Assembly: GCA_015493615.1 (NCBI GenBank)
Contig: WGCV01000057.1
Span: forward strand, 1 to 43,391
Origin: Melioribacteraceae bacterium
Lineage (GTDB): Bacteria; Bacteroidota; Ignavibacteria; Ignavibacteriales; Melioribacteraceae
DNA length: 43,391 nt
Reading direction: 5' to 3'
Below, piece by piece: positions 1 to 43,391 of the stretch; the stretch's first letter is position 1; every line of letters starts with the position of its first letter. The notes under the pieces were generated by a model. It was not told the origin of the DNA. It was given only the letters and a program-made list of their open reading frames with translations, and made no database searches. Position numbers and translations under genes: made by a program.

Positions 1-2
1 AT

Positions 3-230
3 AACCAAAATGCTATTGAAATTCAAATATGGGTAAGTTTGATTATACAGCTTATTATGCTTGTTATTCAAAGAAATGCTGAAAGAAAATGGGCTTATTC
101 GAATATGGTTTCTGTTATTAGATTTCATTTAATGACCTACATAAATTTATTCAAATTTCTAAAAAATCCCGACTCTGACTGGAAATATTTAACGACAAAA
201 AACGATGAACAATTACTCCTTTTTGACTGA
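3..230 (+). CDS. IS4-like family transposase, C-terminal fragment (runs off left edge)
   Basis: The reading frame is open from the left edge to a TGA at 228-230, about 75 residues, so only the C-terminus is visible. It begins NQNAIEIQIW and contains a hydrophobic stretch (LIIQLIMLVIQ), then RNAERKWAYSNM and a conserved-looking tail MTYINLFKFLKNPDSDW. This layout, a hydrophobic helix followed by a polar helix and an aromatic tail, resembles the C-termini of IS4-group DDE transposases in Bacteroidetes. The catalytic DDE residues lie outside the window, so it cannot be said whether the copy is intact. The family call comes from recalled protein style, not a search. The insertion probably removed the start of the next gene. 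Confidence 0.55.
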   Translation, partial: NQNAIEIQIWVSLIIQLIMLVIQRNAERKWAYSNMVSVIRFHLMTYINLFKFLKNPDSDWKYLTTKNDEQLLLFD

Positions 231-326
231 AAGGGGGGTTCTATTTTTACTTTTGCACTTTTTCTTTGTTTTTATACGGTATATTTAATTATTTTTTATT
301 TTCGTATTTTTATCGGACACCAATGA
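231..326 (+). mobile_element. Probable right end of the IS4-like element
   Basis: This AT-rich, non-coding stretch lies between the transposase stop and the open frame of the truncated gene to the right. The string TATCGGACAC near 311-320 looks like an insertion-sequence end, but the matching left inverted repeat is outside the window, so the exact border is a guess. No other feature is visible here. Confidence 0.3.
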
Positions 327-794
327 TTCAGAATACCAAAATCAGTTAGTGTTAAGCCCGATTATAGATTTAAAAATCTAAATTTTTTGAAACCGTATTT
401 AAGATATGCCAAAAGAATAGAAATCATCGATAAACAATTGTTTAAAGATACCCGCAATGAAACAGAAGGAGACTTTTTAATAGAAATTTTGAAAACGGTT
501 GAAAACTTACAAGAGATTGGGTTAATTTCAGAAAAGATTCCTAAAAATAATTTAAGATTAAAAAGTTTTCAAAAAAAAGTTAGGGATATTTCCCCAAATA
601 TTGTTTTTTTGAAGCACAGAGAATATGTCAGCAGAGGTAAAAATCACGACAGGTTTTTAATTGTTGATAAAAACAAATATTCAATAATGTTTTCAACAAG
701 TTTTAATAACTTTTATTTGAATAGTGAAAAAAATGAATTTGTTTCAAAAGCTGGATTTGAAATTGTATTTAAGAAAGGCAGAAAGTTTTATTAA
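327..794 (+). pseudogene. Phospholipase-D-like (HxRx4D) protein, 5'-truncated
   Basis: The frame is open from about 327 to the TAA at 792-794 with no ATG at the front; the first possible start is a TTG at 387, giving 135 residues. The C-terminal half contains HDRFLIVD, an HxRx4D variant of the phospholipase D HxKx4D motif. It is followed by a short hydrophobic strand and SFNNFY. The start of the readable frame (KNLNFLKPYLRYAKRIEIIDKQLF) already looks like the inside of a domain, so the N-terminus was probably lost when the insertion sequence to the left arrived. Only one PLD-like motif is present; enzymes of this kind need two, within one chain or in a dimer. It is likely dead, or at most a single-domain protein from an unusual start. 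Function is unknown. Confidence 0.45.
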
Positions 795-909
795 GAGGAT
801 AAGCATTAATATATTGCCGCAATATTGCCGAAATCAAAAACTAATATTTTTTTTATACATTTTAATAAGTAATTAAATAATCTTATTTCAAATATTAATT
901 GAGAAAACT

Positions 910-2271
910 ATGGACAAACAAAAAGCATTTAACATAATTAAATCGGTTTTTAGAAAATCTTTAGCCAGTTTTGACGATGATAGGATCCAAAATGAGCGGG
1001 ATTGGGAGATGCATTTGTATGGATTATTTAAGGATGAAATTGGCGCTGAGAGAATAAAAGATTACCATCTTTTTATAGAATTCAGAGCTGCAAAATATGA
1101 TGGGAAAAATAAGCTTTGGATAACTCCAAATAAATACAATAAGAAAAAAGAACTAATTAATAAATTTTATGATGTAAAAGTGGACCCAACCGGACATATT
1201 CTAATAGAGTTAGATAAAAATAAACTGCCACTTGATAAAAATATAATAAGAGTTTTGAACGATGAAAAAGAACGAGCTTATTATATAGATATAATATTGT
1301 TAAAACGGAGTGATTTTTCTAGAATTTTTCTTATTGAATTAAAATATGGGTCTAATATTCAAGAGAAAGTTAAAGAGGATTATTACAAGTTAAAAAGGAC
1401 TGAAAGTGTAAAGAATCATGATGCTATTTATATTAGCATTGGATACGATACTAACACAAAGGAAATTTATTGGATGCCAACTAAGAAAAAGTATGATTAT
1501 TCACTTGACATAAATAAACTGGATAAAATAAAAAAAGAAAAAAATAAAAGGGAGACTGAACTAACTCCCAAAATTATTGAACAAATACTAAAAGATACAA
1601 CAAAAGAAATTTATGAAGATTATATTTACATTACTGAAGCGACTTGGGCAAGTGAAATAATGTTTCAAATTACAAAAAAAACAACCGATTCATGGAGATG
1701 CAATAGCGAAATTAAAGGTATTTTTGATAATCCACGTGAGCGACTGGATTTAGGTGTTTATAATAATAAAAACGAAAAATTAATCTACGGCATCGAGTTA
1801 AAAGGGCATTGGGAAGGTGGAACGCCTTATGAAATCAGACTTGATATGGCAAATGATAAAAAAATAGAAAAAGATTTTTTATTAAAGACAAAAGAATTTT
1901 TAAAAAAATATAATCAGGACAAAAGTTTAAAATCAAAACTTTCAGCTTATCCCAAATACAAAGGGATTTATTTTCTAAATCCTGATTTTTTTGATAAAAT
2001 TATTGAGATGTATCACCAATGTGAAAGGCTGAATAATAATAAATATATTGAGAATGCTTTTATGGTATTTATTGACCATCAAGACGACTTTAGTATTCGT
2101 AAAAAAACACCCTCTTTTTCATATGAAGTTTTTATTCAAAATTTTTCATATAGAAAAAAATTAATAATGGATATATTAAAACCTGTTTCAGGGAAATGTG
2201 AGATAATATATTTTTATGCATTAAATATTAGAAATAATAAGAAAAAAATGTTTTTATTGGATGACCAGTAG
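910..2271 (+). CDS. Hypothetical protein with two PD-(D/E)XK-like nuclease motifs
   Basis: This 453-residue protein has no signal peptide or membrane segment and is lysine-rich (AT-rich DNA). It carries two copies of a restriction-endonuclease-like core. The first runs from an N-terminal helix with E29/E33 through YYIDIILLK (D127) to LIELKYG (E143, K145), followed by a charged helix (about 151-165). The second has a helix around E243/E249, then RERLDLGVYNN (D280), YGIELKGHWE (E296, K298) and another charged helix (about 310-330). D-x(15)-E-x-K spacing is the classic PD-(D/E)XK signature and both copies keep all three residues. It starts the three-gene run 910-3491; the next gene begins 10 bp downstream. 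Possible roles are DNA cleavage in defence or repair; the target cannot be inferred. I do not recognise a named family. Confidence 0.6.
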   Translation: MDKQKAFNIIKSVFRKSLASFDDDRIQNERDWEMHLYGLFKDEIGAERIKDYHLFIEFRAAKYDGKNKLWITPNKYNKKKELINKFYDVKVDPTGHILIELDKNKLPLDKNIIRVLNDEKERAYYIDIILLKRSDFSRIFLIELKYGSNIQEKVKEDYYKLKRTESVKNHDAIYISIGYDTNTKEIYWMPTKKKYDYSLDINKLDKIKKEKNKRETELTPKIIEQILKDTTKEIYEDYIYITEATWASEIMFQITKKTTDSWRCNSEIKGIFDNPRERLDLGVYNNKNEKLIYGIELKGHWEGGTPYEIRLDMANDKKIEKDFLLKTKEFLKKYNQDKSLKSKLSAYPKYKGIYFLNPDFFDKIIEMYHQCERLNNNKYIENAFMVFIDHQDDFSIRKKTPSFSYEVFIQNFSYRKKLIMDILKPVSGKCEIIYFYALNIRNNKKKMFLLDDQ

Positions 2272-2281
2272 GATTTAACAA

Positions 2282-2743
2282 ATGGAAATAAAAAAAGAAT
2301 TTTCTAAAAACGATATTAAGGGAAATATCGATTTCTTATTTGACCAACTTTGGACCCGAATGAATGGACGGGAACTTGCAAGAGAAAAATGTTATGAGAA
2401 TATTGATACTATTGTTAATAAATTTAAAATTCACCAAAAGGATTTTGATAAGTTACTTGCATCTTTAACGTCTTTAGAGGGTATTGGATTAGTAATTGCG
2501 AGCGGTTTAATTTTTATGGCTTTTCCTAATGATGCCGTTCCTTTTGATAAATATACAATGGGCTATTCCCTTCGGCAGGGAATATTAAGGAATAACAAAA
2601 TATCCGGGAGTAGATATTCTTCAGCGTGCAAAGAAGTTGTTCGTTACATCGATAATACCCAGCATATAAATGATATTTGGGGATTTGTTAGAGCCGCTGG
2701 AGAAGCGTTTTTAGAAGAAGAATTATTAATTGGTCCTAAATAA
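2282..2743 (+). CDS. Small helix-hairpin-helix (HhH) protein, DNA-glycosylase-like core
   Basis: This 153-residue protein has a central region SLEGIGLVIASGLIFMAFP (about 64-82) that matches the HhH pattern L-x-G-I-G-x-x-x-A-S, with G67-I68-G69. It is followed by VPFDKYTMG with D89 at about the position of the conserved Asp in HhH-GPD base-excision glycosylases. No Fe-S cysteine cluster and no catalytic Lys in the hairpin are visible. It is much shorter than MutY or Nth, which exceed 200 residues. The start lies 10 bp after the upstream nuclease-like gene, whose stop region (AGTAGGA) supplies the ribosome site, so the two are probably translated together. It may bind DNA or act on modified bases in partnership with that protein. 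Function is inferred from one motif only. Confidence 0.5.
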   Translation: MEIKKEFSKNDIKGNIDFLFDQLWTRMNGRELAREKCYENIDTIVNKFKIHQKDFDKLLASLTSLEGIGLVIASGLIFMAFPNDAVPFDKYTMGYSLRQGILRNNKISGSRYSSACKEVVRYIDNTQHINDIWGFVRAAGEAFLEEELLIGPK

Positions 2744-2771
2744 CAAAAAAAAGTTTAATTGAGGTGACATG

Positions 2772-3491
2772 ATGAAAGAAAAAAAAGCTTTATTTTTATT
2801 AGATAATAATTTATGTGGGACATCTGTTGAAAATTTAATTTTGGCGCCGGATCAATTAGGGGCGCGCCATTTACATGACACCATGAATTTTGTATATACA
2901 GCTAAATTATTTAAAAAATATAGTTATAAAATGGATAGCTTATCACCATTCAGCTTTTTAAATAAAAATTTTGATGAATATAAGTTCGTAATTGTTAATA
3001 CTCATAGAATTAATCAAGGAAAACTTCTTCAAACTGACATTAACAGAAAAAGGTTTTATGTTAAATCTAAAAATTTATTAATGAATGGAACTCACATAAT
3101 ATTTCTTCATCATTTTAATCATCTTTTTACTAAACAAGGTCTAAGTGAATTGTTGGGAGTAAAAACTTATCATGGAAAAAATGGATTTGTTGATGACAAA
3201 TTTAATGCAGAAATTGAAGTAAAAAATAAATTTACAATTGATGGTGAACGAGTCTTAAAAAATAAAAATATTTTCGGTAAAGATGAATTTACTTATCAGG
3301 AAGAAACTAAATCAAAATTTAATACTTTTATATCTAAATCAAGAAATGGTAAAAAATTCATTTTATTCGGAAATATGAAATTTAATAGTAGTTATGCTTT
3401 TATAGTTGATATTCATGATGTTGGAAGAACAAGAGGCAATGAAATATTATTTAAAAGAATAATTGAAAATATTCTTCAGCAACTGAAATAG
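2772..3491 (+). CDS. Hypothetical protein, possible glutamine-amidotransferase-like (ThuA-like) fold
   Basis: Two adjacent ATGs occur at 2769 and 2772. The GAGGTGA ribosome site at 2761-2767 leaves one base before the first and four before the second, so 2772 is chosen (239 residues). The order of strands suggests a flavodoxin/class-I-amidotransferase-like sheet: KKALFLLDN at the start, YKFVIVNTHRI about 70-82, GTHIIFLHHFNHLF about 105-118, KKFILFGNM about 195-203, and a closing helix ILFKRIIENILQQL. The HH pair in FLHHF resembles the GGG...H turn in ThuA-like proteins, but no catalytic Cys-His-Glu triad is evident. It is the last gene of the AT-rich trio, 28 bp after the HhH gene, and is followed directly by a MITE-like repeat. 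Function is unknown. Confidence 0.4.
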   Translation: MKEKKALFLLDNNLCGTSVENLILAPDQLGARHLHDTMNFVYTAKLFKKYSYKMDSLSPFSFLNKNFDEYKFVIVNTHRINQGKLLQTDINRKRFYVKSKNLLMNGTHIIFLHHFNHLFTKQGLSELLGVKTYHGKNGFVDDKFNAEIEVKNKFTIDGERVLKNKNIFGKDEFTYQEETKSKFNTFISKSRNGKKFILFGNMKFNSSYAFIVDIHDVGRTRGNEILFKRIIENILQQLK

Positions 3492-3497
3492 TGTAAA

Positions 3498-3659
3498 AGA
3501 AACCTTTGCAAAACCTAAAATTGTCATATTGAGTCCGCCAAGGCGGAGTGAGAACCGTCCGAAATATCTCTAAATTCGGTACTATTACCGGTTTTGAGAT
3601 TCTTCATTCCGCTTCGCTTCATTCAGAATGACAAATTTCGGGGTTATGCAAAGCCTTCT
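3498..3659. mobile_element. MITE-like element A (subfamily 1)
   Basis: This element is 162 bp. The left end is AGAAACCTTTGCAAAACC; the right end, read on the other strand, is AGAAGGCTTTGCATAACC, which matches at 15 of 18 positions. It is flanked on both sides by AAA (3495-3497 and 3660-3662), a plausible 3-bp target duplication. The interior holds TCCGCCAAGGCGGA, a segment ending ATTACCGGTTTTGAG shared with elements B, D and H, and ATTCAGAATGAC. It lies just after the unknown gene ending at 3491. Confidence 0.75.
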
Positions 3660-3857
3660 AAAAAATGGTTTGTTTTGATATTCGAACCCTAAAAAAGTCA
3701 ACGCTATTCAGAAAAATTCATACTCTTATATCTAACTTCTAACTTTTCACTCTTCTGGCTTGGCGGACTCTTTCATCTAACTTGTGAAAATATTATTTCA
3801 ATAAACAAAGAATTTTTTGCAATACTTAAATCCCAAAACCCATTCAATAACTTCTGC
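3660..3857. other. Intergenic stretch with short repeats, no gene seen
   Basis: No convincing gene. It contains a degenerate heptamer run (CTAACTTCTAACTTTT, about 3733-3748) and a fragment GGCTTGGCGGACT (about 3757-3769) that matches the interior of the MITE-like elements. No clear terminator for the chloride channel gene was found. Confidence 0.5.
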
Positions 3858-5942
3858 TTACTTCCACTCGGAGATTTTGGATAGATTTTCGTCAGAGCCG
3901 AAGAGTACGAAAATATCATCTTTTTGTAGTATGTAATTAGCGTCCGGGAAAATAATTTTTTCACCTTCGTCGCTGTTGAATATGGAATTAGGGCGTTTAA
4001 TCATAAGCACTTCTACGTTGTACTTGTTGCGGAGTCTTAAATTGGCGAGAGTTCTGCCGACAAAGCTTTGCGGTACTTTTTCCTCCATAATCGAATAACC
4101 GTCGGCGACGTGAGACCACTTTGTAGTTTCAATTGTCTTAAGTTCGGATAAAATTCCTTCGGCAACATTATCCTTAAAACTTTCCTTATTGTATGCGCTG
4201 ATTACATCGTGTTTAAACAATGTTCCTATCAACTTTTCGGTTCCGTATTCCACAACCGGAAATTCTTCGTAGTTGAATTTCCCGAAGAGTTTAAAAACAT
4301 ATTCCAGATTGTCGTTTTTGTGAAGAGTCGTAAACATTTTGTTTGCAAAGTCTGCAGCGACAAAAAAATCTTTAAGCGAATCATACTCTGTGATAATCGG
4401 GCGCATCTCGGCATCGGAAATAATTCCGGTAACGCGATCATTGTCATCTACAACATAAATGATTTTATTTTCTCCGGAAACGAAGCGCTTTACAAGTTCG
4501 GGCAACGGCATTTGCTGATTAACTTTAATTAATTGCTTTTTCATTAAATCCCGCACGCGCAGCGAACGGAGAATATCCAAACTCTTTCCTTTTGAAATAC
4601 TTAGTCCGCCTTTCTCAAGATGCTTGATGTAAGCCGGTTCTTTTGCAAGCCACTGGACGATTATTGTACTTAAAATTACGGCAAACATTAAGGGAATAAT
4701 CAAAGTGTAATCCCGCGTCATCTCAAAAATAATAAGAATGGCGGTAAGCGGAATAAAGTTTACGCCTCCGAGAACGGCTCCCATTGAAACGAGCGTATAT
4801 GTTGGGACATCGATGTTGACTCCGAACAGGTAATTCATTCCGACTGCAAAAATGTAACCGGCGCCCGCGCCGATAAAAAGCGTAGGAGCAAACACGCCGC
4901 CGAAACCGCCGGAGCTTAATATAAGCGGCACAAAGATGAACTTAACCGCAGCGAGAATCAGCACAACATAAATCGGGTAAACGGAGGCGAGAATGTTGTT
5001 GATTGCATTGTAACCGATTCCGAAAGCGTCGGGATAAAAATAGCCGATAATTCCCAACGCCAATCCGACAAGCGCCATTGCAAGCCATTGAGGAATCCGC
5101 TTCAGGATCTTCTGATGAAAAAGATTTCCGATTTTTTCGGAATAATTGATATAGAGAGCCGAGACCAATCCGGTAAAAATTCCGAGAAGAATAAAAATAT
5201 AAAGCTGTGTGTAAGGACCGATACTTGTCTGCCCGAATATGAATGTCGGGGCGTTGCCGAGAAAAATTCTTGTAACCGCGCTTGCCGTTACCGAGGCAAG
5301 AATTAATCCCGCAAAAGTTACGGAATGAAAATCGTGCAGAAGAATAACTTCAAAGGCAAAAAATACTCCGCCGAGAGGCGAATTAAAAACTGCGGCGATT
5401 GCAGCGCCTGAACCTGCGGCGGTTAAAATTCTTCGCTGTGAATCGGAAAGACCAAGGAATTGCCCAAGCTTACTCGCAACTCCGCCCCCGATCTGAGCGG
5501 CGGGTCCTTCAGGACCGACAGTTCCGCCGAAGCCCATATTAATTACAGGAGCGATAAAGTGAAAAATTGTAGTCTTAAACTTTATGAAACCTCCGCGGAG
5601 CATAACCGCTTTGATAACGTCGCTTACGCCGCGGTGCTTTGCCGTATCGGGCGCTATCTTAATCATTAAACTCTGCAAAAGCATTCCGATAGCGGGAAGA
5701 AAAACGACAACCCAAAAGCCGAACGGATTAGTTACGGCGAAGTTGTCGAAAAGATTGTCAAAAATAATATTGATTGACTCGTGGAAAAGGACTGCCGCCG
5801 TTCCGACAAGCAGTCCGGTTAAAATTGAGTAAATGCTGAAAATCGTGTATTCCTGCAGTCCCGACTCGGCGACAAGCCGGTTAACCTTTTGCTTTACCGC
5901 AAGATAGGACTTCAAAAATTTTAGTTTTTTCGACTTTTCCAT
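3858..5942 (-). CDS. ClC-family chloride channel/transporter with CBS pair and RCK_C domain
   Basis: This 694-residue inner-membrane protein carries chloride across the membrane. The ClC core spans about 30-440: the gating loop is GGTVGPEGP with the gating glutamate E145, and the third filter element is GGFGGVFAP (about 340-350). The first filter motif, usually GSGIP, is replaced by HRGVSD (about 103-108). After AVFNSPLGGVFFAFEVI the residue aligned with the proton glutamate of E. coli ClC-ec1 (E203) is V199, while E198 aligns with E202. Two CBS domains follow (about 465-590), then a TrkA-C/RCK_C-like domain (about 605-694), which suggests nucleotide or ion control. The missing proton glutamate favours passive chloride flow over exchange, but this is an inference. 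The gene stands alone, with repeats on both sides. Confidence 0.92.
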   Translation of the reverse strand: MEKSKKLKFLKSYLAVKQKVNRLVAESGLQEYTIFSIYSILTGLLVGTAAVLFHESINIIFDNLFDNFAVTNPFGFWVVVFLPAIGMLLQSLMIKIAPDTAKHRGVSDVIKAVMLRGGFIKFKTTIFHFIAPVINMGFGGTVGPEGPAAQIGGGVASKLGQFLGLSDSQRRILTAAGSGAAIAAVFNSPLGGVFFAFEVILLHDFHSVTFAGLILASVTASAVTRIFLGNAPTFIFGQTSIGPYTQLYIFILLGIFTGLVSALYINYSEKIGNLFHQKILKRIPQWLAMALVGLALGIIGYFYPDAFGIGYNAINNILASVYPIYVVLILAAVKFIFVPLILSSGGFGGVFAPTLFIGAGAGYIFAVGMNYLFGVNIDVPTYTLVSMGAVLGGVNFIPLTAILIIFEMTRDYTLIIPLMFAVILSTIIVQWLAKEPAYIKHLEKGGLSISKGKSLDILRSLRVRDLMKKQLIKVNQQMPLPELVKRFVSGENKIIYVVDDNDRVTGIISDAEMRPIITEYDSLKDFFVAADFANKMFTTLHKNDNLEYVFKLFGKFNYEEFPVVEYGTEKLIGTLFKHDVISAYNKESFKDNVAEGILSELKTIETTKWSHVADGYSIMEEKVPQSFVGRTLANLRLRNKYNVEVLMIKRPNSIFNSDEGEKIIFPDANYILQKDDIFVLFGSDENLSKISEWK

Positions 5943-5966
5943 TTACTCATTTTCGTTTTTACTAAG

Positions 5967-6110
5967 AGAAACCTTTGCAAAACTGAGGACGGTGTAAGCC
6001 GTCCGAAATATCTCTAAATTCAGTATAATTACCGGTTTTGAGATTCTTCTCCCGCTCCGCCTTGGCGGAGGATCAGAATGACATATAAATTAGGTTATGC
6101 AAAGCTTTCT
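5967..6110. mobile_element. MITE-like element B (subfamily 1)
   Basis: This element is 144 bp, with left end AGAAACCTTTGCAAAACT and right end GGTTATGCAAAGCTTTCT. AAG flanks it at 5964-5966 and 6111-6113. The interior shares GTCCGAAATATCTCTAAATT and ATTACCGGTTTTGAGATTCTT with element A and has a CTCCGCCTTGGCGGAG palindrome near the right end. Confidence 0.75.
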
Positions 6111-6324
6111 AAGAAAAATCAGTAATAATATGAATAAAAAATTTTTTAGACTTCAAATATAATAAAGATAGAAGATAAGAGAAGTTTTATTGCCGGAAAA
6201 GGCAAATCATTTTGGTTAAAACAGAGTTGGTTTAGAAAACACAAAGATGTTTGTTCGGATAAGAAGAAATGATGGATAAATTTATTTCAGATTGTAGTCA
6301 CAAAAGAATTTCAATTATTATCTT
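6111..6324. other. AT-rich spacer between elements B and C
   Basis: No gene, RNA or clear hairpin was recognised in this stretch of the 726-bp gap between the chloride channel gene and proS. The rest of that gap is element C and the proS leader. Confidence 0.5.
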
Positions 6325-6504
6325 AGAAGACTTTGCATAACCCCGAAATTTGTTATTCTGATCCTCCGCCAAGGCGGAGCGGGAGAAGAACCTCCTTTCC
6401 CACACTAGTGCAAATACTAATTTTGAGATTCTTCGCTCCGCTCAGAATGACTATGCTTGGTTGGCGAAATCAATATGACAATTTTAGGTTTTGCCAAGGT
6501 CTCT
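6325..6504. mobile_element. MITE-like element C (subfamily 2)
   Basis: This element is 180 bp, with left end AGAAGACTTTGCATAACC and right end GGTTTTGCCAAGGTCTCT. CTT flanks it at 6322-6324 and 6505-6507. The interior differs from element A: it holds a CTCCGCCAAGGCGGAG palindrome, then CCCACACTAGTGCAAATACT, then GAGATTCTTCGCTCCGCTC and ATGCTTGGTTGGCG. The same interior is seen in F and, reversed, in E. Confidence 0.75.
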
Positions 6505-6668
6505 CTTAAATAATCATAATAGCTCATAAGAAATCAGCGTCTTATTTACACATTCAAAACTACATACGCTTAACCACAGCAGTAGAAATTCTTCCACATA
6601 TTTTTGAATTAACTCGGTTCTTTCTTATTTTTGCAGATTAATAAAATTTATAACACAGGAAAAACATA

Positions 6669-8357
6669 ATGAAATTCAGCAAATCATATATCCCGACAAT
6701 GAAAGAAGTCCCTTCGGACGCAATAATTCCAAGTCATATTTTAATGCTTCGTTCCGGAATGGTTCGTATGCTTTCGGCGGGAATATATTCCTTTCTGCCG
6801 CTCGGATATAAAATGATAAAGAAAATCACGACGATTATCCGCGAGGAAATGGACGAAATCGGCGGACAGGAATTTCATCTGCCGGCGCTGAATCCCCGTG
6901 AAATCTGGGAGCAGACAGGTCGCGTTGAAGCATTCGGCGACACTATGTTCCACGTTAAAAATCGCGATTATGTGCTTGCCCCGACGCACGAAGAGATTAT
7001 GACATACCACGCAAAAGGAAATATCAAATCTTATAAGGAAATGCCTCAAATCTGGTATCAGATTCAAACCAAGTTCAGAAATGAAGCAAGGCCGAGAAGC
7101 GGAATTATCCGTGGAAGGCAGTTTTTGATGAAGGACGCATATTCTTTCGATTCTTCATTCGAGGAGCTGGATAAATCTTATGATTTGCATTACAACGCGT
7201 ATCGCAAAATATTCGACCGATGCGGAATTAAATATTTTGTAGTCGGCGCTTCAAGCGGCGCAATGGGCGGCAACAAGTCGGAGGAGTTTATGGTTAAGTC
7301 GGATGCCGGCGAGGACACTGTGGCTTATTGCGAACATTGCGGATACGCCGCCAACATTGAGGTTGCGACATCAAACATTGAAGCGGTAAAACGCTATGAC
7401 GAGAGCAAAGAAATTTATGAAATTTCCACTCCTAATATAAAAAGCATCGACGAGCTTTGTGAATTCCTCGGGATTAACGAAAGGGAAACCGCCAAATCGA
7501 GGATATACATTTTTGAAGAAAAACCGGTTCTGGTATTGATGTCCGGCAATGACGAAGTTAACGAAACCAAGTTAGAGAACGCGCTCGGCGGAGCTGTTCG
7601 TCCGGCGCATCCGGAAGAGTTGAAGGAAATTTCGGGCGCAGACGCGGGGTCTATCGGACCAATCGGTTTTGGACATCGAATTATTGCCGATCTTCGTTTG
7701 AAAGATGGGAACAATCTTTACAGCGGCGCAAACAAAAATGATTATCACATCGGCGGAATCGATCTTAAACGCGATTTGCCTGATTTGGAATACTTTGATT
7801 TGCGCACTGTGGAAAAAGGAGAAAAATGTACCCGCTGCGGAGAAGAACTTGATGTATTTAAAGCAATTGAGCTTGGTCATATTTTTAAACTCGGCACAAA
7901 ATATACGGAAGCTCTCGGAGCGACCTTCTTAAATGAAAACGGCAAGGAAAATCCGATTGTTATGGGAAGTTACGGAATCGGAGTAGAGCGTGTTTTGGCT
8001 TGTTATGTCGAGCAAAATTTTGACGAAAAAGGAATTGTGTGGGATGAACACTTGCGTCCGTTTGATGTTCATCTTCTCGGTTTGAATATGAAGAAAGAAT
8101 CTGTTATCAAAGCTTCGGAGGAAATTTATTCGAAACTCAATGAGGCGGGATACGATGTTCTTTTCGACGACAGAAATTCCGTACAAGCCGGAGTAAAGTT
8201 CAACGATGCGGATTTAATCGGCGTTCCCGTTCAGCTGATTGTCGGTGAAAGAGGATTGAAAGAAAATAAAGTCGAAATTAAAATCCGTAAAACCGGTGAA
8301 AGATTTAATGTAGAACTTGATAATATTCTTGAAGAAGTTAAGAAGTTGGTTAAATAA
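6669..8357 (+). CDS. proS: Prolyl-tRNA synthetase, bacterial type
   Basis: This 562-residue cytoplasmic class II aminoacyl-tRNA synthetase charges tRNA-Pro with proline using ATP. It has the usual bacterial start (SKSYIPTMKEVPSDA) and motif 2 region FRNEARPRSGIIRGRQF (about 136-152). The editing insertion (INS, about 230-390) begins after GGNKSEEFMV and is bounded by two CxxC pairs, CEHCGY and CTRCGE. Motif 3 is GSYGIGVERVLAC (about 435-447), followed by the anticodon-binding domain (PFDVHLLGLN onward). The length agrees with bacterial ProRS carrying INS. The ATG follows ACAGGAAAAACATA, a weak but suitable ribosome site. It is followed by a strong hairpin, so it is probably monocistronic. Confidence 0.97.
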   Translation: MKFSKSYIPTMKEVPSDAIIPSHILMLRSGMVRMLSAGIYSFLPLGYKMIKKITTIIREEMDEIGGQEFHLPALNPREIWEQTGRVEAFGDTMFHVKNRDYVLAPTHEEIMTYHAKGNIKSYKEMPQIWYQIQTKFRNEARPRSGIIRGRQFLMKDAYSFDSSFEELDKSYDLHYNAYRKIFDRCGIKYFVVGASSGAMGGNKSEEFMVKSDAGEDTVAYCEHCGYAANIEVATSNIEAVKRYDESKEIYEISTPNIKSIDELCEFLGINERETAKSRIYIFEEKPVLVLMSGNDEVNETKLENALGGAVRPAHPEELKEISGADAGSIGPIGFGHRIIADLRLKDGNNLYSGANKNDYHIGGIDLKRDLPDLEYFDLRTVEKGEKCTRCGEELDVFKAIELGHIFKLGTKYTEALGATFLNENGKENPIVMGSYGIGVERVLACYVEQNFDEKGIVWDEHLRPFDVHLLGLNMKKESVIKASEEIYSKLNEAGYDVLFDDRNSVQAGVKFNDADLIGVPVQLIVGERGLKENKVEIKIRKTGERFNVELDNILEEVKKLVK

Positions 8358-8372
8358 ATTTTCTCTATTTAA

Positions 8373-8405
8373 AAACCTCCGAGGTTTTGAAAACCTCGGA
8401 GGTTT
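8373..8405 (+). terminator. Strong hairpin after proS
   Basis: A perfect 15-bp stem: AAACCTCCGAGGTTT (8373-8387), 3-nt loop TGA, and its complement (8391-8405). Each arm is itself nearly palindromic, so two small hairpins could form instead. It lies 15 bp after the proS stop and lacks a long T run. It could be a terminator or a member of a palindromic repeat family. Confidence 0.6.
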
Positions 8406-8541
8406 ATGTTAATTTCTTAAGATTGTTTTGTACTGCGGCGCCGAATATCTTTATATTCGATAAAAATAAATTAAAAACTAAACAATTAACTTATTCTGTC
8501 GATAATTTCAGTAAAAACAAAAATATTATTTTGAGGTTCAA

Positions 8542-9033
8542 ATGGACGAAAAATTAAACGACAACACCATGGATGATATTCTTCAATTAGTTAGTTTTAA
8601 AATCGGCGGAGAAGAATTCGGGGTTGATATCCTAAAAGTTCAGGAAATCAACCGTATGCTTTCGATTACGAAAGTACCCAATGCGCCAACTTTTGTTGAA
8701 GGAGTTGTAAATCTTCGTGGAAAAATCATTCCCGTTGTAAACTTAAGAAAAAGATTAAAACTGCCGGTAATTGATCACAACGACAAAACAAGAATTATCG
8801 TTGTCGAACTTCAGGATAACACAGTAGGCTTCATAGTTGACGAGGTAAAAGAGGTTTTAAGAATTCCGAGAAGCATTACGGAACCCGCTCCTTCAATGGT
8901 GGCAGGCATTAAAACGGATTACATTACTGCGGTCGGGAAATTGGAGGACAGATTGTTAATTCTGCTTGACCTTGAGAAAGTTTTATCTACCGAAGAAATG
9001 GAAGAACTTGAAGAGTTAGATACCGAAAAATAG
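8542..9033 (+). CDS. cheW: Chemotaxis coupling protein CheW
   Basis: This 163-residue cytoplasmic adaptor links chemoreceptors to the kinase CheA. The single CheW domain spans about 12-150: QLVSFKIGGEEFGVDILKVQ opens it, then NAPTFVEGVVNLRGKIIPVV, the most conserved block of the family. GFIVDEVKEVLRI and LLILLDLEKVL follow in the second SH3-like lobe. An acidic tail (EEMEELEELDTEK) closes the protein. ATG follows TTGAGGTTCAA, a suitable ribosome site. No other chemotaxis gene is nearby, so its partners must be elsewhere in the genome; the lone setting is common for cheW paralogues. Hairpins on both sides suggest a single-gene transcript. Confidence 0.95.
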   Translation: MDEKLNDNTMDDILQLVSFKIGGEEFGVDILKVQEINRMLSITKVPNAPTFVEGVVNLRGKIIPVVNLRKRLKLPVIDHNDKTRIIVVELQDNTVGFIVDEVKEVLRIPRSITEPAPSMVAGIKTDYITAVGKLEDRLLILLDLEKVLSTEEMEELEELDTEK

Positions 9034-9054
9034 TCCTCCCTGTTTTGTTAATTC

Positions 9055-9089
9055 AAAAAAAAGAGTTGGTTTCCGCCAACTCTTTTTTT
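9055..9089 (+). terminator. Rho-independent terminator after cheW
   Basis: The stem is AAGAGTTGG (9061-9069), loop TTTCCG, and CCAACTCTT (9076-9084), extended by A and T runs on the two sides. It lies 21 bp after the cheW stop. The T tract on the plus strand makes this a textbook intrinsic terminator. Confidence 0.9.
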
Positions 9090-9115
9090 ATATGCCAAAT
9101 AGTATTTTACAATAA

Positions 9116-9475
9116 AAAAACTTTTAGAGACCTTTGCATAACCTAAATTTGTCATATTAAGTCCGCCAATCCGCCAAGGCGGAGGAGGAGTGTAAGCCGT
9201 CCGAAATATCTCTAAGTTGGGTATAATTACAGGTTTTGAGATTCTTCTCCCGCCAAGGCGGGATCAGAATGACATATAAATTAGGTTTTGCAAAGCCTTC
9301 TTTTACAAAACCTAAAATTATCATATTGAGTCCGCCAACCAAGCGTAGTCATTCTGAGCGGAGCGAAGAATCTCAAAATTAGTATTTACACCAGTGTGGG
9401 AAAGGAGATTCTTCTCCCGCTCCGCCTTGGCGGAGGATTCAGAATGACATGATATTGGGCTATGCAAAACCTTCT
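9116..9475. mobile_element. MITE-like element E (subfamily 2, reversed), split by element D
   Basis: The body 9305-9475 ends with GGCTATGCAAAACCTTCT and is the reverse of element C (GCATAGTCATTCTGAGCGGAG-type interior and the CACACTGGTG segment reversed). Its left end is interrupted. Joining 9116-9125 to 9305 onward, after removing element D and one TTT copy, gives AAAAACTTTTACAAAACC. That matches the left terminal repeat of element A at 15 of 18 positions. So E was here first and D landed in its terminal repeat. The 3-bp duplication of E itself is not clear. Confidence 0.65.
9126..9301. mobile_element. MITE-like element D (subfamily 1), nested in E
   Basis: This element is 176 bp, with left end AGAGACCTTTGCATAACC and right end GGTTTTGCAAAGCCTTCT. 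TTT flanks it on both sides (9123-9125 and 9302-9304), as expected for a 3-bp target duplication inside the CCTTTGC part of E's terminal repeat. The interior is like B, with a second TCCGCC/GGCGGA palindrome inserted after GTCCGCCAA. Confidence 0.75.
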
Positions 9476-9512
9476 ATAATTTATTTTGTTAGATGTTTTC
9501 CAACGTATATGA

Positions 9513-10697
9513 TTAAGCTTTATCCAAAGCGTGTTCCAAATCCGCCAGCAAATCGTCAACATTTTCAATCCCAACGGAAAGGCGAACCAATCCGTCCGTA
9601 ATTCCCGCGGCTTCGCGAGCTTCTTTGCCCATCGACGCGTGAGTCATGGTAGCCGGATGCTGAATTAATGTTTCAACGCCGCCGAGACTAACTGCAAGCT
9701 GACAAAGCTGAACGTTGTTCATAACTTTTTTGCCCGCTTCCAAACCGCCTTTAAGCTCAAACGAAATCATTCCGCCGGGGGCTTTGTGCTGCTTCTGCGC
9801 AACTTCGTAATATGGGAACGATTTCAATCCCGGATAACGAACCCAAGCGATTTTAGGATGCCGCTCAAGATATTCCGCAATTTTTTGCGCATTCTTCGAG
9901 TGACGTTCCATTCTAAGCGCCAATGTTTTAACTCCGCGATGAACAAGAAAAGCGTTAAACGGATCAATTGTTCCGCCGAGCTGATTCAGCATTTTGCGAG
10001 TCTGCAAATACGTTTCCTCATCCTTTGTAACGATAATTCCCGCCACGACGTCCGCATGTCCGTTCAAAAACTTCGTCATGCTGTGCACAACCACATCGGC
10101 GCCCAAGTGAAACGGCTGCTGCAACGCGGGACTCATAAACGTATTATCAACAACAAGCTTTGCGCCATTTGCATGCGCAATTTCCGCAACCGCTTTAAGG
10201 TCGGTGGTTTCCAGCGTAGGGTTGCCGGGAGTTTCGATATAAATCACTTTTGTCTCAGGTTTTACCGCCGCTTTAACCTTTTCCAAATCCGCCGATTCAA
10301 CAAAATCGGATGTAATTCCAAAACGGCTCAAAACGTTTTTGATTAAAGTCGCTGTCGGTCCGTAAACCGATTCCGAAACAATCACATGGTCGCCACTCTG
10401 CAACAGCGTTGCAAGCGCAGTGTGAATCGCCGCCATTCCGCTTCCGCAGCCGAGCGCTTTGTAGCCGTCTTCCAAAGCGGCTATGGCGTCTTCCATTGCT
10501 TCAATGGTGGGATTTCCCATTCTCGTATAAATGTAACCCTTCTTTTCTCCTTTGAAGAGTTTTGCTCCTTCTTCAACAGACTCGAACTTAAATGTCGAAG
10601 TCTGGTAAATCGGAGGGACTACCGGTTTGTGCTCATATTCGCCTATTCCGGCGTGAACACATTTTGAATCAAATGAAATCTTTTCGTTGTGTGACAT
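9513..10697 (-). CDS. Cys/Met metabolism PLP-dependent enzyme (cystathionine gamma-synthase / methionine gamma-lyase family)
   Basis: This 394-residue fold-type I enzyme uses pyridoxal phosphate in sulphur amino acid metabolism. The PLP lysine is K209 in SMTKFLNGHADVVAG. Y57 in YIYTRMGNPT is the usual phosphate-contact tyrosine of the neighbouring subunit, and Y112 lies in VYGPTATL. The aligned position of the methionine gamma-lyase cysteine is P114 here (YGPT instead of YGCT), which argues against a classical methionine gamma-lyase. Cystathionine gamma-synthase, beta- or gamma-lyase, and O-acyl-homoserine sulfhydrylase all remain possible. It starts 12 bp after the gyrA stop on the same strand, with an AAAGGAA ribosome site, so it probably shares the replication-gene transcript. 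MITE-like elements follow it. Confidence 0.85.
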   Translation of the reverse strand: MSHNEKISFDSKCVHAGIGEYEHKPVVPPIYQTSTFKFESVEEGAKLFKGEKKGYIYTRMGNPTIEAMEDAIAALEDGYKALGCGSGMAAIHTALATLLQSGDHVIVSESVYGPTATLIKNVLSRFGITSDFVESADLEKVKAAVKPETKVIYIETPGNPTLETTDLKAVAEIAHANGAKLVVDNTFMSPALQQPFHLGADVVVHSMTKFLNGHADVVAGIIVTKDEETYLQTRKMLNQLGGTIDPFNAFLVHRGVKTLALRMERHSKNAQKIAEYLERHPKIAWVRYPGLKSFPYYEVAQKQHKAPGGMISFELKGGLEAGKKVMNNVQLCQLAVSLGGVETLIQHPATMTHASMGKEAREAAGITDGLVRLSVGIENVDDLLADLEHALDKA

Positions 10698-10709
10698 TTT
10701 ACTATTCCT

Positions 10710-13190
10710 TTATTCAATTAAGTTAGCTTCTTTTTCGCCGTTATCTTCTTCAAGATGTTTATTGCCGTTTTCGGGAATCGCGCGGGCAATGTCGGCTATC
10801 GAATCGTCATCTTTCAAACGAATAACCTTAACGCCTTGAGTATTTCTTCCCATTACTCTGATAGAGCCGACGCCTTGCCTGATTACCATTCCGTGAGTTG
10901 TGATAATAACAAGCTCGTCCGTATCTCCAACCTCAAGCATCGCAATCAGCTTGCCGTTTTTCTCTCCGGTTTTAACCGTGATAACTCCTTTGCCGCCGCG
11001 GTGCGTAATTCTGTAATCGGAAATATTGCTTCGTTTTCCGAAACCTTTTTCGGTTACGACAAGGAGCGTGTTATCCCGTTTAACCACAATCATTCCGATA
11101 ACAATATCGCCTTTATTCAGATTTATTCCCCGCACTCCGGTAGCTGTTCTTCCCATTGCGCGAACGTCGGTTTCCTTAAATCGAATCGCCATTCCGTTTT
11201 TCGTCCCGATAATTATATCGTTCGAACCGTCCGAAATTTTAACTTCGATTAATCTGTCGCCTTCAACAAGATTGATTGCGTTAATTCCGCCTTTTCGCAC
11301 ATTTGAATATGCCGACAAAACGGTTTTCTTAATCGTTCCGTTTGCCGTCGCCATAATCAGATATTTGTCGTCGGGAAAATCTTTAACGTTGACAAAAGCG
11401 GTAATGCTTTCGTCTTTTTCTTTTTGAATCAAGTTCTGAATCGAACGACCGCGAGCCGCGCGTCCGGCTTCGGGAATTTCATAAACCTTAAGCCAGTAAA
11501 CTTTGCCCTTATCGGTAAAGAACATAATGTAATGATGCGTTGAAGCGATAAACATATGCTCGATAAAGTCTTCGTCTTTAGTTCCCGCTCCGGTTACGCC
11601 GGTTCCTCCGCGTCCCTGTTTGCGATAACCGCTAACGGGAAAGCGTTTGATAAATCCGCGATGGGAAATCGTAACCACGACGTCCTCTTCGGCAATTATA
11701 TCTTCAAGCGAAAAGTCTTTGTAATCATAAATAATTTCGGTGCGGCGGGAATCGTTGTAACGCTCTTTAACTGCAAGAAGCTCTTCGGAGATAATTGCAA
11801 TTCTTCTTTCTTCGTTATCCAAAATTCCGCGTAAGCGTTCAATCAGTTTAATTGTCTCTTTATATTCGTCTTCAATTTTCTTCCGTTCCATTCCGGTTAA
11901 GCGCTGCAGACGCATATCGAGAATTGCTTTTGCCTGAACTTCGGAGAGTTTGAATTTGCGCATCAAGTTGGTACGCGCCGTTTCAACATCTTTTGATTTC
12001 TTAATCGTTTCAATAACTTCATCGATATTATCAAGCGCGATTATATAACCTTCCAGAATGTGAGCCTTCTTTTCCGCAGCTTCAAGTTCATATTTTGTGC
12101 GACGGACAAGCACGTCCATTCTGTGATCAAGAAAATGACTCATCATCTCCTTCAGCGTAAGCACCTTCGGAACTCCGTTAACAAGCGCGAGCATAATTAC
12201 GCCGAAAGTTACCTGCATCTGTGTATGCTTAAATAACTGATTGAGAATTACATCAGGCTGCGAAGCTCGCTTTGTTTCAATTACAATACGCATTCCGTCT
12301 CTGTCGGATTCGTCGCGAATATTGGAAATATCTTCAATTTTTCCTGCGCGAACAAGCTCGGCTATTTTCTCGATTAAGTTCGCTTTGTTAACCTGATAGG
12401 GAAGCTCGGTAATTACAATATTTTCTCTGTCGTTTTTAAGCGTTTCGATATTGGCTTTGGCGCGAACAATAATTTTGCCGCGTCCGGTAAGATACGCGCT
12501 CTTTACTCCTTCATATCCGAAGATAATGCCGCCGGTTGGAAAATCGGGAGCTTTTACAAATTTCATCAAATCTTCCGATTCGAGATTTCTGTTTTGGATT
12601 AGCGCAATCAGTCCGTCAATTACTTCTCCGAGGTTGTGCGGAGGAATATTCGTCGCCATTCCCACAGCGATTCCGCTTGAACCGTTTACAAGCAAGTTCG
12701 GCAAGTATGCGGGTAAAACGGACGGCTCCTGAAGCGAATCGTCAAAGTTGGAAACAAAGTCAACCGTATTTTTATCGAGGTCGCGAAGCATCTCTTCCGA
12801 AATACGCTTCAGCCTCGCTTCGGTGTAACGCATAGCCGCGGGGGAATCGCCGTCAACCGAGCCGAAGTTTCCCTGCCCGTCAACCAAAGGATAGCGGAGC
12901 GAAAAATCCTGCACCATTCTAACCATTGAATCATATACAGCGGTGTCGCCGTGAGGATGATACTTACCAAGCACCTCTCCCACAATTCTCGCCGATTTTT
13001 TTGTCGGCTTGTTGTAGGTTAAACCAAGCTCCGACATTCCGTAAAGAACGCGCCTGTGAACAGGCTTTAATCCGTCTCTGACGTCGGGCAATGCGCGCGC
13101 GACAATAACGGACATAGCGTAATCGATATAAGACGCTTTCATTTCATCTTCAAGCGCCCTGGGTTTTATCTTTTCAAAAATTGTACTCAT
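10710..13190 (-). CDS. gyrA: DNA gyrase subunit A
   Basis: This 826-residue type II topoisomerase subunit cuts and rejoins DNA and, with GyrB, introduces negative supercoils. The N-terminal breakage-reunion domain has the quinolone-region motif [10 protein letters not shown] with T83 and D87 in E. coli numbering. It also has [26 protein letters not shown]-type sequence ending in the catalytic tyrosine Y122. A long coiled arm spans about 350-490. The C-terminal beta-pinwheel (about 500-810) contains a GyrA box of the form QGRGGTG, supporting gyrase over topoisomerase IV. The acidic tail is [14 protein letters not shown]. Threonine at position 83 is a normal state in several species and is not evidence of resistance. 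It lies 23 bp downstream of gyrB in the same operon. Confidence 0.97.
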
Positions 13191-13213
13191 AATTTATACT
13201 CGTTTTTCAATTA

Positions 13214-15453
<2,240 letters not shown>

Positions 15454-15461
<8 letters not shown>

Positions 15462-16569
15462 AACTGACCGAACCTTTTTCCACTTTTATTAACTTGCTCG
15501 ATTCAAACTTGTGCAGATTTTCATACTTGGTAAAATCGGTCATTGTAATAAACGCCTGCCCGACTTCATCAAGAAAGTCACGGATTTTCTCGGAACGGTA
15601 AGTATCGAGTTCCCCGAAAATATCGTCCATTAAAAAGATGGGCGTCTTACCCGATTTATCCTTAATGTAAAAAAATTGCGCAAAGCGTAAAGCAATCTGA
15701 TAGGTTTTGTGCTGACCTTGCGACCCGAACTTTTTAAGGAGTTTATCGTTAAGATAAAAATTATATTCATCGCGGTGTGGTCCCAACAAATTCTTGGTTC
15801 TGACAATCTCCAAAGGTCTTAAACTCCTTAACTCCGACATAAATTTCTCTTCCAGATTTTCGGGGGAAATTCTCTCGGTAAAACCCGCGTATTCAAGTCC
15901 GGGAGTTTCCAGCTCTTTCATAATTCTTTTGTAAGCTTCTTTTACATAGTAATCGAATTCCAAAACAAACGCGATTCTGTGCTTAATTATTTGCGAACCG
16001 AGTTTAACGAGAGTCGCGTCCCATGCGTCAAGTTCGGTTTCCATTAGTCCGCTTCTATCTTCCTTAATTCTCTGAAGCAGAGAGGAACGATGTTTAAGCG
16101 TCCGGTTATATTCCATCAAAATCTTTAAGTAAGCGCCGCTCGATTGCGAAATAATTGAATCTACGAACTTTCTCCTGTCGGAAGGAGAGCCTGAAGTAAT
16201 GTCGTGATCCGAAAGCATAAGAGTAACTACGGGAAAATTGCCTATAAAATCCGCGGGACGAAACACATTTTTTTCATCAAGGAAAATCTTTTTCTTTCTT
16301 TCGGATTTATGGTAATAAACTCTAACGTTTCTTTCTGTTACGTCTCGGAAAGCGCCCTTTATATCGAAAAAATCACTTTCAAAATTAATCGCGTCCAAAT
16401 CGTTTGTCTGTCCGAATCCTTTAGTTGTGCACAAGTAATAAATTGCTTCCAAAATTGTCGTTTTTCCCTGTCCGTTTCCTCCAACTATGTAATTGAGCTT
16501 TTCGGAAAATTCCAAGCTGCTTGATTTGTGCAGCTTAAAATTAGTAAGCTCCAGCGAAGAAAGAATCAT
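15454..16569 (-). CDS. recF: DNA replication and repair protein RecF
   Basis: This 371-residue SMC-like ATPase helps load RecA at single-strand gaps. The start MILSSLELTNFKLHKS is typical. Walker A is GGNGQGKTT at 30-38. The ABC-type signature region is around GSQGQHKTYQIALRFAQ (about 280-296), and Walker B is PIFLMDDIFGELD (about 310-322). The N and C ends fold together in this family and the middle is helical, as seen here. It starts one base after the dnaN stop and overlaps the next gene by 8 bp, so translation is coupled. Confidence 0.96.
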
Positions 16570-16570
16570 C

Positions 16571-17704
16571 CTAGTTGTTTAACCTCACGGGCATCAGCAG
16601 CATCACCAACTCCCAATTTTCCTTTTGCTCTTTCGGATAAATGGTTACCGCTTTGTTCGGAGTGTGAAGTTTAAAATGAATCTCGTCGTTATCCGTTAAG
16701 TGGGAGAGCACTTCGCTTAAATAACTTGAGTTAAACCCTATTTCCATCGGCTCGCCGTCGTACGACGATGCAACTTCCTCCTTGCCCGAAGCGCCCAAAT
16801 CAATATCTTCGGCAGATAGCAAAATCTTATCGGGAGATAAAGTAAGTTTAATTTTTCTCATTTTTCCAGTTGTAAAAAGCATCATTCTTTTTACGCTGGA
16901 AAGAAGTTCCTTGGGGCTTACCATTAAAGTATATTCGTTCTCCAACGGAATTACCGCTTTGTAATCAGGATACCGCTCGGAAATTAACCTTGCAATCAGC
17001 TCCATATCATTCAAAATAAATGAAACATGAGACTTGCTGAAATAAACTTTTACTTCTCTTTCGTCCAAAACTCTCTGAAGTATCGAAGTAACATTACCCG
17101 CGACAATAAAATTTCCTTCGTTTTCCGTCGCTGCATTTTGATAAAGCAAGTTAACAAGCCGGTGTCCGTCAGTGGCGACAAATCTTAATCCTTCTCCCGA
17201 AAACTCAAATAATGTTCCCATCATAGCGGGACGTATCTCTTCTTTACTAACCGCAAAGGAAGTTTTATCAATCGCGTATTTTAAGTCCAGACCTGAAATC
17301 GAGAAAGAGAATAACGGAGAATCCGGTTCGCTTTCTGTCGGGAAGGACGGCACTTCGGGAAATTCACTTTTATCTATATATGAAATCGTAACTTCACCCT
17401 TATCCCAAACAACTCTCATTCTGTTGCGTTCTTCAATGTTGATAACAAGAGAAGTATCGCCCAATGATCTGATGGTTTCGTAAAATAATCTGGCGGGGAC
17501 TACGCCTTCGAAATCACCATCGGAAACAACGCTAATCGAAGATTTAAGAGACATCTCCAAATCGGTTCCGTAAATTGTTAAAACTCCATCTTCAAGTATG
17601 AACAAAAAGTTCTCTAAAATCTGAACGGGAGTTCTCGTAGGGACTGCGGGAAAAACTTTTGATATTACTTTTTCAAGTTCTTTACTATTGACTTTAAATT
17701 GCAT
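16571..17704 (-). CDS. dnaN: DNA polymerase III beta subunit (sliding clamp)
   Basis: This 377-residue clamp subunit dimerises around DNA and tethers polymerase and repair enzymes. Three clamp domains of about 120 residues each are evident: the N-terminal MQFKVNSKELEKVISKVFPA, the middle domain after FSFSISGLDLKYAIDKTSFAVS, and the C-terminal one after YTLMVSPKELLSSVKRM. It ends VMLLMPVRLNN, matching the family's closing V-M-P-x-R-x motif. It is the first gene of the leftward operon dnaN-recF-DUF721-gyrB-gyrA. GGAGAG just before the ATG gives a ribosome site. dnaA, often upstream of dnaN, is absent here. Confidence 0.97.
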   Translation of the reverse strand: MQFKVNSKELEKVISKVFPAVPTRTPVQILENFLFILEDGVLTIYGTDLEMSLKSSISVVSDGDFEGVVPARLFYETIRSLGDTSLVINIEERNRMRVVWDKGEVTISYIDKSEFPEVPSFPTESEPDSPLFSFSISGLDLKYAIDKTSFAVSKEEIRPAMMGTLFEFSGEGLRFVATDGHRLVNLLYQNAATENEGNFIVAGNVTSILQRVLDEREVKVYFSKSHVSFILNDMELIARLISERYPDYKAVIPLENEYTLMVSPKELLSSVKRMMLFTTGKMRKIKLTLSPDKILLSAEDIDLGASGKEEVASSYDGEPMEIGFNSSYLSEVLSHLTDNDEIHFKLHTPNKAVTIYPKEQKENWELVMLLMPVRLNN

Positions 17705-18077
17705 TTTTTCTCTCCAAATTTAACATAGAAAGATACGCAAATTTCTCCTTTTATTCAATTGAAACGACAAGTAAATAGCGCCTCAAAAACTACTGAAAAC
17801 AGCTCTATATTGCATTTTCATTCAATAACTTAGCCGCCGAAAAATCGTTGCTCATTCTATCAAATCAACGGGTAAATTCCGGACGCTTTCTTGCTTTGCA
17901 GGATAAAGGCAAATCGGTTAATCAAAAAGAAAGAGAAAGTTAAAGTAATGAGTTATGAGTTATGAGTGATGAGTGATGAGTGATGAGTTATGAGTGATGA
18001 GTCAAAATAATCCAACGACCTCTGCTGATTGCAGCAATGGAGGTTAACGTCCGAAAATTCATAGAATATAAAATCTT
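17705..18077. other. Gap upstream of dnaN, no gene seen
   Basis: This is the dnaN side of the 737-bp divergent gap between dnaN and clpB. It holds the dnaN leader, a heptamer repeat array (17948-18003) and otherwise nothing recognised. No cluster of DnaA boxes was found, so a replication origin is not supported by the sequence alone. Confidence 0.5.
17948..18003. repeat. Eight tandem heptamers (ATGAGTK-type)
   Basis: Eight perfect-length 7-bp units: ATGAGTT twice, ATGAGTG three times, ATGAGTT, ATGAGTG, ATGAGTC. The array has no reading-frame role. Its repeat unit recurs in a shorter array at 34765-34785. Confidence 0.95.
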
Positions 18078-18210
18078 AGAATGCTTTGCATATCAAAGAA
18101 TATGTGGATATGATTTGGCGCTTGTTCCGTAGGAGCAAAAGGGGCTTACCAACAAAGGACTTTAGAGTGTTTGAAGAGATATTCTCAAGTTAGGTTTTAC
18201 AAAGGTTTCT
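18078..18210. mobile_element. MITE-like element G with a different interior
   Basis: This element is 133 bp, with left end AGAATGCTTTGCATATC and right end GGTTTTACAAAGGTTTCT. CTT flanks it at 18075-18077 and 18211-18213. The interior is unlike the other copies (TTCCGTAGGAGCAAAAGGGG and surroundings) but the ends clearly belong to the same family. It contains the only near-consensus DnaA box noted in this gap (TGTGGATA, about 18102-18109). Confidence 0.65.
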
Positions 18211-18294
18211 CTTAACAACCGCGTATTTCTTTTGGCAGGCAATTTGCAGTAATATGTGTAAAATTAAATTTAAGACAAAAGTTGTTTGACAATA

Positions 18295-18323
18295 TTGACA
18301 AAAATATGATTTTATTACATAGT
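18295..18323 (+). promoter_or_regulatory. Possible promoter for clpB
   Basis: TTGACA at 18295-18300, a 17-bp spacer, and CATAGT at 18318-18323 (4 of 6 to TATAAT). The spacing is right for a housekeeping sigma factor, but promoters in this phylum often differ. No CIRCE element (the HrcA operator) was seen. Confidence 0.35.
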
Positions 18324-18367
18324 AAAATTTTAAGTTTGAAATATTTTCATAAAGTAGGACAATTTTA

Positions 18368-18439
18368 ATGTCTTTAAAAATTTTCCGGAACTTAATACAC
18401 AGTTTAAGGTTCTATGGAAAAAAAGAAAAGGAGGATTAA
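18368..18439 (+). CDS. Possible 23-residue leader ORF before clpB
   Basis: An ATG at 18368 opens 23 codons ([20 protein letters not shown] then KED) ending in TAA at 18437-18439, two bases before the clpB ATG. A TAGGA string about 10 bases before the ATG could serve as ribosome site. The clpB ribosome site AAAAGGAGG lies inside its last codons, so translation of the leader could influence clpB. It has no recognisable domain and could be chance. Confidence 0.25.
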
Positions 18440-18441
18440 TT

Positions 18442-21060
18442 ATGAGTTTTAATTTCAATAAATTAACAGTGAAAGGGCAGGAGGCAATTCAAAATGCCGT
18501 GGAAATTGCCCAAAATTACAACAATCAGATTGTTGAACCGTTGCATATTCTCGCTGCGCTTATTCAAGATCAGGAAAATGTAGCCGTTTCAATAATTCAC
18601 AAAATAGGCGGAAATCTCCAGCAGATTCAAATCCGCGTTGGCGAGGAATTGGAAAAATTCCCAAAAGTTTCCGGCGCGGGAATCGGAAATCAGCAGCTTT
18701 CGGTTAATTCCGGAAATTTGCTCGATAAAGCCGTTGAAGAAGCAAACAACTTAAAGGACGAGTATGTTTCTACGGAACATTTGCTTCTTGCGCTTGCCGA
18801 GGATAGCTCCGCAGCCGGACAAATATTGAACAAAAACGGAGTAACCAAACCGCAGATTTTATCCGCGTTGAAGGACATTCGCGGGAATCAGCGCGTTACT
18901 TCGCAGAACGCCGAAGAAACTTACGAAGCGCTGAAAAAATACGGCAGAAACTTGAACGAACTCGCAAAACAGAATAAGCTCGATCCCGTTATCGGTCGCG
19001 ACGAGGAAATTCGCCGCGTTTTGCAGGTTTTATCGAGACGGACTAAAAACAACCCGGTTTTAATCGGCGAGCCCGGCGTGGGTAAAACCGCAATCGCCGA
19101 AGGTTTGGCGCACAGAATTGTTGCAGGCGACGTTCCGGACAATCTGAAAACAAAGGAGATTGTTGCGCTTGATCTCGGCTCGCTTGTTGCAGGAGCGCAA
19201 TACAGAGGTCAGTTTGAGGAAAGGATTAAAGCCGTTGTCAAGGAAGTTCAGGCTTCCAACGGAGAGATAATTCTTTTTATTGATGAAATTCACCAGCTTG
19301 TAGGAGCGGGAAAAACCGAAGGCGCAATGGACGCCGCGAATATCCTAAAGCCCGCTTTGGCGCGCGGGGAATTGCATGCAATCGGCGCAACTACATTAAA
19401 CGAATACAAAAAGTATATCGAAAAAGACGCCGCGCTGGAAAGACGATTCCAGCCTGTATTGATTCAGGAACCCTCAGAGGAAGATGCAATTTCGATTCTG
19501 CGCGGACTTAAAGAGAAATATGAAGTTCACCACGGCGTCAGAATTACGGATGCCGCAATCGTCGCGGCGGTTCAATTATCAAGAAGGTATATTGCGGACA
19601 GATTTTTGCCCGACAAAGCAATCGACTTAATTGACGAAGCCGCTTCAAAGTTAAGAATTGAGATCAATTCGATGCCGGAAGAACTCGACACTCTTGAAAG
19701 AAAAATTAAGCAGCTTGAAATTGAAAAAGAAGCTCTTAAGCGCGAGAAAGATGAAAAATCCGCCGAACGCTTAAAAGAAATTGCCGAAGAGATGAAGGAG
19801 CTTGAGGACAGAAGAAATACTCTGAAAGCTCAATGGCAGGTTGAAAGAGATCATATTCAAAAAATCAGAACTCTGAAAAGTAAGATTGAAGAATTGAAAG
19901 CAACCGCCGATCAATACGAGCGTGAAGGCGATCTTGCAAAAGTTGCCGAAATCCGTTACGGAAAAATTACCGAACTTCAGAAGGAACTCGAAGAAAGCAC
20001 AAAAGAGTTGCAGAATATCCAAGGAGATAAACAGCTTCTGAAAGAAGAAGTTGACGCGGAAGATATTGCCGAAATCGTTGCAAAATGGACAGGCATTCCC
20101 GTAAGCAGAATGCTTGAAAGCGAACGGCAAAAACTAATACGTCTCGAAGATGAATTGCACAAACGAGTTATCGGACAGGACGACGCCGTTTCCGCTGTGG
20201 CAAACGCTATCCGCCGTTCGCGCGCCGGACTTCAGGACGCCAACCGTCCGATCGGTTCGTTCATCTTTATCGGCACAACCGGCGTCGGTAAAACAGAGTT
20301 GGCTCGCGCGCTTGCGGAGTTTCTCTTTGACGACGACCATGCAATGATTCGCATCGATATGTCGGAATATATGGAGAAACATTCGGTCTCCAGATTAATC
20401 GGAGCGCCTCCCGGATACGTAGGTTACGAAGAAGGAGGACAATTAACCGAAGCTGTTAGACGCCGTCCCTATTCGGTGGTACTGTTGGATGAAATCGAGA
20501 AAGCTCATCCCGATGTATTTAATGTACTGCTGCAAGTTCTTGACGATGGTCGTTTAACTGATAATCAGGGAAGGACGGTTGACTTCAAAAATACAATTAT
20601 AATTATGACGTCGAATTTAGGCTCGCATTTGATTCAAGAAAAATTAAGCGAGTTTAACGAAAGCAACTACGAATCAATTCTCGCTGATTTAAGAGTGCAA
20701 TTAGACGGACTGCTGAGAAAAACCATTCGTCCGGAATTCTTGAACCGCGTGGACGAGGTTGTATTGTTCAAACCGCTGCTCAAGAGCGAGATTAAAGAAA
20801 TCGTTGATATTCAGATTGAAAGAGTTGCAAAGATGCTGCAGGATAAGGAAATTAAACTTGAGGTTGAAGAAGACGCCAAGGACTTCCTGATAGCAATCGG
20901 ATACGATATTACTTTCGGAGCAAGACCTCTGAAGCGGGTTATCCAGAACTATATTGTTAATCCGCTTGCAAAGGAGCTTCTTTCCGGGAATTACGGAAAA
21001 GGCGATATAATTGTAGTGAAAAAAGGAGATAAAGAAAATCTGATTTTCGAAAAAAGATAA
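18442..21060 (+). CDS. clpB: ATP-dependent disaggregase ClpB
   Basis: This 872-residue hexameric AAA+ chaperone pulls proteins out of aggregates together with DnaK. The N-domain (about 1-150) has two Clp-N repeats ([26 protein letters not shown]). NBD1 has Walker A GEPGVGKT at 209-216, with [13 protein letters not shown] as Walker B. A coiled middle domain (about 410-530) is the feature separating ClpB from ClpA and ClpC. NBD2 has Walker A GTTGVGKT (611-618) and arginine-rich sensor regions. There is no ClpP-binding loop evident, as expected for ClpB. A strong AAAAGGAGG ribosome site lies 7 bp before the ATG. It is transcribed alone and ends at an intrinsic terminator. Confidence 0.97.
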
Positions 21061-21076
21061 ACTTCCCTCCCCATAT

Positions 21077-21124
21077 AAAAAAGCCGACTGAGGAAATTTT
21101 TCCTTAGCCGGCTTTTTATTTTTT
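21077..21124 (+). terminator. Rho-independent terminator after clpB
   Basis: AAAAAGCCGACTGAGGAAA pairs imperfectly with TTCCTTAGCCGGCTTTTT, followed by ATTTTTT. It begins about 17 bp after the clpB stop. The A/T-flanked GC-rich stem with a T tail is a good intrinsic terminator. Confidence 0.85.
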
Positions 21125-21148
21125 AGAACTCAGATTATATCTACCATT

Positions 21149-21318
21149 ATAAGGCATAACACTATAATATGTCATTCTGAATCCCGCCTCTGGCGGGAGA
21201 AGAATCTCCTTTCACACACTGGTGCAAATACTAATTTTGAGATTCTTCGCTCCGCTCAGAATGACTATGCTTGGTTGGCGGACTCAATATGACAATTTTA
21301 GATTTTGCAAAAGTCTCC
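21149..21318. mobile_element. MITE-like element F (subfamily 2), left end decayed
   Basis: The interior matches element C closely: CTGAATCCCGCCTCTGGCGG, CACACACTGGTGCAAATACT, GAGATTCTTCGCTCCGCTC, ATGCTTGGTTGGCGGACTC. The right end GATTTTGCAAAAGTCTCC (21301-21318) is a diverged terminal repeat. The left end seems shortened to ATAAGGCATAAC. No target duplication could be fixed. Confidence 0.6.
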
Positions 21319-21428
21319 ACTAATGTTGATAAATATTATTCTTAAAAACTTGTAATAAATGAGCATTTTTCATATTTTGCCTTTAGTAATAACCATAATT
21401 CTTAAAAGATAAGTGTTTTTTGTATTTT

Positions 21429-22970
21429 ATGACTCTAAATAAGCCAATTTCAAAAAGGATAAGTGTTTTTCACGGAAGAATTGCTCCAGAGAATGCAACA
21501 ATTGTCGGATACGGAGCAATATTGAATGCTTTTAATCTTGAAGCGCCTTTGCCTGACCAATTATGCGTAATAGGAAAGCCAAAAGGAGATTATGATAAAA
21601 CTGCATGGCAGATATTTTCACAAAGATACAATCCTGAAGACACTTTATATAAACATCTTGTTTTCAGTTTAAAGTACGAAGGCGTTAATCTCCTGATATT
21701 AAAAAAACTGTTTGAAAAATTATCCGCTGATGACGCCCGTGAACTATTTCAAATCGCCCCAATGAGTAAATACAGCAGAAGACTGTGGTTCCTTTATGAA
21801 TGGCTGCTCGATGAGAAATTACCGATTGCTGATTTAAAAACAGGAAACAATGTTAAAGTTATAGATGAACAACTTCAGTTCGGTTTATCCGACGGAGAGC
21901 GCTCGCCTCGACACCGAGTTATTAATAATTTGCCCGGTACTAAAAACTTTTGTCCCTTGGTAAGTAAAACAAAAAAATTAGTAAATTATCTGAACTCAGA
22001 TCTTCAACGGAAAAATGCAGCATTCCTCAGTAAGTTTAACAAAAATATTCTTTACAGAACATCAGCTTTTCTGTTGTTGAAAGATTCCAAAGCATCTTTC
22101 TCTATTGAAGGAGAAATTCCCAAAAGCAAAAGAGCTGCGAAATGGGCCAACGTTATTGGACAAGCAGGCGTCAACAAGTTAACAAAAAAAGAACTCTTGC
22201 GACTACAACAGCTGGTTATTGAAAATTCAAAATTTATCAAAATGGGTTTTCGAGAAAATGGAGGATTTGTCGGCATTCACGATAGATATTCCGCACAACC
22301 TATTCCGGAACACATCTCAGCCCGTTGGCAGGATTTGGAAATATTGATTGACGGCTTACTTTCTACCAGCAAAAAACTGATAAATTATGATTTTGATCCT
22401 GTTATTTCCGCAGGAGTTATTGCTTACGGATTTGTTTTTATTCACCCTTTTGAAGACGGTAACGGACGAATTCATCGATATTTAATTCACCATCTTCTTG
22501 CCCAAAAAGGATTTACAAAACAGGGAATAATCTTTCCTGTTTCAGCTTCAATGCTTGAACATATTACTCAATACAGAAATTCACTTGAACACTTTTCTTC
22601 CCCTTTGCTTGATTTTATAGAATGGAACGAAACGAAAGATTACAACATCGAAGTAACAAATGAAACGATAGATTACTACAGATATTTTGATGCAACCAAG
22701 CAAGTAGAATTCCTTTATGATTGCGTTAAAGATACTATTGAAAATATTATTCCTAAAGAAATTGAATTTTTATTAAACTACGATAAATTTAAAAGCTTCT
22801 TAGAAGACGAGTTTGAAATGCCGGACAAAACTGTTGCTTTGCTCACAAGTTTTTTAGAACGAAATAACGGTAAACTATCAAGGAGACGAGCAGAAAAAGA
22901 ATTTTCTGTTTTATCGAAAGCTGAAATAAATATGATTGAAAACGAATTTAAAAAAACATTTTTGGATTAG
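21429..22970 (+). CDS. Fic family protein (predicted AMP-transferase) with N-terminal inhibitory helix
   Basis: The protein has 513 residues from the ATG at 21429; a TTG three codons upstream is rejected because nothing favours it. The Fic motif HPFEDGNGRIHR spans 339-350, with the catalytic His339. Fic proteins of this type move AMP from ATP onto target hydroxyls. An inhibitory motif (S/T)xxxE(G/N) is present as SFSIEG, S223-G228, before the Fic core. That makes it the self-inhibited class, which needs no separate antitoxin. A C-terminal part (about 420-513, ending RRRAEKEFSVLSKAEINMIE) looks like a winged-helix domain, common in this group. Its targets are unknown. It is convergent with eno and follows MITE-like element F. 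Confidence 0.88.
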   Translation: MTLNKPISKRISVFHGRIAPENATIVGYGAILNAFNLEAPLPDQLCVIGKPKGDYDKTAWQIFSQRYNPEDTLYKHLVFSLKYEGVNLLILKKLFEKLSADDARELFQIAPMSKYSRRLWFLYEWLLDEKLPIADLKTGNNVKVIDEQLQFGLSDGERSPRHRVINNLPGTKNFCPLVSKTKKLVNYLNSDLQRKNAAFLSKFNKNILYRTSAFLLLKDSKASFSIEGEIPKSKRAAKWANVIGQAGVNKLTKKELLRLQQLVIENSKFIKMGFRENGGFVGIHDRYSAQPIPEHISARWQDLEILIDGLLSTSKKLINYDFDPVISAGVIAYGFVFIHPFEDGNGRIHRYLIHHLLAQKGFTKQGIIFPVSASMLEHITQYRNSLEHFSSPLLDFIEWNETKDYNIEVTNETIDYYRYFDATKQVEFLYDCVKDTIENIIPKEIEFLLNYDKFKSFLEDEFEMPDKTVALLTSFLERNNGKLSRRRAEKEFSVLSKAEINMIENEFKKTFLD

Positions 22971-22973
22971 GAG

Positions 22974-23018
22974 AAAAAATTCCCACACCTTGAAAGAAAA
23001 CTTCCCCTCAAGGTGTGG
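22974..23018 (-). terminator. Hairpin between the Fic gene and eno
   Basis: A perfect 11-bp stem, CCACACCTTGA (22983-22993) and TCAAGGTGTGG (23008-23018), with a 14-nt loop. Read on the minus strand it is followed by TTTTTT, so it fits termination of eno, whose stop lies 15 bp away. It may also slow plus-strand transcription. Confidence 0.7.
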
Positions 23019-23033
23019 TGAAAAATAAATCAT

Positions 23034-24386
<1,353 letters not shown>

Positions 24387-24487
24387 TCAATTGATTAATT
24401 TATTTTATTTTTTATCGGCTATATTTTTTTTCGGAAATTTATTTCATAAAGAGTATTTTGTAATATTAAAATTAATTTAATGGATTT

Positions 24488-25384
24488 ATGGAAGAGTTTA
24501 AACCGGTTTTCCTGGAAATAAGGATAAAAGACAAAGACAAGTTGGAATCTGTTTTAAAAGTTTTCAAGTTATCTTTTTCAAATTCTAAAATAATCGATTT
24601 AACCTACGACAAAATCGAAAACAACTATCTCGTCTCTTTTAAAATCGACATCGACCACTATTTTCCTCTGCTTGAAAAACTTACCTTAAACAATCTCAAT
24701 GTAATGACTACAGATAAAGAGGATGAAGAAATAATCAGCAAAGCGAGAGGAAAACTGAGAAAGAAAGACGCAATTGGTTTTGACGGCTGGGATACTGTTG
24801 CAAACTACGGGAAACCTGTTAAAAATCTTCCTATTAAAACGCTTACGGAACAAGGCGATTACATCGAGTTAATTAAAATCATAAATGATTTATCTATTGA
24901 TAACGACAGACGTGAAGAAGCAAAAAAAAATCTGCATGATGCCGTTAAAATTGCAATACGAAAGTATTATTCCCAAGCCGTAAATTTTCCTCTTGAATCT
25001 GAAAAAAACATAAAAGAGTTAATAGAAATCGGTTCAAACAGGTTCCTATCGGCTGTAGGGGAAAACGAACTTGTAAAAAATGCTATGGAAATGGCTTTTG
25101 AAGCGGTTCAACAGAATAACGATTTAATTAATATTCTTATTGATTTGGCAAACAGTAAGGATATTCCTCTCGTATTTAATTTAAAAGCTCTGATAACTTT
25201 CGCAAAAGTTGTTCTTGAAGATAAAGCCAAATTTAGAAAAAATATTAAGTATGCTAATTACTATTTAAATCTGCGATGGATAATTAAGGTTTACGACAAA
25301 GTTAAAAGCGAGTTAAATTCCGATGAGAAATCCTGGCTAAAAAAAGCTGTCAGCTTAATAAATAGTTACAGAACGAAAGTTTAA
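24488..25384 (+). CDS. Hypothetical protein, alpha/beta N-terminus and helical C-terminus
   Basis: This 298-residue soluble protein has no signal peptide. The first 70 residues alternate strands and helices (VFLEIRIKDK, LESVLKVFKLSF, YLVSFKIDIDHY), possibly a ferredoxin-like fold. A conserved-looking linker GFDGWDTVANYGKPVKNLP spans about 97-116. The rest (about 120-298) is almost all helical and could be a repeat of HEAT or TPR type (IELIKIINDLSID; IKELIEIGSNRFLSAVG; LVFNLKALITFAKVV). I do not recognise the family. It is followed 45 bp later by a tRNA on the same strand and may be lineage-specific. No function is proposed. Confidence 0.65.
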   Translation: MEEFKPVFLEIRIKDKDKLESVLKVFKLSFSNSKIIDLTYDKIENNYLVSFKIDIDHYFPLLEKLTLNNLNVMTTDKEDEEIISKARGKLRKKDAIGFDGWDTVANYGKPVKNLPIKTLTEQGDYIELIKIINDLSIDNDRREEAKKNLHDAVKIAIRKYYSQAVNFPLESEKNIKELIEIGSNRFLSAVGENELVKNAMEMAFEAVQQNNDLINILIDLANSKDIPLVFNLKALITFAKVVLEDKAKFRKNIKYANYYLNLRWIIKVYDKVKSELNSDEKSWLKKAVSLINSYRTKV

Positions 25385-25429
25385 TTCCCGCCGTTTTAAC
25401 ATTTTTTATTAATTTTGGAATTCAAAAAT

Positions 25430-25502
25430 GCCCACGTAGCTCAGTGGATAGAGCATCGGTTTCCTAAACCGCAGGTCGCAGGTTCGATTCCTGCCGTGGG
25501 TA
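25430..25502 (+). tRNA. tRNA-Arg (anticodon CCT)
   Basis: A 73-nt cloverleaf. The acceptor arms are GCCCACG and CGTGGGT, with discriminator A. The D stem is GCTC/GAGC. The anticodon arm is TCGGT-TTCCTAA-ACCGC with anticodon CCT, and its first pair is a T-C mismatch. The T arm is GCAGG-TTCGATT-CCTGC. CCA is not encoded (TAC... follows). It reads the AGG arginine codon. Confidence 0.95.
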
Positions 25503-25510
25503 CAAGTTTT

Positions 25511-26965
25511 TTATTCGGCTGCTACATGCTCGATTCTTTCAATACCATTCTTTGTTAAAACCAGTCTGAAACGTTTTAATTGTTCCCGATTGTCTCTTAC
25601 AATCCTCAAAATAAGATTGACATGATAAACTCTGCGTCCGAATATTTTTTTGAATCCCGAGTCGGTTAAAACATAAAGAGGTTTGTGAGGATCGTCCATT
25701 TTATTTAGAAACCGAGAAACGTCAAACCGAAAGATATCCGAAATTGTTTTAAGTTCCTCTTTTTCAATTTTATTCAAAAACTTCGATTTCAGATTAATTT
25801 TTTTTCTGTAAAGAATAATCTTTTCCTTTTGGAAGTTGTTGTCGAACTCCTTGGTTCGGTACAAATTCCTCAATTTCATTATTCGTTCGGGAAGTTTTCT
25901 TCTTTTGATAAAATCAAAGCTTTCACGAATAATTCCGATTTTTATCTTCTCATCGATATAGAGAATATATTTATAATCGAAAAGATATTTAAAAACGCTT
26001 TTTTTCATTATTTCCCGTAAAAGCTCCTTTATCCTATCCTTGAACATGTAGCTTACAACAAGCACAATAAAAAAGGACATAGTTAAGTTTCCGAAAGTTG
26101 TTTGTCCCCAGAACGCCACAGCCGTCGCAAAAAGCATCGCCATTCCCGCAGCAAGACTAAAAAGCAGCTGCTCCAATATCGTTCCCTCCCGCTCCACATC
26201 TCTTTCGAGCGAAAGGATGCTGCTAAAATATTTTTTCAGGGTGCTGAATCTGAAAAGCATCTCTTCGTTAGACGAATCAATCTTAACAACCGAGCGATAT
26301 CCTTTTTCTTTGCGCCGATTAACTTCCCCCTTGATAAAAGAATAAATATTATTCTCTATCTCTTTATCTCCTTCTTCGAAAAACCCCGAATGTTCGTCAA
26401 GAATCATAAACAGATATTTCTCAATTACAAGACTTATATATTCATCCGCGAAAGCAAAAACTTCTTTAACGCGCGGTCTTCGCTCCATTTTACTCTGTAT
26501 ATCTCTGAACAAATTAATTACTGAATCTGTGTGAAGCAGAAAATTAGTCAGTTCGGAACGGAGTGCGTCCTTCTTCTTCCCTCTGAAATTCAAAAAGTCG
26601 GTGCGTATGGTCGCCGCAAAAACCACACTGAATAATTTTATAGCCGCTTCAATTTCATCAGCTTCTATCGGGGAATTTCTCTCTCCGGCTTTCTTCGCTA
26701 ATAAGGATAATTGTATTATGGGAGATTTTTCATCTGAACTTAACTCCGCAAGCGTAAACTTCGGAGTTGCAAAGCGAATATAATTTTTAATGCTGTCATA
26801 AAAATTCTTTTTGTGAAAAGAGTGTCTGTTGATGCCGAGAACATTGGGAACAAAAAAATATGTTTCGATAAAATATTCCCCTTTCCTTCTCTCTTTTCTG
26901 AAATTATAATGGAGTTTTAGCTCAAACTGCTTTTTGTCGTGTATTTTTATTTCGTGCTGAACCAT
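25511..26965 (-). CDS. Hypothetical membrane-anchored protein
   Basis: This 484-residue protein has a large soluble N-terminal part (1 to about 265, basic, opening VQHEIKIHDKKQFELKLHYN). Two adjacent membrane helices span about 268-312 (LLFSLAAGMAMLFATAVAFW and MSFFIVLVVSYMF). A second soluble part closes the protein (about 315-484, with FKYLFDYKYILYIDEKIKIG and a C-terminal beta-rich stretch VYHVNLILRIVRDN). Both soluble parts should face the same side, probably the cytoplasm. I do not recognise a domain. It is convergent with the tRNA, 8 bp apart, and no partner gene is nearby. Confidence 0.7.
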   Translation of the reverse strand: MVQHEIKIHDKKQFELKLHYNFRKERRKGEYFIETYFFVPNVLGINRHSFHKKNFYDSIKNYIRFATPKFTLAELSSDEKSPIIQLSLLAKKAGERNSPIEADEIEAAIKLFSVVFAATIRTDFLNFRGKKKDALRSELTNFLLHTDSVINLFRDIQSKMERRPRVKEVFAFADEYISLVIEKYLFMILDEHSGFFEEGDKEIENNIYSFIKGEVNRRKEKGYRSVVKIDSSNEEMLFRFSTLKKYFSSILSLERDVEREGTILEQLLFSLAAGMAMLFATAVAFWGQTTFGNLTMSFFIVLVVSYMFKDRIKELLREIMKKSVFKYLFDYKYILYIDEKIKIGIIRESFDFIKRRKLPERIMKLRNLYRTKEFDNNFQKEKIILYRKKINLKSKFLNKIEKEELKTISDIFRFDVSRFLNKMDDPHKPLYVLTDSGFKKIFGRRVYHVNLILRIVRDNREQLKRFRLVLTKNGIERIEHVAAE

Positions 26966-27089
26966 AAATTTTTACTTAAAAATGTACTCGCTAATTAATT
27001 ACGAAAAGATGAATGTAATAATTATGGGTGAAAAGTCAAGAGATTAAGTTAAATTAATATTTTCAGCGCTATGTATTTCCGATTGAAGC
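26966..27089. other. AT-rich spacer, no gene seen
   Basis: This is the upstream flank of the T9SS-domain relic. The frame of the relic is closed by a stop at 27084-27086, and no parent gene can be followed to the left. Nothing else was recognised. Confidence 0.45.
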
Positions 27090-27263
27090 ATGATATTATC
27101 TGATCTGACATTCTATAAAAAGAAGTATTCGTTCCGGTTAACAAACTGGACAAACTTGAAAAATATAAAATTTGATGCGAATAATTTATCAAGCGGAATT
27201 TATTTTTATAAACTGACTGCAGGCAAATTTGTTGCAATAAAGAAAATGACGCTCCTAAAATAG
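27090..27263 (+). pseudogene. Orphan relic of a T9SS C-terminal sorting domain
   Basis: A 57-codon frame from the ATG at 27090 to the TAG at 27261-27263 ends FDANNLSSGIYFYKLTAG then KFVAIKKMTLLK. This is the last third of a type IX secretion sorting domain (compare LSSGIYFYTLRAGEFTATKKM in the gene ending at 41083). The preceding part (LTFYKKKYSFRLTNW) is decayed, there is no passenger domain, and a stop lies just upstream. It is the tail of a lost secreted protein. A hairpin follows. Confidence 0.7.
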
Positions 27264-27304
27264 CGAGGCAATCATTATTGATTTATTCACCTTTTTTCTT
27301 TTAT

Positions 27305-27334
27305 ATCGGCTGACTTACGGGAAAGTCAGCCGAT
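27305..27334. terminator. Hairpin after the sorting-domain relic
   Basis: A perfect 12-bp stem, ATCGGCTGACTT (27305-27316) and AAGTCAGCCGAT (27323-27334), loop ACGGGA. It is flanked by TTTT on the left and AAAATC on the right, so it terminates better on the minus strand but also fits as the old terminator of the relic gene. Confidence 0.6.
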
Positions 27335-27430
27335 AAAATCTTTCATTCGGCAATAAAATTTAGCTTAATATTTACTTCACAATAAAAAAATGTTATTTTA
27401 ACCTATCACAAACAAAAATTATTCCAAAAT

Positions 27431-27994
27431 ATGTTCGGTTATGTAACAGTTGATAAAACATTGGTGGACAGTAAAATATTCACAACAAAGTTTACTTGCG
27501 ATTTAAGCAAATGCAAAGGAGCGTGCTGCACAATTGAAAGCGAATACGGCGCGCCTTTGGAAAAAAATGAGATTGAAATAATTGAAAAGTATCTTCCCGA
27601 AATAAAAAAATATCTTACTAAAAGAAATATTGATGCAATAGAAAAAAACGGTTTCTGGGAATATAAAGCCGAAACTTATATGACGCGAAGCATAAACAAC
27701 CGGGATTGTGTTTTTGTTTATTATGAAGGAGACGTTGCCAAGTGCGCTATTGAAAAAGCATATTTAAATGAGGAAATAGATTTTCAAAAGCCGATTTCAT
27801 GTCATCTTTTCCCAATCCGTATATCGGATTTCGGGGGACCGATTCTTAAATATGAGGAATACATGGATTGCGAACCTGCCTTGGAAAAAGGGAAAGAAAC
27901 CGGTTTGAACATAGCGCAGTTTTTAAAAGAACCGATAATTCGCATTTACGGAGAAGAATATTACAGTGAATTGTTGAAAAAAGGAGAGGAGTAA
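27431..27994 (+). CDS. DUF3109 family protein with cysteine cluster
   Basis: This 187-residue cytoplasmic protein has a cysteine-rich motif CDLSKCKGACC near residues 23-33, then CVFVYYEGDVAKC (about 97-109), a SCHLFPIRI block (about 128-136) and a late Cys (DCEPAL). This pattern belongs to DUF3109, related to the UPF0153 zinc/iron-binding proteins. It likely binds a metal; the biological role is not known. Its stop overlaps the next start (TAATG), so it is translationally coupled to rpoN. That arrangement suggests a shared operon rather than a shared function. Confidence 0.88.
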   Translation: MFGYVTVDKTLVDSKIFTTKFTCDLSKCKGACCTIESEYGAPLEKNEIEIIEKYLPEIKKYLTKRNIDAIEKNGFWEYKAETYMTRSINNRDCVFVYYEGDVAKCAIEKAYLNEEIDFQKPISCHLFPIRISDFGGPILKYEEYMDCEPALEKGKETGLNIAQFLKEPIIRIYGEEYYSELLKKGEE

Positions 27995-29445
27995 TGCTAG
28001 GGTTAAACCAGAGGATGATGCAGAGTCAGAAATTGACTCCGCAGCAGATACAATATCAAAAATTGCTTCAGCTAAACAATCTTTCTTTGGAACAGAGAAT
28101 TAAAACGGAACTCGAGATGAATCCCGTTCTTGAGGAAATTGATGAAATGGAGCTTCTTCAGGAGCAGGATAATAACGACAATAAAGATAACGATGATGAA
28201 TTTGAGGATGAAGTCTCCTCGGACGATGAATTTGATATAGAAGATTTTGTTAATGAAGATGAAATAGAATTTGCGAATATCAACCGTTCTCCCAACGAAG
28301 AAAAAGTTGCGCCGATAGCTGCTGCTTATAATACAATGTCTGATCATTTGCTCGACCAGCTTCATCTTCTTGATTTGCCTGAAGAGGAGATGATTATCGG
28401 CGAAAATATAATCGGGTGTTTGACTCCCGACGGGTATTTTACCGAAGATATGACAAAGCTGATTGAAGAAATAAATGAAGTGGAAGGATTGAATCTAACG
28501 GTAGAGCAGGGAGAAAAAGTATTAAAACTGATTCAGCGTTTTGACCCTCCGGGAATTGCGGCAAGAGATTTAAAAGAATGTCTTCTGATTCAATTGGAGG
28601 AAGCAGGATTCGACCCTTACTACACTTTTATCGCCAAAAAGATTTTAGAAGAAGAATACAAAAATTTTACCAATAAACGCTACGACTTAATCAAGAAAAA
28701 TCTTGATATAACCGACAACGCTCTCCGCACCGCAATCGGATTGATTCAGAAACTTAATCCCAAACCGGGCGAAGGGAATATAGAATCGGAAAGAGCAAAT
28801 CAGATCACGCCCGACTTTATTATTGAAAAGGTTGACGGGAACTATATCATTACGCTTAACGACCGCGCAATGCCCTCGGTTACTATCAGTCCCGATTACC
28901 TTGAAATGCTCGACCACAACAAACGGAAGAAGAAGAAAAAAGCTCACGAACGGGAAGCGAATAAGTTTATCCGTGAAAAAGTTGAATCGGCGAAGTGGTT
29001 TATTTATTCTTTGGAGCAAAGGCGCCAAACCTTGATGAAAATAATGCGTACAATATTTGAAAAACAGCATGAGTTTTTTGAGTTCGGGCCCCGCGCTCTT
29101 AAACCGATGATTTACAAAGACATCGCAGATGAAATCGGGATGGATATTTCCACAATCAGCAGGGTGGTAAACGGTAAGTATGTTCAGAGTCCGCAGGGTA
29201 TTCACGAGCTGAAATATTTCTTCAGCGAAGGATTAACCACAGACGGCGGGACCGAAATTTCCAACAAGCATATAAAAGAATTGATTAAAGAAATTATAGA
29301 AAACGAGCCGAAGAAAAAACCTTTCAGCGACGATAAGATTGCTAAAATTCTTCAGGACAAGGGAATTCACATTGCGCGCCGTACAGTAGCCAAGTACCGC
29401 GAGCAGCTCCAGATTCCCGTTGCGCGATTAAGAAAGGAATATTGA
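27994..29445 (+). CDS. rpoN: RNA polymerase sigma-54 factor
   Basis: This 483-residue alternative sigma factor needs an AAA+ activator to open promoters with GG and GC boxes at -24/-12. Region I (MLGLNQRMMQSQKLTPQQIQYQ...LEMNPVLEE) is the Gln/Leu-rich activator-response part. Region II (about 50-95) is extremely acidic, nearly all Asp/Glu/Asn. Region III contains the core-binding part and the helix-turn-helix (IADEIGMDISTISRVVNGKY, about 380-399). The RpoN box near the C-terminus is ARRTVAKYRE. The start overlaps the DUF3109 stop and the stop overlaps the next ATG (TGATG), so three genes are coupled. No activator is in the window. Confidence 0.97.
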   Translation: MLGLNQRMMQSQKLTPQQIQYQKLLQLNNLSLEQRIKTELEMNPVLEEIDEMELLQEQDNNDNKDNDDEFEDEVSSDDEFDIEDFVNEDEIEFANINRSPNEEKVAPIAAAYNTMSDHLLDQLHLLDLPEEEMIIGENIIGCLTPDGYFTEDMTKLIEEINEVEGLNLTVEQGEKVLKLIQRFDPPGIAARDLKECLLIQLEEAGFDPYYTFIAKKILEEEYKNFTNKRYDLIKKNLDITDNALRTAIGLIQKLNPKPGEGNIESERANQITPDFIIEKVDGNYIITLNDRAMPSVTISPDYLEMLDHNKRKKKKKAHEREANKFIREKVESAKWFIYSLEQRRQTLMKIMRTIFEKQHEFFEFGPRALKPMIYKDIADEIGMDISTISRVVNGKYVQSPQGIHELKYFFSEGLTTDGGTEISNKHIKELIKEIIENEPKKKPFSDDKIAKILQDKGIHIARRTVAKYREQLQIPVARLRKEY

Positions 29446-30068
29446 TGCTTCGGATATTAATCGTTTTTCTCGGAGTCGCTTTTTTCGGACTTCTTCATTC
29501 GGTAATGGCTTCGCTCGGGTTTAAGCGCAAACTTGTAAAAATCATAGGCGAAAAAATTGCCTTCTACAGAATGTTTTACAATCTGTTTTCAACCGTTGTT
29601 TTTTTTGCCGTTCTTGCCCTCATTCCAAAAGAAAATCAAATCGTTTATTCTATTCCTTCCCCCTACGGGTTAATGGTTTTTGCGCTGCAGGCGCTTGCTT
29701 TTTTCGGATTGATTTGGACGGCAAAAAGTTTTGATGTTTGGGAGTTTGTGGGAGTAAAGCAGATACTACGCTATATAAAAGGCAAATACAATGTTGAAGA
29801 GTTGGACGAAACTCCCGATTTCAGAATAAGCGGCGCGTTCAAATGCTGCAGGCACCCGGCATATTTTTTCTCCATACTTTTTATAGGGCTTCGTCCCGAA
29901 ATGGATGTAACCTATTTAACGCTCTTTATTGCCGGCGCTCTTTACTTTTTGATTGGAGCTTATTTCGAAGAGAAAAAATTAGTAAGAATTTACGGCAAAG
30001 TTTACGAAGAATATCAAAAGGAAGCGCCGATGTTCCTTCCGGTGTTTTTCTTTCCCAAGCGTAAATAA
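29445..30068 (+). CDS. Isoprenylcysteine carboxyl methyltransferase-like (NnrU/PEMT-type) membrane protein
   Basis: This 207-residue inner-membrane protein starts at the ATG overlapping the rpoN stop; a TTG one codon earlier is rejected. It has hydrophobic helices at about 1-20, 40-60, 70-95 and 135-165. The C-terminal signature is CCRHPAYFFSILFIGL followed by EEKKLVRIYGKVYEEYQKE and MFLPVFF. These R-H-P...E-E...Y...P features are the S-adenosylmethionine-binding core shared by ICMT, PEMT and NnrU-like proteins. The substrate is unknown. Its coupling to rpoN is probably transcriptional convenience. Confidence 0.75.
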   Translation: MLRILIVFLGVAFFGLLHSVMASLGFKRKLVKIIGEKIAFYRMFYNLFSTVVFFAVLALIPKENQIVYSIPSPYGLMVFALQALAFFGLIWTAKSFDVWEFVGVKQILRYIKGKYNVEELDETPDFRISGAFKCCRHPAYFFSILFIGLRPEMDVTYLTLFIAGALYFLIGAYFEEKKLVRIYGKVYEEYQKEAPMFLPVFFFPKRK

Positions 30069-30176
30069 GTTTTTGCGAAATAGGAACAATAATGGTTAAT
30101 TGAAGTCTAACAATATTAATCGGAATGGACAATTTTGATTATTTTAATTTTTTAAAAATAAATTTTTAGGAAGAAA

Positions 30177-30725
30177 ATGAAAGTAAGATCAACAACAATC
30201 TTAGGAATGATACACAACGGCGTTGCTGCAATAGGGGGCGACGGACAAGTAACTTTAGGGAATACGGTTGTTAAGCACAACACAAAAAAAATCAGAAAAC
30301 TTTACGGCGGGAAAGTGATGTGCGGATTTGCCGGCTCGGCTGCAGACGCTTTTACGCTCCTAGGAAGATTCGAAGAAAAATTGGAACAGTTCCGAGGAAA
30401 TGTTGAAAGAAGCGTTGTAGAGTTAGCCGCCGACTGGAGGACCGATAAATACTTGCGCAAACTTGAGGCAATGCTCGCGGTGGTTTCGGAAGATCATACA
30501 TTTATTGTTTCCGGCAACGGAGACGTTATCGAACCGGACGACCAAATAGTTGCAATCGGTTCAGGCGGAATGTATGCGCTGGCTGCCGCAAGAATGCTGG
30601 TGAAATACAGTGATTTAAAAACCGAAGAAATCGTTCATGAAGCATTAAAAACCGCTTCCGATATTTGTATTTACACAAACGACAAAATCAATGTTGAAGT
30701 TTTAGAGGATAAGAAAGATGCATAA
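30177..30725 (+). CDS. hslV: HslV, protease subunit of the HslVU (ClpQY) complex
   Basis: This 182-residue Ntn-hydrolase peptidase forms a double ring and degrades proteins fed by HslU. The start [15 protein letters not shown] implies a short propeptide (MKVRS) removed to free Thr6 as nucleophile, the usual TT arrangement. [41 protein letters not shown] and [16 protein letters not shown] are standard family blocks. AGGAAG precedes the ATG. The end overlaps hslU by 8 bp. It lies 108 bp after the ICMT-like gene and may be a separate unit. Confidence 0.97.
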
Positions 30726-32100
30726 AAAAGTATTAATGGAAAATTTAACTCCTTCACAGATTGTAGAGGAGCTTGATAAATTTATAATCGGACAACACGA
30801 GGCAAAACGCGCCGTTGCCATTGCGTTAAGAAACAGATGGCGGCGCCAGCAGGTTGAACACACCATACGTGAAGAAATTATGCCGAACAACATAATATTA
30901 ATCGGACCGACAGGCGTTGGTAAAACCGAGATTGCGCGCCGTCTTGCAAAATTGGCAAACGCTCCTTTCATTAAGGTTGAGGCGTCCAAGTTTACAGAAG
31001 TCGGTTATGTGGGGCGCGACGTTGAAGCGATGATTCGCGATTTAACCGAGCTTTCCGTAAACATGGTTACTGCGGAAAAGAAAGAAGAAGTTTTTGAAAG
31101 AGCCGAACAAATAGCCGAAGAAAAAATTCTCGATGTTCTCATTCCTCCGGTTGCAGCTCCCGCCGGTTACAATGATAGCGATACCACAAGCTCGACGGGA
31201 GACGAATCGCTCCGTAATGCTAAAACCCGCGAATGGATGCTTGAGAAGCTCCGCAAAGGCGAACTTGACGACAAGGTAATTGAATTCGATTACACCGTTC
31301 CCGCCGCGGGAATGCATGTTTTCGGACCGACCGGGATGGACGATATGGGAATCAATCTGCAGGAAATCTTTTCCACAATGATGCCTAAAAAGAAGAAGAA
31401 ACGGAAAGCCACAATCAAGGAAGCCCGACGTATTATCGCTCAGGAGGAAGCCGAAAAGTTAATCGACACCGAAGCCGCCCAGCGGGAAGCAATCCGCCGA
31501 GTGCAGGAATCCGGAATTGTTTTTATCGACGAAATCGATAAAGTTGCCGGCGCAAGCGGAAAAGGAAGCGGACCCGACGTATCGCGCGAAGGCGTTCAGC
31601 GGGATATGCTTCCGATAGTTGAAGGCTCTACTGTAAATACCAAATACGGACCGGTTAAAACCGACCATATTCTTTTTATTGCTTCCGGAGCGTTTCATGT
31701 TGCAAAACCTTCGGATTTAATTCCCGAGTTGCAGGGACGCTTTCCGATTCGCGTTGAACTGAAAAGCTTATCGGCGGAAGATTTTGTTGAAATACTTACC
31801 AAGCCTGAAAACGCTTTGCTGAAGCAATATTCCGCGCTTCTCCGTTCCGAAAATATTCATTTGGAATTTGAGCCGGACGCTATCGAGCAAGTTGCGCAAA
31901 TTGCCGCTGAAGTTAACGAACAGGTTGAAAATATTGGCGCTCGACGTTTACACACAATTTTAACGACTCTTCTTGAGGATATTCTTTTCGATGTTCCCGA
32001 TAAGAACAAAGAAAACGACATTACAATCTCCGGCAAAATGGTGGAAGATAAACTCAACACGATTGTTAAGGACAGAGACTTAAGTAAGTATATTTTATAA
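30718..32100 (+). CDS. hslU: HslU, ATPase subunit of the HslVU protease
   Basis: This 460-residue AAA+ unfoldase feeds substrates to Hsl[22 protein letters not shown] opens the protein, Walker A is GPTGVGKT (63-70) and [12 protein letters not shown] contains the GYVG pore loop. The I-domain insertion spans about 110-245 and includes a lysine run KKKKKRKAT. Walker B is [12 protein letters not shown], with sensor parts after. The gene starts inside the hslV end, so the two are coupled; an internal ATG at 30736 is a possible alternative start. The TAA stop is followed at once by MITE-like element H, whose target duplication includes two bases of the stop codon without changing it. Confidence 0.97.
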
Positions 32101-32101
32101 T

Positions 32102-32263
32102 AGAAAGGTTTGCGTAACCTTACAATATGTCATTCTGAATGGAGCGAAGCGAAATGAAGAATCTCAGAACCAGCAATTATACCGGATTTAGAGATATTTC
32201 GGACGGCTTCTACTTTCGTAGTGACAAACTCAATATGACAATACTATTCTTTGCAAAGTTTCT
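32102..32263. mobile_element. MITE-like element H (subfamily 1, reversed)
   Basis: This element is 162 bp, with left end AGAAAGGTTTGCGTAACC and right end ATTCTTTGCAAAGTTTCT. AAT flanks it at 32099-32101 and 32264-32266. The interior is the reverse of element A: CATTCTGAATGGAGCGAAGC, then AGAGATATTTCGGACGGC. It sits directly after the hslU stop codon. Confidence 0.75.
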
Positions 32264-32274
32264 AATAGGCGTAA

Positions 32275-32294
32275 GCTCCCGGCAAAACGGGAGC
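32275..32294 (+). terminator. Probable hslVU terminator, displaced by element H
   Basis: Stem GCTCCCG (32275-32281), loop GCAAAA, CGGGAGC (32288-32294). It can be extended by GGC and GCC on the outside and is followed by GTTTCCC. It lies about 175 bp after hslU, with only the MITE-like element between, so it was probably close to the stop before that insertion. Confidence 0.55.
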
Positions 32295-32368
32295 GCCGTT
32301 TCCCATTCAATGATTTTTTCTTCCCGCTAAAATTATTAAATTTGAGTCAACTTAATTAAGGAAAATAA

Positions 32369-34750
32369 ATGAGAAAAATTACCGCAATTCTCACGATATA
32401 TTTTTTTACGCTGCTTTTTCCCTTTTCACTCTCTGCACAAAAAATAAGCGATTTAATTCAGCCGATAAAACTAAAATCGGGAGAAGAAAAATCCCTCGTT
32501 ATTTCCGACTTGTTTTATTCTACCGATTACAATCTGCGCTTTGCCGACAATAAGTTTATTAAAATAATTTATCATCGCGAAGCTAAGAAATTAACTCTCA
32601 AGCCCGATTCATCCTTTACGGGCGTTACCGTAATTAATTTCTCGTTGAACAAATATAAGTATTCCATACCTGTTTTTTGCAGAAAGGAAAGCAAAGTTAC
32701 ATTTAGGTTTGCTCCAAATAAAAAATACAAACAGCTTTCGGTGTTCGGGAGTTTTAACGATTGGAACAGACATCAATATTTTATGAAGCCGAATAAAAAC
32801 GGGCATTATTCCGTTACTATTCCGATTGAGCCGGGAAATTACCAATATAAGTTTTACGCCGATGGACTTGAATTAACCGACCCGCTCAATCCCGATTCCG
32901 TTTCCAATGGAATGGGAAGCTACAACTCTGTTTTAACCGTTGCCGATAAAGATACAACGAGGGAATTCCTTGCCCAGTTGGGACTGACAAGAAATGGGAA
33001 AAATGTTAACTTAAACTTTTACTTCGATTCACAACTCGGAATTTTACCCGATTCAAACAATGCCTTTGCATTTATTGAAAACAGTGATGTTTCATCGCGG
33101 CTAAAATTTAACGGAAAGAGATTGCTCTTAACCTTACCGCAAAAGGAGTTAAGCGGATTAAAACGAATCCGGCTTGTTGTGGATTACGGTTCCGGAATCA
33201 GCAATATGCAGACTGTTTTTCTCTACAACGGCGCGCCTCTTAAACCTCAAGATAAAATTTTCAACCTGCACGAATCAATCATCTATTCTCTTTTGATAGA
33301 CAGATTCTTTGATGGAGACAAATCCAATTCAATTCCGATTATTCACGACTCCCTTTCCTACAAAGCAAACTATATGGGAGGAGATTTTGCGGGAATAATC
33401 AAAAAACTTCAAGACGGATATTTCGACTCCCTCGGCGTTAACACAATTTGGATTTCGCCCGTTTACGATAACCCCGACAAAGCATTCAGGGAATACCCCA
33501 AGCCGCATCGCTGGTTTACCGGATACCACGGCTACTGGCCGGTAAATTCCTTCGGAACGGACGAGCATTTCGGCACAATAGCGCAGTTGAAACTGCTTGT
33601 CAAAACAGCTCACATACACGGAATTAAAATTCTTCTCGACTTTGTTTCGCATCATGTGCATCAGGATAATCCCATTTTTAAGGAACACCGTGATTGGTTC
33701 GGTTCCCTCTACTTGCCCGACGGCTCGCTCAACATCAGGCAGTGGGACAGCCACAGACTTACAACTTGGTTTGAACCTTATCTTCCCTCGTTTGATTTTA
33801 TTCATTCCGATGCGGCTGTTTCCTTTATGACCGACAACGCGCTCTGGTGGCTTAGCATTACCGGCGCCGACGGATTCCGGCACGACGCGGTTAAGCATGT
33901 GCCGAATAAGTTTTGGAGAAAATTAACAACCGAATTAAAAGCCTCAGGTTTTAAAAATCTTTATCAAATCGGCGAGACTTTCGGAAGCTACAAATTAGTA
34001 AGCTCATACGTAAATAACGGTCAGCTTAACGCTCAGTTTAACTTTAACCTCTACAATGTTGCGCAAGCAGTATTTATCGATACGAACGAAAGTTTTAAGT
34101 CATTAAACAAAGAATTGAAAAAATCCTTTTCAATTTACGGCGTAAACAACTTGATGGGGAATATCATGGATAGCCATGATAAAAACCGCTACATGGCGTA
34201 TGTGGACGGCGATATAAAATTATCCCAGTGGGACGCAACGGAAATCGGGTGGAAGAATCCGCCGAAAGTTGATCATCCCTCAAGCTACAACAAAGCCGAA
34301 CTTTATTATGCATATATGCTTTCTACTCCCGGAATCCCCGTAATTTATTACGGCAGCGAGTTCGGGATGACGGGAGCTTCCGATCCCGATAACCGGAGAA
34401 TGATGCGCTTTGAAAATTCACTTAACAAGTATGAAAAGAAGATGTTGAAAAAAGTCAGCCGGATCGTTAAAATAAGGCGTAATAATTCCGCGTTGAATTT
34501 CGGCGATTTTCTTCCGCTCCTTGTTAAACACAATGTTTATGCTTATCTACGTTCGGATATGAATCAAAGGGTCCTGGTTGTTTTGAATAAAAGCAGCGAC
34601 AAAAAAGAGAATGTGGGAATTGTGTTCCCGGCTTATATAAAGTTAAACAAGCTCCACGATTTATTGAGCGGGAAAAATATTAGAGTAAAAAATAATAAAG
34701 TATTGCTTACATTAAAACCGCTGGAGAGTAAGTTTTATATACTAAAATGA
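32369..34750 (+). CDS. Secreted alpha-amylase-family glycosidase (GH13) with CBM48-like domain
   Basis: This 793-residue protein has a signal peptide (hydrophobic 8-24, cleavage likely after LSAQ). An N-terminal beta domain is followed by a CBM48/AMPK-type glycogen-binding domain (about 108-195): VFGSFNDWNRHQY, YQYKFYADG. The GH13 barrel begins around 300 (SIIYSLLIDRFFDGD). Catalytic residues are D506 in GFRHDAVKH (nucleophile), E536 in QIGETFGS (acid/base) and D604 in MDSHDKNR. Region I is LLDFVSHHVH. A small C-terminal beta domain ends the chain (about 700-793). It should cleave alpha-1,4-glucans or maltodextrins in the periplasm or outside; neopullulanase- or cyclomaltodextrinase-like enzymes are the closest style. 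It has no T9SS sorting domain, unlike the GH13 at 38162. AAGGAAAATAA precedes the ATG. Confidence 0.9.
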   Translation: MRKITAILTIYFFTLLFPFSLSAQKISDLIQPIKLKSGEEKSLVISDLFYSTDYNLRFADNKFIKIIYHREAKKLTLKPDSSFTGVTVINFSLNKYKYSIPVFCRKESKVTFRFAPNKKYKQLSVFGSFNDWNRHQYFMKPNKNGHYSVTIPIEPGNYQYKFYADGLELTDPLNPDSVSNGMGSYNSVLTVADKDTTREFLAQLGLTRNGKNVNLNFYFDSQLGILPDSNNAFAFIENSDVSSRLKFNGKRLLLTLPQKELSGLKRIRLVVDYGSGISNMQTVFLYNGAPLKPQDKIFNLHESIIYSLLIDRFFDGDKSNSIPIIHDSLSYKANYMGGDFAGIIKKLQDGYFDSLGVNTIWISPVYDNPDKAFREYPKPHRWFTGYHGYWPVNSFGTDEHFGTIAQLKLLVKTAHIHGIKILLDFVSHHVHQDNPIFKEHRDWFGSLYLPDGSLNIRQWDSHRLTTWFEPYLPSFDFIHSDAAVSFMTDNALWWLSITGADGFRHDAVKHVPNKFWRKLTTELKASGFKNLYQIGETFGSYKLVSSYVNNGQLNAQFNFNLYNVAQAVFIDTNESFKSLNKELKKSFSIYGVNNLMGNIMDSHDKNRYMAYVDGDIKLSQWDATEIGWKNPPKVDHPSSYNKAELYYAYMLSTPGIPVIYYGSEFGMTGASDPDNRRMMRFENSLNKYEKKMLKKVSRIVKIRRNNSALNFGDFLPLLVKHNVYAYLRSDMNQRVLVVLNKSSDKKENVGIVFPAYIKLNKLHDLLSGKNIRVKNNKVLLTLKPLESKFYILK

Positions 34751-34764
34751 ATTGTGATTCAGTA

Positions 34765-34813
34765 ATGAGTTATGAGTAATGAGTAATCCGCCAAGACGGA
34801 GTAACGAGTTAAG
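34765..34813. repeat. Short heptamer array interrupted by a small palindrome
   Basis: ATGAGTT, ATGAGTA, ATGAGTA, then a further unit AT|GAGTA split by CCGCCAAGACG, then ACGAGTT. The interrupting piece is a near-palindrome of the same TCCGCC/GGCGGA type found inside the MITE-like elements (TCCGCCAAGACGGA at 34787-34800). Confidence 0.8.
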
Positions 34814-34830
34814 AGAAAAAAGCAGGAAAT

Positions 34831-35418
34831 ATGAAAATGAAACAAACTAAAACAGAAAAGAAAAAAATTACAGAGAAAGTTTTCCGCTATCCTTTTTTAG
34901 CGCAGTTAATTTATAAGCACGCCTTTTACCCCTTGATTTTATTGTTCGGGCTGCAACTGGGTTATTCGCTTTATCTTGTCGGCGCAAGCTGGGCAAACTT
35001 AATACCTGCGACAATCAATCTTATTATTCTAATTGTAATATTTAAATACTACTCTAACATTTCTAAAAATATTCCTTTTAAAATAGAACTTAAAGACAAC
35101 AAACTTACTTGCTCCGAGTTCGGTTATTCGAAAAAAGAAGTAATTCTCCCTCTTGATGAAATCAGCAGTGTTGAAGGAGGAATTTTCAGCGGCAAAGCTA
35201 CGCGCCCCGTCTATATCTTTTCAGAAAAGAACGATGTGATGATTGGCGTTCTTCCCCATCTTAAAGATTACAACAACTTTATTTCTCTTATTCTGCAAAG
35301 CGTCGATAAAGAGATGTTCAAAGATTTGGTTCAGGGAATAAACGATAAAGCAAACGAAATGATGAGCAAGCGGAGAAAAAAAAAGGCTGACAAAAATGCC
35401 AGCCCTAAAAATAAATAA
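34831..35418 (+). CDS. Hypothetical inner-membrane protein with PH-like C-terminal domain
   Basis: This 195-residue protein has a basic N-terminus (about 1-22) and two membrane helices (about 36-52, PLILLFGLQLGYSLYLV, and 58-75, IPATINLIILIVIF). A small beta-rich domain (about 82-155; FKIELKDNKLTCSEFGYSKKEVILPLDEISSV, VYIFSEKNDVMIGV) and a lysine-rich tail follow. The beta part resembles bacterial PH-like domains found after paired helices. Function is unknown. It lies after the first GH13 gene and is convergent with HU, with 5 bp between the stops. An internal GGCTG/CAGCC hairpin within the last codons may act as shared terminator. Confidence 0.65.
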   Translation: MKMKQTKTEKKKITEKVFRYPFLAQLIYKHAFYPLILLFGLQLGYSLYLVGASWANLIPATINLIILIVIFKYYSNISKNIPFKIELKDNKLTCSEFGYSKKEVILPLDEISSVEGGIFSGKATRPVYIFSEKNDVMIGVLPHLKDYNNFISLILQSVDKEMFKDLVQGINDKANEMMSKRRKKKADKNASPKNK

Positions 35419-35423
35419 TGTTG

Positions 35424-35729
35424 TTATTTTTTCTTCGGAGGAATTACAGCATCTTTACATGCTTTTGCAACTTTGAATTTAACAACTCTTTTTGCTGGAA
35501 TAACAATTGATTCGCCTGTGGCGGGATTGCGGCCTTTTCTTCTCTTTGTTTTGGCAATATAAAATTTGCCTAAGCCCGGAACAGTAAGTTCTTTAGCTTT
35601 TTTTGTCTGTTTGTAAATAAGGTCGTTGTACTCGTTCAAGAAAGTGTTAACGTCTTTCTTGGTCATATCGAGTTTTTTTGCGAGAAACTCAACTATCTGA
35701 GCTTTAGTCATTGGTTTAGCAGGTGCCAT
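35424..35729 (-). CDS. HU-family DNA-binding protein
   Basis: This 101-residue histone-like protein bends and compacts DNA. The helical N-terminal half is MTKAQIVEFLAKKLDMTKKDVNTF. The DNA-binding beta arm is GLGKFYIAKTKRRKGRNPATGESI, with the family hallmark RNPATG. A lysine-rich tail (VIPPKKK) and an added N-terminal MAPAKP make it slightly longer than classical HU (about 90). AAGGGG lies upstream of the ATG. A 176-bp gap separates it from the divergent outer-membrane protein gene. Confidence 0.93.
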   Translation of the reverse strand: MAPAKPMTKAQIVEFLAKKLDMTKKDVNTFLNEYNDLIYKQTKKAKELTVPGLGKFYIAKTKRRKGRNPATGESIVIPAKRVVKFKVAKACKDAVIPPKKK

Positions 35730-35905
35730 ATTGAACCCCTTGTTTTAGTTAATAAAGAAACGATGTGCAAAAAATAAAAATTTTTTGTTTTAAATCAAAC
35801 ATCTTTTCCTTTATTTTTAATATATAATTTAAGCGGGATTGCGCAAGTTCTTTCCCTCATAGGTGTAAATGAACCTTTTACTTTTTATTTTTTTAGGTTT
35901 TATTA

Positions 35906-37966
35906 ATGTTTAAAATCAAAATCTCTGTAAAGCGTTATTCCTTAAAGGGAATCTTATTTTTACTTTTCCTTAATCTCTCTTCGATAAATGCGCAAGATAT
36001 GAGAGGCGTCTTAACTCCTTCCGACAGTACCGGCATTGCCGATTCCACGACGACGCCGGCCGACACTCTTTTACAAAATGAAATTGACAAACGCCTTACT
36101 CCGCTTAAAAATATTGACGCTTACCTTGACGACTCCACCGGCACAGTTATAAATAAAGAGGAATATGATTTTATCGAATTTCATTCAACGGGCGATATTC
36201 TCGTAAACTATCTTCCCACGGAGAAAAACGATTTCGGCGTCTTCGGTCATCCCGATTTTTTTAATATTTACGGATTGGAAAAAACTTCTGTTTTGATTGA
36301 TGATTTACCGGCTTCAACATTAGGCGTTTTTAACTTCTACGATATTTCATTAACCGGAATCACACGAATAGAAGCGCCTTCCTTAACAAGCGGATTTCTT
36401 TACGGCAACAGAATGAACGGAGCTACTGTAAATTTTGTTAGAAAGGACTTTGCGCCTGAAAAGCCGGTTACGGAAATACGCTATTTACAAGGGGTAAACG
36501 ATGAAGGAGAAATAAACATCTTCTTTTCGCGGAAATTTTCCCGTAGATTAATCTTCTCTTTTAATGTTGCCAATAAAGCCGTTTCTTCGAGATTTACAAA
36601 CTCCGATTACTCACATTGGGGCGGCTTCGCCAGAGTTAAATACCTATCCGGGAAAAATCTGAACCTTGCTCTTACTTATTCCTATCTTCATTCCAAAATT
36701 GGATTGAACGGAGGAGTGGATTTTGATTCGATTAAAACCGGCAGTTTTGGAAATGATTACAACTCTATCTTGTACAACAGCTACCTGGCGCCCGTGCTTT
36801 TTCCGAACAGATACTTGAAAACCACGAGTAAAAAAATTGAACTCTCCGTAAACTCAAAATTTTCTGACGAGAATTTATTTTCAGCACGCATTTATTACGA
36901 CGACAACCTCCACGAGTTCCGTCAAAATGAGTCGGGTAAAATTTACCCTCGTGAAATTCCTAAAATCATTAGCGACACAGAGAATCGCAGAATCGGTTTT
37001 AACTTTGCTAATCTGCTAACTACCGATTTTATTACGCTTAAACTACTCGGCAATTATGAAAATCTTTCCGCTTCCTCTCCGCTTTTTTTCGAAAGCCGTT
37101 CTATGAATAATTTATCTTTAAGCGGAATCGCTTCCTTTTCAAAAAAAGATTTTATCTTAGTCCCTTCTCTTTTTTCGAGAACGCTCTTTTATAACGGGAG
37201 TTGGTTTTTCGGTTACGGAGGAAATCTCCGTTTCTCTCCATTCGGCAATGTAATAATCACGGGCAGCGCATCGCGTTTTCAGAAACCTTACTCGCTATTT
37301 ACTCAAGTTTATTCAATGGAAAAAGGAAGTGATTTTCTCACTTCCGAATTAAGCGTAAAATATATATGCGGCAAGTCTGTGGTTAAAGCAACCGCTTATC
37401 TCGCCTCCGAAAAAAACGCAATGTTTGCTTACTCCACCGAGCGGAGTAAACAATACTACCATCCCGAAAAAATCAAATACGCTGTGAACGATGTTTCAAC
37501 TTTCGGGATTAATTTATTTTCCGATTTTTATTACGGTAAATTTGAACTTTTCCTTAATGCCACATATAATATCAGCGCTTCGTACAAAGAGATTAAGACG
37601 CTCCCTAAGTTTTTCGCCAATGGAGGATTATATTATATCGATTCCCTCTTTTCAGATAATCTTTACTTAAAAACCGGACTCAATTTTTACTTCACCGGGA
37701 AACAGAATTTTCTTTTTTACAACTTTCAGACAAGCGACGCGGTCAGATTTTATCAAAACAGTTCCGGCGCAATTTTGCCTTTAACTTATCCCCCGACTGA
37801 GAACAACCTTACTCTCGATTTCTTCTTGTGCGGAAGAATACAAGACAGAGCAAATATCTACTTTATTTTTGAAAATTTAACTAATAAAGATTATTTTGTT
37901 GTTCCCTATTATCCGAAACAATCCCGCGGAATAAGATTTGGAGTTGAATGGGTTATATTTAATTAA
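35906..37966 (+). CDS. TonB-dependent-receptor-like outer membrane protein
   Basis: This 686-residue protein has a signal peptide (about 1-29, KGILFLLFLNLSSINAQD, cleavage after NAQ). A plug-like domain spans about 75-180: DDLPASTLGVFNFYDISLTGITRIEAPSLTSG resembles the ferric-receptor plug, where it is followed by a G-rich turn (YGNRMNGATVNFV). The remainder is an amphipathic beta-barrel of about 500 residues with repeated aromatic strand ends. It closes FENLTNKDYFVVPYYPKQSRG and a final strand ending VEWVIFN. The barrel is shorter than most TonB receptors and no TonB box or SusC-type N-terminal domain is seen, so its substrate is open. Its place between two secreted GH13 enzymes fits glucan uptake, as an inference. 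Confidence 0.75.
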   Translation: MFKIKISVKRYSLKGILFLLFLNLSSINAQDMRGVLTPSDSTGIADSTTTPADTLLQNEIDKRLTPLKNIDAYLDDSTGTVINKEEYDFIEFHSTGDILVNYLPTEKNDFGVFGHPDFFNIYGLEKTSVLIDDLPASTLGVFNFYDISLTGITRIEAPSLTSGFLYGNRMNGATVNFVRKDFAPEKPVTEIRYLQGVNDEGEINIFFSRKFSRRLIFSFNVANKAVSSRFTNSDYSHWGGFARVKYLSGKNLNLALTYSYLHSKIGLNGGVDFDSIKTGSFGNDYNSILYNSYLAPVLFPNRYLKTTSKKIELSVNSKFSDENLFSARIYYDDNLHEFRQNESGKIYPREIPKIISDTENRRIGFNFANLLTTDFITLKLLGNYENLSASSPLFFESRSMNNLSLSGIASFSKKDFILVPSLFSRTLFYNGSWFFGYGGNLRFSPFGNVIITGSASRFQKPYSLFTQVYSMEKGSDFLTSELSVKYICGKSVVKATAYLASEKNAMFAYSTERSKQYYHPEKIKYAVNDVSTFGINLFSDFYYGKFELFLNATYNISASYKEIKTLPKFFANGGLYYIDSLFSDNLYLKTGLNFYFTGKQNFLFYNFQTSDAVRFYQNSSGAILPLTYPPTENNLTLDFFLCGRIQDRANIYFIFENLTNKDYFVVPYYPKQSRGIRFGVEWVIFN

Positions 37967-38161
37967 TGTTTTCCCCTTTTACTTAATTTCTTCCGCAACA
38001 TTTTTAAGATAAAAATTTCAATTCGGGTTTTAGGGTTGAACAGATGAAATTCGATAAATAGCTGTTATTGCAGTTCATGCTCATCTGAAAAAATAGAGCC
38101 GAACAATTAACAGATTATAGAAATTGAAATTTATTTTACAATACAATAAGAGGTCTTTTTG

Positions 38162-41083
38162 ATGAAAAGAATAATTTTTTTGTTGGCGATTTTTTTTGCC
38201 GTACAAATAAACGCACAAGTTGTTACTACCCTTCCGGAGTATCCGACACAATATGATTCGATTGTAATTACATTCGACGCCACGCAGGGCGACGGCGGAT
38301 TAGCCGGCTATACCGGAGACGTTTACGCGCACACCGGAGTAATTACAAATTTAAGCACAAGCGATACCGACTGGCGTTATGTGATCGGAGATTGGGGAAA
38401 CGATTCCAACCAGCCGAAGCTGACAAGAATCGGAACGGATCTTTATCAGCTCGTTATCGGTTATCCGAGAACTTTCTACAATGTCTCTAATCCGAGCGAG
38501 GAAATATTGAAGCTTGCTTTTGTTTTTCGCAGCGCCGGCTCAAGCGGACCGACAGGACGGGATGTAGGAGGAGCGGATATTCTTGTCGATTTATATCCCG
38601 CAGGTTTAACTATTGTTTTTAACGATCCGCAGATAAATACATCTTACGGCGACCCGCTTCGTTCCCCCATATTTTTAAATCAAGACGAAGGTTTGCCGAT
38701 TGAAGTTTCCGTAGCTGAAATCGGAGTTACGCTTTCTGTGATGAAACTTTATGTAAACGGCGTTGAGCAAACCGAAACCGGACAAAACCTTTTGGATTTT
38801 ATCTACTTCGCTTCCAACTACCTGACCGGACTAAACGAAGTTAAAGTAAAAGCATGGGATAACATTGGCGATGTCGATTCAAGTTCGTTTTTTGTAATGA
38901 CCAATCCCCAGCCGGATAATGTTCCGCCCCCGTCCGGCACAAAACCGGGAATTAATTACGGCAGCGATCCTACTCAGGTTACTTTTGAGCTTTACGCGCC
39001 ACATAAAGATTTTGTTTATCTGATAGGTGATTTCGCGGGAACCGATTGGAAAGTCGGGCCCGAATACATTATGCACCGCTATCAGCCGACGCCCGATTCC
39101 ACACTTTTCTGGATTACGCTTGAAAACTTATCGCCTGGTGAAGAATACTCATTTCAATATTATGTGGACGGAAAAATCAGAACAGCCGACCCGTACGCTT
39201 CCGAAGTTTTGGACGGCTGGAACGATCAATATATTTCGTCACAAACATATCCGAACTTAAAACCATATCCCGAGGGGAAAACATCGGAGTATGTTTCCGA
39301 GTTTCAAACGGGACAAACCCCATTCCCTTGGAATGACGAAAATTATCAACGTCCGGATAAATCAAAACTTGTTATATACGAATTGCTTATCAGGGATTTT
39401 ATTGCCGAGCATTCCTTCCAGGCTTTGAAGGACACGCTAAATTATCTCGCAAATCTCGGAGTAAACGCAATCGAGCTTATGCCGGTTAATGAATTTGACG
39501 GCAATATCAGCTGGGGATACAATCCCGCATTCTACTTTGCCGTTGATAAATATTACGGTCCCGCAGAAAAATTAAAGGAATTTGTCGAAGCTTGTCATGA
39601 AAAAGATATTGCGGTAATTCTTGATGTGGTTTGGAATCATTCCTTCGGGCAGTCTCCTTTTGTGAGATTGTACGCCGACGGAAATTACGGACCGCCGAGC
39701 GCAGATAATCCTTGGATGAATCAGCAATCGCCCCATCCTTTCGGAGTCGGCTGGGACTGGAACCACGAAAGTCCGGACACCCGCTATGTTCTCGACAGAG
39801 CCAACAAATATTGGATGGAGAAATTCCATGTTGACGGCTACCGGTATGATTTATCCAAAGGTTTTACCCAAACATACACCGGCGATGACGTAAACGCGTG
39901 GAACCAGTATGACGCATCGCGCGTTTATAATATCGAACGCATGGCTGACGCCCTTTGGAGCTATGATCCCAATGCTATTATGATTCTCGAACACTTTGCC
40001 GTTAATTCCGAAGAAACCGAGCTTTCCAACCACGGACTTCTGCTCTGGGGAAACATGAACTCTCCTTACGGACAGGCGTCAATGGGCTGGTTGAATGACA
40101 GTCAGCGCTCCTCCGATTTAAACTGGGGCTACTACGGCAACAGAGGCTGGAATAACGCCAACTTGGTTACATATATGGAAAGCCACGACGAAGACAGAAT
40201 TATGTGGAAAGACTTGGAATACGGGAACAACACAAATCCGAATTATATAATCAGAAATAACAAAGAGCTTGCCCTTCAGCGCCAGAAACTTACGGCGGCG
40301 TTTCTCTTTACCTTCCCCGGGCCAAAAATGCTGTGGCAATTCGGCGAACTCGGTTACGATAAACCTTTCCCGGACAGCAGGACAGACCCGCAGCCAATCC
40401 TTTGGAACTACAATCAGGACGTAAGCAGAGTTAAACTTTACAAGGTTTGGCAGGCGTTAATTAAGATGAGAAACATGTACGATGTTTTTAATTCTCCATA
40501 CACCGGAGTTTCGATGACTGTCGGGCAGGGAATTATCGGGCGTACAATTCATTTAAATAACGCCGATATGAATGTTACAATAGTAGGAAATTTCGGAGTA
40601 AATTACGAAGAGGTTAATCCCGATTTTCAGCACACCGGAAAGTGGTACGATTTCTTCAGCGGCGATTCGATTCAGGTAACAAACACGCAGGAACGGCTGA
40701 ATTTAGCTCCGAGCGAATTTCACATTTACACTACGCAAAAACTCTTTACTCCCGAAGATGGAATATTAACCGATGTTCAGGATGAAACGGAAGCGGGAAT
40801 TCCAAATAATTTTGCTTTAATGCAAAACTACCCGAACCCGTTTAATCCTACGACAACAATAAATTATTCAATTCCGGTCGTAGAGACAAGGCATGCCTTG
40901 TCTCTACAATTAACGGTTTTCGATATACTCGGACGCAAGGTAGCAACATTGGTAAACAAACGACAATCACCCGGGAATTATTCCGTTAAATTTGATGCCA
41001 GCAAATTAAGCTCGGGAATTTATTTCTACACATTGCGCGCCGGAGAATTTACCGCAACAAAAAAGATGATTTTGATGAAATAA
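38162..41083 (+). CDS. T9SS-secreted GH13 alpha-glucan enzyme
   Basis: The protein has 973 residues from the ATG at 38162; a TTG one codon earlier is rejected. A signal peptide (KRIIFLLAIFFAVQINAQ) is followed by an N-terminal beta domain of the kind seen in starch-binding regions (about 25-140; DWRYVIGDWG), an Ig-like segment (about 155-250) and a CBM48-like domain (about 265-360; VYLIGDFAGTDW, YYVDG). The GH13 barrel runs about 400-790: D558-G-Y-R-Y-D563 holds the nucleophile D563, LEHF the acid E610, ESHDEDR the D676, and region I is DVVWNHSF. It resembles pullulanase or branching-type GH13. The C-terminal T9SS sorting domain (about 885-973) exports and anchors it. That domain contains an in-frame 28-bp palindrome. 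It probably acts on starch or glycogen at the cell surface. Confidence 0.92.
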   Translation: MKRIIFLLAIFFAVQINAQVVTTLPEYPTQYDSIVITFDATQGDGGLAGYTGDVYAHTGVITNLSTSDTDWRYVIGDWGNDSNQPKLTRIGTDLYQLVIGYPRTFYNVSNPSEEILKLAFVFRSAGSSGPTGRDVGGADILVDLYPAGLTIVFNDPQINTSYGDPLRSPIFLNQDEGLPIEVSVAEIGVTLSVMKLYVNGVEQTETGQNLLDFIYFASNYLTGLNEVKVKAWDNIGDVDSSSFFVMTNPQPDNVPPPSGTKPGINYGSDPTQVTFELYAPHKDFVYLIGDFAGTDWKVGPEYIMHRYQPTPDSTLFWITLENLSPGEEYSFQYYVDGKIRTADPYASEVLDGWNDQYISSQTYPNLKPYPEGKTSEYVSEFQTGQTPFPWNDENYQRPDKSKLVIYELLIRDFIAEHSFQALKDTLNYLANLGVNAIELMPVNEFDGNISWGYNPAFYFAVDKYYGPAEKLKEFVEACHEKDIAVILDVVWNHSFGQSPFVRLYADGNYGPPSADNPWMNQQSPHPFGVGWDWNHESPDTRYVLDRANKYWMEKFHVDGYRYDLSKGFTQTYTGDDVNAWNQYDASRVYNIERMADALWSYDPNAIMILEHFAVNSEETELSNHGLLLWGNMNSPYGQASMGWLNDSQRSSDLNWGYYGNRGWNNANLVTYMESHDEDRIMWKDLEYGNNTNPNYIIRNNKELALQRQKLTAAFLFTFPGPKMLWQFGELGYDKPFPDSRTDPQPILWNYNQDVSRVKLYKVWQALIKMRNMYDVFNSPYTGVSMTVGQGIIGRTIHLNNADMNVTIVGNFGVNYEEVNPDFQHTGKWYDFFSGDSIQVTNTQERLNLAPSEFHIYTTQKLFTPEDGILTDVQDETEAGIPNNFALMQNYPNPFNPTTTINYSIPVVETRHALSLQLTVFDILGRKVATLVNKRQSPGNYSVKFDASKLSSGIYFYTLRAGEFTATKKMILMK
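40880..40907. repeat. 28-bp perfect palindrome inside a sorting domain (copy 1)
   Basis: The half-site GTAGAGACAAGGCA is followed directly by its exact complement. It lies in frame within the T9SS domain of the GH13 gene and encodes VETRHALSL, placed between NYSIPV and the LTVFDILGRK strand. Related domains lack this stretch. Confidence 0.95.
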
Positions 41084-41099
41084 TTTTAGTATTTTGAAT

Positions 41100-41137
41100 A
41101 TTAATTAGGAACAACTTCTGTGTTGTTCCTAATTAAT
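41100..41137. terminator. Hairpin after the T9SS GH13 gene
   Basis: A perfect 16-bp stem: ATTAATTAGGAACAAC (41100-41115), loop TTCTGT, and its complement (41122-41137). It lies 17 bp after the stop. The stem base is AT-rich and symmetric, with no long T tail. It is a likely terminator or transcript-end hairpin. Confidence 0.65.
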
Positions 41138-42650
41138 AATGCACAATAAAAACATTGAACGTAAACTTTATGTTTAATGTTTAGTATATTTGTATGGTAA
41201 TACCAAAAGGGGTATAATAATGAGGATTTTATTTCTTTCTTTTCTATTGTTACTTATCTCTTTTCCGGCTCGCGCCCAGTTTAGCGAAGTAAAAAGAGTT
41301 TTACAGTCTAAACAGTATAACGCTCATAACAGTTGGGATACTTATCTTCTGGTAAATGGAAATACAAAATTCGGAATAGGAAGCAACGGAATTATTGCGG
41401 ATGTCTATCCTTATCTAGTCTCTTACGACGGAGTCCGAGTAATATACAGCGCGGGATTTATGATGTCCGGAAATACAAATGGTGAAATTTGGTCGAACGG
41501 AATGGCTACTTCGAAAAGAATCGAAGATTACGTAAGCGGAACAATAGGCGATACATCAACTGCGGTTTATATCGTAAAATCATCCGACCCGCCGTTTGGT
41601 GAATCATGGCAAAATTGGGGCGAAGCCGTAGCAAGAGGCGCTTATTTTTACGACGGCGACGGCGATGGCGTTTACAATCCTGTTGATTTAAACGGAAACG
41701 GACAATGGGACTTGAACGAAGATTGTCCCGACATATTGGGCGACGTAACAGTTTGGTCGGTTTATAACGACGGAGTTCCTTCGGAAGACAGAGCGTTTAC
41801 CGACGTTTCTCCGCAAGGAATTGAAATTCGTCAAACTGTTTGGACAAAATACGGCGAAGATTATAATAAAAATGTTTATTACATACGTTACTCAATTGTG
41901 AACAGAGGAACGGTTGCAGACACGCTGAAAGACGTATATTTCGGACTTTGGGCGGATAACGACGTAGGCTACTACTTAGATGATTTAATCGGCTGTTCAA
42001 TTCCTACGAGAAGCGGATATACATATAATTCCGGGGATGATGAGTATTTTGGAGGAAGCGCGCCCGTTGTAATGACAACGTTATTGCAAGGACCTTACAG
42101 ATATACCGGAAATCCCGACGACGAAGCGACAAATAATATGGGCAACATCTTGGGAGTTCGTCGCATAAGCGGAGCGGTAAATGATACTATGACTTCATTT
42201 AAACAATTTTTTCAACCTCATCCAGGACAAAGCGATCCGTTAACGAAAGAACAAGTAAGATATTTTTTGTTAGGATTAAACGTAAACGGAAGATTAATTG
42301 ATCCTTGTAATTGGGTTTTTGGCGAGATTTTTGGCGAAAATTGTTCCTCGTTCAACAAACATTTTATATATTCAGGCAATCCTTATGACTCAACAGGTTG
42401 GATTAACACTTTCCCATGAAACCAAGAACAAATGCTAAATACCGGTTCGTTTGGTTTGGTTAAAGATCAACCGGTGGATATAATCGCGGCATATCATTTT
42501 TCGAAAGGCGAATCCAGTTTGCAATCAGTTGCGCTCGGTTTGGAAAAAGCGCAAGAACTGATAAACAATTTCTTCCCGGACAGCAGTAACGGACACGAAA
42601 ATGATTTACCTAAAGAATTTAAGCTCGAACAAAATTATCCAAATCCGTTT

Positions 42651-42665
42651 TCCGCCAAAGGCGGA
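42651..42665. repeat. Small palindrome TCCGCC-AAA-GGCGGA in a coding frame
   Basis: It lies between NPF and ATTISYAIP of the sorting domain and encodes SAKGG; the sister domain at 40840 has NPFNPTTTINYSIP. The same palindrome type occurs in the MITE-like elements and in the heptamer array at 34787. Confidence 0.85.
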
Positions 42666-42698
42666 CCGGCAACGACAATCTCCTACGCCATACCATCT

Positions 42699-42726
42699 GT
42701 AGAGACAAGGCATGCCTTGTCTGTAC
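42699..42726. repeat. 28-bp palindrome inside a sorting domain (copy 2)
   Basis: The same half-site, GTAGAGACAAGGCA, and its complement with one mismatch (base 42723). It encodes VETRHALSVQ in the same place as copy 1. Confidence 0.92.
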
Positions 42727-42930
42727 AATTAGCCGTTTATGACATTCTCGGAAGAAAAGTAGCCACACTCGTAAATGAAAAACAAGCGCCGGGCAAATAT
42801 TACGTTAAATTTGACGCAAGCAAATTAAGCTCGGGAGTTTATTTCTACACATTACGCGCCGGAGAATTTACCGCAACAAAAAAGATGATTTTGATGAAAT
42901 GATAGATTGTTTTAATCGTCAACAGACCAA

Positions 42931-42969
42931 CTTAGAGATTATTCATTTCACTCAGTTAGAATCTCTAAG
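42931..42969. terminator. Hairpin after the interrupted T9SS gene
   Basis: A perfect 10-bp stem, CTTAGAGATT (42931-42940) and AATCTCTAAG (42960-42969), with a 19-nt loop, 28 bp after the stop. It lacks a T run, so its role is uncertain. Confidence 0.45.
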
Positions 42970-43294
42970 TTTGTATTGGCGTAAAGGCAATGACTCACAA
43001 CTCTTCTTCTACGATGAAAATCCCAAAAAATTCTGAAACAAGAAACTCGATGATGAAGATGAAAAACTACTGTAGATCATTTATTCCTTACTTACCTGTA
43101 TCGAATGTTTTTCCACACAACTCAATACTTGCTTTGCAACAATTAATACCCCACAACTGTAAATTTATCAAGATTAATAAAGGAATACACGAAATAATGT
43201 TGTGCTCAATTAACAGATTGTAATAAAACTAAATTAAACTTTTGTAATTTGATTTAAAAAAGTAATTTTGTATTACAAAATAAGGAATTTAATA
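42970..43294. other. AT-rich gap before the last gene, no convincing gene
   Basis: A 77-codon open frame here (42990-43223) has an irregular composition and no domain, and its Met-rich start looks accidental. The other strand was also read without finding a recognisable protein. The stretch 43225-43294 probably holds the promoter of the ATPase gene. Confidence 0.4.
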
Positions 43295-43391
43295 ATGGAA
43301 CAATTAGTAATAAATAATTTTGGTGGGCTAAAAAATATAACCTTTGACATTAACACAATAAACCTCATAATTGGGCCACAAGCCTCTGGGA
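43295..43391 (+). CDS. AAA-type ATPase, N-terminal fragment (runs off right edge)
   Basis: Only the first 32 residues are visible: an N-terminal strand MEQLVINNFGGLKNITFDI, then INLIIGPQASG leading into what should be a Walker A loop GPQASGK(S/T). This beginning, a short recombination/repair-style strand followed at once by the P-loop, is typical of OLD-like and RecF/SMC-like AAA ATPases that often occur in defence modules. The rest is outside the window, so the family cannot be named. The AT-rich DNA resembles the left-edge accessory segment. Confidence 0.6.
   Translation, partial: MEQLVINNFGGLKNITFDINTINLIIGPQASG

Follow-up and report, generated by a model that had tools for sequence, protein, structure and literature searches.

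Several described immune systems share individual parts with the locus analysed here. In CoCoNuT superoperons, RtcR-like CARF regulators are proposed to switch on downstream restriction genes (PMC11090510), and Csa3-type transcription factors, which belong to CRISPR loci, combine a CARF sensor with a winged helix (PMC8844856, PMC8699464). Menshen (NsnABC), annotated in Vibrio phage 10N.286.55.E6_PE002 (PQ189377.1), is a small multi-gene locus with NsnB, an ABC/OLD-type DUF3696 ATPase. Variants of BrxL carry a C-terminal HKD-type nuclease (PMC12839542), and in Brig1 a DNA glycosylase is already described as acting against phages (PMC11078745).

The window studied here, 43,391 nucleotides long, is the entire contig C57 (WGCV01000057.1) of a Melioribacteraceae genome (G000) and begins within an insertion sequence (IS). 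A preliminary description took three adjoining genes, P1, P2 and P3, for a self-contained module of a double nuclease, a helix–hairpin–helix (HhH) protein and an amidotransferase-like protein. Its view of them as probable defence genes is supported, and its three domain guesses are reasonable, holding to different degrees; the trio itself is probably not the natural unit. Judging from the sequences compared below, P1 would belong to a larger operon that is probably anti-phage, and we lean slightly towards P1 being the nuclease arm of a CARF-controlled, ATPase-gated defence operon, broken in this genome by the IS.

A probable operon divided between two contigs

P1 (910–2271, 453 residues), P2 (2282–2743, 153 residues) and P3 (2769–3491, 240 residues) are intact and all lie on the + strand, and these coordinates bear out the earlier view of three co-directional and tightly spaced genes. 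The gap between P1 and P2 is 10 bases, as previously given; that between P2 and P3 is 25, and reaches the earlier figure of 28 only when the second ATG of P3 is taken as its start codon. The three genes are indeed AT-richer than their flanks, with GC contents of 26.7, 32.9 and 24.2%, respectively, against 38–43% for three downstream genes, and third-position GC of 0.15–0.25 against 0.37–0.46. The labels ‘housekeeping’, McrBC, endonuclease III and AbiE were assigned by reading unless a search is cited.

The adjoining insertion sequence noticed earlier is real: roughly the first 326 bases (1–326, + strand) form the right-hand terminus of an IS4-like (DUF4372/DDE_Tnp_1) element and take in the 3′-terminal part of the transposase frame (3–230). 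Positions 178–326 recur unchanged at the ends of contigs C38 and C67, and positions 1–151 at the end of C11, where the IS copy matches Pfam DDE_Tnp_1 and DUF4372 above cut-off; further copies occur in the genome. The left end of the copy in the window is on contig C17; there the left flank of the IS closes with the same letters as positions 326–334, a target-site duplication whose length is 7–9 bases according to how the IS ends are placed. Without the IS, the C17 and C57 flanks are joined by these shared letters and by a continuous 296-residue frame; the join is based on a draft assembly. The PLD-like gene reported as broken is the one cut by the IS: its 3′ part occupies 327–794 (+ strand), and about 288 residues can be read across the empty site. 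It is, however, a member of the operon rather than a mere neighbour. With this single cross-contig join, the gene order is a CARF/RtcR-like gene, two overlapping ABC/OLD-type ATPase genes (ATPase-1 and ATPase-2), the IS-broken PLD-like partner, P1, P2 and P3, the first half of the operon standing on another contig because the IS broke both operon and assembly.

The surroundings of P1 elsewhere speak for this larger unit. Two relatives of P1 were found among the 164 genomes of the order searched (three of 164 including its own); in the searches of the phylum, at most 5, 2 or 4 candidates per genome were scored, and counts from outside the order are lower bounds. At all three known loci P1 adjoins ATPase and partner genes: G414 carries, on one contig, the end of the CARF gene, ATPase-1, ATPase-2, the partner and P1, and G452 has a three-gene locus of partner and ATPase with a divergent P1. 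Were P1, P2 and P3 a free-standing defence or repair cassette that happens to lie beside an ATPase operon, their tight spacing, shared low GC and the operator-like site of their own before P1 (see below) would follow readily. Yet in G414 and G452 P1 is accompanied by ATPase and partner genes and has neither P2 nor P3 alongside, and the one credible homologue of P3, at the second of two P3 loci known, stands elsewhere, which makes a cassette of this kind very unlikely. The preliminary description had named homologues always found apart as grounds against the trio, and on these few loci this is the arrangement found; the case for P1 as a defence gene is unaffected.

ATPase, partner and P1 in relation to Menshen

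The ATPases match AAA_15, AAA_21 and DUF3696 of Pfam above cut-off. Among PADLOC models, NsnB scores highest on the large ATPase proteins (100–127 bits), and for the small ATPase-1 of C17 AriA scores slightly above NsnB. At two of three loci the ATPase is split into two genes; as these overlap by four bases in both G000 and G414, an assembly error is an unlikely explanation of the split. Between these two genomes ATPase-1 is 75% and ATPase-2 39% identical.

Conservation of the partner is weak. An E value of 2e-4 links the N-terminal part of the protein to its G414 counterpart, the C-terminal part encoded in the window does not match that counterpart, and the G452 partner gives no BLAST match with that of G000 at E 1 or better. 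The G414 and G452 partners fall just short of the MIT_C cut-off, and also match the C-terminal part of a BrxL model. Unlike the BrxL variants (PMC12839542), the partner is a stand-alone protein without an AAA domain, and an assignment as an HKD nuclease was rejected on the alignment, the motif histidine not being conserved across the three partners.

P1 is putatively a nuclease: its sequence holds two PD-(D/E)XK-type motifs (D127/E143/K145 and E249/D280/E296/K298). Both D...ExK residue sets are invariant in all three homologues, which share 41–50% identity (50% between P1 and its G414 relative). The earlier proposal of a double nuclease stands as far as these motifs go; fold matches are weak. 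In Pfam, NCBIfam and PADLOC nothing reaches the cut-off for P1, whose PADLOC matches to PDC-M24A (E 0.0036) and SspC (E 0.018) are weak, and the G414 and G452 proteins have no PADLOC match. Its structure model is poor (pLDDT 52); comparison of this model places acetyl-CoA carboxylase (Z 6.9) above nuclease folds (Z ≤5.8), and Foldseek returns nothing at E ≤0.001. P1 represents a nuclease-like family unmatched above cut-off in these three libraries.

Could the locus be a divergent Menshen, with the ATPase as NsnB, the PLD-like protein in the place of NsnC and P1 replacing NsnA? The ATPase would fit, both by its PADLOC match and by a profile comparison with NsnB of the annotated phage locus (98.4% probability), as would the three-gene layout in G452 and the match of the window's partner fragment to an NsnC model (E 1.7e-6). 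That last match, however, is lost when the partner is read at full length, and the partner profile reaches 0.1% probability against the phage NsnC; no NsnC is established. P1 compared with the phage NsnA gives 0.2%; by Pfam, none of the three P1 proteins has the GmrSD_N/DUF262 domain present in that NsnA, the remaining ORFs near the loci having been scanned in part and otherwise judged by reading. ATPases with DUF3696 are also found next to other partners; where related ATPases are encoded on one plasmid each of Prevotella and Exiguobacterium, the partners match neither MIT_C nor the partner profile. The split ATPase, the CARF gene and the operator-like sites are further differences from Menshen. 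That the locus is a divergent Menshen appears unlikely.

Searches for P1 elsewhere yielded no relative in plasmids, none in viral contigs (also with the alignment as query) and none in genome contigs by exact peptide patterns, which detect near-exact copies and say little on distant relatives. One match in G051 (E 7.8e-4) was attributed to chance, since it covers the beginning of a protein that by reading is secreted. A P1-type system was not found in the open-licence literature, among the matches listed.

The CARF gene and operator-like sites

The CARF protein encoded on C17 (320 residues) matches Pfam RtcR (32.2 bits, cut-off 23.1) and the PADLOC RtcR/CARF models, and consists of a CARF domain and a C-terminal domain. 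The latter, by reading perhaps an OmpR-like winged helix, has no Pfam or PDB sequence match as such; it is conserved in the G414 protein, which is 54% identical to that of G000. No relatives of the CARF protein were found in plasmids. The RtcR/CARF-type protein is the point of likeness to CoCoNuT (PMC11090510), but the gene here is without the sigma54 AAA part, and would control an ATPase and P1 rather than McrBC relatives. With Csa3 it shares the CARF sensor and a presumed DNA-binding C-terminus, whereas Csa3 itself belongs to CRISPR loci (PMC8844856, PMC8699464).

A 20-bp operator-like motif of two half-sites 11 bases apart lies at 814–833 (+ strand), 76 bases before the P1 start codon. The whole genome of G000 has two such sites, this one and another before ATPase-1 on C17; G414 has three, all at the operon locus, with a gene for a single-strand binding protein (SSB) behind one of them; and G452, whose locus is without a CARF gene, has none. 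The pattern was built from the sites themselves, and its reversed form, used as a control, gave 3, 1, 0, 0 and 4 matches in G000, G009, G414, G452 and G236, respectively. A match to the operator pattern in G009 lies within a coding frame and was set aside.

This arrangement suggests a mechanism in which the RtcR/CARF-type sensor, through its DNA-binding C-terminus, would respond to an infection signal (a nucleotide or an RNA end) by controlling transcription from two operator sites, one serving the two-gene ABC/OLD-type ATPase and its PLD-like partner, the other P1, with P2 and P3 behind it in G000. The ATPase–partner complex may then sense aberrant (phage) DNA and license P1 to cleave nucleic acid belonging to the invader or to the cell itself. 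In G000 the ATPase arm is probably dead because the partner gene is broken, and P1, P2 and P3 would retain an operator of their own. The locus is a compact and tangible example of how an RtcR/CARF-type protein seems to be linked to a defence operon through identifiable DNA sites, and these sites make both the CARF signal and its transcriptional action directly testable. Less probably than not, the whole may constitute an immune circuit of a new kind, with a dedicated operator through which the CARF protein would switch on two units of a single regulon: the pair of ABC ATPase genes together with their PLD-like partner, and a new family of double PD-(D/E)XK nucleases, the accessories behind the nuclease varying between genomes (glycosylase-like and amidotransferase-fold proteins here, SSB in G414).

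P2 and P3 as candidate accessories

P2 and P3 look like accessories of the operon, perhaps acquired in this lineage. P2 is a small HhH-GPD-like protein by profile similarity and alignment. It scores 24.4 bits against an endonuclease III profile, the best of 2000 shuffles reaching 9.9, and to this extent the HhH assignment of the preliminary description holds; the three genes behind this profile, however, had come from the search with P2 itself. P2 matches no HhH family in Pfam, and weakly matches the ogg model (E 0.08) and PADLOC Cas13Cterm (E 0.011). In the alignment, P2 keeps the catalytic aspartate column and has a valine in the column that we take to be the catalytic lysine of bifunctional HhH-GPD glycosylases. 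It would probably bind damaged or modified bases, and might, like Brig1 (PMC11078745), be a defence glycosylase. Several candidates were rejected: stops interrupt the matches at L003, L004 and L007, that at L008 is short, weak and within a long frame, those at L005, L006 and L009 are by reading genes for endonuclease III, and PDB sequence matches to ribosomal protein L22 and RXR were taken as chance. No relative was found in plasmids or viral contigs.

An HhH-GPD-like protein here and, in G414, an operator-like site followed by a gene for SSB could also be expected of an inducible DNA-repair operon, comprising an SMC/OLD-like ATPase, a nuclease, the HhH-GPD protein and SSB, that has no role in defence. 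The scattered occurrence, in 3 of the 164 genomes examined from the order, the low GC, and a Fic/SoFic-like neighbour together with defence models as the best family matches fit defence better, although none of these is decisive; repair as the sole function seems quite unlikely.

P3 has a class I amidotransferase-like fold in a medium-confidence model (pLDDT 63.5; best fold match Z 10.1), in agreement with its earlier designation as amidotransferase-like. Matches with Z 8–10 over 128–183 residues include GH42 middle domains, ADC synthase, ThuA and DJ-1; Foldseek gives none at E 0.001 or better. No conserved nucleophilic cysteine was found, the sole cysteine, C16, not being kept in the G236 homologue, and P3 may be a non-glutaminase amidotransferase-fold module. 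Its relatives were sought without success in plasmids, phages and viral contigs, also with an alignment, and a motif pattern requiring near-exact peptides picked out 2 viral and 67 genome contig stretches, none a relative by profile. A PDB sequence match to beta-glucosidase and a Pfam Dit_C match (19.8 bits, cut-off 27) were taken as chance. The one credible homologue (L018, in G236) lies 11 bases behind a large Tiamat/Mokosh-like gene, which would place the module at another defence locus. That locus differs in having a HATPase–helicase protein and, by reading of its ORF list, no adjoining P1, P2 or NsnB-like gene. Further P3 matches (L012–L017) have E values of 4.7e-4 to 8.4e-3, with stops in three of the six.

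Gene order around the interrupted partner gene

Contig C57, which the window covers in full, is one of 67 contigs in a 3.15-Mb genome. It opens with the right end of an IS4-like element and a PLD-like gene of which the 3′ part remains (the partner; 327–794, + strand), followed by the putative nuclease P1 (910–2271, +), the HhH-GPD-like P2 (2282–2743, +), P3 with an amidotransferase-like fold (2769–3491, +) and a short dispersed repeat. The insertion sequence and broken PLD-like gene named in the preliminary description are thus both present, and its view of the three genes as AT-richer than their flanks is borne out (24–33% GC versus 38–43% in three downstream genes).

The right end of the element (~1.39 kb, a length estimate from the overlap of the C11 copy and the window) occurs on three contig ends (C57, C38 and C67) and the left end on three (C11, C65 and C17). 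The C17 left flank ends in the very letters that follow the element in the window, whereas the C11 and C65 flanks do not, and joining the C17 and C57 flanks yields a single 296-residue frame from stop to stop. Farther upstream, C17 carries two overlapping, co-directional genes for an ABC/OLD-type ATPase pair (ATPase-1 and ATPase-2) and, also co-directional, a CARF/RtcR-like gene; an adjacent Fic/SoFic-like gene diverges from the latter (L102:3589–4623, a stretch of the same genome). From the shared flank letters, the continuous frame and these upstream genes we infer the order CARF–ATPase-1–ATPase-2–partner::IS–P1–P2–P3, a join in a draft assembly that is matched by identical gene order from CARF to P1 in a second genome, G414. 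With its partner gene interrupted, the system may be in decay in the own genome.

The IS4-like element breaks the assembly, all six ends sitting at contig ends. Another copy lies by a gene pair that reads as AbiE-type toxin–antitoxin-like (L101:523–2219, own genome). The dispersed repeat, about 170 bases long and by reading bounded by inverted ends, resembles a small transposon remnant; copies are found in the window at 3495–3665, 5999–6116, 6323–6507, 9126–9301, 9302–9479, 21275–21317 and 32101–32263, and in the stretches L094, L101 and L102. They are 69–93% alike, one directly behind P3, where a gene read as chloride-channel-like follows on the opposite strand, and one just ahead of the C11 element.

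P1 loci in related genomes

A profile search found P1 in three of the 164 genomes of the order: its own, G414 (same family, other genus) and G452 (another family). No credible P1 was found outside the order, the own genome being the only one among 296 (at most five candidates scored per genome), and a search of 395 genomes returned the own genome, G414 and one chance match (at most four per genome); counts outside the order are lower bounds.

In G414, the CARF C-terminus, ATPase-1, ATPase-2, partner and P1 share one 5-kb contig with no insertion sequence. One contig end lies inside the CARF gene and the other inside an SSB gene (L107:2–255; Pfam SSB above cut-off), which follows P1 where P2 and P3 would be and has its own operator-like site. 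Identities to the own genome are 54% for the CARF part, 75% over 75 residues for ATPase-1, 39% for ATPase-2, 50% for P1 and 24% (E 2e-4) for the N-terminal part of the partner; the partner part in the window gave no significant match to the G414 partner. In G452, P1 is divergent from the partner and a single 554-residue ATPase gene, the locus is flanked by apparent housekeeping genes (by reading), and the ORF list of a 19.9-kb stretch contains no CARF, P2 or P3. P1 therefore adjoins ATPase and partner in all three loci (in the own genome via the join) and has P2 and P3 beside it in one, the own genome. On these few loci, the trio proposed as a defence or repair cassette is not supported as a unit.

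The ATPase matches AAA_15, AAA_21 and DUF3696 above the Pfam cut-off, and NsnB is the best PADLOC model of the large ATPase proteins; in the own genome and G414 a small gene of its own encodes the Walker-A part, its end overlapping the next start by four bases. Against MIT_C (PLD-like; cut-off 25 bits), the partner scores 21.1 bits in G452 and 23.6 bits in G414, and both partners match the C-terminal part of the BrxL model. The own partner fragment (window 387–791) matches the PADLOC NsnC model (E 1.7e-6); in the full reading this match is gone and nothing relevant was found, a warning about matches from gene fragments.

Features of P1, P2 and P3

None of the three proteins has a Pfam or NCBIfam match above cut-off, and a PADLOC scan of them gave weak matches. 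Across the three P1 sequences (41–50% identity), E33, D127, E143 and K145, and E249, D280, E296 and K298, are invariant, as should be the case for two predicted PD-(D/E)XK sites. The P1 structure model is poor (pLDDT 52), and Foldseek returned nothing at E 0.001 or better. At this pLDDT, a second-look structural alignment placed acetyl-CoA carboxylase in the top rows (Z 6.9), followed by restriction-endonuclease-fold proteins (BstEII 5.8, Cdn1 5.7, NucC 5.4, others <5); such a fold is suggested for the modelled P1.

Over the HhH-Gly/Pro-Asp core, P2 resembles an endonuclease III profile: the aspartate position is retained and the lysine position holds another residue. It has no HhH family match in Pfam. 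Matches at E 0.01 or better occur in 8 of 296 genomes, own included; three of the other seven read as endonuclease III genes and the remainder are weak.

The P3 model (pLDDT 63.5; residues 116–196 poorly defined) has a GATase/ThuA/DJ-1-like fold (Z up to 10.1). Seven of the 296 genomes have matches at E 0.01 or better, credible besides the own genome only in G236 (E 3.8e-10; pairwise 28% identity, E 1e-13), where the sole P3 cysteine is not conserved. There, P3 starts 11 bases behind the gene of a 1587-residue protein that matches the TmtA (Tiamat, E 5e-50) and MkoA (Mokosh, E 6e-22) models, in a row with McrBC-like genes (McrB/McrC, by reading; L018:907–10852). Had the three genes recurred as neighbours in different lineages, that would have supported the proposed cassette; this credible homologue adjoins a Tiamat/Mokosh-like gene. 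Given that setting, and its presence in 1 of 59 genomes around G236 (G236 itself), P3 looks like a portable accessory.

A possible operator and its candidate regulator

Four start codons, that of P1 in the own genome and those of ATPase-1, P1 and ssb in G414, are preceded at a distance of 56–76 bases by a 20-bp motif, which consists of two TTGCSR half-sites set 11 bases apart. The motif likewise precedes ATPase-1 on C17. With one mismatch allowed, genome scans gave two sites in the own genome and three in G414, all at the P1/ATPase locus, none in G452 or G236, and one within a coding frame in a further genome, G009. The pattern was built from the sites themselves, and a reversed-pattern control gave 3, 1, 0, 0 and 4 matches in the own genome, G009, G414, G452 and G236, respectively, so single matches can be chance; the placement of all five sites speaks for a functional role. 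Across the three P1 loci, a small sample, the motif tracks the CARF gene (both in two, neither in one), a suggestive association. The first candidate for binding the motif would be the CARF protein. We take its C-terminus to be a winged helix, a reading for which Pfam and PDB sequences gave no support.

RtcR-like CARF proteins have been proposed to sense cyclic-phosphate RNA ends and switch on CoCoNuT superoperons (PMC11090510), and Csa3 couples CARF to a winged helix. By analogy with these, the CARF protein may control both units, ATPase/partner and P1. OLD-type ATPases gate nucleases in systems such as Gabija. In the mechanism we propose, of which the gene anatomy is the sole demonstrated part, a signal would act on the CARF protein, which would direct expression of ATPase, partner and P1; the ATPase would license nucleic-acid cutting, with P1 as the evident putative nuclease, and P2 and P3 would extend recognition.

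The NsnB-family ATPase is the likeness of the P1 locus to Menshen. However, in comparison with the models and an annotated locus on a Vibrio phage, P1 is not NsnA, and NsnC is not established for the partner, and we therefore do not class the locus as Menshen. Such variants may already appear in the published Menshen domain survey (PMC12065111). On the Prevotella plasmid pE2-28 (L120:1405–6476), a group comprising HTH, GIY-YIG and WYL genes, a DUF3696-like ATPase related to the C17 ATPase (37% over 155 residues) and a hypothetical partner adjoins type I restriction genes.
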